In this document: positions 1 to 36,214 of the stretch, piece after piece
Layout of the letters: each line of letters starts with the position of its first letter
Position numbering within the stretch: the first letter of the stretch is position 1
Origin: Desulfobulbaceae bacterium UBA2273
Lineage (GTDB): Bacteria; Desulfobacterota; Desulfobulbia; Desulfobulbales; Desulfurivibrionaceae
Direction: 5' to 3'
DNA length: 36,214 bases
Assembly: GCA_002347095.1 (NCBI GenBank)
Contig: DDWZ01000003.1
Coordinates: 1-36,214, forward strand
Program-made: the position numbers and the translations under genes
Notes under the pieces: generated by a model
The model's database searches: none
What the model was told of the DNA's origin: nothing
The model's input: the letters and a program-made list of their open reading frames with translations, nothing else

Positions 1-387
1 CGGCCGATGTATCAGCTCTTCATCCAGTTCCCGGATCATGCCGTTTACCAGAATGTCCCGGAAGGATGGATCGGATCCTGATTGGTCCCGGGGGTTGATA
101 TGCCCCCCGACGCCGCACGACCACAGGTCATGAAGCCGGGTTTCACTTCCCTGACGAAGATAGGTGGCTGTTTTTTTCTGATCCCGGGACTGAAGAACAA
201 TATAGGGGATCACCTGCTGCCACCGGGCATCCTGTTCCGCCCGGTTCCGGTCCACGAACTGGTGGCCGGCCCGGGTGCAGATGTCCACAAATACGTCCAG
301 GGACATGGGGTTCACCGCAGTTTCGGCCATCCAGGCACCCGGCAGCCGGTTTTGACGGATACACAGGATCTTTTCTTTTGTCTGCAA
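1..387 (-). CDS. NUDIX hydrolase, 3' end beyond window
   Basis: Translating the minus strand from a TTG at 387 gives 129 uninterrupted residues running off the left edge. A good ribosome site (AAGGAG, 7 nt before the TTG) supports this start; an ATG-only search misses the gene. Around residues 92-125 it reads GVGGHI, then GMIRELDEEL, which fits the end of the NUDIX box (REUxEE, metal-binding glutamates). The upstream part (FVDRNRAEQD, then QVIPYIVLQ and the YLRQG strand) matches a NUDIX fold that binds a nucleoside-diphosphate-linked substrate. NUDIX enzymes hydrolyse such diphosphate bonds in the cytoplasm; the substrate cannot be told here. It is divergent from the cyclodeaminase gene at 508, with about 120 bp between the starts. 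Confidence 0.75.
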   Translation of the reverse strand, partial: MQTKEKILCIRQNRLPGAWMAETAVNPMSLDVFVDICTRAGHQFVDRNRAEQDARWQQVIPYIVLQSRDQKKTATYLRQGSETRLHDLWSCGVGGHINPRDQSGSDPSFRDILVNGMIRELDEELIHRP

Positions 388-507
388 TCAAACGCTCCTT
401 TTCATCCAGACGGATCAACGGGTATGGTGTTTTGACCATCCTTATGTTAAGACAGCGTAAATTGCAACCCTTTCCATGGGGGGTAACACTAAGTCCGGAG
501 AGAGGAT

Positions 508-1464
508 ATGTATTATTTCAATCAAGCGGCCATTGACCGGGTGCCGCTGGATCTCATTCAGAAAGCGGTGGAACAGGCGTATCATCTGCAGCAGACCAAT
601 GCCTGCCGTATGCCGGACCGGATCCATGTGCCGGACCGGGAGAACACGCTGCTGGTGATGCCGTGCTTCAGTGACGCATTTGTCGCCACCAAGCTGGTGA
701 CCGTGTTTCCGCAGGCACCTGACTCCGGCTTTCCGGTGGTCAACGGCATGGTGATTCTGGCGGACAACCATACCGGGCAACCGCTGGCTATTCTGGACGG
801 GGCCGCTTTGACGGCCCGGCGTACCGGGGCCGTGGGAGGGCTGGCCATTGCCTGCCTGACCCAGGACTCCGTGAAAACGGCCGGTATTATCGGTACAGGG
901 GTCCAGGGCCGCAGCCAGGCGGAGTTTCTGCTGTTCAACCGTCGGATCAAGACCCTGTGGCTGGCGGATGTGAACCAGGCGGCCGCCCATAATATGGCAC
1001 GGGATATCGGGGACACCCATCCGAATGTGACCTGCCGGATCGCGGAATCCACCCGGCAGCTGATGAAGGATTCCCAGGTGGTCATTGCCGCCACCACCAG
1101 TTCAGTCCCTGTGTTTGAGGCGGATCCATCAGATGTCACAGGCAAAACATTCATCTCCATCGGGTCCTTCACCCCGGAGATGAAAGAGTTTCCGGATGCG
1201 GTGATCCAGGGCGCGGATGCCGTGTATGTGGACACATTGTTTGCAGCAAAAGAATCCGGGGACATCTGCCGGCCTCTGGCGGAACAGATCATACCCAGAG
1301 ACAAGATCCAGGCCTTTTCATCCGTGCTCGAGCGATCCGTGGATACAGAAGCACGCACGGTTTTCTTCAAATCCGTGGGCATGGCCCTGTTTGACCTGAC
1401 AGCGGCGGCAGCCGTATTTGCGTGGGGACGCGAGCAAAAACAGGGACAGCAGCTGGAAGTGTGA
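508..1464 (+). CDS. Ornithine cyclodeaminase / mu-crystallin family protein
   Basis: This 318-residue protein has the size and landmarks of the ornithine cyclodeaminase/mu-crystallin family. These are a lysine in ATKLVTVFP (K62), the substrate-side segment ILDGAALTARRTGAVGG (about 95-111) and a Rossmann NAD(P) loop GIIGTGVQG (126-134). Members convert ornithine to proline with ammonia release, or reduce cyclic imines and dehydrogenate alanine-like substrates using NAD(P)H; sequence alone does not choose between these. The ATG at 508 has GGAG seven bases upstream. The gene stands alone, divergent from the NUDIX gene, and ends 20 bp before the 3' end of a convergent tRNA-Gly. Arginine codons are mostly CGG, as in the NUDIX gene, and less so in the genes to the right. 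Confidence 0.88.
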   Translation: MYYFNQAAIDRVPLDLIQKAVEQAYHLQQTNACRMPDRIHVPDRENTLLVMPCFSDAFVATKLVTVFPQAPDSGFPVVNGMVILADNHTGQPLAILDGAALTARRTGAVGGLAIACLTQDSVKTAGIIGTGVQGRSQAEFLLFNRRIKTLWLADVNQAAAHNMARDIGDTHPNVTCRIAESTRQLMKDSQVVIAATTSSVPVFEADPSDVTGKTFISIGSFTPEMKEFPDAVIQGADAVYVDTLFAAKESGDICRPLAEQIIPRDKIQAFSSVLERSVDTEARTVFFKSVGMALFDLTAAAAVFAWGREQKQGQQLEV

Positions 1465-1483
1465 TCTGACAGAAAAGGTGAAG

Positions 1484-1558
<75 letters not shown>

Positions 1559-1586
1559 TCATTTTCAGTATGTGAAAAACGCCAGA

Positions 1587-1615
1587 TGTATAACAATGTG
1601 GGAAGGGGTTGTCAA
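1587..1615 (-). promoter_or_regulatory. Sigma-70 promoter of tRNA-Gly
   Basis: On the minus strand TTGACA (1610-1615) and TATACA (1587-1592) are separated by exactly 17 bp, about 30 bp upstream of the tRNA 5' end at 1558. This is a near-consensus housekeeping promoter, as expected for a stable RNA gene. Confidence 0.7.
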
Positions 1616-1736
1616 CAAAAAACCTGTGCGCATGGGATAATTTTGCCCTCCTGGCCACCTCGCCAGCCTTGCCGACATAACTATCTATAATATTTTGTTA
1701 TTACAATCTTTTCCATGAGTACCCCGGGGATTCCTA

Positions 1737-1766
1737 TTGCCGGAAGCCGCCGGAACTTGGTATAAA
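1737..1766 (+). promoter_or_regulatory. Possible promoter of the hisB group
   Basis: TTGCCG (1737-1742) and TATAAA (1761-1766) are 18 bp apart and lie about 80 bp upstream of hisB. A TATAAT at 1686-1691 has no -35 partner at a usable distance. The rest of the 1559-1849 gap holds only the tRNA promoter and shows no other gene. Confidence 0.4.
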
Positions 1767-1849
1767 CAAGCAACCTTATTTTTTTACCCGTTTTCTTTAA
1801 TGATGAGACTGGCTTATGAGCAAGCAGCCAGATAATTCAGGAGCAACCC

Positions 1850-2449
1850 ATGGCAGCACAGAGAGCCCGGCAAAGCGAAGTGAAACGAAAAACCAAGGAA
1901 ACCGACATCGCCCTCTCTTTCGCCCTTGACGGCACGGGCCAGGTACAGTGTGCATCCGGTGTGCCCTTTATGGATCACATGCTCACCCTCTTTGCCGTGC
2001 ACGGTTTTTTTGATCTCGCCATCCGCGCCTCCGGGGATACTGAGGTTGATGCGCACCACACGGTTGAAGACCTTGGCATCTGCCTGGGCCAGGCCCTGAA
2101 AAACGCATTGCGGGATTTTGGCGGCATCCGGCGCTACGGCTTCTGCGCCTTGCCCATGGATGAGACCCTGGTCCGGGTAACCCTGGATTGCTCCAATAGG
2201 CCGTATCTGCATTATGGCGTTGCCTTTCTCGAACAAAAGGTCGGCGAGTTCGACACCCAACTGGCCAAGGAATTCCTTCGCGCCCTGGCCCAGCACGGCG
2301 GGTTGACCATTCATGTTGAAATGGCCCATGGCGAGAACACCCACCATATTCTTGAAGCAATCTTCAAGGCCTTGGGCCGGGCCCTTGACGAGGCAACCAC
2401 CATTGACCCCCGCGCTCAGGGCCCCGTATCCTCCAAAGGATCCTTATAA
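1850..2449 (+). CDS. hisB: Imidazoleglycerol-phosphate dehydratase
   Basis: The enzyme removes water from imidazole glycerol phosphate to give imidazole acetol phosphate in histidine synthesis. The 199 residues match the monofunctional (plant/archaeal-type) dehydratase and lack a fused histidinol phosphatase domain. The diagnostic repeated metal-binding motifs are present: GVPFMDHML, DAHHTVEDLG and GENTHHILEAIFKALG, with the C-terminal SSKG. The ATG at 1850 follows AGGAG at an ordinary distance. No other his gene is adjacent, so it stands outside a his operon. It is followed 21 bp later by a lipoprotein gene on the same strand. A PHP-family phosphatase at the far right of the window could supply histidinol-phosphate phosphatase activity, but that link is only inferred. 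Confidence 0.95.
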   Translation: MAAQRARQSEVKRKTKETDIALSFALDGTGQVQCASGVPFMDHMLTLFAVHGFFDLAIRASGDTEVDAHHTVEDLGICLGQALKNALRDFGGIRRYGFCALPMDETLVRVTLDCSNRPYLHYGVAFLEQKVGEFDTQLAKEFLRALAQHGGLTIHVEMAHGENTHHILEAIFKALGRALDEATTIDPRAQGPVSSKGSL

Positions 2450-2470
2450 TTTCACACTGGAGAAATCATC

Positions 2471-3106
2471 GTGACACCCTTTAAACCGTACACCATTTTT
2501 CTTGCCAGCCTGACCGCACTCATCCTGCTTTCCGGCTGCGCTCGCACTACCGCCCAGGTCCAGCCCGAAGAATTGCTCCCGGTAAAAACAATCGTTGTGC
2601 TCCCGGTGGAAATCGACCTGGAGAGCCAGGGGAGCCGATCGCCCAAGGAAACCCAGCAGCTTGAAAAGGGGCAAAAGCTCGTGGACACACTGCTGGCGGA
2701 GTATTTTTCCGGCAGGGAGGATATCGCCCTTCTCACCGCAGGACAACGCGATGCCCTGGAAAAAGACATGATCCGGTGCAGGACAACCGCGGCCGTCACC
2801 ATCTGCCGGACCCAAAAAGCTGATGCCGTGCTTCTCTGCACCCTGCACCGCTTCAATGAACGGGAGGGCACCGAATATTCCATCGCCAGCCCGGCCTCTG
2901 TCGCCTTTGAATACAAACTCATCCATGCGGATACCGGACAGACCATCTGCTCCGGGATGTTCAACGAAACCCAGCAACCCCTGCTTGCCAACATGTTCCA
3001 GTTCTTCACCAAGGCGAAGCGCGGCATGAAATGGCTCAGCGCCGAGGAACTTGCCCGCGACGGGATCAAGCAAAAAATTGCCGATTGCCCCTATCTGAAA
3101 AAATAG
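2471..3106 (+). CDS. Lipoprotein of unknown function
   Basis: A GTG at 2471 preceded by GGAG starts a 211-residue protein with a clear type II signal: a hydrophobic stretch (about 8-20) ending in the lipobox LSGC with C23 as the lipidated cysteine. The mature part has a segment on surface or assembly factors (LPVKTIVVLPVEIDLES) and a conserved core ADAVLLCTLHRF, then SVAFEYKLIHADTGQ and FNETQQPL. This resembles lipoproteins with a CsgG/GNA1162-like fold that are common in Desulfobacterota, but the role is not known. It probably sits in the outer-membrane inner leaflet. It is co-directional with hisB and the thiolation gene, whose start touches its end. Confidence 0.8.
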   Translation: MTPFKPYTIFLASLTALILLSGCARTTAQVQPEELLPVKTIVVLPVEIDLESQGSRSPKETQQLEKGQKLVDTLLAEYFSGREDIALLTAGQRDALEKDMIRCRTTAAVTICRTQKADAVLLCTLHRFNEREGTEYSIASPASVAFEYKLIHADTGQTICSGMFNETQQPLLANMFQFFTKAKRGMKWLSAEELARDGIKQKIADCPYLKK

Positions 3107-3114
3107 CCCTGCCC

Positions 3115-3876
3115 GTGTGCGCCATCCCCAAGCAACTCAATCACCTTGTCGGCCGGGCCATGCATCTCTACCGGATGCTGGCCGACGGCGACCGGGTGAT
3201 GATTGCGGTGTCCGGCGGCGTCGACAGCCTGGTCCTCTCCTGGCTGCTGAAGGAATGGCTCCGCAAGGCGCCAATCCGCTATGAGCTTCTGGCGGTGCAT
3301 CTTGACATGGGTTTCGGCGGCGCGGAATACGACCTGGTCCGGGAACAGCTCCGCCGCATAGATCTGCCCATGCTGATGGAGCGAACCGACTTCGGCCACA
3401 AGGCGCTCGCCGCCGAAAACGGCAAAAACGGCTGCTATCACTGCGCCAGGCAACGCCGCAACCGGCTTTTCTCCCTGGCCGAAGAACATCACTGCAACAA
3501 ACTCGCCTTCGGCCACCATCAGGAGGACATCATCGAGACGTTTTTCCTCAATCTGTTCTACGGGGGAAACCTCAGCGCCATGGCGCCAAGACAGGAATTG
3601 TTCGGCGGCAAGCTGACCCTTATACGCCCCTTGGCCATGGTGGAAAAAAAACGGATCGTTGCACTTGGCAAAAACCTGGGCATTACCCCAGTGGCCAACC
3701 CCTGCCCGCTTGCCGCGGACTCCCGCAGGGAAAAGATCCGCTCTTGGCTCACCCCCATGTACGAAAACGACCCAGCCCTCAAGGCCACCATTTTCGCAAG
3801 CCTCGGTAATGTGAGAACCGACTACCTGCTCACCCCCCTGCCACCTGCACCCCCCGCTTCCTCCTCCATCGGATAA
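3115..3876 (+). CDS. TtcA-family tRNA thiolation enzyme (PP-loop ATPase)
   Basis: The protein carries the PP-loop SGGVDS (about 33-38), the GHHQED segment of N-type ATP pyrophosphatases, and three cysteines placed as in TtcA: GCYHC (C107, C110) and NPCP (C197), which bind an Fe-S cluster. TtcA makes 2-thiocytidine at position 32 of some tRNAs by activating the base with ATP. The reading frame is open back to an ATG at 3031, but that would overlap the lipoprotein by 76 bp and add residues unlike the family. I prefer the GTG at 3115, just after the lipoprotein stop; no good ribosome site is visible, so coupling is likely. TilS is less likely because of the cysteines. Confidence 0.82.
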   Translation: MCAIPKQLNHLVGRAMHLYRMLADGDRVMIAVSGGVDSLVLSWLLKEWLRKAPIRYELLAVHLDMGFGGAEYDLVREQLRRIDLPMLMERTDFGHKALAAENGKNGCYHCARQRRNRLFSLAEEHHCNKLAFGHHQEDIIETFFLNLFYGGNLSAMAPRQELFGGKLTLIRPLAMVEKKRIVALGKNLGITPVANPCPLAADSRREKIRSWLTPMYENDPALKATIFASLGNVRTDYLLTPLPPAPPASSSIG

Positions 3877-3966
3877 GCGCCCGCACCCATCTCCATATTT
3901 CAGACAGGCTTCACGAAACACATTCCATCCTCCCCATTCACAGCGCTATTTTTTCCATTTTCCATC

Positions 3967-4021
3967 TTGACATGCGCCTAACTATCAAATACCTTTTCGG
4001 CAGCACACAAGGGTTAGGCGC
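3967..4021 (+). promoter_or_regulatory. comEA promoter overlapped by a 9-bp dyad
   Basis: TTGACA (3967-3972) and TACCTT (3990-3995) are 17 bp apart. A perfect inverted repeat, GCGCCTAAC at 3974-3982 and GTTAGGCGC at 4013-4021, straddles the -10 element and the start region. It could be an operator or an RNA stem in the leader. The remaining gap from 3877 shows no gene. Confidence 0.4.
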
Positions 4022-4099
4022 TGACGCTGCCTGTTTCACTTGCGCAACCATGCGGGGGGTGCATGGCGTGCTCTTCATTCATTTTCTCGGAGGAACTCC

Positions 4100-4357
4100 A
4101 TGCTGAAAATTATTCTTTCAACGCTGTGCGGATGTTTATGCTGGACTGCCGTCGCTTTTGCCGCCGTGGATATCAACAAAGCCACGGCAAAGGAACTCAA
4201 CGGCTTGCAAGGCATCGGCCCTGCCAAGGCGCAGGCCATTGTCGAGTACCGGCAAAAAAACGGCCAGTTCAAATCAACACAAGATCTGAGCAAGGTAAAA
4301 GGAATCGGTCCCAAGATCGTGGAAAAACTGGGCAGCAGCATCACGGTTACAAAGTAA
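4100..4357 (+). CDS. Secreted helix-hairpin-helix DNA-binding protein, ComEA type
   Basis: The 85-residue protein has an N-terminal signal sequence (hydrophobic 4-20, ending AFA before AVDINKA) and then one ComEA domain: VDINKATAKELNGLQGIGPAKAQAIVEYR and a second hairpin around VKGIGPKIVEKLG. ComEA binds incoming double-stranded DNA at the outer face of the membrane during natural transformation; short stand-alone versions are widespread and may bind DNA in the periplasm without true competence. The ATG at 4100 has a strong CGGAGGAA site, so upstream in-frame codons are not used. It is followed directly by a strong hairpin terminator. No comEC is in the window. Confidence 0.88.
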   Translation: MLKIILSTLCGCLCWTAVAFAAVDINKATAKELNGLQGIGPAKAQAIVEYRQKNGQFKSTQDLSKVKGIGPKIVEKLGSSITVTK

Positions 4358-4383
4358 CAGCCAACAAAACGCCATGCACCCCC

Positions 4384-4430
4384 CACATAAAAGGGGAGAA
4401 GGAATGGCTCCCTTCTCCCCTTTTTATGTG
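4384..4430. terminator. Bidirectional terminator between comEA and hemB
   Basis: Arms 4384-4402 and 4411-4430 pair over 19 bp with one bulged T and an 8-nt loop. The stem has a GC-rich centre and A/T runs on both sides, so it can stop comEA transcription from the left and the long minus-strand operon ending in hemB from the right. Confidence 0.85.
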
Positions 4431-4456
4431 ACGCAATGGCCGTCGTGGACCTCCGC

Positions 4457-5431
4457 CTATTTATTGAGCAGCTTGGCCATTTCCTTGGCAAAATAGGTGA
4501 TGATGATATCCGCGCCAGCCCGCCGGATGGAAAGCAGGCTCTCATGCATGACCTTTTCCCCGTCGATCCAGCCATTGGCCGCGGCGGCCTTGATCATGGC
4601 GTACTCCCCGCTCACTTGGTAGGCGGCGATGGGCAGATCAAACTCATCGCGCAACCGGCTGATCACGTCCAAATAGGCCATGGCCGGCTTGACCATCAGG
4701 ATGTCCGCGCCCTCTTCCACATCCAGGGTCGCCTCCCGCAGCGCCTCCCGCACGTTTGCCGGGTCCATCTGGTAGGCCTTGCGATCGCCGTGCTGGGGCG
4801 CGCATTCCGCCGCATCCCGGAACGGCCCGTAAAACGCGGAGGCGTATTTCACGGCATAGGACATGATCGGTAGCATGTGGAAGTTATTCTCATCCAGGAT
4901 CCCCCGGATCTCGGCAACCCGGCCATCCATCATATCCGAAGGCGCGACCATGTCGGCCCCGGCCTGGGCATGGGAAAGCGCGATCCTGGCCAGCACCTCC
5001 AGGGTTGAGTCGTTGTCCACCACCTCGTCGAGGAGAATGCCGCAATGGCCATGGCTGGTGTATTCGCACAGACAGACATCGGTGCACACCGTGAGCGCAG
5101 GGGCTGTATTCTTCAACTCCTTGATGGCGCGCTGGATGATGCCGTCCTTGGCATGCGCCCCCGAGCCCTTCGAATCCTTCTTGTCGGGCAACCCGAAAAG
5201 GATGACGGAGTTCACTCCCAGCCCCATGCACTCCTTGGCCTCCTTGGCCAACTGGTCCACGGATATCCGGAACACCCCGGGCATGGACGACACCTCTTCC
5301 CGCACTCCCTTGCCGGGCATGACAAAAAGCGGGTAGACAAGGTGAGCCGGAGCAATGCTGGTCTCCCGGATAAGCGCCCGGAAATTTTCGTTCTGCCTGA
5401 GCCTGCGGGCCCGGTATTCAGGAAAAATCAT
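4457..5431 (-). CDS. hemB: Delta-aminolevulinic acid dehydratase (porphobilinogen synthase)
   Basis: HemB condenses two 5-aminolevulinate molecules to porphobilinogen, feeding haem, sirohaem and corrinoid synthesis. The 324-residue length is typical. The cysteine-rich zinc site [15 protein letters not shown] (about 116-130) marks a zinc-dependent enzyme. The two catalytic lysines lie in [14 protein letters not shown] (K195) and [11 protein letters not shown] (K248). I chose the ATG at 5431, 10 nt from AAGGAG; a GTG two codons earlier is only 4 nt from it. It is the last gene of the minus-strand run, 47 bp after the ClpX-like gene and just before the terminator at 4384-4430. Confidence 0.96.
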
Positions 5432-5478
5432 GATCACTGCTCTCCTTTTTTCTGCTGGCGGAAATCTTCCCCCAGCGC

Positions 5479-7236
5479 CTATTCAATCTTAAAGGCTTCC
5501 CCCACCAGGGTATTGATATACCGCTCCGGCATATCGACCCCCTCCTTGGGAACAACCACCTGGGAAACCCCTTTTTTCTGCCCCATGAGCCGCAAGCCGT
5601 ACTCCATGGCCTGAAAAATATGAGCGCACGCGGTCTGGATGTTCTCAAGGGTCCGCGGCTCCCGCGTCAAGAGCTGGTCAACGGCCTCATCGTCAAAGCT
5701 GACCCGCACCCCGCATTTTTCACTGATCTCCGTCTCGCTGCCGTGAATGGCCTGAATCAGCCGGATAAAACCATCGCACACTTCGCGGGGATCCACATCC
5801 TGATCCTGACTCTCCTTGGCCATGAGCTGCAACCGCTTCGGGGTGGTGAGCACCTCATGGTCTTCCAGGTAATTCCCCATCCGCTTGAGAATAAAGGATG
5901 TCAGCCGCTCAAACTCAACCGCCTGCAACGCCTCGAAACGGGCCCGATGATCCGCCTGCACCCCAGGGTCCGCCAAGAGCCTTTCGAGCACCACCCCGGG
6001 CGAACGCACCATCTCCACATCCACCACAAGATACCGGATGCTGGTGGAGGGCAGCTTCTTTTCGTAGTGGAGCAGGATTTTCTCCATGACACTTACCAGC
6101 CCGCGGGCTCCGGTCCGTTCCCGCTTGGCCAGCATGGCGATTTCGCGCAGGGCCGCGTCTTCAAACTGGAGATTAACCCCGTACACCCGAAAATCCTGTT
6201 TCTTGGCAACCACGATGGAGCTGTTGGGATTGGCCAGGATCTCGTAAAAATCATCCTCGCTCAGTTCATCGAGCACGGCGATGACCGGCAGACGCCCGAC
6301 AAACTCGCTTTCAAAGCCGAACTCAACGAGATCCTCGGCCTTGACCTGCTTGAGAAACCGCCCGCTTGTTTTCACCGAGGAGACGGAACTTTCAAAGCCC
6401 ATGGATTGCTGCTGCACCCGTTTCTTGATGATATCCTCAAGCCCGGCAAAAGCGCCGCTCATAATGAAAAGAATATTCCTGGTGTTGACCACCCGCCGCT
6501 CCCGCTTGCCCGTTGCCCGATACTGTTCGATGGCCTCGATCTGCGAGACCGGATCGTGGGCGACCTTGAGCTCGACCTCGGTTTCCTCCATGGGCTTGAG
6601 CAGGGCGCGCTGCACCCCGGTGCGGGAAACATCCGCCCCGATCCGGGAAGGGCTGGCAGCGATCTTGTCGATCTCGTCCAAATAGATAATGCCGTACTGG
6701 GCCCGTTCGATATCCCCGTCCGCCTCCCGGACCAAATCGCGGACCAGATCATCAACATCCCCGCCCACGTAGCCTGTTTCGCTGAACTTGGTGGCGTCGC
6801 CCTTGATGAAGGGCACCCCGAGATGCCGGGCGATGAGCTTGATGAGGAAGGTTTTGCCCACCCCGGTCGGGCCCATGAGCAAGACGTTGCTTTTGATCTG
6901 CCCCATGCTGCGCCTTGCCGTGCGGGGATTGGCCTGAGCGTAGCTGATCCGGTTGAAGTGGGTGCAGATCTTGGTGGCAAGAATGGCCTTGGCCTCATCC
7001 TGCCTCACCACATACTCGTCGAGATAGGCAATAAGCTCTTCCGGGTTGGTGTCGAAATGAAAATCCGCCGCGCCGCCGGCGGCCGGCTTGCCGGTTTCGG
7101 CCTCTTCGCTCTGGGGCATGGGCAACAGGCCGCTGGAGATGATCTTCACCTTCTGCCCGTACTTTTTGCTGAGATACTCCCCGATCTCTTTTTCCAACTC
7201 CTTCTGGTCGGGAAGGGTGGTGTCGTATTCGTTCAT
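5479..7236 (-). CDS. ClpX-like AAA+ ATPase with long C-terminal extension
   Basis: The 585-residue protein has a ClpX-type AAA+ core: Walker A GPTGVGKT (122-129), pore loop GYVG (155-158), Walker B IIYLDE (183-188), sensor-1 region [12 protein letters not shown] and sensor-2 GARGL (376-380). It lacks the four-cysteine zinc-binding domain of true ClpX; the N-terminus is a short charged helix region with [20 protein letters not shown] further 180 residues or so follow the usual ClpX end. The MGF at 279-281 sits where ClpX has its IGF loop for docking ClpP, so peptidase partnership is possible but unproven. The gene starts 12 bp after the sigma-54 regulator and precedes hemB. It could be an unfoldase acting in envelope-stress or nitrogen-linked control; function is not established. 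Confidence 0.8.
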
Positions 7237-7247
7237 GGCCTCCTCCC

Positions 7248-8618
7248 TTATTCTTCACCCAGGGACAGGGACTTCATCTTCCTGTGCAGATGACTGCGTT
7301 CCAGACCTATTTGTTCCGCGGTCTGGGAAATATTCCCCTCATTGCCCGCGAGGCGGGCCTTTAAGAAATCCCGTTCGAAAATCTTCTTGGCCTCTTTGTA
7401 GCTCAAGGTGTGGTAGAGCGCGTCCAAACCGGCGGCCGAAGGCGCGTCTTCCCCCGGCGCAATGCCGAGCAGCCGCACGACTTCCGCCTCGTCAACCGTA
7501 TCCGCCGCACACATGATCATGATCCGCTCCACAAAATTGCGCAGTTCGCGGACATTGCCCGGCCAGGCGTGGCGCATCATGGCCTGCAGAGCGCCTGTAC
7601 TGAATTCTTTTTCGCCCAGTCCCTTTCTCGCGTTGTCCGCCACGAAATCGGCAACCAACAGGGGGATATCCTCCCTCCGCTCCCGAAGCGGCGGCACCTG
7701 AATGGGCACCACGTTGAGCCGATAAAAAAGATCCGCCCGGAAAGTGCCGTTTTCGATCTCCTGCTCAAGATCCTTGTTGGTGGCGGCCAGCACCCGAACT
7801 TCGACCTGGATGGTTTTCGAGCCGCCCACCCGCTCAAATTTCTGCTCCTGCAGGATGCGCAGCACCTTGGCCTGGGTCTTGAGGCTCATGTCGCCGATTT
7901 CATCCAGAAAGAGCGTGGTGCCGTCGGCCAGATCGAACTTGCCCCGCCGGCTGGCCGTGGCCCCGGTGAACGAGCCCTTCTCGTGGCCAAACAGCTCGGA
8001 TTCGATCAGCTCCTCCGGAATAGCGGCGCAGTTCAGCTCGATCATCGGCTTGGCCGCGTTTTTTGACAACCGGTGGATGCTCTGGGCCACCAGCTCCTTG
8101 CCGGTGCCATGCTCTCCCCGGATCAAAACCCACGCCTCGGTGGGCGCCACCCGCTCCACCAACTGCCTCAGCGCCACCATGGCCGGTGAGTTGCCGGTGA
8201 GTTGGGTGGCGCGCTGGGTCTGCTGGCGCAGGATCAGGTTCTCTTTTTTGAGCCGAGCCAGATCCAGGGCGTTGTTGATGGAGAGGATGATCTTGTCGTA
8301 GGAGGGCGGTTTTTCGATAAAATCATAGGCCCCCATCTTGGTGGCCTGCACCGCGGTTTCAATGGTGCCGTGCCCGGAGATCATGATCACCGGCAATTCA
8401 GCCTGGGTTTCCTTGATGCGCTTGAGCACCTCAAGGCCGTCCAGTCCAGGCATCCAGATATCGAGCAGCACCAGGTCGACCTGCTCATCCTCCAGCAGGG
8501 AAAGCCCCTGCTGCCCATCCTCGGCGGAAAGCGCAAGAAACCCTTCATCCGCCAGAATGCCGGACAGAGACTCGCGGATACTCGCTTCATCGTCTATGAT
8601 AAGGATTGTCTTTGCCAT
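7248..8618 (-). CDS. Sigma-54-dependent response regulator, NtrX-like
   Basis: The 456 residues contain, in order, a receiver domain (ILIIDDEA, phospho-acceptor D53, signalling K in IEKPPS), a sigma-54 AAA+ domain (Walker A GEHGTGKE 168-175, GSFTGA 215-220, Walker B TLFLDE about 236-241) and a FIS-type HTH at the C-terminus (GNISQTAEQIGLERSHLHRKM). Proteins of this type are phosphorylated by a partner kinase and activate sigma-54 promoters. The GSFTGA loop is intact, so it should contact sigma-54. The start at 8618 (MAKTILIIDD) fits the receiver; the frame is open further upstream without homology. The partner kinase gene is next upstream, and the pair resembles NtrY-NtrX, though the target genes are unknown. 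Confidence 0.92.
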   Translation of the reverse strand: MAKTILIIDDEASIRESLSGILADEGFLALSAEDGQQGLSLLEDEQVDLVLLDIWMPGLDGLEVLKRIKETQAELPVIMISGHGTIETAVQATKMGAYDFIEKPPSYDKIILSINNALDLARLKKENLILRQQTQRATQLTGNSPAMVALRQLVERVAPTEAWVLIRGEHGTGKELVAQSIHRLSKNAAKPMIELNCAAIPEELIESELFGHEKGSFTGATASRRGKFDLADGTTLFLDEIGDMSLKTQAKVLRILQEQKFERVGGSKTIQVEVRVLAATNKDLEQEIENGTFRADLFYRLNVVPIQVPPLRERREDIPLLVADFVADNARKGLGEKEFSTGALQAMMRHAWPGNVRELRNFVERIMIMCAADTVDEAEVVRLLGIAPGEDAPSAAGLDALYHTLSYKEAKKIFERDFLKARLAGNEGNISQTAEQIGLERSHLHRKMKSLSLGEE

Positions 8619-8716
8619 CGCCGTTTCACTGCCGCCGCTTTGCTGCTGCCGTTTCGCGAAAACTTGTCCGCCATTTCCCAATATACCATGCCCTGCCGGG
8701 CAGATAACACGCTTTT

Positions 8717-10951
8717 CTAGCCATTATTTAAGGGAAGTTCAATAATGAAACGGGCCCCCTGGGGTTCGTTGTCCTTAACCCTGATATAGCCGTGATGATC
8801 CGCGACCACCGTGCTGGCTATGGCCAGCCCCAAACCGGTTCCGGTCTTTTTTCTTGAAAAATAAGGCTCAAAGAGCCGCAGCTTGTCCTGATCGCTGACC
8901 CCGGCGCCATTGTCGCGCACCTCAAGGATTACCACATTGCGCTCTTCCTCGCAGGCAAGAACGATCTCGATCTCTCCAGCCTTGGAAGTGGCGGCCACGG
9001 CATTATTGAGCAGATTGACGAGCACCCGCTTCATCTGCTTGACGTCAAAGGAAAACACCGGGATAGGCCCCTCCACCCGCAAACGAAACAGCCTGTCCTT
9101 GTGGGCCTCCTGATAGAGGACAAAGGCCTCGTTGGCCATTTCGGCGATATTTCCCATGGCTTTATGCACCGCGGGCATCCGGGCGAAACTGGAAAATTCG
9201 CTCACCAGTTTTTTCAGCTCGTCAACCTGATTGATGATGGTTTTGGTGCAGACATCGAAAACCTCCTGGTCCCCCTCCAGCCGGTCGAGGTACCGCTTGC
9301 GGAGCCGCTGGGCGGAAAGCTGGATGGGAGTCAGGGGATTTTTCACCTCATGGGCGATCCTCCGCGCCACCTCACGCCAGGCCGCCATCCGCTGCGCCTT
9401 TTCCAGCTCGGTGAGGTTGTCGAACACCAGAACCACGCCCAGGGATTGGTTGTTCTCATCCTCAAGCCGGGTCACATTCACCCGCAGCGAAAAGGTTTCA
9501 TCACCCACCGTAAGGCGCAGAGGCCTTTCCAGCGAAGATTTGCCGCTGCGCGACAGCTCGCCGAGGAAACCATCCAGGACAGCCCGGTGCTCCGGCCGGA
9601 GAACCGCCTGATACTCCTTGCCCTCAAAATCCCTGCGGTCAATGCGAAGCAGTTCCTCGGCAAACCGGTTGATCGTGGTAATCCTCCCGTGCTCATCCAG
9701 GGAGATGACCCCGGCCGCCACGCTTTGCAGGACTATCTCCATGTAGCGGCGCCTGGTCTCGGCATCGAGATTGCCCTGGCGCAGAGCGCTGTTTGCTTCT
9801 TCGAGCTGCCGTTTACTGGCGAGAAGATCGCTGGTCATCCGGTTGAAGGAATCGACCAGGGTTCCCATCTCGTCGCCCGAGGTCTTTTCCAGAACAAAAT
9901 CCAGTTCCCCTTCGGCAACCCGCCGAGTCGCCTCGGCCAGCCTGCCGATGGGGCCGGTCAGTCCGCCGGCCACATAAAAGGCGAACCAGACCGCGCAAAA
10001 AACAATGAGCAGGGTGACGATCAGCAGCATGACCAGCAGGCTGGTTTTAATCGGGGCCTTGAGAATCATCAACTGCTTGTAGCCTTCGTACCCGGCGGAG
10101 ATGGTCTGCATCTGCCTGACCCGTTCCTGGGGAATGAGCAGGGAGACAATCAGCGCCCCCTGACCAGCATCCGCGCCGTCGATCCGGATCGAGCTCACCC
10201 CCCGGACCAGCTCCCCGGCGGCCACCGGCTGGATGGTTATCTGCTCCGTATTGTCGGCAAGGGCGTTGCGGATCGTGTCCAGCGGAATTTCCGGCACACC
10301 CTCCTTAATGATTTCAGGCCGGTACGCCCGGGCCAGCACCTCTCGTTGGCCGGAGATCACCTCGATTCCAGCCAACCCATGGGTTTTCATGATGTCTTTC
10401 AACACCGGCTCGGCATCTTTCCAGGAAATATCCCCGTACCGCTTTGCATCCAACCGGTCCCCGATGAGACGCGCCTGCCGGTCAACCTGATCCTGGGTTT
10501 CCTGGTAACTGTTCTTGGCGATGGCAATCGACTCCTCAAGAGACTGGGCCACGTTGCTATTGAACCAGTAATCCATGCTGGTGGAGACAAACTGCAGGGC
10601 AATGAAAAAAAGCAGCCCGGTGGGAAAAAAGGACATGGAGACAAAGGCGATGACCAGCTTGGAGCGGAGCTTTGTGCCAAGGAACCGTCGCCGCCGCTCA
10701 AAAACAAGCTGCGCCAGATTGCGGAGCACCAGAAAAACCATCAACAGCAAGAGGAGAACATTGAAGTTGATGAGGACGAAGATCAGGACATTGCCGCTGA
10801 CCGGAAAAGGAACGGTTCCCAGTTGCACAACCCTGGTTTCCAAATAGGTCAGCAGGGGGATCAGAACGAGACAGGCAAGGATGATCAGACGGATGCGCTT
10901 TTTGCGGCGCAGCCTGTCTTTCCTGAGAACCTCCTCGTCGGCTGCCTCCAT
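8717..10951 (-). CDS. Membrane sensor histidine kinase, NtrY-like
   Basis: From the ATG at 10951 the protein has 744 residues: three membrane segments near the N-terminus (about 20-39, 52-76, 97-122), a periplasmic region, a fourth segment (about 304-330), a HAMP linker, a PAS domain (about 402-517), the phospho-acceptor box RRIAHEVKNPLTPIQ (H534) and a HATPase domain with NLLNNAVAA, DNGAGV and TGTGLGLAIA. This is the NtrY layout. It should phosphorylate the regulator encoded just downstream. The start is uncertain: an in-frame ATG at 11032 would add 27 residues with no clear ribosome site. The stimulus cannot be read from sequence. Confidence 0.9.
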   Translation of the reverse strand: MEAADEEVLRKDRLRRKKRIRLIILACLVLIPLLTYLETRVVQLGTVPFPVSGNVLIFVLINFNVLLLLLMVFLVLRNLAQLVFERRRRFLGTKLRSKLVIAFVSMSFFPTGLLFFIALQFVSTSMDYWFNSNVAQSLEESIAIAKNSYQETQDQVDRQARLIGDRLDAKRYGDISWKDAEPVLKDIMKTHGLAGIEVISGQREVLARAYRPEIIKEGVPEIPLDTIRNALADNTEQITIQPVAAGELVRGVSSIRIDGADAGQGALIVSLLIPQERVRQMQTISAGYEGYKQLMILKAPIKTSLLVMLLIVTLLIVFCAVWFAFYVAGGLTGPIGRLAEATRRVAEGELDFVLEKTSGDEMGTLVDSFNRMTSDLLASKRQLEEANSALRQGNLDAETRRRYMEIVLQSVAAGVISLDEHGRITTINRFAEELLRIDRRDFEGKEYQAVLRPEHRAVLDGFLGELSRSGKSSLERPLRLTVGDETFSLRVNVTRLEDENNQSLGVVLVFDNLTELEKAQRMAAWREVARRIAHEVKNPLTPIQLSAQRLRKRYLDRLEGDQEVFDVCTKTIINQVDELKKLVSEFSSFARMPAVHKAMGNIAEMANEAFVLYQEAHKDRLFRLRVEGPIPVFSFDVKQMKRVLVNLLNNAVAATSKAGEIEIVLACEEERNVVILEVRDNGAGVSDQDKLRLFEPYFSRKKTGTGLGLAIASTVVADHHGYIRVKDNEPQGARFIIELPLNNG

Positions 10952-11055
10952 GCTAAGCCGTCGTCGCAAGATAATCTTGCCTTCTGGTTTGCAAAAACGG
11001 CATAAGGAGCCGTAACGAAATAATCTGGCCATCAACTTTCATTCTGCAACGGCTC

Positions 11056-11643
11056 CTAATATCTGAACTCCACGGTGTACCACTCGGTTTCAAAATCCCA
11101 GAGGCTCAAGAAGGGAATCACGTAGTGGAAATAAAGCGGCAGGGTTTTTTCCGCAAGCTTGGCCTTCACCCTGAGCAGGTATCCCGCCTCCGGCAGCAGG
11201 GATTTCAGGGGCACAATCGGCGGTCCGTTGAGCTGGGCCATGGCTTTTTTCGCCTCGGCCAGCGACTTGGTGCGGAAGGTCTGACCGGAGGTGTCCGAAC
11301 GGACGATGGAATACTCCTCCTTCAGGGTGTCATAGCTCAGGGTATGGTCAAACTGCAGGGAAACGAGCTGCTGGTTCAGCCAGGTGTTCCGCTTCCGTTC
11401 CAGCTTCACGTAAAAATTGAAGGTCACCGGGATGCCGTTTTTGATCCCCTCCTCCATCTGCTTGGTAAAGGCATTATTGACCGTGAGAAACAGCAGCAGA
11501 TCCGTACTGGAATTGGTAACGATCAACTCCTCGATGGTCGCGTTCTGGGCAAGCGCGGGCTGCCCCCCGCCCCAGAAAAGAGCCAGGGCGAGCAGCAAGG
11601 ATGAAAAAACGCGAAATTGTCGTGTACGGCTGAATATGCGCAT
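11056..11643 (-). CDS. DUF4390 secreted protein
   Basis: This 195-residue protein starts with an N-terminal signal peptide (hydrophobic 11-24, cleavage probably after PALA) and continues as a beta-rich protein with NATIEELIV, FTKQMEEGIKNGIPVTFNFYVKLER and a C-terminal LPLYFHYVIPFLSLWDFETEWYT. The last segment is characteristic of the DUF4390 family, whose genes commonly sit beside NtrY-type kinases. It is exported; the function is not known, but the position suggests a periplasmic partner of the kinase. Its GTG/ATG start region begins within 6 bp of the hflX stop, so translation is probably coupled. Confidence 0.85.
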   Translation of the reverse strand: MRIFSRTRQFRVFSSLLLALALFWGGGQPALAQNATIEELIVTNSSTDLLLFLTVNNAFTKQMEEGIKNGIPVTFNFYVKLERKRNTWLNQQLVSLQFDHTLSYDTLKEEYSIVRSDTSGQTFRTKSLAEAKKAMAQLNGPPIVPLKSLLPEAGYLLRVKAKLAEKTLPLYFHYVIPFLSLWDFETEWYTVEFRY

Positions 11644-11649
11644 AATCAC

Positions 11650-13338
11650 TTACGTCGTAGAAGAAACCGGGGTGCCGGGGGGGTGTTCCTGGATCTCGGA
11701 CTGAGCATCCCCCCCCCTCCTCTGCCATTTTTTCAGAACCAGACTCCTGGCCTTGTCCAGAAACGGACCAAAGGTTGCGGCATCACGGGCGCTTAAGGCT
11801 ACAGCGTCATAGAGCCGCAACTGCTCGGCAACAACCTCCGGCTCAACCAGATCGACCTTGTTAAAAACCTTGAGACAGGGAAGTGTATCCAGCTCAAGCT
11901 CCCGCAACAGATCCTCCACCACCTGGACATGGGCCCCGTAGCGCGGATTGCTGGCATCGATCACATGCACCAGCACGTCCGCCTCGTGCAGCTCCTCCAG
12001 GGTCGCCTTGAAGGCCTTGAGCAGCTCCTCGGGCAGATGGCGGATAAAGCCCACCGTGTCCGTGATGATGACCTCCACATCCTCGGGAAAACGGAGCCGC
12101 CGACTGGTCGGGTCCAGGGTGGCGAACAGCTTGTCTTCCGCGACAATGGCGCTGTTGGTCAGGGTATTGAGCAGGGTTGACTTGCCGGCATTGGTATAGC
12201 CGACCAGCGAGAGAACCGGCAAGTCCTTTTTGCGCCGCCGGCTCCGCCGCTGTTCCCGCTCCCGGCTGACCTCCTTCAGTTTCTTAGCCAGCTTGCTCAG
12301 CCGGTCGTTGATGCGGCGGCGGTCCACCTCAAGGCGGGTCTCGCCGGGGCCGCGGCCGCCGATGCCGCCGGTGAGCCGGGAAAGGGCGTCGTCTCGGGTG
12401 GTCAACCTGGGCAGCATGTATTTGAGCTGGGCCATCTCGATCTGCAGCTTGCCTTCCCGGCTCAAGGCCCGCCGGGCAAAGATATCAAGAATCAACTGGG
12501 TGCGGTCGATGACTCGCAGCTCGGTGTGGTCGGTTATGGACCGCACCTGGGACGGGTTCAGCTCCTGGTCGAAGATCAGCAGATTGGCATTGAGCCTCAG
12601 TGCGGTCAGCATGATCTCGCCGAGCTTGCCCTTGCCCAGGATCAACCGAGGGTTGATCTTGTCCCTGCGCTGCACCACGGTATCGAGAACGATTACCTCG
12701 GCGGAACGCGCCAGCTCAGCCAGCTCGTCCATGGACTCCTGGGCCTTGCCCTTGGAGAGCGGGGTCACGCTGATCAGAATCGCCCGGTCCCGACCCGCAT
12801 CAACCTCGCGCACCGGCCTGGCCTTGGCAAACTCATCTTCAAGCCCGACAATAAATTCCCGGAAATGGCCCTGCCTGCCGGGAATCTCCGGGGGCAACAC
12901 GACCCAGTTCTTCTCCTGCACCGGTTGCGGCACCAGATGGGCGGAAGAGAGCCACGTTGCCCCGCCCTGATCCATCTTCACCACGGTCATCATATCGAGC
13001 CGCAGGAAGAGCAGATCCATCAGGTCGTCTTCGCTGAGGTCCTCGCCCGCAAGATGGGTGTGCACGCAGCGCAACCCCTTGAGCCGCCCGCCCGAAGCCT
13101 TAAACTGCCTCAGGGCCGGAATCATGATGGATTTATGATCCCCGACCATGACCGCCTCGACCTGCCCGCTGCGGCTGAGCAAGACGCCAACCTGCCGCGC
13201 AAGCTCGAAGGCAACCGCGCACAACTCCTTGGCCAATTCCGGACTGACGATCAGGTCCGGAGAAACCCGCCGGCCTGCGATGCGCTCAAGCGCCTTCAAC
13301 TGGGCGGTTTTCAGGCCGCTGGTATTGCCGGTTATCAT
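11650..13338 (-). CDS. hflX: Ribosome-associated GTPase HflX
   Basis: HflX binds the 50S subunit, splits stalled ribosomes and is linked to heat and stress recovery. The central HflX domain (RDKINPRLILGKGKLGE, LIFDQELNPSQ, GGIGGRGPGETRLEVDRRRI) precedes a GTPase domain with G1 GYTNAGKST (380-388), DTVGFIRHLP and NKVDL. At 562 residues it is longer than the E. coli protein. The first 180 residues or so form an added domain (with HTHLAGEDLSEDDLMDLLFLRLDMM) that is seen in some Desulfobacterota forms; its role is unknown. The start overlaps the selB stop by 4 nt (ATGA), a sign of translational coupling. Confidence 0.94.
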   Translation of the reverse strand: MITGNTSGLKTAQLKALERIAGRRVSPDLIVSPELAKELCAVAFELARQVGVLLSRSGQVEAVMVGDHKSIMIPALRQFKASGGRLKGLRCVHTHLAGEDLSEDDLMDLLFLRLDMMTVVKMDQGGATWLSSAHLVPQPVQEKNWVVLPPEIPGRQGHFREFIVGLEDEFAKARPVREVDAGRDRAILISVTPLSKGKAQESMDELAELARSAEVIVLDTVVQRRDKINPRLILGKGKLGEIMLTALRLNANLLIFDQELNPSQVRSITDHTELRVIDRTQLILDIFARRALSREGKLQIEMAQLKYMLPRLTTRDDALSRLTGGIGGRGPGETRLEVDRRRINDRLSKLAKKLKEVSREREQRRSRRRKKDLPVLSLVGYTNAGKSTLLNTLTNSAIVAEDKLFATLDPTSRRLRFPEDVEVIITDTVGFIRHLPEELLKAFKATLEELHEADVLVHVIDASNPRYGAHVQVVEDLLRELELDTLPCLKVFNKVDLVEPEVVAEQLRLYDAVALSARDAATFGPFLDKARSLVLKKWQRRGGDAQSEIQEHPPGTPVSSTT

Positions 13339-15260
13339 GGTGATGGCTGCCGCTCCCGCAGCAACCGGCGGTCACCAACCCGAATGGTCACCTTGATTTT
13401 ATCAAAATACTCCAGCAAGGGGATAGAAAATTTCCTGGTCAACCCGGTGAGATTTTTAAAGCGGGGCGCGTCGATCTCCCCTTCCTTTCTGATAAAGGCC
13501 ACGAGCTGTTCCTGCAAGGTTGCCATGGCCCGGCTCTGAAAGTAGAGATCCTCGCTGATCTTGACCAGAACCTGCTCGCGGACCAGCAGCTCAAGCACCT
13601 CGCGGACCAAGGGAACGGGATACTTGGCAAACCGCTCCTGCACCTCCCGCACGGTGGGCGGGGTCAGCCCGGCCTCTGCGTAAAAGGCCTCCATTTCCGC
13701 GCGGATGCTCATGGCGTCCGCCTTGAGGGATACCTGATGCCCTGTCAGCCGCACCGTTGCTTCATCGACAACAATCGTCCCCTGTTTGACCAGGGTATTG
13801 AGCAGCAACTGAAAAAATCGCTGATCCATGCCGGTATGCAGCCGGGAACGCAGCTCTTCCTTGGAAAGCCCCGGCTTCATCGAATTGTCCCGGTGAAACG
13901 CAGCCAGGATCTTGGTAAGCGATGCGCCCATACCCTCGAAGGTTTCCGCCGCGACCATGCGCTGCCGCTCGGAATCCACCATGATGATCTTCCGGCTGGA
14001 GATGGGGGTGTCCAGCAGCTTTCTAAAACGCTTGCCGAATTGGCCCATCTTCACGCAGAGCGAGTCAAAGGTGAGCCCGGCAACCCCGGCCTCCCGAAGA
14101 TGCAGGAGCGAGATATCCTCGGCGGACCCTGTCTGGTACAGTCCAAAGATCTCGCTGTTCGCCTCCTTGAAACGCCGCCGCTTGGGCGGGGAACCGTTCC
14201 AGATCCCGCCGCCGCCGATGGTGGCCACGGGCGAATAGCTCCGCACCACATAGCGGTCCCCAGGCCAGGCGCCAAAGGGCTCCTCAAGCAGGATCTGCAC
14301 ATTGGCCCGGCTACCGGGAGCAAGCTCCTCATCCTCCAGCAACACGATGCGGCCCATGATCTCGGCGGTGCCGATGTGCACCCGGACCCGGCTTCGATTC
14401 TTGAGGGGTTTGGCGCAGGAGGAGAGATAGAAAAAATCTCCGTCCAGCAGAAAGGAGGGCGCCAGGGTTCCCGGAGTGGCGAGCATGTTGCCCCGGGCGA
14501 TCATCTCGGTGTCCAGCCCCTGAATGTTGATGGCGGTGCGCTTGCCCGCCTCGACCAGCTCCACATCCTGGCCATGCACCTGGATGCCGCGGATCTTGGC
14601 GGTATGACCCTGGGGATAGACGGTGATGTCCTCGCCCACCGTTATCCTACCCGAGATCGAGGTGCCGGTGACCACCACCCCAAAGCCTTTCATGCTGAAA
14701 ACCCGGTCCACCGGCAGCCGGAATGGGCCATAGGCCTCGGAAAACTCGCTGGTCCGCACCAGGGTGTCCAGCACCTGCCGGACCTCGTCCAGCCCCTCGC
14801 CGGTGGTGGAGGAAACCGAGACCATGGGCGCGTCTTCGAGAAAGCTGCCGGCCAAAAACTGACGGACATCCTCCTGCACCAGCGCCAGCCACTCCGCATC
14901 CACCATGTCCTTCTTGGTGAGGATCACCAGCCCCCGCTTCACCCCGAGCAGACGGCAGATCTCAAAATGCTCCCTGGTCTGGGGCATGATCCCCTCGTCC
15001 GCCGCGATGACAAAGGCCAAGAGATCGATGCCCGTGGCGCCGGCCACCATGTTCTTCACAAAGCGCTCGTGGCCGGGCACATCGATGATGCCGAGGCGGT
15101 GGCCGCAGGGCAGATCGAGAAAAGCAAAGCCGAGCTCGATGGTGATGCCCCGCTTCTTTTCTTCTTTCAGCCGGTCGGTGTCAATGCCGGTGAGGGCCCG
15201 GACCAGACTGGTCTTGCCGTGGTCCACATGACCGGCCGTGCCGAGGACGATCTCCCGCAT
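13335..15260 (-). CDS. selB: Selenocysteine-specific elongation factor SelB
   Basis: SelB delivers Sec-tRNA to the ribosome at UGA codons marked by a SECIS stem-loop. The 641-residue length and layout fit: GTPase with G1 GHVDHGKT (10-17), effector RGITIELGFAFLDLP, DVPGHERFVKNM and TKKDMVDA. These are followed by beta-barrels and a C-terminal region of winged helices (about 380-635, including LTGLTRKFSIPLLEYFDKIKVTIR) that binds the SECIS RNA. The gene starts 3 bp after the metallo-hydrolase stop and overlaps hflX. No selA, selD or selC is in the window. The HesB-like selenoprotein at 26250-26597 is a likely client in the same genome. Confidence 0.96.
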   Translation of the reverse strand: MREIVLGTAGHVDHGKTSLVRALTGIDTDRLKEEKKRGITIELGFAFLDLPCGHRLGIIDVPGHERFVKNMVAGATGIDLLAFVIAADEGIMPQTREHFEICRLLGVKRGLVILTKKDMVDAEWLALVQEDVRQFLAGSFLEDAPMVSVSSTTGEGLDEVRQVLDTLVRTSEFSEAYGPFRLPVDRVFSMKGFGVVVTGTSISGRITVGEDITVYPQGHTAKIRGIQVHGQDVELVEAGKRTAINIQGLDTEMIARGNMLATPGTLAPSFLLDGDFFYLSSCAKPLKNRSRVRVHIGTAEIMGRIVLLEDEELAPGSRANVQILLEEPFGAWPGDRYVVRSYSPVATIGGGGIWNGSPPKRRRFKEANSEIFGLYQTGSAEDISLLHLREAGVAGLTFDSLCVKMGQFGKRFRKLLDTPISSRKIIMVDSERQRMVAAETFEGMGASLTKILAAFHRDNSMKPGLSKEELRSRLHTGMDQRFFQLLLNTLVKQGTIVVDEATVRLTGHQVSLKADAMSIRAEMEAFYAEAGLTPPTVREVQERFAKYPVPLVREVLELLVREQVLVKISEDLYFQSRAMATLQEQLVAFIRKEGEIDAPRFKNLTGLTRKFSIPLLEYFDKIKVTIRVGDRRLLRERQPSP

Positions 15261-15263
15261 CTG

Positions 15264-15911
15264 CTACCAGTTCCCTTTGAGATACGGGTTGTTCCGGGCC
15301 TCGTCGCCCACGGTGGAGCGAGCCCCGCCATAGCCATGCCCCGGCCAGACCACGGTCTCGGCGGGCAGGGTCAGGATCTTCTCTTTGATGGCGGTAAGCA
15401 TCTGCTTGGTGTCGCCGCCGGGAAAATCGGTGCGGCCCAGCCCATCGACAAACAGGGTATCGCCGGTAAAAAGATGGGGGGCAACATAGAGACACATCCC
15501 GCCCGGGGTGTGCCCTGGGGTGTGAAAAACCGTAAGGATAAGATTGCCGATGACAATCTTCTCGCCATCGCTGACACACCTGTCCACCGGCGGCGAAGGG
15601 GGCAGGCCGAGCATGGAGAAATACTGAATAACCTCAGGCCGGGCAAAGAACTCGGCATCAGCCGCATGCATGAGAATGGGCGCGCCGGTGGCCTGCTGGA
15701 TCACCGCGTTGCCGCAAACATGATCCGGGTGGCCGTGGGTGCAGACAATCGCCTCGACGCTGAGCCCTTCCCCCCGGCAAAAGCCGAGAATCTTCTCCTC
15801 ATTGCCGCCGGGATCAATGATGCAGCACTTCTTGGTCTCCTCGCAGCCCACCACGTAGCAACATACGGCCATGGAGCCCACGGTCAGTTGTTTGACGATC
15901 ATCTCCGGCAC
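15264..15911 (-). CDS. Metallo-beta-lactamase fold hydrolase, glyoxalase II-like
   Basis: The 215 residues carry the metal-binding motif THGHPDH (H59, H61, D63, H64), further ligands in HTPGHTPGG and in LFTGDTLFVDGLGRTDFPGG, and a final WPGHGYGG, the usual order in the glyoxalase II/persulfide dioxygenase-like group. Such proteins hydrolyse thioesters such as lactoylglutathione or oxidise persulfides; the short form without the C-terminal helical domain leaves the substrate open. It lies between mrp and selB with almost no spacing, starting at a GTG 3 bp after the mrp stop (an ATG three codons later is the alternative). Confidence 0.85.
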   Translation of the reverse strand: MPEMIVKQLTVGSMAVCCYVVGCEETKKCCIIDPGGNEEKILGFCRGEGLSVEAIVCTHGHPDHVCGNAVIQQATGAPILMHAADAEFFARPEVIQYFSMLGLPPSPPVDRCVSDGEKIVIGNLILTVFHTPGHTPGGMCLYVAPHLFTGDTLFVDGLGRTDFPGGDTKQMLTAIKEKILTLPAETVVWPGHGYGGARSTVGDEARNNPYLKGNW

Positions 15912-15913
15912 TC

Positions 15914-16876
15914 TCAGCAGTCGCAGGTGTTTGGGTTGCAGGGTCCGCCGCCGCAGCCGCAGCTCGACGCAGCCTTGGCCATGGGGATGGACGCAGCCGC
16001 GGCATGCACGGGCAGCTCCTTCTCGACCTTGGCCAGAAACGCTTCAAACGCCTGGGCGGCCGGGCTCGTAGCCCCGGAAGAGAGATAGGGCTTGCCGTCA
16101 TCCCCAGCGACAACCACCCTTGGGTCAACGGGAATCCGGCCCAGAAAGGGCACGGAAAATTCCGTGGCCAACTGCTCGCCGCCGCCGGTCTTGAAGATAT
16201 CCACGGTCTTATCGCAATGCGGGCAGATAAAGCCGCTCATATTCTCGACAATCCCGAGGATCTTCATGGAAACATGCTTGCAGAAATTGATGGACTTGCG
16301 CACATCGGCCAGGGCGATATTCTGGGGGGTGGTCACGACCAGGGCCTTGGCGTCCTTGATGGTGTGGGCCACGGTCATGGGCTCGTCCCCGGTGCCAGGA
16401 GGCGCGTCGATGACCAGATAATCCAGATCGCCCCAATTCACATCGGCGATGAACTGGCGGATCGCCTGATTCTTGAGGGGCCCGCGCCAGATGATGGGAT
16501 CATCCCGGTTCTCCATCATGCTCTCGAGCGAGATGACCTTGAGATGGTCGTTGTATTGCAGGGGCGGCATCTTGCCGTCCTTGGTGAGCTCGCCGTCCAT
16601 CCGGCCTGGCATGCCGAGCATGCGGACGATGTCCGGGCCGTGGAGATCAACGTCCATGAGGCCGACCTTGTAGCCCTTTTGCGCCAGACCCAGGGCCAGA
16701 TTCACCGATACGGTGGACTTGCCCACCCCGCCCTTGCCGCTCATCACCAGGATCTTGTTCTTGATCCGGTCCAAAGAGGCGGCGATCGCCGTATTCTGCT
16801 GGGCCACCGCCGCATCGGCGGAGCCGCAGCCACTCGCTTTCTTACTGCCACAGGTCCCACTGCTGCACGTTGACAT
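15914..16876 (-). CDS. Mrp/NBP35-family Fe-S cluster carrier ATPase
   Basis: Mrp/NBP35 proteins bind and hand on Fe-S clusters using a deviant P-loop ATPase. The 320 residues show the P-loop GKGGVGKST (47-55), the DVDLHGPDIVRMLG switch, and the CPHC pair (in MSGFICPHCDKTVDIF) that bridges a cluster in the dimer. Extra cysteine-rich tails occur at both ends: N-terminal CSSGTCGSKKASGCG and C-terminal CGCGGGPCNPNTCDC. The ATG at 16876 follows GGAGGT at 7 nt. It is the first gene of the nine-gene minus-strand run. Substrates such as nitrogenase, hydrogenase or sulfite reductase cannot be named from here. Confidence 0.92.
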   Translation of the reverse strand: MSTCSSGTCGSKKASGCGSADAAVAQQNTAIAASLDRIKNKILVMSGKGGVGKSTVSVNLALGLAQKGYKVGLMDVDLHGPDIVRMLGMPGRMDGELTKDGKMPPLQYNDHLKVISLESMMENRDDPIIWRGPLKNQAIRQFIADVNWGDLDYLVIDAPPGTGDEPMTVAHTIKDAKALVVTTPQNIALADVRKSINFCKHVSMKILGIVENMSGFICPHCDKTVDIFKTGGGEQLATEFSVPFLGRIPVDPRVVVAGDDGKPYLSSGATSPAAQAFEAFLAKVEKELPVHAAAASIPMAKAASSCGCGGGPCNPNTCDC

Positions 16877-16939
16877 GACCTCTACCTCCAAAAAATATAT
16901 GAAAAATCAAAAAAGGAACGAATTCAGGAGAAGCTTTAT

Positions 16940-16968
16940 CTTATACAGTAAAACAGGATGGTTTAAAA
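16940..16968 (-). promoter_or_regulatory. Possible promoter of the mrp-to-hemB operon
   Basis: On the minus strand TATAAG (16940-16945) lies 17 bp from a weak -35 TTTTAA (16963-16968), about 60 bp upstream of mrp. No terminator is visible between this point and hemB, so the nine genes may share it. Confidence 0.4.
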
Positions 16969-17026
16969 GGCAAAAGCCCGGTTGCTCTCTCCATAGGATA
17001 GCCAGGGATTTTCTCCGGCTCTGTTC

Positions 17027-17056
17027 AAAAAAAAATGGCTGCCGGAAGGCAGCCAT
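17027..17056 (-). terminator. Terminator of the CheX-like gene
   Basis: ATGGCTGCC (17035-17043) and GGCAGCCAT (17048-17056) form a perfect 9-bp stem with a GGAA loop. On the minus strand it is followed by a run of T (17027-17034), which is the classic intrinsic form. Confidence 0.85.
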
Positions 17057-17136
17057 TTACGCGGATCAATTGGGGTAAAAGGTCACACAGAGACAAACCA
17101 TCCAGATTGATGCCGGAATAGAACGAAAACCCAAAA

Positions 17137-17244
17137 TGTAACTGTTCAGCAGTGCCGCAGATGCGCGGAAGAGGCCTGCGAAGTGTGCTATTGCACATGA
17201 GCAGGTCGATGACAAAGCAGATGTGGTGCTGCTGGACAGTTACA
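17137..17244. repeat. 108-bp inverted-repeat element touching the cheX-like stop codon
   Basis: A 23-bp arm at 17137-17159 (TGTAACTGTTCAGCAG at its outer end) is repeated in inverse at 17222-17244, with 19 of 23 positions identical. All four differences are G-U pairs if the plus strand is RNA. Inside lies a second hairpin (CCTGC/GCAGG enclosing GTGTGC/GCACAT). It looks like a tiny non-autonomous transposon remnant or a structured RNA; no target duplication is evident. The right arm contains the stop codon of the gene at 17240. The gap 16877-17239 holds nothing else except the promoter and terminator listed. Confidence 0.55.
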
Positions 17245-17773
17245 GGGCGATAAACTCCGTCCGCTCCAGCGCCATTTCCATATAAAACCGATGGGTCTCC
17301 AGGCTGAAGACCAGCCGCCGGTTGTCCTGAAAATCAAGATCCGGGGTAAGGGTGATGGCGGTATTGAGAGACAACGCCTTGGGCTGGCCGATGTAGGAGG
17401 TGAGATCGAACTTGCTTTCCACCATCTGCATGGCCTTGCCCATGAACTGGTTGGTCATCTCCCCCATGGTGTCAACCACCTCGGCGGAGGTGGAATCCTG
17501 GGCCAGATCGTTCTCGGACATCCCCATGGCAAGCATGTAACTGCGGTAGAGTTCCATGGCTGCGCCTGCGGAAAAATTCACCACCACCAAACCGTTATAA
17601 TCCCCGCTGAACTGCACGAAGCAGCCGACTTCCGGCCGCAGGCTGACCTTGGGAATAACCTGAACGGTCTTTGAATACTTGACGGATTTTTTGGTGCTTT
17701 TATCCAAGGTCTTCTTGACGGCCTGACAGAAAATCTCGGCGATTATGTCAATGGTTGCCTGTTTTTCGCTCAT
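17240..17773 (-). CDS. CheX-like chemotaxis phosphatase family protein
   Basis: The 177-residue protein looks like the CheX/CheC fold: an alpha-beta layout with FVQFSGDYNGLVVVNFSAGAAM and then the motif MGEMTNQFMGKAM with E105 and N108 in the E-x-x-N order of CheX active sites, followed by a long amphipathic end. CheX proteins dephosphorylate CheY-like receivers. The start at 17773 follows GGGGAGG at a normal distance, which excludes a longer upstream frame. It stands alone, with no chemotaxis genes beside it. The last codon and stop lie in the inverted-repeat element, so the C-terminus may have been changed by its insertion. Similarity to the family is by motif only. Confidence 0.7.
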   Translation of the reverse strand: MSEKQATIDIIAEIFCQAVKKTLDKSTKKSVKYSKTVQVIPKVSLRPEVGCFVQFSGDYNGLVVVNFSAGAAMELYRSYMLAMGMSENDLAQDSTSAEVVDTMGEMTNQFMGKAMQMVESKFDLTSYIGQPKALSLNTAITLTPDLDFQDNRRLVFSLETHRFYMEMALERTEFIAL

Positions 17774-17901
17774 CACTATTCCTCCCCGATGGCCAAGGCC
17801 TGTCGGCGCTGTTAATTCCAGAGGCCTGCACGATGGCCATCCGCCCGCCATCATGTTCGTTTCCACGTTCGATTGTGTCTCGGACTGCTACCAGAATTGC
17901 C

Positions 17902-17937
17902 AAAAAAGGGTTTCCAGGCCTTGGCCCGGAAACCCTT
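17902..17937 (-). terminator. Original tRNA-Leu terminator, now outside the left att site
   Basis: AAGGGTTTCC and GGAAACCCTT (17906-17915 and 17928-17937) form a 10-bp stem followed on the minus strand by six T. It sits just beyond the 3' end of the truncated tRNA copy, so it is the chromosome's original terminator, cut off from the tRNA by the element. Confidence 0.75.
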
Positions 17938-17947
17938 GTCATACCTA

Positions 17948-18005
17948 TGGTGCCCAGGACGAGAATCGAACTCGTACGGGGCAAGCCCCGAGGGATTTTA
18001 AGTCC
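17948..18005 (-). repeat. Left attachment repeat (3' part of tRNA-Leu)
   Basis: These 58 bp are identical to 24915-24972. They contain the CCA end, T-arm, variable arm and part of the anticodon arm of tRNA-Leu(UAA), and then diverge. This is the disrupted left junction of the integrated element. Confidence 0.93.
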
Positions 18006-18017
18006 GAAAAATAACCA

Positions 18018-18148
18018 TCACAGGGTTTCACCTGGAGTCACTAACATATTGACTATTCAATGCTTTAACAAGTAATCTACTTCACAGAGTTTCACACAGT
18101 TTCCTCCCCATTCACGTTACAAGTGGGGAGAGGGTGGGGAGAAAAATA
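18018..18148. repeat. Candidate integrase arm sites, left end
   Basis: TCACAGRGTTTCAC occurs twice (18018-18031 and 18082-18095). A tandem TGGGGAGAGGGTGGGGAGA at 18124-18142 is nearly repeated at the right end (24838-24856). Short direct repeats near both att sites are what tyrosine integrases of this size use as arm-type sites. Confidence 0.45.
18049..18078 (+). promoter_or_regulatory. Promoter of the integrase gene
   Basis: TTGACT (18049-18054) and TAATCT (18073-18078) are 18 bp apart, about 100 bp upstream of the integrase ATG. They lie between the two TCACAGRGTTTCAC repeats, so integrase may repress itself. Confidence 0.5.
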
Positions 18149-18179
18149 CCCGAGGGATTTTTTTTGTCAAGGAGCTTAT

Positions 18180-19394
18180 ATGGCAAAATGGAAGTCAAGC
18201 GGTACCCGAGGAGTCAGGTACTACGAGCACGAAACCCGGCGCCACGGTGTAAAAAAGGACAGATACTTCGCAATCCGGTACCAGGTGGACGGGCAGAGAC
18301 ACGAAGAAGGGCTTGGGTGGGCGTCGAAAGGTTGGTCGGAAGCAAAGGCAGCGGCCGAGCTCGCCGACCTGAAAAAATCCGCCACCACCGGTAGTGGACC
18401 GCGCACCCTCAAAGAAAAACGGGCCGGCCAGGCGCGGGAGTTAGCCGTCCAGCAGGCCGAAAGGTTGTCACTTTCAGAATTCTGGATCCAGGATTACTTT
18501 AACCACCTCAAGGCCAGGTTGCCCAACATAACATCCTGGAGCAAGGAAGAGTACCATTTCCAGAAGCACATCAGCCCCACCATGGGTAATAAATCGCTGA
18601 AAATGATCATGCCGGAAGACGTGGAAAGGATGCTGGACAGCATGCGAGCGCGGGGACTGTCTCCGCGCACCCAGCAATACGCGGTCGGCACCCTCTACCG
18701 CATATGGAAACTGGCCGCCAAGCGGAAGTTGGTCAAGGCTGGCGATAATCCGGCCGCCGGCGTACAGTTGCCCAAGGTGAACAATACCCGCCTCCGGGTA
18801 CTCACCCCGCAGGAATTGAAAGAAATTCTCGCCTATCTGGCCGTGACCGATCCAGCAGCCCATGATATTACGCTGTTTTGCGCTTATGTCGGGTGCCGAT
18901 TCTCAGAGGCCGCCCGGCTTACCTGGGAACATGTAGATCTTGTCCGCGGTGCTGCTCTTTTCCCCGATACGAAAAACCACGAGACACGGGAAATCTATCT
19001 GGTACCCGAAATCATGGCCATGCTTGAACGTCGGGGCATCGGCGGCACAGGGGAGCGTGTTTTCATCAAGCGTGACGGCACGATTCATCGCGAGCCGCCC
19101 TCCGCGTTTCGGACGGCGGTAAACAGTCTCAAGTTAAACGCGGATAGAGGCCCCCGGGATCGCGTGTCATTCCACAGCTTGCGACATACAGCCGCAACGT
19201 TGGCAGCGCGGCGCGGGGTGCCGGTGAAGGATCTGCAGATACTATTCGGTTGGAAGACGGCCGCGATGGTTTTTCGATATGCCAAGGGGGATGAAAGTAT
19301 CCAGCGGCGGGCTATGCAGGGCCTGGCTCAATCCTTGACGGCCGAAGAGGCAAAGGTATTGCCCTTGCTCAAGAGTGGAACGACCGCATCCTAG
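18180..19394 (+). CDS. Tyrosine-type site-specific integrase
   Basis: The 404-residue protein is a phage-type tyrosine recombinase. The catalytic set is complete: R240 in CAYVGCRFSEA, K265 in the beta-hairpin region DTKNHETREI, H332-x-x-R335 in FHSLRHTAATLAARRG, W358 in FGWKT in place of the second H, and nucleophile Y367 in FRYAKG. An N-terminal arm-binding part (VRYYEHETRRHGVKKDRYFAIRYQVDGQRHEEGLGWASKGWSEAKA) and a SAM-like core-binding region (about 98-185) precede it. The ATG at 18180 has AAGGAG five bases upstream; an earlier in-frame ATG lacks one. It sits 174 bp from the tRNA-derived left repeat, as expected for the enzyme that recombines att sites. Confidence 0.94.
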   Translation: MAKWKSSGTRGVRYYEHETRRHGVKKDRYFAIRYQVDGQRHEEGLGWASKGWSEAKAAAELADLKKSATTGSGPRTLKEKRAGQARELAVQQAERLSLSEFWIQDYFNHLKARLPNITSWSKEEYHFQKHISPTMGNKSLKMIMPEDVERMLDSMRARGLSPRTQQYAVGTLYRIWKLAAKRKLVKAGDNPAAGVQLPKVNNTRLRVLTPQELKEILAYLAVTDPAAHDITLFCAYVGCRFSEAARLTWEHVDLVRGAALFPDTKNHETREIYLVPEIMAMLERRGIGGTGERVFIKRDGTIHREPPSAFRTAVNSLKLNADRGPRDRVSFHSLRHTAATLAARRGVPVKDLQILFGWKTAAMVFRYAKGDESIQRRAMQGLAQSLTAEEAKVLPLLKSGTTAS

Positions 19395-19919
19395 CCCCAT
19401 TACGTCCGATGCGCTATGCGCGCTGGCTTGATCGTCGCCGATCCGCAAGAGCGGTCAACTGCTGCTTTGAAGGTGATGGAATGCTATTGGGAAGGGCTGG
19501 GGAAGACGACAAGGGCAGGAGGCCTCGGCCAAGATCGAGGGGGGCATTCGGGCAGCGATCGGCTTCAGCCAGCAAGCTGGCAGCGCCGATTTTCTCCGAC
19601 CAGGCTTTCCCGCTTCGATATCCAGGCCCTCCAGGCTTTTTTTGATTTTTGTGATTGTCACAGATAAAACCGAAGGTTCGGGCTCCCGGCACAGCCGGCC
19701 GGGGATCCTCTCGAAGCAAATGGCCGCTCGTGGCCCGGTAGGGCCGCGTGAAGGGCATCGTTGCCCGAGGGGCGAGAAAAGAGACGGCCCAGAGGCAAAA
19801 TCGCCCTGAGGGGCCGCAGAGGTCCCTTTCCGGCCTCTCTCCTTGGTTCCCCCTTCAAGGGCGGCAGTTCAACGGACTGGCGGATCAAGAAGGGGCCTCT
19901 TGCGCGCATAGCGCGAAGG
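19395..19919. other. 525-bp stretch without a supported gene, inside the element
   Basis: Several overlapping short open frames exist on both strands but none has a recognisable domain, a ribosome site or codon use like the neighbours. The stretch is rich in short GC palindromes (for example around 19690-19830). It separates the convergent integrase and DUF3987 genes. It may be a decayed gene or a spacer. Confidence 0.5.
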
Positions 19920-21167
19920 TCAAGCAGCGGCCAGGTGTCGGCGGGGGCGCCGTGCAGTTTCCTCGACTCCCAAAATAGAGAAAATGAATCTGGCCATGGC
20001 TGCCGAAGTGATGAGCCGGGTTTTCGAGATCACGGCCCGGGTGGTGACCGGCTGGCCAGCAGCTCGCAGGCGCTGAATGATTTCCTCGACGGCATCAATG
20101 GCTCGGGAGATATCGCTTTGAGAACACATTTCCAGCACTTCTGCGGCATCGGCCAACTGCATCTCAAGCAAACGGGCGGCCCAACCATAATCTTCTTTGG
20201 AAAGTATTGGATCAGCCGCCAGTCCCCGAATAACATGGTAGACAAGAGCGTATTTGTGGCCGCGCCACATCACCCGCCGGAAAAATGATTCATCCAGGGC
20301 CAGCCCGCCGGACAGTTTTTTGAAGGCCGTCAAGAAGACTTCCTCTGCCTCCGGGGAAGTGTGGTATTCGGTCTTGAGATCCGCAGTCATGGCCTTGAAC
20401 CTGGCGGCCCAATCGAGGGACTCGACGGCCCAAAAGGGAAAATTTCGCCACGGTCGGGCCGGGTCGGGCAGCGCTAGGACAAAACCGAATCGCTGTGCGA
20501 AGCCATCGAGCAAGCTTTCTGGTGATATGCCTTCAACGAATGGCTGAAGGGCTGTGAACCCAAGCAGCCCCAACACCGGTTTTTCGATGGTGATTACGTC
20601 CTTTTTGGTGCTGCGCTCAATAGTAGAGTTGTCATAGCATTGCAAAAGGTATCCTTTCAGATCCTCAAGCGGTCCTGGTTGTTCGATTTTTTTTAGCAAC
20701 TGGTAAAACTCATCCTTAATCCACAGAGAACGGGGCCTTTCCGCGAATTCCTGCAACCAGGCGGCGGCAGAGGCTGCACCACTTTCCATGATCGGCACCA
20801 CCCCTTCCAGGCCTGCGCCAATTTTTTTCTGCGTCCACGTTTTTCCTCCACAGGAGGGAGCCAGGACGATTGACCAGAAATCCGCTTCGATTCGCTCCCC
20901 CCGGAAATGAATCATGGAGCCTTTATTGATCAGCGCCCCAGCCACGAAATGAATGAAGGTGGAAAGGGGGATCTCTAGAGGAATATTTGTCTTGCCCTGA
21001 AACTCTTCGATGATCGCCTCCAACAGGCTGCCGGGCGGTACGCACGGCATACCGCGCCACTCCCCGGCCTTTTTGCGCCGGCGGGCAACAAAAGCCACCC
21101 GGGCATAATCGCGGGCATCGGCGGGGAGGCTTGAGAATAAGGGAATCTGTTTCGGTTTTCTGGCCAT
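19920..21167 (-). CDS. DUF3987-type protein (replication-like P-loop protein)
   Basis: The 415 residues resemble DUF3987 proteins of mobile elements: a Walker-A-like loop APSCGGKTW (about 103-111), a Walker-B-like LWIKDEF, an arginine-rich GFAQRFGFVLALP, and a long helical C-terminus. Members are often found next to primase or replication genes of phages and integrative elements, and are thought to be helicase-like. The start at the second of two ATGs (21167) is 7 nt from AAGGAG. The promoter side is the repeat-rich region 21184-21395, so this protein may act at, or be controlled by, those repeats. A stand-alone role as replication initiator is inference. Confidence 0.7.
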   Translation of the reverse strand: MARKPKQIPLFSSLPADARDYARVAFVARRRKKAGEWRGMPCVPPGSLLEAIIEEFQGKTNIPLEIPLSTFIHFVAGALINKGSMIHFRGERIEADFWSIVLAPSCGGKTWTQKKIGAGLEGVVPIMESGAASAAAWLQEFAERPRSLWIKDEFYQLLKKIEQPGPLEDLKGYLLQCYDNSTIERSTKKDVITIEKPVLGLLGFTALQPFVEGISPESLLDGFAQRFGFVLALPDPARPWRNFPFWAVESLDWAARFKAMTADLKTEYHTSPEAEEVFLTAFKKLSGGLALDESFFRRVMWRGHKYALVYHVIRGLAADPILSKEDYGWAARLLEMQLADAAEVLEMCSQSDISRAIDAVEEIIQRLRAAGQPVTTRAVISKTRLITSAAMARFIFSILGVEETARRPRRHLAAA

Positions 21168-21183
21168 CATCCAACTCCTTTTT

Positions 21184-21395
21184 GCTGACGGGGTGCTGAC
21201 GTTTAACCCCCAAACGTCAGCAAAAAGCCGTTATTTACCCCCCCCTATGAAATGTCAGCACTTTAGGGGGGTTTTGAACCGCCACCCCTTGCCCTGCAAA
21301 GGGTGGCATCTCTTTTGCATTAACGTCAGCACTTTGTCAGCAAATAGCGTTTTTGGGGCCGATCGGCGGAAAAGTTTTGCTGACGTTTTGCTGAC
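21184..21395. repeat. Iteron-like array of eight GCTGAC motifs
   Basis: GCTGAC occurs on the plus strand at 21184, 21195, 21379 and 21390. Its complement GTCAGC occurs at 21216, 21254, 21325 and 21336. Extended copies read TTTTGCTGACGTT or inverse. Pairs are spaced 11 bp, one helix turn. A C-run/G-run inverted repeat (21239-21280) surrounds the fourth copy, and another dyad (GCCACCCCTT/AAAGGGTGGC) lies near 21281-21306. The layout is two direct, four inverse, two direct. This suits an origin of replication or a multi-site operator. Confidence 0.7.
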
Positions 21396-21407
21396 GTTGT
21401 GTTGTTT

Positions 21408-21839
21408 TTACATCCCTGGTGCCGGGGTTTTCCCCTTCGGCTTGTCCTGCTTGGGTAGCTGTTGGACGGCACGAACGCGCTTCATCCGCTCGGCGAACCC
21501 CTCCCCTTCGGCCTGTTGCCGCTCATTGGCGGTCACCATGACCGAAAGAATGCGCCGGGCCATAGCTAGGTGCATTTGATCCACTGCCCCAGCAGCGGCC
21601 AGAACAAAGGACAGGTATGCCAAGCTGGTGGCTATGTCGTGGATTGCCGGGGTGTCGCTGCTGGCCTGGCGCTGGCCCGCCCATATTTCGGCGGCCGAGG
21701 ATCTAGCCTTGACTCGCCGCATCAACCAGTCCAGCCACTCCAGAAACTCCTGGGCCTCGGCCTCCGTGTCGAAAGGCAAATCCCCGACGAAAAAAACCTG
21801 CCGGCCATCTTCAATCCCGCTCATGACTTTCATTTCCAT
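21408..21839 (-). CDS. Hypothetical protein of the mobilizable element
   Basis: A 143-residue frame with a good start (AAGGAG, 6 nt before the ATG at 21839). I do not recognise a family. The first 40 residues include a short beta segment (GRQVFFVGDLPF) and EAEAQEFLEWLDWLM. The middle holds a helical stretch IATSLAYLSFVLAAAGAVDQMHLAMARRIL, and the tail is basic and Pro/Lys-rich (LPKQDKPKGKTPAPGM), so nucleic-acid contact is possible. It lies between the iteron-like array and the 51-residue gene, on the same strand as mobV. EFLEWLDWL echoes EAFLDWLIL in the 51-residue protein. Confidence 0.6.
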   Translation of the reverse strand: MEMKVMSGIEDGRQVFFVGDLPFDTEAEAQEFLEWLDWLMRRVKARSSAAEIWAGQRQASSDTPAIHDIATSLAYLSFVLAAAGAVDQMHLAMARRILSVMVTANERQQAEGEGFAERMKRVRAVQQLPKQDKPKGKTPAPGM

Positions 21840-21881
21840 TTTTTACTCCTTTTTCTCGTTAAAATGACAAGCATAGAAAGC

Positions 21882-22037
21882 CTATGCTTTAGCTTTTACG
21901 CCCCTGCACAGGGGAGGCAGACCCATGGAAAGCGGGAAAAGCACCGCCAGGATGAGCCAGTCCAAAAAAGCCTCGTTTTCTGCCGGATCGTCAAAAACAT
22001 CAACCTGCATCGAGTCGAAATTTTTCATCTTTTCCAT
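21882..22037 (-). CDS. 51-residue protein with one membrane-like segment
   Basis: An ATG at 22037 preceded by AAAAAGGAG at 7 nt opens a 51-residue frame that stops at a TAG at 21882. The frame runs MEKMKNFDSM, then a short acidic part, then a hydrophobic stretch FLDWLILAVLFPLSMGLPPL (about 24-43), and ends basic. It fills the gap between mobV (23 bp away) and the 143-residue gene, in one transcription unit with them. No family recognised. The acidic amphipathic head with a single membrane segment resembles many small element-borne proteins. Confidence 0.55.
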   Translation of the reverse strand: MEKMKNFDSMQVDVFDDPAENEAFLDWLILAVLFPLSMGLPPLCRGVKAKA

Positions 22038-22059
22038 GTGTTCTCTCCTTTTTGGGTTG

Positions 22060-23550
22060 TTATGATGGCCTGGGCGGAGACCAGCCGCCTGGTTTTTTTT
22101 CTTTGGCCGGCGCGGGCCGCATGGCCATGCGTTCGTGGCGCTCTTTGGCCTCGGCTGCCTCCCTGCGCTCCGCCTCGGCCTCGGAGACTTCCCGGCGCAG
22201 CATCTCCGCGATGGCTTTTTCCCTTTCTTCCTCCTGGCTATAACGGTAACGCGCCACCACCTCGACGGGGCAAGACGCGATCAACTTTTTCTCAGCCAGC
22301 GCAAGGCTTTTTTGCTCGGCTCTGGCCGCCGCCAGGGCGGCTTCGGCCTCGCGCAACTTGGAGGAAACACGGGCTTTCTCGAGCAGATGCCAAGGCTTGA
22401 GCTCGGCGGCTTGACCGCGCAAATAATCGACTTGGCGGTCCCATTGGTTTTCTGCTTTCCCGGCCTCTCGTTGGCCATTCTCGATCCGCCGCAAGGCTTC
22501 GCCTCCCTGGCGCGAGGTTTCGACCGCTTGGCGACGGACTTCGGCCGGGTACATCAAGTAATCATATTTCCTTGCCAGCTCCCGGCGGCGCTCGGCCTGG
22601 TTGTAGGACAGTTCCTTGGGCGGAATCAGAAACTCATCTCTCTTTTTTTCCCAGATTTTTTGGCGCTCGATCGACATCCGGCCTGCGGATATGCGGTCCT
22701 GGGAGGTCTGATGAATTTCTTTTGCCCGCTGCTTATCTTGTTTTTTAACTTCCATGATAATTTCCTCCAGCTCTCGGCGCGCTTTTTTATGACGCTCGGC
22801 TTCAACCTCGGCCAGATGCGCTGCCTGTTCCAGGTTTCCCTGGGCCAGATCTACCAGTTCCCCGGCCCGTTGCAGCCGTGCCAGCTCGCATGCCATGAGT
22901 TTTGCAGCGGCCTGTTCCGCTTTCCATTCCCCTCGGGTCAGCCGGCGCCGGCCTGGGCCAAGGCGGGTGAGACCGTGAAATTTTCCGACCTCCTCATGAA
23001 AATCGTCCTGCCACTGGCGCATGGCGTCTCGGTACGCTTCGTTTCGCTTTTTGCTGCCCCCTTTCTGACCACGAACATGATCAATAGCCGCCTTCCCGAC
23101 GTGCACCGCCCCGAATCGCTCACCGGGGCGTGGAACACAAAAAAAATGAATGTGGGGGTGCCTCTCGTCGACATGCTCCACCACAGACAAAAGCCGCTTT
23201 TCATATTTTTTTTTCAACCACTCGATTGAAGAGTCACGGAACGACGCCCATTCTGATGTCGGTTGGCTATCCGGCCAAGTAATTACCCCCGCAGCCAGCA
23301 TGCACCCATCTTTTCGCAGCCGCCGGCCTTGTGCATCTTGGGCTTGTGTCGCCCATGCCTCTGCCTCTTCCAGGGCTTGCCTGGGCCTGTCCCCGAAGAG
23401 TAACTGAGGAGGGCAGGGAGTATCGATGTGATGGCAGGCCTCCGGATCGCGCTCCGCCTCCGCGACGATCTCCGCCGCGTTCCACTTTTTACCTCCGCCC
23501 TTCGACCTGGCCCACGAATCCAAGTGCAAAAATTGATACCCCTCGCCCAT
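22060..23550 (-). CDS. MobV-family relaxase (Mob_Pre)
   Basis: Relaxases nick the origin of transfer and stay on the 5' end of the DNA during mobilization. The 496-residue protein has the MobV/Pre signature at about 126-140: HVDERHPHIHFFCVP, a histidine-rich metal site with D and E before it. The N-terminal GYQFLHLDSW is less typical of the usual first motif. From about 230 to 480 it is long and very charged, with coiled-coil character (many E, K, R, Q). The start follows GGGAGG at 8 nt. An oriT-like palindrome cluster lies 26-66 bp upstream of its start (23576-23616). There are no transfer-pore genes, so the element relies on a helper. Confidence 0.85.
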   Translation of the reverse strand: MGEGYQFLHLDSWARSKGGGKKWNAAEIVAEAERDPEACHHIDTPCPPQLLFGDRPRQALEEAEAWATQAQDAQGRRLRKDGCMLAAGVITWPDSQPTSEWASFRDSSIEWLKKKYEKRLLSVVEHVDERHPHIHFFCVPRPGERFGAVHVGKAAIDHVRGQKGGSKKRNEAYRDAMRQWQDDFHEEVGKFHGLTRLGPGRRRLTRGEWKAEQAAAKLMACELARLQRAGELVDLAQGNLEQAAHLAEVEAERHKKARRELEEIIMEVKKQDKQRAKEIHQTSQDRISAGRMSIERQKIWEKKRDEFLIPPKELSYNQAERRRELARKYDYLMYPAEVRRQAVETSRQGGEALRRIENGQREAGKAENQWDRQVDYLRGQAAELKPWHLLEKARVSSKLREAEAALAAARAEQKSLALAEKKLIASCPVEVVARYRYSQEEEREKAIAEMLRREVSEAEAERREAAEAKERHERMAMRPAPAKEKKPGGWSPPRPS

Positions 23551-23575
23551 GTTTTTAGCCTCCCGCAGGGACCGC

Positions 23576-23616
23576 GCTTATCCCCCTTGGGGGATAAGCT
23601 AGTCGGTCACTAGCTT
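23576..23616. other. Candidate origin of transfer: two overlapping hairpins
   Basis: A perfect 11-bp palindrome GCTTATCCCCC / GGGGGATAAGC (23576-23599, 2-nt loop) overlaps a second one, AAGCTAGT / ACTAGCTT (23596-23603 and 23609-23616). AAGC is shared, so the hairpins exclude each other. Such overlapping palindromes just in front of a MobV gene recall the oriT of pMV158-type plasmids. The nick site cannot be placed. Confidence 0.55.
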
Positions 23617-23630
23617 TTGCTTTTGCCCTT

Positions 23631-24365
23631 TTACGCAGCCAGCAAACCGGCCAATAAACCTGCCATCGCCCCTAACATAATTGAGTAGCATATCCACCAC
23701 TTTACGTGTGTCGCTTTGCGGACCAAGACGGCCTCGCGTTCTGCCCTGGCAGCATGGGCAGCTTGACGTTTTGCGGGGGCCAGGGCCATGGCCTCCCGCC
23801 AGATCGCAAACCGCCTGGCAATTTCGCCAGCAGCCGACTCTGCCGAAATTTCTGTGTCTGCCAGCAGCTCCGCGGCCTGGCAGAAAGCCCAGTCCAGCGC
23901 CTGGCCTGGGGTGCAGGGGTGATCTCCAAAACAGTCATGCAAATCGTACAAATCTGCATGCCATGCCCAGGGGCGGCCGCCTTCTCGCTCCCCAGCCCGC
24001 AGAAAAAGAAGGAGCTGAAGAGCAAAAAACACCGGTCCGTGGCTCCCTCCAATTTCGTCGACTGGCAGCTTACTCAAAAATCGGTGCGCAATTTCGTGAA
24101 GATATGTTCCCCTCAGTTTCTCTACCATCACCCAGGATTCCTGCCCCAGGGGGGCATCGAAATGTATAGTTACCTCCCTAAACTCTGCCATATCCTGCCA
24201 CGAACAAAATCCACCCCACGTTGCCCCTGCCGGCCGCCTGGCGAGCCGGACCGGCGGCGGATTTTCGATCCGCAAAGGCCGCAAAAATTCCGAGGACAGC
24301 GCCTCGGCGAGGGCCGAAGGCGGCTCGATTTCCTTCAAGGCAAGGACTTTAGGGGCGGTGGTCAT
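23631..24365 (-). CDS. Membrane-anchored HExxH metallopeptidase-like protein
   Basis: The 244-residue protein has a zinc-protease motif TYLHEIAHRFL (H90, E91, H94) and, 15 residues on, GSHGPVFFAL (H109), the spacing of a SprT-like third ligand. The N-terminal half (about 40-85) is beta-rich with a WGGFCSWQDM segment. Then a CPAW-rich helical part (about 130-215) leads to one C-terminal membrane segment KWWICYSIMLGAMAGLLAGLLAA (about 222-244) which would anchor it with the catalytic part in the cytoplasm. The 3' end lies directly beside the oriT candidate, and its ATG overlaps the regulator stop by 4 nt. No known substrate; possible roles are protection after transfer or cleavage of a host factor, both inferred. 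Confidence 0.65.
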   Translation of the reverse strand: MTTAPKVLALKEIEPPSALAEALSSEFLRPLRIENPPPVRLARRPAGATWGGFCSWQDMAEFREVTIHFDAPLGQESWVMVEKLRGTYLHEIAHRFLSKLPVDEIGGSHGPVFFALQLLLFLRAGEREGGRPWAWHADLYDLHDCFGDHPCTPGQALDWAFCQAAELLADTEISAESAAGEIARRFAIWREAMALAPAKRQAAHAARAEREAVLVRKATHVKWWICYSIMLGAMAGLLAGLLAA

Positions 24366-24586
24366 TGCTGCCCCTGCACCCTGGCCCGCAGCCAGGCGAC
24401 CAAATCAGAAACCGGGTAAAAAACTATCTGGGCTCCCATTTTTACCTGCGGCGGACCCTCTCCCTTTGATGCGAGATTGGCAAGCGTTCTGGGATTCAGA
24501 AGCCCGCCAGAAAATTTGTAGACCTCCTTCCTCGTCACTACAGCAGAAGGCCATTTCTCTTCCATTTGTGCATAGATGTCTTTCAT
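24362..24586 (-). CDS. AlpA-like HTH regulator / excisionase
   Basis: The 74-residue protein has a winged-helix region of the AlpA/MerR-like excisionase kind: AVVTRKEVYKFSGGLLNPRTLANLASKGEGPPQVKMGAQIVFYPVSDLVAWLRARV. Such proteins bend DNA as recombination directionality factors or activate the integrase gene. The ATG at 24586 follows GGGAG at 8 nt; a longer frame exists upstream. It lies near the right att site, opposite the integrase. Five copies of TTAGGATAG are upstream, and the gene overlaps the next one by 4 nt. It is probably the Xis of this element. Confidence 0.75.
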   Translation of the reverse strand: MKDIYAQMEEKWPSAVVTRKEVYKFSGGLLNPRTLANLASKGEGPPQVKMGAQIVFYPVSDLVAWLRARVQGQQ

Positions 24587-24620
24587 GATGTCGTCTCCCT
24601 GGGGTGCAAACTGTGAATCC

Positions 24621-24649
24621 AGGGTAACACTCGGGATAGATCTTTGCAA
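24621..24649 (-). promoter_or_regulatory. Possible promoter of the AlpA-like gene
   Basis: On the minus strand TTGCAA (24644-24649) and TACCCT (24621-24626) are 17 bp apart, 35 bp before the start and just downstream of the TTAGGATAG array. Confidence 0.4.
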
Positions 24650-24675
24650 ATATTTTATTCAGTCATTCCAATAGC

Positions 24676-24755
24676 TTAGGATAGGATTAGGATAGATTTT
24701 TTGCGCCACCTGCCCTATCCTAATAGGGTTAGGATAGGGCAGGTGGCTATCCTAA
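24676..24755. repeat. TTAGGATAG array with a perfect 19-bp palindrome
   Basis: Five copies of TTAGGATAG (or inverse) lie at 24676, 24687, 24715, 24729 and 24747; the first two are 11 bp apart. The third and fourth sit inside a perfect palindrome with arms 24705-24723 and 24729-24747 (GCCACCTGCCCTATCCTAA and its complement) and a 5-nt TAGGG loop. Likely binding sites of the AlpA-like protein. The 24587-24914 gap shows no gene. Confidence 0.7.
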
Positions 24756-24837
24756 CCTAACAAAGACAAGAAAGAATAAGATGGTTAGGCGAATAAAAAA
24801 TGATCCTGAAGGGAAAATCACCACAAGAAAATAAAAA

Positions 24838-24856
24838 TGGGGAGAGAGTGGGGAGA
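24838..24856. repeat. Candidate integrase arm site, right end
   Basis: TGGGGAGAGAGTGGGGAGA here matches TGGGGAGAGGGTGGGGAGA at 18124-18142 in 18 of 19 positions. Each is itself a tandem of TGGGGAGA. The two lie near opposite att repeats. Confidence 0.4.
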
Positions 24857-24871
24857 GAAAACGTCTAAATG

Positions 24872-24906
24872 AAAAAGGGCCTCCAGGCTAAAACCTGAAA
24901 ACCCTT
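24872..24906 (-). terminator. Element-borne terminator of tRNA-Leu
   Basis: Arms 24875-24887 and 24894-24906 pair over 13 bp in minus-strand RNA when G-U pairs are allowed. They are followed by five T, just after the tRNA 3' end. It resembles the original terminator at 17902-17937, so the element replaces both the tRNA 3' end and its terminator. Confidence 0.7.
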
Positions 24907-24914
24907 GATTTTAT

Positions 24915-24972
24915 TGGTGCCCAGGACGAGAATCGAACTCGTACGGGGCAAGCCCCGAGGGATTTTAAGTCC
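24915..24972 (-). repeat. Right attachment repeat
   Basis: Identical to 17948-18005 over 58 bp; within it lies the crossover region, which in tRNA-borne att sites is usually the anticodon stem-loop or T-arm. Confidence 0.93.
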
Positions 24973-25001
24973 CTTGCGTCTACCAGTTCCGCCACCCAGG
25001 C
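24915..25001 (-). tRNA. tRNA-Leu (anticodon UAA), intact copy at the right junction
   Basis: The 87-nt minus-strand gene has acceptor GCCTGGG/CCTGGGC with encoded CCA, the anticodon arm with TAA flanked by GGGACT and AATCCC, a long leucine-type variable arm, and T-arm ACGAG-TTCGATT-CTCGT. The 5' 29 nt (24973-25001) are chromosomal and the 3' 58 nt come from the element. The 58-nt copy left at 17948 is the original 3' end. Confidence 0.96.
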
Positions 25002-25021
25002 AGGTGTTCAGATCAAACGGC

Positions 25022-25050
25022 GGTGTACCATATCACCCTGTAAAAATCAA
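25022..25050 (-). promoter_or_regulatory. Possible promoter of tRNA-Leu
   Basis: TTGATT (25045-25050) and TACACC (25022-25027) on the minus strand are 17 bp apart, with the tRNA 5' end at 25001. The -10 is weak. Confidence 0.35.
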
Positions 25051-25088
25051 CAGCCATCCGCCGCACCCATGGGCCACCCGTGCCTTTT

Positions 25089-25706
25089 TTACGAGACCGT
25101 TGCGCCGTGCTCCGCAAAATACTGCACCCGGTAGGTGGACACCTCCAAATCGCCTGAACGCCAAGCATCGGCGGGCAACCCGGCCTTGCTGCACAGGTGG
25201 CGCAAAAAATCCTCAGGATCGGGCAACTGCTCCCAAACCTGGGGCAGGAAGGTGGCGCCCCGCCCCCCCTTTCGGAGGATGACCCCATCGCGCCCAACCT
25301 GCAAAATACTGAGCAACTCCTCCGCGTTGGCATAAGCCAAAGGGACCGGCTCGGTGAGGATGCTGATCTCCATCTCGATTGCCGCGAGTTCGTTTTTTTC
25401 CACCGGCCGGAAGCGGGAATCGTCAAAAGCGGCATGCAGGGCATTGCGTTTCACGCCCTCGACAATGGATTCCATGGCGGCAAGGCTGCCGATGCAGCCG
25501 CGCAGCTCACCATGCTTTTTCAGGGTAACAAAGGTCCCTCGCTTGCGCTGGAGTTCGGCATCCAGCAAACGGGCCGCAATCTCTCCTGCCGGCTCTTGCG
25601 CCTCCATGCCGAGCTGCCGGCCGATGGTCTCGCGCGCCAGCCAGAGCAGCGCCTGTCCCTGTTCTTCCGTCAATCCCGAATTCTTTGCGCCTTCCTGCTG
25701 TGCCAT
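25089..25706 (-). CDS. amrA: AmmeMemoRadiSam system protein A (AMMECR1 domain)
   Basis: The 205 residues form one AMMECR1 domain with the hallmark LKKHGELRGCIGSL (about 73-86) and GRDGVILRKGGRGATFLPQVWEQ, the highly conserved second block. Proteins of this family occur in the AmmeMemoRadiSam group with a Memo dioxygenase and a radical-SAM protein; its chemistry is still unclear, with a link to radical-mediated modification. Neither partner is in the window. The ATG at 25706 follows AAGGAG at 6 nt; an earlier frame opening exists without one. It is transcribed toward tRNA-Leu, with 87 bp between them. Confidence 0.9.
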   Translation of the reverse strand: MAQQEGAKNSGLTEEQGQALLWLARETIGRQLGMEAQEPAGEIAARLLDAELQRKRGTFVTLKKHGELRGCIGSLAAMESIVEGVKRNALHAAFDDSRFRPVEKNELAAIEMEISILTEPVPLAYANAEELLSILQVGRDGVILRKGGRGATFLPQVWEQLPDPEDFLRHLCSKAGLPADAWRSGDLEVSTYRVQYFAEHGATVS

Positions 25707-25835
25707 ACGCAGCTCCTTTATTCTTCCTTTTTTCCCGTACATCTTTCATGATACAGTATCCAAGGAAACCGGAAAAAGCATACCACTTTTCCATGTTTCA
25801 ATGTTCTGGGAAACACAAGGGGGAAACCGCACAGG

Positions 25836-26198
25836 ATGAAAACAACCACCATCTTTTTGGCTGCAGCCGGTCTCGTTCTCGCCATCACCGGCAACGGCCT
25901 GGGCGCGGATGCCCGCAACGGAAAACTGCTCTTTGCCAGCCCGACCCTCGGAGGCGGCACCTCCGGCAAGAGCTGCCTCACCTGCCATGAACATGGCCGG
26001 GATCTCAGCCCGGAAACCCTGAGCAGAAAGCACTATCTGATCATGGGCAACCCCGTTGCCTCCCTAGCCGGGGTGATCAATTTCTGCATCGAGGTGGCCT
26101 TGCGCGGCGAGGCCATCCCGGAAAACGGCAAGGAGATGACCGACCTCATCGCCTATCTGCCCATCCTCATCACGGACACCAGCGCCAAGCCCCAATAA
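25836..26198 (+). CDS. Small mono-haem c-type cytochrome
   Basis: The 120-residue protein has a signal sequence (hydrophobic 5-22, ending GLGA before DARNGK) and a single haem-binding CLTCH motif (C47, C50, H51). A likely sixth ligand is a methionine in LIMGNP, followed by FCIEVALRGEAIPENGKEMTDLIAYL, a typical cytochrome c C-terminal helix. It should be a periplasmic electron carrier. ACAGG stands just upstream of the ATG. It is monocistronic with its own terminator; partners cannot be told. Confidence 0.85.
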   Translation: MKTTTIFLAAAGLVLAITGNGLGADARNGKLLFASPTLGGGTSGKSCLTCHEHGRDLSPETLSRKHYLIMGNPVASLAGVINFCIEVALRGEAIPENGKEMTDLIAYLPILITDTSAKPQ

Positions 26199-26226
26199 AA
26201 AAACCCGGCCAAGGCCAGGTTTTTTT
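26197..26226. terminator. Bidirectional terminator between cytochrome and selenoprotein genes
   Basis: AAAAAACC(C)GGCC - AA - GGCC(A)GGTTTTTT forms a GC stem flanked by A and T runs on both sides, so it can serve the plus-strand cytochrome gene and the minus-strand selenoprotein gene. Confidence 0.8.
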
Positions 26227-26249
26227 ACAACACATTCACAACGAACGAA

Positions 26250-26597
26250 TCAGCAGCCGCAGGAACCGCCGCCTCCGCTGCCGCAGGAGCTGCCGCAGCT
26301 TCCCCCGCCGCCGCCCAGAGGCTTGGCCGAGGAGATGCCGAAACCGGAACGGGGCCCGGCCTCGATGAAGTCTACCTTGATGACTCCGCACTGATTGCTG
26401 AGATTATTATCCAGCAAAAATTTAATCCCGCCATGTTCAAAGGTCGCGTCATTTTCTTTTGGCTCATCCAGAGCCAATCCCAAAGAGGGGCCTGCTCAGC
26501 CACCCTGCATTAAGGCAACACGTACGGCAGAATCGATATTATTATCGGCCAGGTACGCTTTCAGTTTAACAACCGCCTGCTCTGTTACTTCAAGCAT
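26250..26597 (-). CDS. HesB/IscA-like selenoprotein (UGA read as selenocysteine at codon 34)
   Basis: Read from ATG 26597 (AGGAG, 8 nt upstream) the frame gives MLEVTEQAVVKLKAYLADNN, then VRVALMQGG, an in-frame TGA at 26496-26498, AGPSLGLALDEPKEND, and an IscA-type body to the TAA at 26250. The TGA lies where IscA proteins have their first ligand cysteine (GGCSG), and GG-Sec-(S/A)G-PSLG is the known signature of HesB-like selenoproteins. The tail is glycine/cysteine-rich (SCGSSCGSG, GGSCGC). Length with Sec is 115 residues. SelB is encoded at 13335-15260. A short downstream-only frame starting at residue 39 or so would lack the first helix and metal site. Likely function is Fe-S assembly or redox; not proved. 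Confidence 0.88.
26461..26501 (-). promoter_or_regulatory. Candidate SECIS stem-loop
   Basis: RNA directly at and after the UGA can pair GAGC/GCUC around an inner CCC/GGG (loop CUCUUU), with GGCU/AGCC outside. Bacterial SECIS hairpins lie immediately 3' of the UGA as here. The fold is drawn by eye, and the usual bulged U and GU apex are not certain. Confidence 0.45.
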
Positions 26598-26689
26598 CCT
26601 ATGATCTCCTCATCAAAAGGTTCATAAAAAAATATCCCGGCGCGAGGGGCCGGTAAGAAAAATGGAATTTCATCTTTTTCTTATCGAGT

Positions 26690-26718
26690 AAATTAAGAAA
26701 TATCCCCGCATAAGTCAA
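26690..26718 (-). promoter_or_regulatory. Promoter of the HesB-like selenoprotein gene
   Basis: TTGACT (26713-26718) and TAATTT (26690-26695) are 17 bp apart on the minus strand, about 95 bp upstream of the ATG at 26597. Confidence 0.55.
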
Positions 26719-26821
26719 GGCTGGTTTTTTGTTTTGCTCTCCGCCTGATTCACGCTATAACAGAAAGAAGAATCCCCAAGGGCCAGAGGCCCTTTTTCCT
26801 TCACTGTGCGAGGCCGAGCAG

Positions 26822-27916
26822 ATGAAAAAAATCGTCATATCCACCGGCGGCGGCGATGCCCCCGGACTCAACGCCGTCATTTACGCCGTAACCAAATCCG
26901 CCCACTACCGGGGCTGGGAGGTGTACGGCAGCCACGGCGGCTACAAGGGGCTGCTCGACCCGGACGAACTCGTCCGCCTCACCCCGGAAATCGTCGAAGA
27001 CATAACCCCCACCGGCGGCACCATCCTCGGCTCCACCAACAAAGGCAACCCCTTTGCCATGCCCGTGGAAAACCTGGCCGGCGAGGTCCAGCTCCGCGAT
27101 GTTTCCGACCGGGTGATGCAGAATTTCACCCGCATGGGATTTTTCTGCCATATCGCCGTGGGAGGCGACGGCAGCCTGGAAATCGCCCACCGTTTCGCCA
27201 CGGAGAAGGGGATGCCGGTGATCGGGGTGCCCAAAACCATTGACAACGATCTGCAGGCCACCCACAGAACCTTCGGCTGCGACACCGCCGTGGCCACCGC
27301 GACCGATGCGCTTGACAAGCTGCATTCCACGGCCAAGTCCCACGACCGGGTCATGGTGGTCGAAGTCATGGGCCGCGATTCCGGCTGGATCGCCATCAAC
27401 TCGGGCATCTCAGGCTGCGCCGATGTCATCCTCATCCCGGAGATCCCCTTCAACATGGACCTGGTTTGCGAAAAGATCAACGACAACGACCTGCACCACA
27501 AACACTACGCCATAGTCGTGGTGGCCGAGGGGGCCAGGGCCAAGAACGCCGAGGTGATCCACAAGGCCACGGATGCCCATGAAGTCGGGCGTCAGGAGGT
27601 GCTGCTGGGCGGGGTGGGCGAATGGGTGGCGCAGCAGATCCGGGAAAAAACCGGCAAGGATACCCGCTCCCTGGTGCTGGGGCACTTGCAGCGCGGCGGT
27701 TCCCCCACCACCTTCGACCGGATGCTGGCCCTGCGCTTTGGCGGCGCGGCGGTACGCTTGGCCGAACAGGAGATCTTCGACCACATGGTGGCGCTCTCGG
27801 CCACGGATATTATCGCCGTGCCCCTGGCGGACGCGGTCAAGACCAGAAAAAAGGTGCCCCTGGATAGCGACAAGGTGCTCACCGCCCGGGAGATCGGGAT
27901 TTGCCTTGGGGATTGA
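26822..27916 (+). CDS. pfkA: 6-phosphofructokinase
   Basis: The enzyme phosphorylates fructose 6-phosphate in glycolysis. The 364 residues begin MKKIVISTGGGDAPGLNAVI, with GGDGS at 114-118, PKTIDND at 137-143, VEVMGRDSGWIA and LGHLQRGGSPT, all PfkA landmarks. The phosphoryl-donor positions are mixed: GGDGS has the glycine of ATP enzymes, but PKTIDND has the lysine seen in pyrophosphate enzymes and in some actinobacterial ATP-PFKs. ATP dependence is favoured but not settled. The ATG at 26822 follows a weak GAGG; longer in-frame extension upstream has no homology. It is monocistronic, facing HNH across a repeat-rich terminator-like stretch. Confidence 0.92.
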   Translation: MKKIVISTGGGDAPGLNAVIYAVTKSAHYRGWEVYGSHGGYKGLLDPDELVRLTPEIVEDITPTGGTILGSTNKGNPFAMPVENLAGEVQLRDVSDRVMQNFTRMGFFCHIAVGGDGSLEIAHRFATEKGMPVIGVPKTIDNDLQATHRTFGCDTAVATATDALDKLHSTAKSHDRVMVVEVMGRDSGWIAINSGISGCADVILIPEIPFNMDLVCEKINDNDLHHKHYAIVVVAEGARAKNAEVIHKATDAHEVGRQEVLLGGVGEWVAQQIREKTGKDTRSLVLGHLQRGGSPTTFDRMLALRFGGAAVRLAEQEIFDHMVALSATDIIAVPLADAVKTRKKVPLDSDKVLTAREIGICLGD

Positions 27917-27927
27917 AAGATAGGCGC

Positions 27928-28009
27928 AAGGTAAAAGGTACAAGGTTAAAGGTAAGAAGAATTTTCTCCTTTATCCTTTAACCTTTAACCTTCAGCCTTT
28001 AGCCTTCAA
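27928..28009. repeat. Inverted clusters of a heptamer repeat
   Basis: Four tandem AAGGTWM units (27928-27955) face six tandem CCTTYAR units (27968-28009). AAGGTTAAAGG (27942-27952) pairs perfectly with CCTTTAACCTT (27975-27985) or its 7-bp-shifted copy. It separates converging pfkA and HNH and may end transcription from both. The HNH stop lies just beyond it. Confidence 0.7.
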
Positions 28010-28013
28010 CCCT

Positions 28014-28310
28014 TCACCTTTTCATATACTCATCCCATTCCATGGGCAGCATGGTTTTCTTCAGATTGTTGCATTCCTTGCAGCAGGTGGCGAGATTCCC
28101 CTTGGAGCTTGTCCCTCCCCTGGCCAGGGGCACGATGTGATCCATGGTCAGTTCCTTGGCCGGGGTCTTTTTGCCGCAATAATAGCAGATGCCCAGCGAG
28201 AGCTTGGTCTGCCACCATCGGCTTTTCCGTATCTCCCGCGCCTTGGCGCGTTCGCGGCGGATATCCTCCTCGGCCACGCCCTCGCCGTACAGCTCTTGAT
28301 CCGCGTTCAT
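28014..28310 (-). CDS. Small HNH nuclease-domain protein
   Basis: The 98-residue protein has a zinc-supported HNH motif: CYYCGKK, then DHIVPLARGGTSSKGNLATCCKECNNLK, with D-H as catalytic block and C-x-x-C pairs as zinc ligands. The N-terminal third is charged and helical. Such small HNH proteins are found in housekeeping operons as well as in mobile DNA. The ATG overlaps the folC stop by 4 nt, and the gene is the last of the pcrA-folC-HNH run. No role is known for this arrangement. Confidence 0.82.
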   Translation of the reverse strand: MNADQELYGEGVAEEDIRRERAKAREIRKSRWWQTKLSLGICYYCGKKTPAKELTMDHIVPLARGGTSSKGNLATCCKECNNLKKTMLPMEWDEYMKR

Positions 28311-29629
28311 GGCGCCACCTCCCCCAGCAGGATTTTGCGCGCCGCGCCCACCAGATATAGAGAACCGGCCACGCAGATCAGATCTCCGCTCTGCGCCAGA
28401 TCAGCGGCCAGGGCCAAGGCCTCTTTCACCGTTGGGGCAGACAGTGTCTTGGTGCGCTCCTCCTCGGGCAGGATGGCGGCCAACTGCTCGGGCGTGGCCG
28501 AGCGCTCGCTTTCCGGGCGGGTGAAGATGATCCGCTCCGCCAGGGGGGCGATGGCAATGAGGGTTGCGGCCACATCCTTGTCCCCCATGCAACCCCAGAC
28601 CAGGATGAGGTGGTCGTAGCGAAACTCGCTGACCAGGGCATCCCGCAGGCTCTCGACCCCGGCGGGGTTGTGGGCTCCGTCCAGCAGATAGCGGCGCAAA
28701 GAAGGATCTTGGTCGGCAGGACACTCCACCCGGTTCCCATCCGCCAGGCAGAAATATTCCAGGCGTCCCGGCCAGGTTACGGAAAGCAGCCCCTGCCGGA
28801 TTGCCTCGCCGTCCACCGGCAAGGTGGCGGCGATGGTTTCCAGCGCAGCCAAGGCCAGGGCAGCGTTGCCGATCTGGTACCCGCCTTTCAACCGGCAATG
28901 GAGGTTTCCAAGGGAGTGGCCATGGTCAATGCCCCGATACTCCCAGCTTCCCTCCGGGCCACGCACCGCCTCAAACTCCCTCCCCAGCAAATACAAGGGA
29001 GCCTTGCGTTCCTCACACACCTGCGCCACCACCGCCAGGCTATCGTCCGGCCCTACCCCCGCAACCACCGGCACGCCGGGCTTGATGACCCCGGCCTTTT
29101 CAAAGGCCACTGCAGCCAGGGTATTGCCCAGGTACTGCTCATGATCCATGCTCACATTGGTGATCACGGAGACCAGCGGGGTGACCACGTTGGTGGCGTC
29201 AAGCCTGCCGCCCATGCCCACCTCCAGAATGGCCACATTCACCTGTTCCTCGGCAAACCAGAGCAGGGCCAGGGCCGTGGCAAACTCGAAATAGGTAATC
29301 TGCCGGTCGCCCAGGGCTGCACGGATCGCACTGGCCTGGCGGGCGAAGGCCTCTTCGGAGATGAAGCGGCCATCGATGCGGAACCGCTCCCGCACACAGC
29401 TCAGGTGCGGCGAGGTGTAGAGCCCCACCTTGTAGCCCGCCCTGGTCAGGATGGTCCGCAGGGTGGTGGAGACGGAGCCCTTGCCGTTGGTGCCGGCCAC
29501 ATGCACGAAACGCAACCCCCGGTGCGGATTGCCCACCGAATCGAGGAACTGGCTCATGCTTTCAAGGCCCAACTTGATCTTGAAAAACTGCAGGTTATCG
29601 AGAAAAACCCACGCCTCTTGATAATTCAT
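28307..29629 (-). CDS. folC: Folylpolyglutamate / dihydrofolate synthase
   Basis: FolC adds glutamate to dihydropteroate and to reduced folates. The 440 residues have the Mur-ligase ATP loop HVAGTNGKGSVS (44-55), the YTSPHL motif, ILEVGMGGRLDATNVV, and ITNVSMDHEQYLGNTL, then LDGAHNP in the C-terminal domain. The stop and start overlap in TAATG with the helicase gene upstream, and the 3' end overlaps the HNH gene, so the three are translated together. Confidence 0.95.
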   Translation of the reverse strand: MNYQEAWVFLDNLQFFKIKLGLESMSQFLDSVGNPHRGLRFVHVAGTNGKGSVSTTLRTILTRAGYKVGLYTSPHLSCVRERFRIDGRFISEEAFARQASAIRAALGDRQITYFEFATALALLWFAEEQVNVAILEVGMGGRLDATNVVTPLVSVITNVSMDHEQYLGNTLAAVAFEKAGVIKPGVPVVAGVGPDDSLAVVAQVCEERKAPLYLLGREFEAVRGPEGSWEYRGIDHGHSLGNLHCRLKGGYQIGNAALALAALETIAATLPVDGEAIRQGLLSVTWPGRLEYFCLADGNRVECPADQDPSLRRYLLDGAHNPAGVESLRDALVSEFRYDHLILVWGCMGDKDVAATLIAIAPLAERIIFTRPESERSATPEQLAAILPEEERTKTLSAPTVKEALALAADLAQSGDLICVAGSLYLVGAARKILLGEVAP

Positions 29630-31872
29630 TATTTCACCAGCTCCAGCTTGGCATAGTCAAGATGCAGGGTCTTTCTCCCATGCCGGGCAAAAAGGACCTC
29701 GAGCGTTTTGGGGCTGACCACCTTTTCCACCACGCCCTCCCCGAAAAAAGGATGGCGCACCCGGTTGCCAAGCTTGATGCTCTGGGCCGGGGCAGCCGCA
29801 GCCGAGCTGGAAAGCCCGGGCGGATATGCAGAGCGGAGCGGTGGAATGCTGTAATCGGGCCGCTCCTCCTGCTCCGCATCATAGGCGGGGGACTGGGGAT
29901 GCCAGGCCGGAGCAGCAGGGGCCTGGGTCAGGGCATGGGGCAATTCCTGCAAAAACGGGGAAGGCCCGCCCGCAGCCGCAGAGGAGTCGTAGGACATGAC
30001 CTCCTGCGGGTAGACCAGATACAACTGCTTGCGGGCCCGGGTCGCGGCCACATAGAGCAGACGGCGCTCCTCTTCCCGGTGCGCGGGCAGTACCGCCTGA
30101 GCCGAGGGAAAGCGGCCCTCGGCCAGGTTGATGATAAAAACCGTGTCCCATTCCAGTCCCTTGGCCGAATGGATGGTGGAAAGCACCAGCCGCTTGCCGC
30201 CGTCCTCTTCCAGGGCCCCGGCCTGGGGCGGATCAAGGGAGGCATCGTCCAAAAACGCCTGCAAGTCGGTATACCCGCCCATCACCCTCCCCAACTCGTC
30301 CAGATCCCTGCGGCGGCGGGGATAATCGTCGTGGTAGAGCCGCTCGAAGATCGGCTCGTAATAGTCCATGATCCGCTCGAACATCTGGCCCATGGACATG
30401 CCCGGCTGCCGAAGCGCCTCAAGCATCTCCAGCAAATCAGTCAAACCCTCTTTCCAGGTTTTGCCGGCAGGATATTCCCTAAGCGCCGCCAAAGGATCTT
30501 CCGCGCTCTTGACCCTGCTCAGGATGTTCTGGGCCGTCTTGGGCCCCACCTTGTCGAGCTGGAGCAGGAGCCGGTTCCAGGAGAGATGGTCGTGCGGGTT
30601 GGCCACCACCCGCAGGTAGGAGATAACGTCCTTGTTGTGGGCCAGCTCGTTGAGCTTGAGGCCGCCGCGCTTGTCAAACTCGATCTGCCTATGGGTCAGC
30701 TCCAGCTCCAGCTTGTAGGAATGAAAACCGGAGCGGAACAGCACCGCTATCTCATCCAGCGGTTCGCCCGCTTCCCGCAGAGCCACGATCTTTTCCGCCA
30801 CATAGCGGGCCTGGGTGGCCTCATCCCTGGCCCCATACACCACGGGCTTTTCCCCGCCTGTGATGTTGGTGAACAGGGTTTTGGTGTATTTTTCCTGGGC
30901 CTTCTCGATGATGGCGTTGGTCAGATCGAGGATCTTCTGGGTGGAGCGGTAGTTCTCCTCCAGCCGGATCAGACGGGTGTCCGGAAAGAGCGAGGGGAAC
31001 TCCATGATGTTGCGGAAATCCGCGCCCCGGAAGCTATAGATGGACTGCGAATCATCGCCCACCACCATCACATTGTTGTGCTTGGCCGCCATCAGCCGGA
31101 CGATGGCCGCCTGGATGGGGTTGGTGTCCTGGTACTCATCCACCATGATGTGACTGAACCGGGTGGCCAGCTCCGCGTGCACCTCGGGAAACTCCTCCAG
31201 AATCCGCCGCCAGTTCACCAGCAGGTCGTCGTAATCCATGAGGCTGTGTTCCAGCTTGAACCGCTGGTAATGGAGGGCAATGGTCTGGAGATCGTCGGCG
31301 AAATCATGAAAATGGCCGTACTCGGCCTCGATCAGCTCGTCGATGGACATCCCCTTGTTCACCGACTTGCTCAGGATAGAAATCACCACCCGCTTGGAGG
31401 GAAAACGCTTGTTCTCGCCGCCCAGGTTCAGGGAGGATTTGAGCAGGTTGACGATGCCCTCGGCATCGGACTGGTCGATGATGGTAAAGTTTGATTCATA
31501 GCCGAGATGGCGGCAGTAACGGCGCAGCAACAGATTGGCCGTGGCATGGAAGGTGCCGCCCATCACCCGCCGACAGGAATCATCGAGCAGCAGACTGGCC
31601 CGGTGCAGCATCTCCTGGGCCGCCTTGCGGGTAAAGGTGAGGAGCAGAATCTGCTCCGGGGGCACGCCCTGCTCGACCAGATGGGCCAGACGATAGACCA
31701 GGGTGCGGGTTTTGCCGCTGCCTGCCCCGGCAATGACCAGCACCGGACCTGATACGGTGGTCACCGCCTCGTATTGCGCCTCGTTCAAGGCCTTGCGGCT
31801 GATCTGGCTGGCGGAACGGGCGGGCGACTGGGACTTGGACTTTGGTTCCATGGGAAATAGGGTGGGTTGCAT
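29629..31872 (-). CDS. pcrA: UvrD/PcrA-type DNA helicase
   Basis: The 747-residue superfamily 1A helicase has the Q motif LNEAQYEAV, Walker A AGAGSGKT, VDEYQDTNP (motif II), GDDSQSIYSFRGAD (motif III), LEENYRST (motif IV), HSAKGLEWD (motif V) and EERRLLYVAATRAR (motif VI). The C-terminus ends with a small beta domain, NRVRHPFFGEGVVEKVV, like the PcrA/UvrD tail that binds RNA polymerase. It unwinds DNA 3'-5' in repair. The start is not fixed: ATG at 31872 or at 31851; upstream codons lack homology. It heads the run pcrA-folC-HNH. Confidence 0.93.
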   Translation of the reverse strand: MQPTLFPMEPKSKSQSPARSASQISRKALNEAQYEAVTTVSGPVLVIAGAGSGKTRTLVYRLAHLVEQGVPPEQILLLTFTRKAAQEMLHRASLLLDDSCRRVMGGTFHATANLLLRRYCRHLGYESNFTIIDQSDAEGIVNLLKSSLNLGGENKRFPSKRVVISILSKSVNKGMSIDELIEAEYGHFHDFADDLQTIALHYQRFKLEHSLMDYDDLLVNWRRILEEFPEVHAELATRFSHIMVDEYQDTNPIQAAIVRLMAAKHNNVMVVGDDSQSIYSFRGADFRNIMEFPSLFPDTRLIRLEENYRSTQKILDLTNAIIEKAQEKYTKTLFTNITGGEKPVVYGARDEATQARYVAEKIVALREAGEPLDEIAVLFRSGFHSYKLELELTHRQIEFDKRGGLKLNELAHNKDVISYLRVVANPHDHLSWNRLLLQLDKVGPKTAQNILSRVKSAEDPLAALREYPAGKTWKEGLTDLLEMLEALRQPGMSMGQMFERIMDYYEPIFERLYHDDYPRRRRDLDELGRVMGGYTDLQAFLDDASLDPPQAGALEEDGGKRLVLSTIHSAKGLEWDTVFIINLAEGRFPSAQAVLPAHREEERRLLYVAATRARKQLYLVYPQEVMSYDSSAAAGGPSPFLQELPHALTQAPAAPAWHPQSPAYDAEQEERPDYSIPPLRSAYPPGLSSSAAAAPAQSIKLGNRVRHPFFGEGVVEKVVSPKTLEVLFARHGRKTLHLDYAKLELVK

Positions 31873-32008
31873 GGCGGCAACTCTAACACAACAGCCCGGA
31901 GGCAATCGACAAAAAAGTTTTAATTTTCATGCCTGGCTGGTAGAGTAGCTTGTCATAAAAGCCAAACACCAGCAAGACAACTTTTTACACAAATCCAAGG
32001 AAATAGAA

Positions 32009-32395
32009 ATGAACAGCGCACAGGATATTTTCACCCAGGAAACCCTGCACACCCTCTTTCCGCCCGAACGGGCCAACGCCTTTTTCGACGCCCTGTTCGG
32101 CGACGCCGAAGAAGGAGCCTACGACATCCGCCTCGTTTTCAAAGGCCAGGCGGCAAACACCCTGACCTTCGGCCTGGAACTCCACGAGCGCCCCGGCAGA
32201 TGCCTGGCCTGCAATCTGACCTACGGCCTGCCCGAGGTATTCAGCCGCCACCCAGTCATCAACATCAAGGGACTGACGGCGGAGATCGACTCACTTCTAG
32301 GCGACAAGGCCACCTGCACCGCCTGGAAACTCGGCACCACCCAGACCGTTTCCAAGAAGCTGCATGTTATTCCGCTGATGATCAGCTTGGCGTGA
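32009..32395 (+). CDS. Conserved hypothetical protein; target of the KilA-N cassette
   Basis: A 128-residue protein starting MNSAQDIFTQETLHTLFPP, with FFDALFGDAEEGAYDIRLVF and a CLAC pair in the centre (RPGRCLACNLTYGLPEVFSRHPVINI). The pattern recurs in a family known to me from sulfate-reducing bacteria under uninformative names; function unknown. The last 15 residues are VSKKLHVIPLMISLA, and their codons are repeated, synonymously changed, 940 bp downstream (33288-33340) beyond the KilA-N gene. So the present 3' end probably came with the insertion. Confidence 0.75.
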   Translation: MNSAQDIFTQETLHTLFPPERANAFFDALFGDAEEGAYDIRLVFKGQAANTLTFGLELHERPGRCLACNLTYGLPEVFSRHPVINIKGLTAEIDSLLGDKATCTAWKLGTTQTVSKKLHVIPLMISLA

Positions 32396-32398
32396 AGG
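32346..32398 (+). repeat. Left copy of a 53-bp direct repeat (gene 3' end)
   Basis: The repeat holds the end of the small gene, from CCGTTTCCAA through its stop. It matches 33288-33340 in 48 of 53 positions. Four of the five differences are synonymous and the fifth is past the stop. Confidence 0.9.
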
Positions 32399-32437
32399 GA
32401 CTACTCCTCCTTAAACTAGTTCGACGCCTGGGAAAAT

Positions 32438-33262
32438 ATGAGTAAAGCGAAGAAATTGACCATCGACGTTCTGGGAACGACCATCACCGTCCTTTCCCAG
32501 AGGGACGAAGACTACATTTCCCTAACCGATATGCTGAAGGCGAAAGACGGCGATTTTTTCATTTCGGACTGGTTGCGGAATCGCAACACTGTAGAATTTC
32601 TCGGAATATGGGAGCGCGTCCATAACCCCGGCTTCAATTATGGCGAATTCGCCACAATTAGAAGCCAAGCCGGTCTAAACAGCTACAAGATCAGCGTCAA
32701 GGAGTGGGTCGCCAAAACCAATGCCGTCGGCCTACGGGCCTCAGCGGGAAGATACGGCGGCACCTATGCACACAGGGACATCGCCTTTGAATTCGGCATG
32801 TGGATCAGCCCCGAATTCAAGGTCTACCTGATCAAGGAATTCCAGCGCCTCAAGGAGGACGAAAACCGCCGCCTGTCACTGGCCTGGAACCTAAACCGCA
32901 CCCTTTCCAAGCTCAACTACCGCATCCACACCGACGCCATCAGAGCACACCTGATTCCGGCTGCGATTACGCCCTCGCAGGCCGCAATCACCTACGCCAC
33001 CGAGGCGGACCTGCTCAATGTCGCCCTCTTCGGCCAAACAGCCAAACAATGGCGCGACGCCAACTCCACCCTGGAAGGCAACATGCGCGAGTACGCCACC
33101 GTCGAACAATTACTGGTGCTGGCCAACATCGAGGGCATGAACGCCGAACTCATTCACATGGGACTGTCACAAGGGGAGCGACTCAAACGCCTCAATGAAA
33201 TTGCCATTCGCCAGATGCAGGTACTCACCTCCGCGTCGACGATCAAACAACTCAAGGGATAG
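32438..33262 (+). CDS. KilA-N domain protein
   Basis: The 274-residue protein begins with a KilA-N domain (about 8-125): YISLTDMLKAKDGDFFISDWLRNRNTVEFLGIWE, then YGGTYAHRDIAFEFGMWISPEFKVYLIKEFQRLK. A helical C-terminus follows, including TEADLLNVALFGQTAKQWR. KilA-N domains bind DNA and are typical of phage and large-virus proteins, often as antirepressor-like or moron genes. The C-terminal half resembles that of other bacterial KilA-N proteins found as lone genes. No good ribosome site precedes the ATG. It is flanked by the 53-bp direct repeats, which mark it as acquired. Confidence 0.85.
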   Translation: MSKAKKLTIDVLGTTITVLSQRDEDYISLTDMLKAKDGDFFISDWLRNRNTVEFLGIWERVHNPGFNYGEFATIRSQAGLNSYKISVKEWVAKTNAVGLRASAGRYGGTYAHRDIAFEFGMWISPEFKVYLIKEFQRLKEDENRRLSLAWNLNRTLSKLNYRIHTDAIRAHLIPAAITPSQAAITYATEADLLNVALFGQTAKQWRDANSTLEGNMREYATVEQLLVLANIEGMNAELIHMGLSQGERLKRLNEIAIRQMQVLTSASTIKQLKG

Positions 33263-33287
33263 CCCAATGCTCGACATCCCGACTAGG

Positions 33288-33340
33288 CCGTTTCCAAAAA
33301 ACTGCATGTTATTCCGCTGATGATCAGCCTAGCGTGACGG
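33288..33340 (+). repeat. Right copy of the 53-bp direct repeat
   Basis: Untranslated copy of the 3' end of the gene at 32009. An in-frame TAG stands directly before it. It still spells VSKKLHVIPLMISLA and stop, with AAG/AAA twice and TTG/CTA as synonymous differences. Confidence 0.9.
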
Positions 33341-33437
33341 AGAATCTGTTGGAGGCCATCATAATTTTCGGAATGATGACCTGAACTGTAGAATAACTTT
33401 TCATACGTCTAGGTAAAGACGCTGGGCATGGTCCACA

Positions 33438-34301
33438 ATGAACACTCTTTATCACTACTGCTCGACTGCCTCGTTCCATGCGATCGTCCAATCGCATTCT
33501 CTCTGGCTTTCGTCACTGTCTCTATCGAATGACACGATGGAGGGAAAGCTTGTCGCCCAAGCCTTTACCCGCCTCGCCGAAAGGGACTCACTTGACCCAT
33601 ACTCCGTTAGCCGCCTTCGAGACGCTGTCGGCATCTTAGAGGAAATCATTGATGGCCTGGGCTTCTGCCTATCTGAAGACGGCGACCTGCTAAGTCAATG
33701 GCGGGGGTATGCGGCCGATGCGACTGGAGTATCCATCGGCTTTTCTGCCGAGTACCTGAACTGGCTCTCTGAAACACACAAGATCCACAATGAGTTGCGA
33801 TTTTCTCTTCAAAAGATTGAATACGAATCTTCCGCCCACGAATCACACATAGAACCGACGTATCGCAAAATCAGGCAGTTCATCGATGCTGGGGCTTTTA
33901 AAACACCTGGCAGGCGAATGCTCCTCGATACTCGTACCGACGACAAAATTAAACAAGACAATGCGGCTATTAAAAAGGCGCAATCCCAGTTATCTCTGAC
34001 TGTGCTACCCCTTTTTTCCGAGTTGTTTCACCTAAAGGCCTATGCATTTCGAGAAGAACGAGAATGGCGCCTTCTCTCGCATCTGGTGAAGGGTGGGGAA
34101 GATCACTGTTCTCATCGCGTCGTGCATGACCGCATCGTTCCCTACCGCAAGATCGAACTTGCAGGGCTAGAGCGTAGCCCCATCACCGAAGTAATCCTTG
34201 GCCCCAAACACGGCACGCCACCAAGGGTAGTAGAAGACTTCTTGAAGCAAAACCAATATGCCGTTGTCCGGGTTAGGGGCTCAGAAGCAAGCTATCGGTG
34301 A
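33438..34301 (+). CDS. DUF2971 protein
   Basis: The 287-residue protein begins LYHYCSTASFHAIVQSHSLWLSSLSLSNDTMEG and continues with CLSEDGDLLSQWRGYAADATGVSIGFSAEYL and FREEREWRLL, the signature of DUF2971. Members are common in variable and defence-linked genome regions; no enzyme activity is proved. Codon use is more AT-rich and mixed than in its neighbours, which fits recent transfer. There is no clear ribosome site before the ATG at 33438. It lies directly beyond the right 53-bp repeat. The 33263-33437 gap holds that repeat and a small dyad (CGTC/GACG near 33408). Confidence 0.85.
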   Translation: MNTLYHYCSTASFHAIVQSHSLWLSSLSLSNDTMEGKLVAQAFTRLAERDSLDPYSVSRLRDAVGILEEIIDGLGFCLSEDGDLLSQWRGYAADATGVSIGFSAEYLNWLSETHKIHNELRFSLQKIEYESSAHESHIEPTYRKIRQFIDAGAFKTPGRRMLLDTRTDDKIKQDNAAIKKAQSQLSLTVLPLFSELFHLKAYAFREEREWRLLSHLVKGGEDHCSHRVVHDRIVPYRKIELAGLERSPITEVILGPKHGTPPRVVEDFLKQNQYAVVRVRGSEASYR

Positions 34302-34341
34302 ACAAGAGGGGATATCCCATTGGCACGCAGCCGAGCACCGG

Positions 34342-34500
34342 AGATGCTGCCGAAAAGGGGATTTGCACTGTTTGAGGCGAAGCCGAGTTTGCAAAGCCCC
34401 GGCAGCATCGAGGAGCGCAGGGCATCCCGCCGCAGGCGGGACAAGGGACACAGGGTGCCCTTTCTTTGGTTCGTTTCTTTGGGCAAGCAAAGAAATGAAC
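34342..34500. repeat. Dispersed palindromic repeat, probably non-coding
   Basis: One dyad pairs GATGCTGCCG (34342-34351) with CGGCAGCATC (34400-34409), with GGGGATTTGC/GCAAAGCCCC inside. A second hairpin pairs GTTCGTTTCTTTG (34469-34481) with CAAAGAAATGAAC (34488-34500). Similar TTTCTTTG...CAAAGAAA palindromes are common interspersed elements in proteobacteria. No gene is supported here. Confidence 0.5.
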
Positions 34501-34534
34501 AAACCCATTTATTCACTAACGAAGCGAGTTACCA

Positions 34535-35185
34535 GTGGCTCTTATCTCCTCCCCAACCGAACTCACCACCAGCGCCACCGATGCCCTCCTCGCCATCGAA
34601 TGCGCCGTAATCATCGCACTCCTTCTGCGCACCGCACCTGCCGACCGCTGGCGCACAAACCTCTGGTGCTCAGTCTTTGCCCTCCTCGCAACCGCATCTT
34701 TCCTCGGCGCCCTGGCCCACGGCCTGGAAATGCCAACGCCCATGCGCACGGCACTATGGACCCCGCTCTACCTGAGCTTGGGAATTCTCGTGGTGCTGTT
34801 CATCGTGGGGGCTGTTGCTGATTGGCGGGGAAAAATGGCGGCAAAGCGCCTTGTCCCCTGGGGCCTCGGGGTGAGCGCTGCCTTTCTCGGGCTGACCGCG
34901 CTGCTGGGCGGGGCGTTCATCGTCTTCATCGTGTATGCGGCAACAATTCTATTGAGCGCTCTGGCCATCTACACCTTTCTGGCCGTTACCCCCCGTTTGC
35001 AAGGCGCCGCAGTAATGGCCCTGGCAATCCTGCTCAATCTGGCCGCAGCCGCAGTGCAGGCAAGCAATCTCTCGCTCCACCTTGTTTTCCCCTTTGACCA
35101 CAACGGACTCTTCCACCTTGTCCAGATAGTGAGCACAGCGGTACTCGGGCTGGGAGTGCACCTCGGCATGAAGTCCTCTCCGTGA
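34535..35185 (+). CDS. Seven-helix membrane protein (DUF6962-like)
   Basis: The 216-residue protein, from a GTG with weak upstream GAAGCGAG, has seven hydrophobic segments (about 12-32, 43-64, 76-96, 108-126, 128-147, 155-178, 193-212) and charged loops. A conserved-looking C-terminal FDHNGLFHLVQIVS includes histidines as in ceramidase-like membrane hydrolases. This resembles the DUF6962 family; function unknown. It is bounded by a palindromic repeat upstream and by a MITE-like repeat downstream, so it stands alone. Confidence 0.7.
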   Translation: MALISSPTELTTSATDALLAIECAVIIALLLRTAPADRWRTNLWCSVFALLATASFLGALAHGLEMPTPMRTALWTPLYLSLGILVVLFIVGAVADWRGKMAAKRLVPWGLGVSAAFLGLTALLGGAFIVFIVYAATILLSALAIYTFLAVTPRLQGAAVMALAILLNLAAAAVQASNLSLHLVFPFDHNGLFHLVQIVSTAVLGLGVHLGMKSSP

Positions 35186-35196
35186 TAGGTCTCCTC

Positions 35197-35292
35197 GTAG
35201 GTCGGCTTAGCGTAGCGTAACCCGACGTCTCAGGCCTTGGTACCGCGCATGGCAATGTTGGGTTACGCGATGAAACCGCTAACCCAACCTAC
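35197..35292. repeat. 96-bp MITE-like element
   Basis: GTAGGTCGGCTTAGCG (35197-35212) and the complement of CGCTAACCCAACCTAC (35277-35292) match in 14 of 16 positions, with GTAACCC/GGGTTAC inside. GTAGGTTGGGTTAGCG-type ends are familiar from small non-autonomous repeats in many bacteria. No target duplication seen. Confidence 0.55.
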
Positions 35293-35337
35293 TACTCCCT
35301 CCACATGGGCGATGATTCCAGCTTCACAGCCACCAGA

Positions 35338-35369
35338 TTTTAACCACCTCGAATTCGAGGGGATTAAAA
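35338..35369. terminator. Bidirectional terminator-like palindrome
   Basis: CCTCGAATTCGAGG (35347-35360) is a perfect palindrome, extended by TTTTAA (35338-35343) and TTAAAA (35364-35369). It lies between the membrane protein (plus) and the PHP gene (minus) and can stop both. Confidence 0.5.
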
Positions 35370-35385
35370 AATTCCTGTTTCCCCC

Positions 35386-36141
35386 CTACCACAACCGGTC
35401 AAAAAACCGCCCCACCTCACCGGGCCGATGCGCATCCGACCCCGCCACCAGCGGAACCCCCAAGGCCACAGCCTCGTCGATCAATGTGCGCACCGGATAC
35501 TGCTCCCCCCGATGGGAAAACCCGGAGGTATTCACCTCCAAGGCCATGCCCTTTGCGCGCATCCCCTGAAAGATCTCGCTGATCTGGTGCCGGTGCGCCG
35601 CAGTAAAATGCACCTCGGGGTGATGCCGAAGCACGGCGTCCAGATGGCAGAGCACCGTGCCGGGCAGGAGTTCGACCGCTTCCAGCAGGGTGGCGAAGTA
35701 GTCGGAGGTCACCCGCTCCACCCCCTGCTTGCCAAGAGGCTCCAGATTACCCTTGCGGCGGCTCACCACGTTGTAGTGATGGCCATCGATCTCGTAGTAA
35801 TGGAAGGAAATACCGACGCGGTCCCAGGTGTACCGCTGGAGAAATGCAAGAATCGCGGGGACTTGCTTGGGGTTGTAGCCCACCTCCACCCCAATCCCGA
35901 TGCGGAGCCGGTCTCCATACACCTGTTGCAGCCTCTGGCCTTCGCCATGGTAGGCGGCAAAGTCCTCTTCGGAAAGCCAGGTGGCCTCGCGGTAGCGGAT
36001 GCCGCATTCCAGGTGTTCGAGAAAGATCAGCTCCTCAAGCCCCTTGTCGATGGCGGCCACGACATACTCCTCCATTTCGCCGGTGGCGTGATGGCAGAGC
36101 CGGGTGTGGACATGGCCGTCGCTTTTGGGGTTGATCAGCAT
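35386..36141 (-). CDS. PHP-family phosphatase, histidinol-phosphatase-like
   Basis: The 251 residues have the PHP metal sites: DGHVHTRLCHH at the N-terminus, LEHLECG, IGVEVGY, ISFHYYEIDG, LCHLDAVLRHH, and AGSDAHRPGEVG at the end. This pattern is that of HisK-type histidinol-phosphate phosphatases and related PHP phosphoesterases. If it acts on histidinol phosphate it would complement the monofunctional HisB encoded at 1850, which lacks that domain; that is inferred. No clear ribosome site precedes the ATG at 36141. The 73 bp to the right edge show no gene. Confidence 0.85.
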   Translation of the reverse strand: MLINPKSDGHVHTRLCHHATGEMEEYVVAAIDKGLEELIFLEHLECGIRYREATWLSEEDFAAYHGEGQRLQQVYGDRLRIGIGVEVGYNPKQVPAILAFLQRYTWDRVGISFHYYEIDGHHYNVVSRRKGNLEPLGKQGVERVTSDYFATLLEAVELLPGTVLCHLDAVLRHHPEVHFTAAHRHQISEIFQGMRAKGMALEVNTSGFSHRGEQYPVRTLIDEAVALGVPLVAGSDAHRPGEVGRFFDRLW

Positions 36142-36214
36142 GGGTTTGCCGGATAAGGGGGAATATTCCTAAAACTGGGAGATCGCTTGGTTATTGCTCC
36201 GGCCAATAAATAGT

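Follow-up and report, generated by a model that had tools for sequence, protein, structure and literature searches.

How did a single KilA-N gene come to lie between two copies of the 3' end of a conserved gene? The locus that raises this question is part of a 36,214-nt stretch of a Desulfobulbaceae genome, analysed as a whole and referred to below as the window. The host gene, here named H (32009..32395, forward strand; 128 aa), is conserved across the order, being present in 54 of 58 genomes, which bears out the statement of the first-pass annotation that the 3' end hit by the insertion belongs to a conserved gene, and it gave no match at E 0.01 in Pfam, NCBIfam, PADLOC or PHROGs. A repeat search of the window identified a direct repeat at 32343-32398 and 33285-33340 (spacing 942, 50 of 56 nt identical). 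In the 53-nt frame in which it had been reported (32346-32398 and 33288-33340) the repeat was confirmed, with 48 identical positions. The first copy (T; 32343..32398, forward strand) is the end of the ORF 32009-32395, VSKKLHVIPLMISLA-stop, and the second (T'; 33285..33340, forward strand) is readable in the same way. A 38-nt pattern, with up to three mismatches allowed, matched only T and T' in the 3.2-Mb genome assembly. The sole gene between the copies is KilA-N (32438-33262); as claimed earlier, nothing else and in particular no integrase is found there, and the unit thereby lacks the integrase of an integrase-type genomic island. Integration in the manner of tRNA-targeting elements was also considered and rejected, as the nearest tRNA is 7 kb away and the unit lacks an integrase.

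The coding parts of T and T' differ at four nucleotides in three codons (3 silent, 0 replacement), so few replacements being obtained in 0.6% of random draws, and one further difference lies 3' of the stop. The coding differences had been described as exclusively synonymous, and indeed none of the four alters any residue. This coding-type (silent) divergence supports the proposal that both copies evolved as real gene ends before they were joined, and favours reading them as alleles brought together rather than as a duplication that subsequently decayed. Set beside 17 other same-genus H loci, T, which is the 3' end of H in use, resembles the genus consensus and T' is the deviating copy; the window alone therefore labels neither of them as "donor" or "resident". 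T' is read as the displaced resident 3' end of H, as it is followed by the resident flank of this gene (33343..33396, forward strand; terminator-like by eye), which shares 79.6% identity over 54 nt with the sequence directly after H at the empty site of G006 (L035). A donor carrying the exact allele of the window was not found.

The region behind H appears to have received other genes as well. In the window, the resident flank is followed by a DUF2971 gene (33438..34301, forward strand; Pfam), which may be read as an older accessory gene of this position, other species having other genes there. The search for further genes inserted at the H end, suggested by the first-pass annotation, was productive: among 17 other same-genus loci there are nine (L032-L035, L037-L041) in which H is separated from a common downstream unit, in the window DUF6962, by a single gene, seven different ones being represented in all. 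Such alternative genes behind H are expected if cargo is exchanged at a conserved anchor, and, judging from these gene orders, the 3' end of H is a cargo slot. The order observed in the window (H, KilA-N, second H end, hairpin, DUF2971) would then read as new cargo placed ahead of older cargo. Additionally, the window contains at 35195-35296 a repeat-like sequence of ~103 bp (GTAGGTCGGC..), which matches the right end of the unit in G002 at 86% identity; in G002 its counterpart is placed directly 5' of the second H end.

For the comparison of occupied and empty sites, H loci with their flanks were collected, in addition to that of the window, from 17 contigs belonging to 15 genomes of the genus, of which two contributed two contigs each; G009 was left out of the H count, its H copy being cut by the contig end. 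A second H end, called at 33 or more matches out of 50, was detected in 2 of 18 loci, i.e. the window (46/50) and G002 (34/50 overall, 27/27 in the core), with three contigs extending less than 1.3 kb past H, where a more distant copy is possible. In the genus, the 3' end of H is complete in 16 genomes, and KilA-N together with a second H end occurs in two of them. A KilA-N gene (E 1e-10 or better) is present in 3 of 17 genomes of the genus (G000, G002 and G014), and that of G014 is flanked by an hsdR-like and an hsdM-like gene and does not lie behind H. The window and G002 have the KilA-N unit at H in common (77% identity over 881 nt).

Empty sites in relatives, which the first-pass annotation had proposed to look for, were found, including a matched occupied/empty pair. 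In G002 (L045) there are 1805 extra bp 3' of H, ending in the second H end. The sequence to the right of this end is 92.8% identical over 968 bp to that found directly behind H in G004, and the regions upstream of H in the two genomes are 91.7% identical over 1198 bp; owing to this match on both sides, G004 represents the empty site corresponding to G002. The H gene of G002 is G004-like until a 27-bp block common to both copies and diverges only beyond it, and each copy has an ending and a flank of its own. The left crossover lies inside the H end, while at the right junction unrelated sequence is joined to the resident H end. A switch from G004-like to foreign sequence inside the 27-bp shared block fits a single crossover in the repeat; by eye, however, H is also very well conserved in this block, and ordinary homologous recombination would favour the same place. 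In another genus, G023 (L095) carries behind H a KilA-N fragment that covers residues 1-94, what looks by eye like the tail of hsdM, and a further gene, with no second H end or flanking repeat at this unit. The further gene, which we take to be cyclase-like in both G002 and G023, is 88% identical over 775 nt between the two, while H is only 71% identical, which suggests that this gene moved between genera.

The KilA-N gene (32438..33262, forward strand) encodes a protein of 274 aa that belongs to the KilA-N domain family PF04383 (E 1.6e-23, 83 bits against a cut-off of 23.8) and matches PADLOC PDC-S22 over nearly its whole length (residues 5-273; E 2.6e-129, 428 bits); by this match it is a candidate anti-phage gene. 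PDC-S22 is listed as a single-gene phage-defence candidate, and its entry mentions neither mobility nor gene-end duplication. No nuclease family was detected in the protein with Pfam, NCBIfam, PADLOC or PHROGs, and searches with the single sequence or a profile returned no convincingly related solved structure. In Foldseek searches, DdrC topped the lists both for the whole protein and for its C-terminal part, with weak scores, and it also headed the VIA list for the C-terminal part. The rmsd of the DdrC match exceeds 11 over the whole alignment and no sequence similarity between the two proteins was found. DdrC is a damage-response protein, called Deinococcus-specific in its description (PMC5436757). 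Apart from Mbp1-type folds and DdrC, the structural matches were regarded as background, and the lack of a nuclease fold in the lists was not counted as evidence.

An indication of where this gene may have come from is provided by its immediate flanks. The gene order hsdR-like, KilA-N, hsdM-like was observed in L119, L139 and L084, the neighbours in L119 being HSDR_N/ResIII and N6_Mtase/Methylase_S by Pfam. In the window, the 42 bp between the H stop and KilA-N (32396..32437, forward strand) are a relic of an hsdR 3' tail (..KDYVSLNQFAA-stop), decayed by small changes: in alignments with the hsdR ends of L119, L139, L198, L217 and L084 the score was reached by 0 of 300 shuffles in each comparison. 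On the other side of the gene there is a weak, probable relic of an hsdM start (ATGCTCGACA..; 33263..33284, forward strand), its score being reached by 0 to 7 of 300 shuffles in five comparisons. Tails of hsdR are likewise located 5' of KilA-N in G002, L110 and L113, and weakly in L117; their lengths range from about 40 to about 126 bp (by eye). From the hsdR tail and the weaker hsdM relic, the KilA-N gene of the window is concluded to derive from a type I restriction operon, which it left with short flanks of variable length, and the relics carried along indicate that the ends of the unit are not fixed. Neighbouring ORFs within 300 bp are on the same strand as KilA-N in 46 of 55 cases upstream and 48 of 56 downstream.

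To what extent such repeats accompany KilA-N in general was assessed in a survey of 123 loci (at least 571 relatives of the gene were confirmed), in which a direct repeat with a score of at least 25 was searched for between 400 bp before and 1500 bp after the gene. A flanking repeat was detected in 14 of 123 loci, or in 15 when ORF-based gene ends were used, in which case it was absent from 108. Among other ORFs of the same loci the count was 9 of 580 (p 3e-6, Fisher, against 14/123), and five of these nine are in L118, L140 and L203, which are KilA-N positives themselves. The remaining controls gave 0 of 29 for DUF2971, 0 of 26 for H and 2 of 63 for RhuM (0 of 25 in a smaller set), where the gene tested in the RhuM runs was whichever ORF spanning the centre of the locus was longest, and some of the added loci had only partial RhuM matches. 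The difference between KilA-N (15/123) and RhuM plus DUF2971 (2/92) has p 0.009 (Fisher), whereas that against RhuM alone (2/63) is not significant (p 0.058, and 0.17 at threshold 17), and clear gene-end cases do not differ in frequency (7/123 against 1/63, p 0.27). Duplication is thus commoner around KilA-N than around ordinary genes, while its excess over other accessory genes of restriction operons is not proven.

Seven cases were classified as clear gene-end duplications by reading (the window, G002, L090, L114, L152, L188 and L122), and in five of them the unit extends at most ~140 bp past the gene on either side. In the last five of these loci, KilA-N lies between duplicated ends of genes other than H. 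The duplicated gene is H in the window and G002, and, as identified by Pfam, an hsdR-like gene in L090, an aminotransferase gene in L114, hsdS in L152 and a DUF58 gene in L188. In L122, in which the contig ends at this point, the target is presumably the start of a succinate dehydrogenase/fumarate reductase flavoprotein gene. Insertion at a 3' end, as first proposed, holds for the window, G002 and L090; as a general rule it does not stand, since 5' ends are duplicated too (L114, L152, L188 and probably L122). Silent differences dominate in four of the five testable pairs (silent:replacement codons 3:0 in the window, 7:2 in L090, 3:1 in L114 and 3:0 in L152; 16 silent and 3 replacement codons combined), each ratio being reached in at most 0.9% of random draws. 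L122 (0:1) is uninformative, and G002 (27/27) and L188 (80/80; KilA-N broken near residue 236) show no difference within the repeat. The hsdR-like 3' end duplicated in L090 has homologues at 8 loci of 7 other genomes in the order, and there it occurs once within the stretches fetched, some of which stop after a few hundred bp. At four of these loci the gene that follows has a start like that of hsdS in L090, and at others it is a different gene. Other single genes were noticed at the same hsdR-like gene end in L282, L284 and L285, presumably DinD-like in L282 and L285 and of the AlbA_2 type in L284.

Six further repeat-positive loci (L118, L199, L203, L140, L082 and L134) were judged not to be gene ends and two others, L141 (uncertain) and L185, were left out of the seven clear cases. 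L113 has a 22-bp repeat (21 identical) below the threshold, and nothing above chance-like scores was obtained for L110, L117, L111, L116 and L112. A control ORF near a KilA-N gene (L132:2503-3708) is flanked by a 97-nt repeat with 79 identical positions. In L308, which was fetched with RhuM, an hsdM-like 3' end is duplicated (82/99 nt; 6 silent and 8 replacement codons, 8% of draws). The phenomenon is therefore not exclusive to KilA-N, and the idea that the pattern is special to this gene, raised by the first-pass annotation, is not supported, considering also the p of 0.058 against RhuM.

Another feature of the gene is a DNA palindrome in its coding sequence (32633..32662, no strand assigned), centred on GAATTC (codons E70 F71). 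Of its 18 arm positions, 13 are paired in the window and up to 16 in relatives. An in-frame, covarying palindrome within the codons of the KilA-N domain was found in 105 of 125 loci, and its pairing exceeds that of synonymous-codon shuffles (12.9 against 8.7 of 15). It folds well as an mRNA hairpin, yet RNA pairing gains no extra support from the types of mismatch, A-C (45) and G-U (49) being equally frequent in 108 genes with at least nine pairs, and this interpretation was rejected. The same applies to the view that upstream palindromes are the operator of the KilA-N protein itself: where both are listed, the upstream GAATTC palindrome and the internal one differ in type. A 32-bp palindrome built from the commonest 30-mer had no match in E. 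coli, which was tried as a dense sample of occupied and empty sites. A lone intergenic copy of a KilA-N-type palindrome is present in the window at 35339-35368, about 2 kb past the unit, and similar lone or relic palindromes were seen in L101, L103, L109 and L095. In L124 and L083, apparent older KilA-N relics, broken off near the palindrome, precede the intact gene. The palindrome is a lead for the question of whether KilA-N drives insertion.

Among known systems, the mobile ORFs (mORFs) of fungal mitochondria (Allomyces atp6; Glomus atp6, atp9, cox2 and nad3; PMC3630166) come closest, both anatomically and in how the gene ends diverge at the DNA versus the protein level. These are described as single ORFs at the 3' end of a protein gene, which bring a foreign C-terminal coding end and displace the native end downstream; the copies of the end differ largely in DNA and little in protein, and relatives keep the empty site (PMC3630166). 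The window likewise has a duplicated gene end with copies diverged in DNA, but not in protein, and G002/G004 provide a matched empty site. Unlike mORFs, the KilA-N unit resides on a bacterial chromosome, has no recognised endonuclease, and belongs to a pattern in which 5' gene ends are also targeted. The effector/immunity arrays of the Vibrio cholerae type VI secretion system (T6SS) are similar in their one-sided homology based on an anchor, with new cargo behind it and older cargo displaced, which has been explained by homology-facilitated illegitimate recombination (PMC5361080). They consist of effector-immunity pairs, in contrast to the window, in which a single gene is accompanied by ~50 bp of a displaced gene end. 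Among the KilA-N papers listed in searches of the open-licence PMC literature, judged from title and the start of the abstract, none was found that describes this arrangement.

The most likely of the explanations considered, to which we give about even odds, is that KilA-N entered the window by anchored recombination, with a donor allele recombining into H and the resident end being pushed downstream. In some lineage, a KilA-N (PDC-S22) gene formerly located between hsdR and hsdM would have become attached to the end of H, retaining about 40 bp of the tail of hsdR and perhaps some 20 bp of the start of hsdM, and it would now be spreading among related bacteria as cargo of H. The incoming piece (H 3' end, hsdR tail, KilA-N) would cross over within the last ~50 bp of the resident H, and its other end would be joined, without long homology, within this same stretch. 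The expected product is H with a donor 3' end, KilA-N, the displaced resident 3' end, the terminator-like hairpin and DUF2971, and H should keep working, since both ends encode the same 15 residues. This order of events is inferred, as is the route, which may have involved homology on one side only or a circle that entered through a single crossover in the repeat; homology-facilitated illegitimate recombination, a known route, can explain the anatomy. Taken alone, such a generic route leaves unexplained the excess of KilA-N over ordinary ORFs (14/123 against 9/580), which is its weakest point, as well as KilA-N standing alone at the ends of other kinds of genes (L188, L114), and no flanking repeat accompanies L110 and L117, with their hsdR tails, or the G023 unit at H. 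The over-representation of KilA-N among repeat-flanked genes (p 3e-6 against ORFs, 0.009 against RhuM plus DUF2971), the variety of targets (H, hsdR-like, hsdS, DUF58, aminotransferase) and the compactness of the unit in five of the seven clear cases argue for a mobile element resembling mORFs, in which the protein would promote insertion at gene ends and carry a substitute end along. For this purpose a DdrC-like C-terminal domain might anneal or circularise DNA, and the protein might recognise the palindrome in its gene as its own DNA site; the retention of the palindrome against synonymous-codon shuffles is consistent with this, as is the leading place of DdrC in the fold-search lists, DdrC being described as circularising and annealing DNA (PMC5436757). 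The p values of 0.058 and 0.17 against RhuM lower the odds of this explanation, which we regard as unlikely. In its broadest form, PDC-S22 KilA-N genes would be self-spreading single-gene chromosomal elements that leave restriction operons, land at unrelated gene ends, bring a substitute end, and carry their own recognition palindrome in the codons of the DNA-binding domain, a view to which we likewise give only limited credence.

The unit could instead be the remnant of a larger island, for which an integrase acted at the 3' end of H, so that the 53-bp repeats would be attL and attR and everything except KilA-N would have been deleted. Displacement of the 3' end is typical of integrase islands at gene 3' ends, and the displaced end, present as a direct repeat, is a likeness of the window to them; moreover, the leftovers behind H in G023 indicate that more of the restriction operon was once present in that lineage. 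The unit differs from such islands in that it consists of one gene without an integrase and its shared block varies in length between species (53-56 bp in the window against 27 bp in G002). No integrase was noticed in the downstream ORFs at 15 H loci (first residues, by eye), other KilA-N loci have different targets, and the deletions must have halted within ~40 and ~20 bp of KilA-N, all of which makes a remnant decidedly improbable. Least probable among the explanations weighed here is a plain long target-site or tandem duplication at insertion, whose second copy has been decaying since. The identical copies in L188 (80/80) and L045 (27/27) look as if they were fresh and would suit it, but the mainly silent differences in the window, L090, L114 and L152 are unlike the free decay of a non-coding copy, and the G002 copies end differently, each with a flank of its own.

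Whichever route was taken, the window holds a real and well-documented case of a single gene inserted at a gene end, with one allele of that end substituted for another. The case belongs to a recurrent pattern, and KilA-N may have had an active role in the insertion. How single defence-candidate genes travel without an integrase or a transposase is rarely explained, and here the junctions are readable: the operon from which the gene came can be recognized, as can the gene end that was substituted and the native end that was displaced, and matched empty sites are available. If KilA-N is passive, the locus clearly documents how, in nature, one-sided recombination can place single genes behind conserved anchors and leave the anchors unbroken. 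If it is true that KilA-N itself drives insertion, it would represent a new class of minimal mobile element. With the same position empty in close relatives, the arrival of a KilA-N gene together with a spare end of H looks like one means by which single genes pass between bacteria.
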